Shown one piece after another: positions 1-11,203 of a stretch of DNA of 11,203 nucleotides. The DNA lies in NCBI GenBank assembly GCA_030602145.1, contig JAUWAH010000031.1, positions 1 to 11,203 on the forward strand, written 5' to 3'. Under the pieces are notes generated by a model. That model worked only from the letters and a program-made list of their open reading frames with translations, was not told where the DNA came from and did not search any database. How positions within the stretch are numbered: the first letter of the stretch is position 1; the number at the start of each line of letters is the position of its first letter. The translations under genes were made by a program, and so were the position numbers. Source of the stretch: Desulfobulbus sp. (lineage in GTDB: Bacteria; Desulfobacterota; Desulfobulbia; Desulfobulbales; Desulfobulbaceae).

Positions 1-22
1 AAAAAAACGGTTGATTCTGCAT
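1..22 (-). CDS. Possible 5' end of the next operon gene, expected nuoN (partial)
   Basis: Three bases after the nuoM stop codon there is an ATG (22-20) followed by an open frame reading MQNQPFF to the edge of the window. A weak GGTGG sequence lies nine bases upstream, inside the end of nuoM. In nearly all nuo operons nuoN follows nuoM, so this is probably the start of nuoN. The seven visible residues are too few to recognise a family, and the true start could lie beyond the window. The identity is inferred from gene order only. Confidence 0.4.
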
Positions 23-25
23 GGG

Positions 26-1543
26 TTAACGCCACCACACGGCCGCAACCTGCTGGTGCTGTTGCCAGTGGTGCACCTGCTCCACAAGCTGGCTGACCGA
101 GGCGTGCATCAGGTCGATGAAGGGTTGCGGGCCCAGGCCGATCCAGAATACAAAGAGCAGGAAGGGGGCAAGGATAGCAATCTCCCTAACCCCGAGATCG
201 GTCAGGGCGGAATGGTCCGGATTATTGGTCCCTCCCCAGACCACCTTTTGCAGCATGCGCAGCATATAAGCTGCGGCCAGAACCGCGCCCGGGATGGCGG
301 CCAGCCCCAGGATGACGTTATGCTCGAATGCTCCGGCCAGGACCAGGAATTCACCGATGAACGAGTTGGTCCCCGGAAAGCCGAAGGATGAAAGCGAAAA
401 AAAGGCGAGAAAGGTGACGAACCAGGGCATGTACCTGCCCACGCCGCTGGCCAGGGCCAATTCCCGGCTGTGGGTGCGCTCGTAGATCATGCCTACGCAG
501 AGAAAAAGCGCGCCGGTGGTGACCCCGTGGTTGATCATTTGCAGCATTGCCCCCTCGACGCCGCGGGTATTGAGGACAAAGATGCCGAGGGTGACAAACC
601 CCATGTGGCCCACCGAGGAGTAAGCGATCAGCTTTTTCATGTCCTGCTGGGCCAGGGCCGTGAAGCCGCCGTAGAGGATGCCGGCGATGGACAGCCAGAG
701 GATCGGCTGGGCCAGGAGCATGGTGGCGTCCGGGGTGATCGGCAGACAGAAGCGCAGCATGCCGTAGGTGCCCATCTTCAACAGCACCGAGGCCAGGATG
801 ACCGAACCGGCGGTCGGCGCCTCGACATGGGCGGCCGGCAACCAGGTATGGAAGGGAAACATCGGCACCTTGATGGCAAAGGCCAGAAAAAAGGCGAGGA
901 AGACCAGGACCTGGAAGGTCATCGAATAGGGCTGCCACATCATCTCGGGGATGAAAAAACTACCACTCTTGAGATAGAGGGCGATGATCGCTACCAGGAG
1001 GAGCACCGAGCCGGCCAGGGTATAGAGGAAAAACTTTATGGAGGCGTAGGCCTTGCGGGGCCCACCCCAGACGGCGATGAGCAGGTACATGGGAATGAGC
1101 ATGAATTCCCAGAAGATGTAGAAAAGGACGAAATCCAGGGCGACGAAGACCCCGATCATCGAGGTCTCCATCACCAACAGGCAGAACATGAAGGGGGCCA
1201 CCCTGGTTTGGATGTATTTCCAGGAGGCAAGAACGCAAAACGGCATGATCAGGGTGGTGAGCAGGACCAGGAGGATCGAGATGCCGTCCATGCCGACGAT
1301 ATAGTTGATATGGAACCGCGGTATCCAGGCGTAGACCTCGGCGAACTGATACTTGGTGCTGGTCTGATCAAAGCCGATGAGCAGTGGCAGCGAGCAGACC
1401 GCGGTCAGCGAGGTGACCACCATCGCCCAAATCCGGGCGAATTGTTCACCGTGGAAGAAGAGCAGCACCACCCCCCCGGCCAAGGGCAGGAAAATGAGAA
1501 AGCTGAGCAGGGGAAACCCCTCTTTGATAAGTAGCAGATCCAT
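26..1543 (-). CDS. nuoM: NADH-quinone oxidoreductase subunit M, proton-pumping membrane subunit
   Basis: This 505-residue polytopic membrane protein is one of the antiporter-like, ion-pumping subunits of the complex I membrane arm. The residues known to matter in this family are visible: Glu146 in FYIFWEFMLIP (TM5), Lys225 in AFAIKVPMFPFHTWLP (TM7), Lys256 in ASVLLKMGTYGMLRF (TM8), His339 in MINHG and Glu398 in SFIGEF (the TM12 acidic residue that distinguishes NuoM from NuoL and NuoN). Motifs such as LIAYSSVGHMGFV and the length agree with the family. The open frame extends upstream to 1615, but the start at 1543 is preferred because AAGGGG lies seven bases before it and the longer version adds a non-homologous, basic N-terminus overlapping the previous gene. 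It begins 11 bases after the 596-residue antiporter subunit gene. Identification is firm. Confidence 0.96.
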   Translation of the reverse strand: MDLLLIKEGFPLLSFLIFLPLAGGVVLLFFHGEQFARIWAMVVTSLTAVCSLPLLIGFDQTSTKYQFAEVYAWIPRFHINYIVGMDGISILLVLLTTLIMPFCVLASWKYIQTRVAPFMFCLLVMETSMIGVFVALDFVLFYIFWEFMLIPMYLLIAVWGGPRKAYASIKFFLYTLAGSVLLLVAIIALYLKSGSFFIPEMMWQPYSMTFQVLVFLAFFLAFAIKVPMFPFHTWLPAAHVEAPTAGSVILASVLLKMGTYGMLRFCLPITPDATMLLAQPILWLSIAGILYGGFTALAQQDMKKLIAYSSVGHMGFVTLGIFVLNTRGVEGAMLQMINHGVTTGALFLCVGMIYERTHSRELALASGVGRYMPWFVTFLAFFSLSSFGFPGTNSFIGEFLVLAGAFEHNVILGLAAIPGAVLAAAYMLRMLQKVVWGGTNNPDHSALTDLGVREIAILAPFLLFVFWIGLGPQPFIDLMHASVSQLVEQVHHWQQHQQVAAVWWR

Positions 1544-1550
1544 TCCCTTA

Positions 1551-1556
1551 CCCCTT
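1551..1556 (-). promoter_or_regulatory. Ribosome binding site that fixes the nuoM start
   Basis: AAGGGG on the minus strand lies seven bases before the ATG at 1543 and overlaps the TAA stop of the preceding gene (1557-1555). It supports the short nuoM N-terminus MDLLLIKEG over the upstream in-frame start at 1615. Confidence 0.7.
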
Positions 1557-3345
1557 AGAGCAACTGAGAAACGATGAAGGTGATCAGGACGACGGCCGCA
1601 AGCGAGAAGGCACAATACAAGGTGACCTGGATCTGGCCGCTTTGCAGGGTCCGCACTCTGCCGCCCAGGCTCCGCACGCCTCGGGCGATACCGTCCACCA
1701 CGCCGTCAATTGCATGCCAATCAAACCAACTCCAGAAACGGCTCACCGTCATCAGTGGACCAAGCCCGACCACCCGGTATGCCTCGCCCCAAGCGGTGTC
1801 AACCCATTGCAGCGGTCGTCTGACCAACCAGAGGAAACCGCAGCCGGCCTGACGGTACAGCCAGTCGACATCCAGGCAGATGCGATCCACCGGCTCCACA
1901 TACCGTTTGAGGAGAAAAAAGGCCAGGGCGGCGAATCCCAGCAGTTGCAGGGTTTCCACCAGATGATAGAGGGTGTGCGGGCTATAGGTGGTCGCATAGG
2001 GCAGCAGGGCATAGAGCAAGCCGGGGGCCGTGCCCACCAGGACGCACAGGGTGGCGCCCAGGGTCATGGCGATCAGCATGTTCCAGGAGGGGTCCGCCGC
2101 CTTGTTCCAGGTGGTCGCATCACAGTTGTTGCGGCCGAAAAAGAGGAAGTAGGGCAGCTTGAGGCCATTGTACATGAAGGTACCGGTGGCGCCGAACATC
2201 AGCAGCCAGGCAGCCCAGTTGAGATGCTGGTCGAAACCGGCATTGATAATCATCGACTTGCTGGCATAGGCGGCAAAGAACGGGGCGGCGGAGATCGACA
2301 GGCAGCCGATCAGGGTAAAGAGAAAAGTGGCCGGCATTTTGGCGTACAACCCGCCCAGTTCGGTGAACTTGGTCTTGCCGGTCATGTAGAGCACCGAACC
2401 GGCACCCATGAACAGCAGGCTTTTATAGAGGATGTGGGCAACAGCGTGGGCCGATGCGCCGTTGATCGCCATTTCCGTGCCAATGCCGACACCGGCGACC
2501 ATATACCCCACCTGGGAGACGATCGACCAGGCCAGAAGCTTGCGGATGTCGTTTTCCATTACCGCATAGATGACGCCGTACAGGGCCATGATCACCCCGA
2601 GCACCACCAGGATCTCCATACCGGCACAGGACCGGGCCAGGGTGTAGACTGCGGTCTTGGTGGTGAAGGCGCAGAGGAACACCGCGCCGTTGAAGGAGGC
2701 CTCGGAATAGGCCTCGGGCAGCCAGGAATGGAGCGGCACCATGGCGGCGTTGAGGCCGAAGCCGATCATGATCAGCCAGGTATAGAGTTCGGGATGGGCG
2801 ACGTCCATCAGGTCGAAGGTGATGTTGCCCACCGCCTGGTAGCGGAGCAGGATGCCGGCCAGGAGAATGATGCCGCCGATGGTGTGGACGAGCAGGTACC
2901 GATAGCCCACCGCCAGCGAGTTTGGGCCCCGCCGGAACCAGACCAGAAAGACCGAGGCAAAGGCCATCATCTCCCAGAAGAGAAAGAGACTTAAGTAATC
3001 ACCGCTGTACATAACGCCCAGGGAGCCGGCGGCATAGAACCAGGCGGCCATGTGCTCGCCGGCCCGGTCGACGTGCAGACCGTAGAGGGTGCCGATCACC
3101 GCCATCAGTGCCATGATCAGGGCAAAGACGGTGGCCAGCTTGTCGACCCGGCCGAAGACGAGTTGCCAGTCGAGGAAGGTAACTTCGCCGAAGCTGCCGC
3201 TGAGGGTGGCGTTGATCGCCACGACGCACAGCGCCGAGAGTGGCACGAGAAACAGGTAGGGTTTGCGCAATGGTCCCCGGACAAAGGGGAGAATCAGTGC
3301 GCCGGCAATGAGCAGCACAGAGGGATGAAAAAAACTGGAGGTCAT
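1555..3345 (-). CDS. Antiporter-type proton-conducting subunit (MrpD/NuoL family) with NuoL-like lateral-helix tail, at the nuoL position
   Basis: This 596-residue polytopic protein belongs to the proton-conducting transporter family shared by NuoL/M/N and MrpA/MrpD. Family residues are visible: Glu125 in FLFWEMMAFASV (TM5), PLHSWLPEAYSEAS (204-217), Lys230 in AFTTKTAVYTLAR (TM8), LLAWSIVSQVGYM (270-282), Lys308 in HILYKSLLFMGAGSV (TM10) and Lys363 in AAYASKSMI (TM12). The TM7 position that holds Lys in NuoL and NuoM is Asn199 (GFGLNAAMVPLH). The core resembles proteins annotated as Na+/H+ antiporter subunit D more than textbook NuoL. After about residue 482 comes a long amphipathic stretch ending in RTLQSGQIQ and one last hydrophobic helix (572-594), the layout of the NuoL lateral helix and anchor. 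Its start overlaps the small gene upstream as ATGA, and GAGGA lies six bases before it. It may replace NuoL; an independent antiporter is less likely. Family is firm, exact role is inferred. Confidence 0.88.
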   Translation of the reverse strand: MTSSFFHPSVLLIAGALILPFVRGPLRKPYLFLVPLSALCVVAINATLSGSFGEVTFLDWQLVFGRVDKLATVFALIMALMAVIGTLYGLHVDRAGEHMAAWFYAAGSLGVMYSGDYLSLFLFWEMMAFASVFLVWFRRGPNSLAVGYRYLLVHTIGGIILLAGILLRYQAVGNITFDLMDVAHPELYTWLIMIGFGLNAAMVPLHSWLPEAYSEASFNGAVFLCAFTTKTAVYTLARSCAGMEILVVLGVIMALYGVIYAVMENDIRKLLAWSIVSQVGYMVAGVGIGTEMAINGASAHAVAHILYKSLLFMGAGSVLYMTGKTKFTELGGLYAKMPATFLFTLIGCLSISAAPFFAAYASKSMIINAGFDQHLNWAAWLLMFGATGTFMYNGLKLPYFLFFGRNNCDATTWNKAADPSWNMLIAMTLGATLCVLVGTAPGLLYALLPYATTYSPHTLYHLVETLQLLGFAALAFFLLKRYVEPVDRICLDVDWLYRQAGCGFLWLVRRPLQWVDTAWGEAYRVVGLGPLMTVSRFWSWFDWHAIDGVVDGIARGVRSLGGRVRTLQSGQIQVTLYCAFSLAAVVLITFIVSQLL

Positions 3346-3617
3346 TCTTCTTCCTCGCAGAGGGAAAGGGTGCGGTCATAGACATCGGCCTCGGCCTGGA
3401 TGCCGGACCGGCCAAACCAGCGGGCTGCACCGATGATGATCGCGGCGGCACCAAATCCGAACAGCGACCAGAAAAAAGGCACATGCTGTTCAGCCCAGCT
3501 ATGGGCATGGCTGGTGTCGACGAGCAGCGAACCGGCGGCGATCACGGCCAGCAGCACGGAACAGACCGTGACCACGGTTTTAATGCGGGCTTGCAACGAG
3601 GCGATAAGAGCGGTCAT
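3342..3617 (-). CDS. Small two-helix membrane protein of unknown function, coupled to both antiporter-type genes
   Basis: This 91-residue protein has two predicted membrane helices (about 15-33 and 48-66). The short loop between them holds three histidines (HAHSWAEQH, 37-45) followed by PFFWSLFGFG, and the end is acidic (VYDRTLSLCEEEE). I do not know a function. From memory, similar small proteins with a His/aromatic loop, an FxxFGF helix and a tail ending near DYYD often sit between MrpD-like genes in Desulfobacterota and Geobacter-type genomes; this is recall, not a search result. Both neighbours overlap it by ATGA (3614-3617 and 3342-3345), which implies coupled, near-stoichiometric translation and a role in assembling or bridging the two antiporter-type subunits. 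The codons of the acidic tail, GAG GAA GAA GAA, also supply the ribosome binding site of the next gene. It has no good ribosome binding site of its own. Confidence 0.8.
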   Translation of the reverse strand: MTALIASLQARIKTVVTVCSVLLAVIAAGSLLVDTSHAHSWAEQHVPFFWSLFGFGAAAIIIGAARWFGRSGIQAEADVYDRTLSLCEEEE

Positions 3618-5116
3618 CCTGTCACCATCCGAACGAATTGCATCATGAAGTTGGGGTAGATGCCGATGATCACCGAGAGGGTGACCGCGATCAAGAGGGG
3701 AATCAACATGCTGAGCGGCGCCTCCTTGATGCCGGTTTCGGCCTGACCGGCCGGGCGCTTACCGAAAAAGGCCTTGTAGGTCACCGGTGCGAAGTAGCCA
3801 ACATTGAGCACCGTCGAAGCAATGAGGATGAGCAGGATACCGACCTGGTGTGCCTCCATCGAACCGACCAGCAGGTACCATTTGGAAACGAATCCGGCCA
3901 CCGGCGGTGCGCCGATCATGGAAAGCGAGGCCACGGCAAAGGCGCCGAAGGTGAAGGGCATGGTCCGACCCAGGCCGCTCATTTCCGAGATGTATTTTTT
4001 ATGAGCCGCGATGTAGATGGCGCCGGCGCAGAAGAACAGGGTGATCTTGGCAAAGGCGTGGTTGACGATGTTGATCAGGCCACCCTCGATAGCGTGCGGA
4101 GTCAAGAGAGCCACGCCGAGGATGATGTAGGACAGTTGGCTGACCGTCGAATAAGCCAGTCGGGCCTTGAGGTTATCCTTGGACAGGGCGATCATCGAGG
4201 CGACGATGATGGTGAAGCCGACAAAATAGGCGGTGGGGATGCCCAGGTTGAGCCGGTCCATGGTGTCGACACCGAAGACGTAGAGCATGGTCCGGGTGGT
4301 GCAGAACACGCCAACCTTGACCACCGCCACCGCGTGCAGCAGCGCCGAGACCGGGGTCGGGGCGACCATGGCGCCGGGCAGCCAGTGGTGGAACGGCATG
4401 ACGCCGTTCTTGGCAAAGCCGAAGATGCAGAAGATGTAGAGCATGGTCACCACCCAGTCGGTGGCCGAGGCGGGGATGATGCCGCTGCTGATGGTGTGCG
4501 GAAAATCCAGGGTGCCAGCCAGCACATAGATGAGGATCAGGGCCGGCAGCAGGAAGAACTTGGCGGTGGCGGTCAGGTAGACGATGTACTTTCGCGCTCC
4601 CTCGTAGGACTCCTCGTCCTGGTGATGGGCGACCAGCGGATAGGTGCAGACCGAGACAATCTCGTAGAAGAGATAGAGGGTCAGCAGGTTGTCGGAGAAC
4701 GCCACGCCGATGGCGCCGAAGATGGCCAGGGCGAAGCAGGCGTTGAACCGGGTCTGGCAGGGTTCGTCATGGGCCCGCATGTAGCCCATGGAGTAAAAGA
4801 CGGCGATCATCCACAGCGAGGAGGCGACCAGGGCGAAGATCATGGAAAAGCCGTCGGCGCGGAGGGTGATCGACAATCCGGGCAGCAGTTGAAAGATCGG
4901 ATAGACCAGGGTGTTGCCGGCCTTGAGGGCCGGGATGAAGGAGATGACCATACAGAACAGCAGGACCGAAGCGCTGAGGGAAACGAATTCGCGCAGATTC
5001 GGGTTGTTCTTCAGGGTCATGACCACCAGGCTGCCAAACAGCGGAATGATCACCGCCAGCAGCAGGTTGGCATTCTCGACGACTTGGGCGGTGGAGGCAA
5101 GGATATCCATGGTCAT
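3614..5116 (-). CDS. MrpD-like monovalent cation/H+ antiporter subunit within the nuo operon
   Basis: This 500-residue polytopic membrane protein is of the proton-conducting transporter family, most like MrpD/MnhD cation:proton antiporter subunits and related to NuoL/M/N. The full set of channel residues is visible: Glu152 in YLFYEIVSVCTYP (TM5), Lys236 in GFAKNGVMPFHHWLP (TM7), Lys267 in HAVAVVKVGVF (TM8), Lys357 in NHAFAKITLFFCAGAI (TM10) and Lys412 in FVSKWYLL (TM12). APTPVSALLHAV and ARLAYSTVSQLSYI are classic family motifs. It has no long C-terminal lateral-helix region. The start is either 5116 (MTMDILAS, GGAG four bases upstream) or 5110, differing by two residues. It lies ten bases after nuoK and overlaps the small gene downstream by ATGA. 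The other genes of a stand-alone Mrp antiporter are absent here, so it likely works as an extra pump subunit of this complex I; that role is inferred. Confidence 0.9.
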   Translation of the reverse strand: MTMDILASTAQVVENANLLLAVIIPLFGSLVVMTLKNNPNLREFVSLSASVLLFCMVISFIPALKAGNTLVYPIFQLLPGLSITLRADGFSMIFALVASSLWMIAVFYSMGYMRAHDEPCQTRFNACFALAIFGAIGVAFSDNLLTLYLFYEIVSVCTYPLVAHHQDEESYEGARKYIVYLTATAKFFLLPALILIYVLAGTLDFPHTISSGIIPASATDWVVTMLYIFCIFGFAKNGVMPFHHWLPGAMVAPTPVSALLHAVAVVKVGVFCTTRTMLYVFGVDTMDRLNLGIPTAYFVGFTIIVASMIALSKDNLKARLAYSTVSQLSYIILGVALLTPHAIEGGLINIVNHAFAKITLFFCAGAIYIAAHKKYISEMSGLGRTMPFTFGAFAVASLSMIGAPPVAGFVSKWYLLVGSMEAHQVGILLILIASTVLNVGYFAPVTYKAFFGKRPAGQAETGIKEAPLSMLIPLLIAVTLSVIIGIYPNFMMQFVRMVTG

Positions 5117-5126
5117 TTTTCTCCGC

Positions 5127-5453
5127 TTACCCTTGCAGATCGACCAGATCGTCGGTCTCGATGGACTTGTAGTTGCGGTAGACGGCGATCATGATACTGA
5201 TGGCGATGGCCGCCTCGGCGGCGGCGATGGCCATGATGAACAGGGTGAAGATCTGTCCGATCGCCGGATCGGGGGCCAGAAAGCGGTTGAAGGCCATGAA
5301 ATTGGTCGAGGCTGCGGCCAGGATGAACTCGGCGGAGATCAGCATGCCGATCACCGTCCGACGGACCACCATGCCGTAGACACCGAAGGCGAACAGCAGG
5401 GCGCCGATCACCAGATAGGTCGACAGGCAGTTATAGAGATTCAAGAGCTGCAT
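5127..5453 (-). CDS. nuoK: NADH-quinone oxidoreductase subunit K
   Basis: This 108-residue, three-helix membrane protein is the small complex I subunit that continues the chain of buried charges between the quinone site and the antiporter-like pumps. The two membrane glutamates essential in the family are visible as Glu42 in MLISAEFILAAAS and Glu80 in AIAAAEAAIAIS, corresponding to the pair at 36 and 72 in E. coli NuoK. The two-residue larger spacing fits the slightly longer loop LAPDPAIGQ. It starts three bases after the nuoJ stop, with GGGGAG inside the end of nuoJ as a well-placed ribosome binding site. NuoK is homologous to MrpC, which is relevant because MrpD-like genes follow directly. 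Identification is firm. Confidence 0.96.
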   Translation of the reverse strand: MQLLNLYNCLSTYLVIGALLFAFGVYGMVVRRTVIGMLISAEFILAAASTNFMAFNRFLAPDPAIGQIFTLFIMAIAAAEAAIAISIMIAVYRNYKSIETDDLVDLQG

Positions 5454-5456
5454 CGG

Positions 5457-6011
5457 TTAGTTTCTCCCCTTCTGCGCAAGCACCAAGGCGCCGATGATGG
5501 CCAGGAGCAGGACGATGGAAATAAGTTCGAAGACAAGGCCGTGGGTGGTCAACAGCGACAAGCCCACCTCCTTGATATCAAAGGTTCCCTGGCGGGGAAA
5601 GACCTGCCATTCGGTCTTCAGGCCGAGCAGGGTCAGGGCGGCGAAGATCAGGGCGGCAACGCTGAAGGCCAGCGGGCCGGCGAGGGTTGCCTTGGAATGC
5701 ATTCCGGTGGCCTGCTGCTCCTCGGGCGTGGCCATCATGATGCCAAAGGCGATCAGGATCGAAACCGCCCCGACATAGATGAGCATCTGCATCATGGCCA
5801 AGAAGGGGCTGAGCAGGAAATAATAGACGCCGGCCAGGCCGGTGAAGCAAATGGCCAGCCCGGAAACGGCGCGAACCAACCGCCGGGCGTTGACCGCGAT
5901 CAGGGCACCGGTCACCACCAGGGCCACGGTGAGCAGAAAGACCACCCCCACCAGGCCCTCGGCGGAGAAAAGGGCCGGGGCGTCAGCCGGCTGACAGACT
6001 AGCGTGTGCAT
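5457..6011 (-). CDS. nuoJ: NADH-quinone oxidoreductase subunit J
   Basis: This 184-residue membrane protein with about five helices is a complex I membrane-arm subunit packed against NuoA, NuoH and NuoK. The family motif is clear: QMLIYVGAVSILIAFGIMM at about 75-93, where the third helix has the pi-bulge region linked to coupling in known structures. The segment after it (residues 95-105, EEQQATGM) is the usual hydrophilic loop. The start at 6011 lies 13 bases inside the 3' end of nuoI, and a near-perfect ribosome binding site GGAGGAG eight bases upstream confirms it. The C-terminus QKGRN ends three bases before nuoK. Length is normal for the family. Confidence 0.95.
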   Translation of the reverse strand: MHTLVCQPADAPALFSAEGLVGVVFLLTVALVVTGALIAVNARRLVRAVSGLAICFTGLAGVYYFLLSPFLAMMQMLIYVGAVSILIAFGIMMATPEEQQATGMHSKATLAGPLAFSVAALIFAALTLLGLKTEWQVFPRQGTFDIKEVGLSLLTTHGLVFELISIVLLLAIIGALVLAQKGRN

Positions 6012-6451
6012 CGATTCTGCTCCTCCAGCCTCTTGATGAGATCCATGATGAAGTCATTCTTGTCGAAACTGGCCAGGTTGTACTCCCTGGAAAATCGCAG
6101 GGCATTGAAGTTGCAGCTCTCCACGCAGGAGCCGCACAGGCTGCACTTGGTGAAGTCGATTATATAGCTGGTCAGCACCTTGCCTTTGCCGCCCTCGTTC
6201 TTCTTGCCATCCAGACTGATGCAGACGGATGGACAGGCTCGCTGGCACATGCCGCAGACCACGCAGTTGGGCGCGCCGGTCTCCTCGTTGCCGATCAGTT
6301 CGATGTGTCCCCTGAAGAGCGGTGTCATGGTCGGCACCTCCCAGGGATACTGCTCGGTCACCACCGGTTTGAAGAACTCCCGCGCGGTGATCGCCAGGCC
6401 GGTCACCAAACTTTTTCCGCCGGTGACGATATCGGTCCAATACCCGCTCAT
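5999..6451 (-). CDS. nuoI: NADH-quinone oxidoreductase subunit I, two [4Fe-4S] ferredoxin-like subunit
   Basis: This 150-residue iron-sulfur subunit of the peripheral arm passes electrons through clusters N6a and N6b to NuoB. Two four-cysteine motifs are visible: Cys63, 66, 69 and 73 (CVVCGMCQRACP) and Cys103, 106, 109 and 113 (CSLCGSCVESCN). All eight ligands are present, but the proline that usually follows the fourth cysteine is Asn114 in the second motif. An N-terminal amphipathic region (residues 1-30) fits attachment to the membrane arm. After the clusters comes a tail of about 35 residues ending DLIKRLEEQNRCTR, likely helical. The frame is open upstream to 6619, but 6451 is chosen because AAGGTG lies eight bases before it and the longer version would overlap nuoH by 166 bases. 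It starts two bases after nuoH. Confidence 0.95.
   Translation of the reverse strand: MSGYWTDIVTGGKSLVTGLAITAREFFKPVVTEQYPWEVPTMTPLFRGHIELIGNEETGAPNCVVCGMCQRACPSVCISLDGKKNEGGKGKVLTSYIIDFTKCSLCGSCVESCNFNALRFSREYNLASFDKNDFIMDLIKRLEEQNRCTR
6020..6026 (-). promoter_or_regulatory. Strong ribosome binding site for nuoJ inside nuoI
   Basis: GGAGGAG on the minus strand is placed eight bases before the nuoJ ATG at 6011. It lies within the last codons of nuoI and justifies the 13-base overlap of the two genes. Confidence 0.7.
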
Positions 6452-6453
6452 GC

Positions 6454-7446
6454 TCAAAACACCTTGATCAGGGCTGCCGTTACCATGAGGTTGGCCAGGG
6501 AAAACGGAATCAGTATTTTCCAGGAGAGGTTGAGAAGCCGGTAAATCTGGGTTCGCGGGTAGGTCCAGCGAATCCAGATGAAGGTGAAGATCAGGATGTA
6601 GATCTTGAGCAGAAACCACCAGATGCCGGGGGTCAGGCCAAAGGGGCAGTCCCAGCCGCCGAGAAAGAGCACGGCTGTCAGACAGGCGCCGACCACGATA
6701 TTGAGATATTCGCCCATCATGAACAGACCGAACCCCATGGAGCCGTATTCGGTCATGAAGCCGGCCACCAGCTCGCTCTCGGCCTCGGCCATGTCAAACG
6801 GCGCCCGGTTGGTCTCGGCTATCGCACAGATGAAGAAGATGATGAACGAGATCCACATGGTCAGGAAATGACCGTTTTCCAGGCGGAAGATGTTCCAGTG
6901 CCAGAAGCCGCCCTGCTGGTCGATGGCGATATCGCGAAGATTCATCGACCCGGAGATCATCACCACGGTGATCACCGTCAGCAGCATGGGAATCTCATAG
7001 GCCAGGTTCTGGGAAACCGCACGGGCGGAGGAGATGAGGGCGTACTTGTTGCCCGAGGCCCAGCCACCGAGCAGGATGGCGATCATGGCGATCGAGGCCA
7101 GGGCAAAGAGCAGCAGCACGGAGAGTTCCATGGCCCGGGCACCGATATTCTCCGAAAACGGGATGACCGCCATGGAGGTAATGGCCGGGATCATCGCCAG
7201 AACCGGCGCCACCCGGAAAATGATACCATCCACCCCCTGGGGCACCAGCAGTTGCTTGCTGAGCAGTTTGAGGCCGTCGGCCAGCGGTTGGAGCAGACCG
7301 GCGAACCCGGCCTCGCAGGGACCGATGCGCCGCTGAATGCGGGCTGCGCCCTTGCGCTCGCACCAGCCGAGCCAGGCGGCGTTGACACCTGCGAAGGCCA
7401 TGATCCCCACCAGGTACAGCAGGGCGTGCCACATACTTGTTTCCAT
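6454..7446 (-). CDS. nuoH: NADH-quinone oxidoreductase subunit H
   Basis: This 330-residue polytopic membrane protein builds the quinone chamber with NuoB and NuoD and is the most conserved membrane subunit of complex I. Family signatures are clear: CERKGAARIQRRIGP (29-43), GLLQPLADGLKLLSKQ (50-65), AYEIPMLL (149-156), IAETNRAPFDMAEAESELVA (209-228) and FMTEYGSMGFGLFMMGEYLN. The first motif differs from the common ERKVLARMQVRLGPN form and matches the version I associate with Desulfobacterota and Geobacter-type NuoH. The start METSMW at 7446 has a modest GAGAGAG ribosome binding site and lies 15 bases after nuoD. A second in-frame ATG at 7434 is possible but less likely. Length is normal. Confidence 0.96.
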   Translation of the reverse strand: METSMWHALLYLVGIMAFAGVNAAWLGWCERKGAARIQRRIGPCEAGFAGLLQPLADGLKLLSKQLLVPQGVDGIIFRVAPVLAMIPAITSMAVIPFSENIGARAMELSVLLLFALASIAMIAILLGGWASGNKYALISSARAVSQNLAYEIPMLLTVITVVMISGSMNLRDIAIDQQGGFWHWNIFRLENGHFLTMWISFIIFFICAIAETNRAPFDMAEAESELVAGFMTEYGSMGFGLFMMGEYLNIVVGACLTAVLFLGGWDCPFGLTPGIWWFLLKIYILIFTFIWIRWTYPRTQIYRLLNLSWKILIPFSLANLMVTAALIKVF

Positions 7447-7461
7447 ACGTTTCTCTCTCGA

Positions 7462-8580
7462 TCAGCGGTCGATTTCGGGGATGACCAAATCCAGGCTGCC
7501 CATCAAGGCCAGGGCATCGGCCAGCAGCATGCCCTCGGCCACCTCGCCGTAGAGACTCAGGTTGGAGAAGGTCGGCGACCGCAGCTTGAGCTTGTAGGGA
7601 TTCTTGTCGCCGTTGCAGACCAATCGGTGGCCGAGCGAGCCACGGGCCGTTTCCACCGCCGAGTAGTAATAGCCGGCCCCGGGCTTGAGCACCTTGGGCA
7701 CTTTGGCCATCACCGGACCTTCGGGAAGCTTGTCCAGGGCCTGCTCGATGATTCGCATCGACTGTTCCATCTCGTGCATGCGCACCATGTAACGGGCCAT
7801 GGAATCGCCCTCGTTGAACACCGGCACGTCGAAATCGAACTCCGGGTACACCGAGTAGGGTTCGTGCTTGCGGACATCGTAGTCGATGCCCGAACCTCTG
7901 GCCACCGGGCCGGTGGCGCCGTAGCGGCGACACTGTTCGGCGGAGATGATGCCGATATCCTTGATCCGTTTGATCAGGATGATGTTGTGGGTCACCAGAT
8001 CATGGTACAGCCGGGGCATGCGGCCGCGGAGCCGCTTGATGAAGTCGCGGGTGCCTTTGATGAACTCGTCATCGATGTCGTTGTAGACGCCGCCGAAGCG
8101 CATGTAACAGTAGGTGAGCCGCGATCCGGTGATCCGCTCCAGAAGATCGATGATCTTCTCCCGGTCGTCGAAGGCGTAGAGCAAGGGGGTGAAGCCGCCG
8201 AGGTCGAGCAGGAAGGCCGCCCACCACAACAGATGGCTGGCAATCCGGTTGAGTTCGACGGTGATCACCCGGATGTATTCGGCCCGCTCCGGCACCTCGA
8301 TGCCGGCGGCCTTTTCCACCACCAGGGCCCAGCCATGGTTGAAGGCCAGGGCATGGAGATAGTCCATGCGGGCGGTATTGGGCATGAACTGGGCAAAGGT
8401 GCTGGCCTCGGCAAGTTTCTCGTGCATCCGGTGGATATAACCGAGCACCGGTTCGGCCTTGACGATGTACTCGCCGTCCATGGTGAGCTTGACCCGGAGC
8501 ACCCCATGGGTAGCCGGATGCTGAGGCCCCAGATTGAGGACAAAGGTCTCGTCATGCCGCGGGGAGACAGGAACGGTCAT
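7462..8580 (-). CDS. nuoD: NADH-quinone oxidoreductase subunit D (49 kDa type)
   Basis: This 372-residue peripheral-arm subunit forms the quinone-binding pocket with NuoB and descends from the large subunit of [NiFe] hydrogenases. The motif GPQHPATHGVLR (18-29) and the pair His25 and Tyr74 are visible, with the same 49-residue spacing as the two quinone-headgroup residues of the mitochondrial 49 kDa subunit (His59, Tyr108). Further signatures are ELNRIASHLLWW (109-120), RYGATGPVARGSG and the C-terminal DLVIPEIDR, where hydrogenases carry metal-binding cysteines that are absent here, as expected. It is a separate gene rather than a NuoCD fusion. Its ATG overlaps the nuoC stop as ATGA, with AAGGA nine bases upstream. 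Length is slightly short but within the family range. Confidence 0.97.
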   Translation of the reverse strand: MTVPVSPRHDETFVLNLGPQHPATHGVLRVKLTMDGEYIVKAEPVLGYIHRMHEKLAEASTFAQFMPNTARMDYLHALAFNHGWALVVEKAAGIEVPERAEYIRVITVELNRIASHLLWWAAFLLDLGGFTPLLYAFDDREKIIDLLERITGSRLTYCYMRFGGVYNDIDDEFIKGTRDFIKRLRGRMPRLYHDLVTHNIILIKRIKDIGIISAEQCRRYGATGPVARGSGIDYDVRKHEPYSVYPEFDFDVPVFNEGDSMARYMVRMHEMEQSMRIIEQALDKLPEGPVMAKVPKVLKPGAGYYYSAVETARGSLGHRLVCNGDKNPYKLKLRSPTFSNLSLYGEVAEGMLLADALALMGSLDLVIPEIDR

Positions 8581-9083
8581 GGCATATAGTCCTTGCGGAG
8601 GGGATAAAAATCGGCATCCTCCGGGAGAAGAATGCGGATCAGGTTGGGATGGTCCTGGAAGTGAATGCCGTAGAAGTCGAAGGTCTCGCGCTCATGCCAG
8701 TCGGCGGCAGGAAAGACCTCGGTGATGGTCGGCACCACTGGCTGGTTGCGGTCCATCAGGGTACGGACCATCACCCGGCAATGCTCGCCGCCCAGGCGGT
8801 TGTAGTCATAGATGATCTCGAATTGCTGCCTGTCCGGCCAGTCGACCCCGGAAATCGATTCGAGAAAATAGCCCTCACCATCCATGATCCGGGCCACAGC
8901 CACGACCTGGTCAGGACGGCAGAGCACATCGATATGATGCCCGTGTTTGGCAGGATCGGTGACCAGGATTCCGACCTCACGCGGGGCTGTCCCTTGATTG
9001 TCCTCTTCCGACGAGACAGCAGTGGGATGGGAATCGGGAAACAGTGTGCCCAGTGCCACCCGAGTTTGTTCCACAACGACCAT
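8577..9083 (-). CDS. nuoC: NADH-quinone oxidoreductase subunit C (30 kDa type)
   Basis: This 168-residue soluble subunit of the peripheral arm holds NuoB and NuoD together. The 30 kDa subunit signature lies at 130-156: HERETFDFYGIHFQDHPN followed by IRILLPED, with the usual upstream block PTITEVFPAADW. The end, YPLRKDYMP, is the typical close of an unfused NuoC. The N-terminal region has a polar, low-complexity stretch (about residues 18-36, HPTAVSSEEDNQGTAPREV) not usual in the family, perhaps a flexible loop. AAGGGGG seven bases upstream supports the start at 9083. It lies 17 bases after nuoB and overlaps nuoD by four bases. Confidence 0.95.
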   Translation of the reverse strand: MVVVEQTRVALGTLFPDSHPTAVSSEEDNQGTAPREVGILVTDPAKHGHHIDVLCRPDQVVAVARIMDGEGYFLESISGVDWPDRQQFEIIYDYNRLGGEHCRVMVRTLMDRNQPVVPTITEVFPAADWHERETFDFYGIHFQDHPNLIRILLPEDADFYPLRKDYMP

Positions 9084-9100
9084 GCTCGTGCCCCCTTGGT

Positions 9101-9598
9101 TCAGCCCGGGTGGACCCGCGGCCAGCGGCGTTTGCCGGTGATCTTTTCCTCCAGCGTCATGATGCCCTCGAGCAGGGCCTCGGGACGCGGCGGACAGCCC
9201 GGGATGTAGACGTCGACCGGAAACAGCTTGTCCGCTCCTTCAACCACGTTATAATTTTCTTTCACCTTGAACGGCCCGCCGCTGATGGCGCAGTTGCCCA
9301 TGGCGATCACCCACTTGGGTTCGGGCATCTGGTCATACAAGGTCTTGACCGCCAACTCCAATTTCTTGTTGATGGTCCCGGCCACGATCATGACATCGGA
9401 CTGCCGGGGCGAAGGTCGAAACACCTCGGCACCGAAACGGGAGATGTCGTATCGGGAACCGCCGGTGCACATCATTTCAATGGCGCAGCAGGCCAGCCCG
9501 AAGGTCATGGGCCAGAGCGAATTGGCCCGGCCGAGATTGAGCAGTCTGTCGAGCTGGGCGAACTGCACTATTGAAGTCGGTACGTTTTCTTCTCCCAC
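9101..9598 (-). CDS. nuoB: NADH-quinone oxidoreductase subunit B, carries Fe-S cluster N2
   Basis: This 165-residue subunit binds the terminal [4Fe-4S] cluster N2 that reduces quinone. The ligands are visible: adjacent Cys37-Cys38 in [11 protein letters not shown], Cys103 in MGNCAISGG and Cys135 in [33 protein letters not shown] (60-75) is also typical. The start is GTG at 9598, 31 bases inside nuoA, because AAAGGAG lies seven bases before it. An alternative GTG at 9568, overlapping the nuoA stop by one base, has no ribosome binding site and would remove ten residues. The C-terminus [11 protein letters not shown] is short and basic. Identification is firm; the start is probable. Confidence 0.96.
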
Positions 9599-9975
9599 GT
9601 AAACACTCCTTTACGCCAGGCATAGACGATGGCTAATGATAAAATGGCGACAAACAGCAGAATCTCGAAGAAATCCCGTAGTCCCAGCCCCGGGCTGTTG
9701 TAGGCGACAGCCACCGGAAAGAGAAAAAGCACGTCGACGTCGAAGGCCAGAAAGATAAGGGCATACCGATAGTAGACGATCCCGAAGCGGATCCAGGCAC
9801 TGCCGATGGGCTCCATGCCGCATTCGATCAATTGGCCGGTGCGGCCGGCGGTCTGCCGGGTATGGGAGGAAGGACTGAGCAGATTGACGATGATGATCGG
9901 CCCAATCCCGAACAGCAGGGCGCCGATCAGAAAAAGCGTGACATAGATGATATTGGTGATAGTCCCTTGATCCAT
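9568..9975 (-). CDS. nuoA: NADH-quinone oxidoreductase subunit A
   Basis: This 135-residue membrane protein with three helices is a complex I subunit at the joint of the two arms and the first gene of the operon. The family motif is clear: [20 protein letters not shown] (51-70) followed by [11 protein letters not shown] (77-87). The acidic pair is Asp79 and Asp81; in E. coli NuoA it is Asp79 and Glu81. The frame is open upstream to 10011 (MMPPRGRGEEGG), but 9975 is chosen because AGGAGG stands five bases before it and the upstream residues are Gly/Arg-rich and unlike the family. The 3' end overlaps nuoB by 31 bases. Confidence 0.95.
9606..9612 (-). promoter_or_regulatory. Ribosome binding site for the GTG start of nuoB
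   Basis: AAAGGAG on the minus strand is seven bases before the GTG at 9598 and lies inside the nuoA coding region. It is the reason for choosing this start over the GTG at 9568. Confidence 0.65.
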
Positions 9976-9980
9976 CCCTC

Positions 9981-9986
9981 CCTCCT
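9981..9986 (-). promoter_or_regulatory. Ribosome binding site that fixes the nuoA start
   Basis: AGGAGG on the minus strand is five bases before the ATG at 9975, inside a purine-rich run (9976-9987). It supports MDQGTITN as the NuoA N-terminus rather than the in-frame ATG codons at 10011 and 10008. Confidence 0.7.
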
Positions 9987-10044
9987 CACCACGGCCACGC
10001 GGTGGCATCAATCTGACTGATGCGTTTTATCAACAAACCTTATC

Positions 10045-10073
10045 ACGCTACTGAAAAGCGCCTCTGATGTCAA
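10045..10073 (-). promoter_or_regulatory. Candidate sigma70 promoter of the nuo operon
   Basis: On the minus strand a perfect -35 hexamer TTGACA (10073-10068) is followed after 17 bases by TAGCGT (10050-10045), which keeps the first two and the last bases of the -10 consensus. Transcription would begin near 10038, leaving a leader of about 60 bases before nuoA. The -10 element is weak, so the promoter may need an activator. It is the best match seen in the 285-base divergent region, judged by eye. Confidence 0.45.
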
Positions 10074-10173
10074 GCATAATCCTGAAGGGCGATTCAGTAA
10101 ATAATCAAGTTCCCTGCGGTGTTGCTACTGTCCCGTATGGCCAGAAATTTTGCCGCCCATCGCTGAAAAGTGA

Positions 10174-10201
10174 TTGACCAATTCTGTCGAAGTGTTAGTT
10201 T
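10174..10201 (+). promoter_or_regulatory. Candidate sigma70 promoter of the LysR-type regulator gene
   Basis: TTGACC (10174-10179) and TAGTTT (10196-10201) are separated by 16 bases on the plus strand. Transcription would begin near 10208, about 50 bases before the preferred start codon at 10261. The two inverted repeats at 10214-10233 and 10235-10247 would then lie just downstream of the start point, a position that fits self-repression. Confidence 0.35.
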
Positions 10202-10213
10202 AGCGTTCAATTT

Positions 10214-10233
10214 CAATTCCGATCATGGAATTG
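10214..10233. promoter_or_regulatory. Inverted repeat of LysR-box type (T-N11-A), candidate operator
   Basis: CAATTCC and GGAATTG form perfect seven-base arms around the six-base spacer GATCAT. The core fits the LysR T-N11-A pattern twice (T10217 to A10229 and T10218 to A10230). It is 27 bases upstream of the regulator start codon at 10261. Binding by the adjacent regulator is inferred from position and symmetry. Confidence 0.5.
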
Positions 10234-10234
10234 T

Positions 10235-10247
10235 TCAGTCGAACTGA
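10235..10247. promoter_or_regulatory. Second T-N11-A inverted repeat, candidate operator half
   Basis: TCAGT and ACTGA form five-base arms around CGA, giving a 13-base dyad whose ends are T and A in the T-N11-A arrangement. Its centre is about 17 bases from that of the repeat at 10214-10233. LysR-type tetramers bind two neighbouring sites, so the pair may be one operator. The short arms make chance occurrence possible. Confidence 0.35.
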
Positions 10248-10260
10248 TACACAACCGTCC

Positions 10261-11203
10261 ATGGCCATCACCTTCAGACAACTTGAAATTTTCATCGCCG
10301 TCGCCGAGACGCAGCAGGTCACCCGGGCCAGCAAAAAGCTGCTACTGACCCAGTCGGCGGTGAGCATGGCTCTGGGTGAATTGGAAAACCAGCTGGGCGG
10401 TCCCCTGTTCGATCGGCATGGCCGCAGCCTACTCCTCAATGACCGGGGACGCTATCTTCTGCCGCTGGCCAAGAACATTCTGCACCAGGTGGCCAACATC
10501 GAGACCATCCTCACCGAACAGCAGGACACGGTGGCCGGTGTCCTGGAAATCGTCGCCAGTTCGACCATCGGCAACTATGTCCTCCCCTACCTGATCGGCG
10601 CCTTCATGCGGCTCCATCCCGAGGCCCATATCAACATGCTGGTGGTCAACACCATGAGCGCGGAGAAGCTGGTGGCCGGTGGTCAGGCTGACCTTGGCTT
10701 CGTCGAAGGGGACATCAATGTCGACGCCCTGGTGGCCACTTCCTGGTTCGAGGACGAGTTGGGGATCATCGTCAGCTCCACCCACAAGCTGGCCGATCGT
10801 GACACCTTCCACTTTCCCGACGACCTGAAGGAAACCAGTTGGGTGATGCGCGAGGAAGGCTCTGGAACCGCCGAAATTTTCACCAAAAAGCTTGGTCGCC
10901 ACGCCTCGATGCTTAAAGTGGTCACCAAGACCGGCCATACCGAGGCGATCAAGAAGGCGGTGGAATCGGGGGTCGGTGCCGCCTGCCTGTCCATGCTGAC
11001 CGTCTGCCGTGAGGCCGAAGAGGGGTGGCTGAAGATTCTGCCCATCGAGGGCATCGACATGAGCCGCCAACTGTGGATCATCCAGCACAAGGACAAGATC
11101 ATCACCCGGCTGATGGCGGAATTTCTCCGCTTCTGCGAGGTGGTGGCGGAAAACCATCTCGGCCGCGAATGCCTGTCGTCCCCGTGGAAGCTGCAATCGC
11201 TGC
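10261..11203 (+). CDS. LysR-type transcriptional regulator, CysL/CbbR-like (3' end outside window)
   Basis: The open frame gives 314 residues without a stop before the window ends; the family is usually about 300, so little is missing. Residues 1-60 form the LysR winged helix-turn-helix (FRQLEIFIAVAETQQVTRAS, then QSAVSMALGELENQLGGPLF and DRHGRSLLLNDRG). A linker helix (about 64-90) leads to the effector domain. VASSTIGNYVLPYLIGAF (98-115), GQADLGFVEGDI (141-152) and REEGSGTAE (197-205) match the CysL/CbbR/YeiE-like branch, whose ligands are small metabolites or anions. The effector here is unknown. The start at 10261 (MAITFRQLEIF) fits the family. An in-frame ATG at 10225 would add 12 residues and lies inside the candidate operator; neither start has a clear ribosome binding site. 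The gene is divergent from the nuo operon, as is typical for LysR regulators and their targets, so control of nuo is plausible but unproven. Confidence 0.92.
   Translation, partial: MAITFRQLEIFIAVAETQQVTRASKKLLLTQSAVSMALGELENQLGGPLFDRHGRSLLLNDRGRYLLPLAKNILHQVANIETILTEQQDTVAGVLEIVASSTIGNYVLPYLIGAFMRLHPEAHINMLVVNTMSAEKLVAGGQADLGFVEGDINVDALVATSWFEDELGIIVSSTHKLADRDTFHFPDDLKETSWVMREEGSGTAEIFTKKLGRHASMLKVVTKTGHTEAIKKAVESGVGAACLSMLTVCREAEEGWLKILPIEGIDMSRQLWIIQHKDKIITRLMAEFLRFCEVVAENHLGRECLSSPWKLQSL

Follow-up and report, generated by a model that had tools for sequence, protein, structure and literature searches.

The window, which is the whole 11,203-nucleotide stretch of DNA analysed from a Desulfobulbus-like sulfate reducer, has an operon that probably encodes a green-complex-I-type enzyme without its NADH module. 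Four antiporter-like subunits would share one membrane arm, with D1 acting as a pump and D2 as the tip and brace.

Gene content of the operon

The open reading frames on the minus strand are ordered nuoA-B-C-D-H-I-J-K, D1, X, D2, nuoM, with a 4-base overlap between D1 and X and another between X and D2. The features are as follows.

26..1543, minus strand: nuoM, 505 aa from the ATG at 1543 (a chosen start; the scans took 26-1540); TIGR01972 610 bits, cut-off 264
1555..3345, minus strand: D2, 596 aa, antiporter-like subunit with a NuoL-type tail; NF009310 708 bits, cut-off 564
3342..3617, minus strand: X, 91 aa, two hydrophobic stretches
3614..5116, minus strand: D1, 500 aa, antiporter-like subunit; NF006236 818 bits, cut-off 663
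5127..5453, minus strand: nuoK; NF004320 80.7 bits, cut-off 57
5457..6011, minus strand: nuoJ; NuoJ models, best E 1e-26, below cut-offs
5999..6619, minus strand: nuoI open frame; from the open frame, profile search and relatives
6454..7446, minus strand: nuoH; NF004741 317.6 bits, cut-off 305
7462..8580, minus strand: nuoD; NF004739 434 bits, cut-off 360
8577..9083, minus strand: nuoC; TIGR01961 108.6 bits, below the cut-off of 122
9101..9598, minus strand: nuoB; PF01058 106 bits
9568..10011, minus strand: nuoA; PF00507 94.7 bits
10225..11202, plus strand: divergent LysR-type regulator, PF00126 and PF03466; reaches the contig end

The true start of nuoI is probably near 6457, judging from relatives of 150-152 aa. 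Among the 53 related loci whose upstream sequence is long enough, 19 have a divergent LysR gene next to nuoA.

Gene order, overlaps and profile scores confirm the original prediction of a three-gene block between nuoK and nuoM in the absence of nuoL. Neither the open reading frames nor the profile search gave a nuoL in the window operon, and nuoE, nuoF and nuoG are absent from its open reading frames. The expected nuoN was located on contig C83 of the same genome; the end of that contig and the start of the window have 17 nt exactly in common, and it is nuoN, not nuoL, that follows nuoM. The operon has 13 genes, nuoA-D, nuoH-K, D1, X, D2 and nuoM plus nuoN on C83. A genuine nuoL (640 aa) is found on contig C475 with its own nuoI-J-K-M-N, a separate canonical operon of the same genome, and the complex I of the window is an additional form beside it.

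D1 and D2 score above the cut-offs of NF006236 and NF009310, respectively, two models that bear the name antiporter subunit D. Both fall far below the cut-off of the NuoL model TIGR01974 (407.5 bits; D1 210 bits, D2 141 bits), so that neither is a plain NuoL. In the tree, which has few Mrp rows, D1 and D2 form separate clades, each with 100% support, away from MrpD. Therefore, neither is a plain MrpD, and the tree does not agree with the earlier description of the extra subunit as MrpD-like. Transport of Na+ rather than H+ had also been suggested; no feature was found to support it, and Na+ pumping was rejected on that ground. Profile searches gave no match to MrpB, C, E, F or G among the scanned window proteins. 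X matches nothing in Pfam or NCBIfam. An ED(Y/F)Y-type motif forms the end of X in most of the 20 aligned relatives, which come from rhizobial and Mrp-type loci, and the window copy is a variant of it.

Conservation and possible mobility of the block

The same operon is present in 12 of the 15 relatives' stretches examined (L048-L062), which rules out an assembly artefact. The ten closest (L048-L050, L052-L057 and L061) have D1, D2 and NuoM proteins 72-95% identical to those of the window. One of the 12, L057, has nuoH split over two frames. The other three stretches have the block within an Mrp cluster (L060, L062) or in a degenerate form (L051). The wider set comprised 114 D2 loci, 104 of them distinct, and some genomes occur in two collections. 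At least two nuo core genes lie beside D2 in 66 of 80 genome-contig loci. D1 was found in all 66 of these nuo-linked loci, and an ORF with NuoL as its best match at 40 bits or more in none (this floor excluded one 92-aa ORF of 25 bits in L123). These counts support the view that the D1-X-D2 block takes the place of NuoL in the operon. EFG-like ORFs above 80 bits occur near 2 of the 66 related operons. In Desulfurivibrio dismutans, for example, the green-type form seems to be the sole complex I.

The block also occurs in other settings. In three relatives it adjoins genes of canonical type. Five Mrp clusters (L060, L062, L140, L145 and L200) carry the D1-D2 pair, with X matched in L060, L140 and L145. 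The neighbours in these clusters are MrpF/G/A_C-B/C/D genes; the N-half of MrpA was not found in any of the five, and there are no redox subunits in the stretches examined. The tails of nuo-linked D2 proteins are NuoL-type, whereas those of Mrp-linked D2 proteins differ in sequence. The D2 of hybrid L111 is equally close to Mrp-type D2 (65.8%, 695 bits) and to that of the window (60.4%, 699 bits). The three canonical-type neighbourhoods and the five Mrp clusters without the MrpA N-half make the block look portable. A broader reading, somewhat less likely than not, treats D1-X-D2 as a portable tip module, which would have displaced the terminal, brace-bearing subunit several times. The task of NuoL would be divided, with a complete channel in D1 and, in D2, a longer brace and a channel without the TM7 lysine, to give four antiporter-like subunits with three standard pumps. 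The sites of displacement would be the core of Desulfobulbales/Verrucomicrobia, that of rhizobia, those of canonical type in Desulfocapsa and its relatives, and Mrp antiporters, where it would stand for the MrpA N-half.

Channel residues of D1 and D2

The residue tally gives D1 a complete channel set (E152, K236, H261, K267 and K412). In D2 of the window the TM7 position, where lysine is standard, is Asn199. The TM7 lysine is missing from D2 in all 112 loci tallied (Asn in 111, Ser in 1), while E125, K230 and K363 are kept in all 112 and K308 in 111. This tally covers D2 lengths of 560-630 and includes genomes that occur in two collections; it leaves out the degenerate D2 proteins from L051, with Ser at TM7, and from L193, with Gly there. 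In a 64-sequence panel, the TM7 lysine is present in 47 of the 49 non-D2 proteins covering the site and in 0 of 14 D2 proteins; the two non-D2 exceptions are the degenerate proteins of L051. By these residues, three of the four antiporter-like subunits would have a standard channel. The loss of the D2 lysine leaves the original prediction of four pump subunits unsupported.

The D2 tail and lateral helix

An AlphaFold2 model (pLDDT 86.7) gives D2 the predicted NuoL-style tail, consisting of TM15, a long lateral helix (495-568) and TM16 (572-595). The lateral helix has 74 residues in D2 compared with 54 in the AlphaFold2 model of this genome's NuoL, although confidence in the NuoL control is low within the helix (pLDDT about 45-60) and structure prediction may idealise amphipathic helices that stand alone. 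The lateral helix proper of D2 exceeds that of NuoL by 20-24 residues, about one subunit width, and the modelled difference therefore supports four antiporter-like subunits in one arm. At 500 aa, D1 would be too short for a lateral helix.

Counted between the end of TM15 and the start of TM16, D2 is longer by only about 10-15 residues, because two short helices precede the lateral helix of NuoL. The NuoL helix start was set on D2 by structural alignment; sequence alignment put it about 26 residues further along. Overall, the tails of Mrp-type D2 proteins reach the same length (106-107 residues), but complexes with an Mrp-type D2 should hold one such subunit fewer. Tail length by itself is therefore no clean ruler, and whole-tail length was rejected as one. 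A pattern count gave 44 to 77, or no reading, for the nine D2 proteins without the NuoL-type tail motif. For the 105 with the motif, seven gave 81-82, where the end pattern overran, and two were unread. The NuoL tail was unread in 33 of 120, and every measured NuoL homologue is at least 72% identical to one protein.

Comparison with known complexes

The green complex I described from rhizobia has two MrpD-like subunits in the place of NuoL (PMC9040806, PMC7415380, PMC4967309), as does the window if the subunits are taken by model name. The window arrangement, here without NuoEFG, belongs to this known kind, already described in PMC9040806, and so does not establish a new one. To judge from open-access literature, what is new here is the longer D2 helix, the loss of the D2 TM7 lysine, the block in canonical-type and Mrp settings, and the lack of grouping with MrpD. 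Sinorhizobium meliloti pSymA and Ensifer canadensis have nuoJ-K-D1-(84-aa ORF)-D2-M-N, the same order as the window plus C83. The rhizobial D2 is about 48% identical to that of the window, with the same TM7 Asn and a similar tail length. However, the Ensifer operon has nuoE-F-G annotated, and that of S. meliloti has nuoE-F annotated and nuoG by match, whereas the window operon has none of the three. As described in PMC4967309, green complex I has NuoEFG, with extra iron-sulfur clusters in NuoG. The NuoB, C, D, H, J, K, M and N proteins of S. meliloti (L063) give better scores against the canonical Desulfobulbus genes than against those of the window. In an unrooted NuoD tree, a split with 100% support places the rhizobia together with the canonical sequences; inner support is 58.

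Complex_I_3 of Candidatus Manganitrophaceae, as presented in PMC9040806, also has two D-type subunits for NuoL, but has two NuoM and five such subunits compared with one NuoM in the window; its D2 helix is given there as 26 residues longer than that of rhizobial D2. The 2M complex I of Nitrospira (Chadwick et al. 2018, via PMC9040806) likewise combines a longer lateral helix with four antiporter-like subunits, but it retains NuoL and owes its extra subunit to a second NuoM. The window operon, with one NuoM and no NuoL, is not a 2M complex I. Mrp antiporters with D1-X-D2 share the pair with the window and differ in the sequence of the D2 tail. The eleven-subunit complex, compared by its description, also lacks the NADH module, with ferredoxin or hydrogenase proposed as its unsettled donor; the window complex would have thirteen subunits.

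Proposed arrangement and alternatives

The D1-X-D2 block would have replaced NuoL as one unit. The antiporter-like subunits of the membrane arm would probably follow each other as N-M-D1-D2; D2 would then occupy the tip, and its long lateral helix would clamp D1, M and N. D1 would be an added proton-translocating subunit with a complete channel, and X may help hold D1 to D2. D2 would be mainly tip and brace; since its channel is altered, it may translocate less than NuoL, or differently. The electron donor would probably be reduced ferredoxin or some other soluble molecule and the acceptor menaquinone, with electron flow coupled to H+ export; alternatively, the enzyme may run in reverse to make low-potential reductant.

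The channel residues can be read another way, in which all four antiporter-like subunits pump, E125, K230, K308 and K363 of D2 compensate for the TM7 loss, and one more ion is moved per two electrons than in canonical complex I. This is less likely than not by a clear margin of judgement, given the panel in which the lysine is missing from D2 and kept almost everywhere else. The remaining D2 residues are nonetheless almost invariant, a strong constraint for which a pure brace would have no use. The K229A mutation of NuoL had almost no effect on growth in the B. subtilis delta-mrpA assay of PMC4938563, a tolerance suggesting that loss of the TM7 lysine need not abolish transport; earlier work cited in the same paper found a severe loss of complex I activity in the K229A mutant.

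The L-M-N gene order of canonical operons corresponds to the succession of subunits from tip to base. D1, as the first gene of the block, might by analogy lie beyond D2 at the tip, with D2 in the usual place of NuoL. The small TM15-TM16 surplus would fit this order, but it is unlikely in view of the longer lateral helix proper and of the further 26 residues in the D2 of the five-subunit form (PMC9040806). It is very improbable that D1, X and D2 join other proteins in an Mrp-type cation/proton antiporter merely co-transcribed with a short, NuoL-less complex I. The model names of D1 and D2 and the occurrence of D1-X-D2 in Mrp clusters point that way; the missing MrpB, C, E, F and G matches among the window genes, the NuoL-type tails of nuo-linked D2, from which Mrp-linked ones differ in sequence, and the lack of NuoL from all 66 operons speak against it.

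Significance

If four antiporter-like subunits share one arm, the operon is a natural mutant that tests whether each must pump, as a near-universal lysine has been lost in one of them. Organisms that apparently have only this complex I, such as D. dismutans, would be a clean setting for determining the ions moved per electron pair. Judging by the hybrid operons, complex I may be able to exchange its tip in the course of evolution.

Operon structure and gene linkage

The window is the entire contig C207 of a 2.8-Mb genome that is 72% complete and has Desulfobulbus species as its closest named relatives (D. elongatus D2 is 88% identical to that of the window). The minus-strand order is nuoA, B, C, D, H, I, J, K, D1, X, D2, nuoM, in which D1 and D2 are antiporter-like proteins of 500 and 596 residues and X has 91 residues. 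The window operon contains no NuoE, F or G. The single plus-strand gene lies upstream of the operon:

10225-11202, plus strand, LysR-type regulator, divergent beside nuoA

A divergent LysR-type regulator also adjoins nuoA in 19 of 53 related loci with sufficient upstream sequence, labelled Desulfobulbus, Desulfocapsa and similar organisms.

The contig stops shortly past nuoM. The nuoN expected in the original prediction is present on contig C83; its product clusters at 100% support with that of L048, a locus of the same type, in the tree of antiporter-like proteins, and exactly 17 bases at the start of the window recur at the end of C83. Contig C475 of the same genome carries a canonical operon piece, nuoI-J-K-L-M-N; therefore, the window complex I is additional and not the only one of this genome. 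Genome G000 has further antiporter-like genes: on contig C84 a gene pair that the tree places as MrpA and MrpD (100% each), and on C264 two of unclear type, one adjoining the D1 clade.

Whether all subunits share a complex was approached by three indirect lines: gene linkage, the lateral helix and the AMeS2 operon. At least two nuo core genes accompany D2 in 66 of 80 named loci, and these 66 include D1 in all, a match to X in 52, NuoM in 65, NuoN in 61 and NuoL in none. The block thus stands where nuoL would be, as had been proposed. The other 14 comprise ten loci with D2 and NuoM in which core genes are scarce or lacking, and four without NuoM, three in Mrp clusters (L139, L140, L145) and one (L146) that begins within D1, its neighbourhood lying beyond the stretch read. 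The AMeS2 operon has 13 genes, A-B-C-D-H-I-J-K-D1-X-D2-M-N, matching 13 locus tags spaced by five. We infer that the 13 published AMeS2 tags are this operon; its authors list only NuoAHJKLMN and NuoBCDI. Genome searches of AMeS2 found no NuoL over the cut-off and two D2 copies, one in the operon and the other in an Mrp cluster. On balance, the operon probably makes one complex I lacking NuoEFG, with the arm order N-M-D1-D2.

Antiporter-like subunits

D1 had been described as MrpD-like and D2 as a second D-like protein. A tree built from 64 antiporter-like proteins (351 columns) has D1 and D2 in two separate clades, NuoL grouped with MrpA (93%) and then HyfD (98%), and MrpD nearer to NuoM (75%). 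The position of D2 beside NuoL/MrpA/HyfD has weak support (53%). These placements do not bear out the MrpD-like identity; the label is thus a name inherited from annotation.

Channel residues were compared against E. coli NuoL, M and N. The proposal of four pump subunits fits D1, which has the full set (Glu in TM5 and Lys in both TM7 and TM12 in 69/69 loci), with TM8 His261 in 69/69 and Lys267 in 68/69; MrpA and HyfD likewise carry both TM8 residues. It is not supported for D2, which retains Glu in TM5 and Lys in both TM8 and TM12 in 112/112 loci but has no TM7 Lys in any (Asn in 111, Asn199 in the window, and Ser in one). A further 120 D2 homologues from the protein database have TM7 Asn in 119, with one unread, and 120 NuoL homologues have Lys in 112, with eight unread. 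According to PMC4938563, replacing this lysine in NuoL harms complex I, yet it left growth almost unaffected in an Mrp complementation assay. Since the lysine is absent but its mutation is tolerated in that assay, D2 is read as altered, not proven dead, as a channel. It would serve mainly as a brace.

The D2 model (pLDDT 86.7, pTM 0.81) has a single 74-residue helix between TM15 and TM16; the NuoL model from the same genome (pLDDT 77.4, pTM 0.78, weak in the lateral helix) has one of 54 residues. The distance from the anchor motif to the helix end is 76-77 residues in 96 of 105 D2 loci with NuoL-type tails, 52 in 87 of 120 close NuoL homologues, the ones the pattern could read, and 47 in E. 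coli NuoL. When superposed on E. coli NuoL, the D2 core fits over 471 residues at 2.4 A (16.6 A with the tail included). This surplus of 20-24 residues in the helix is close to one subunit width, taken from the 26 residues per further subunit given in PMC9040806. However, the total TM15-TM16 surplus of D2 is nearer 10-15 residues, and the overall tail of Mrp-type D2 is equally long.

The block in other settings

Locus L111 (uncultured Desulfocapsa) combines the block with another core. For nuoA-K and nuoN, it shares 49-81% identity with canonical operons and 26-55% with that of the window, and its NuoD sits within canonical Desulfobulbales NuoD (support 96, 91, 100). Identity to the window is 69% for M, 68% for D1, 32% for X and 60% for D2. 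Its NuoM is clearly of the window type (69% vs 53-54% to canonical), and M, D1 and D2 fall among those of window-like operons, the exact place being poorly supported in trees without Mrp-type copies. Since its D2 resembles an Mrp-type D2 (65.8%) no less than that of the window, the L111 block may have come from either kind of locus. L114 has the same mixed pattern by best hits from nuoH on, and in the short stretch L042 the block (D1, X, D2) is accompanied by nothing but a canonical-type NuoN.

The order F-G-(A_C/B)-C-D-D1-(X)-D2 recurs in five Mrp clusters (L060, L062, L140, L145, L200), with Pfam names obtained for L060 and L062; L139, with broken frames, is outside this count. X is unmatched in L062 and L200, although the ORF at that place in L062 aligns with X. 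No ORF in these five stretches best matches MrpA or NuoL, which, with the gene order, suggests that the block occupies the place of MrpA's NuoL-like half. Across these settings D1-X-D2 looks like a portable unit.

The D1/D2 block is also common to the window and rhizobial green complex I, which has two MrpD-like subunits in place of NuoL. On S. meliloti pSymA and in Ensifer, the operon runs nuoJ-K-D1-ORF-D2-M-N and then from nuoA onward to E-F-G genes, whereas the window operon lacks NuoEFG. With NuoEFG taken as a defining feature, the window operon is a variant rather than a member of green complex I. S. meliloti core genes score better against canonical genes than against the window's. For an 11-subunit Desulfitobacterium enzyme, PMC11238625 gives ferredoxin or a hydrogenase as the proposed donor.

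Two genomes carry degenerate blocks with no adjoining nuoA-K: D1-D2-M-N in G018, a single-contig genome of the same genus (L051:5603-11817), and D2-M-N up to the contig end in G013 (L193:4815-9293). The frames are open and most channel residues are lost. In G018, D1/D2/M/N have T/S/R/L at TM7 and L/Q/A/R at TM12, and D2 retains its TM5 Glu. The two NuoM-like proteins are 49% identical. The window nuoH has one match in each genome (39-40%), the canonical nuoH. Being found in two genomes, the degenerate block may reflect a new non-pumping use or decay.

Distribution

Counting Mrp-linked copies, 95 of 197 genomes from the phylum (selected at completeness 90 or higher, plus the window's own genome) have a D2 above the family cut-off; none of 14 control genomes does. 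Related operons also come from entries labelled Verrucomicrobia and Geobacteraceae. Of ten genomes searched, six have NuoF above the cut-off and two, G018 and G027, have no match whatever, G027 being a carrier of a window-like operon; in the window's own genome the sole match is below the cut-off.

Some genomes hold several types. G027 has a second, divergent operon copy (L058, G027:C1:3451001-3471000; identity to the window 60% for NuoD, 51% for D1 and 48% for D2) besides the usual copy (L057) and a canonical operon (L201). The single-contig genome G001 of the same genus has three: canonical with NuoE-F-G (L195), canonical without (L196) and window-like (L048).

NuoL is above the cut-off in 34 of 55 relatives, and 20 of the 21 without it have D2 above the cut-off. 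A NuoM-type gene lies beside D2 in all 14 stretches read from these 20 genomes. Since relatives without NuoL mostly have D2 with a NuoM-type gene adjoining it, the window-type enzyme may be the sole complex I in many Desulfobulbales.
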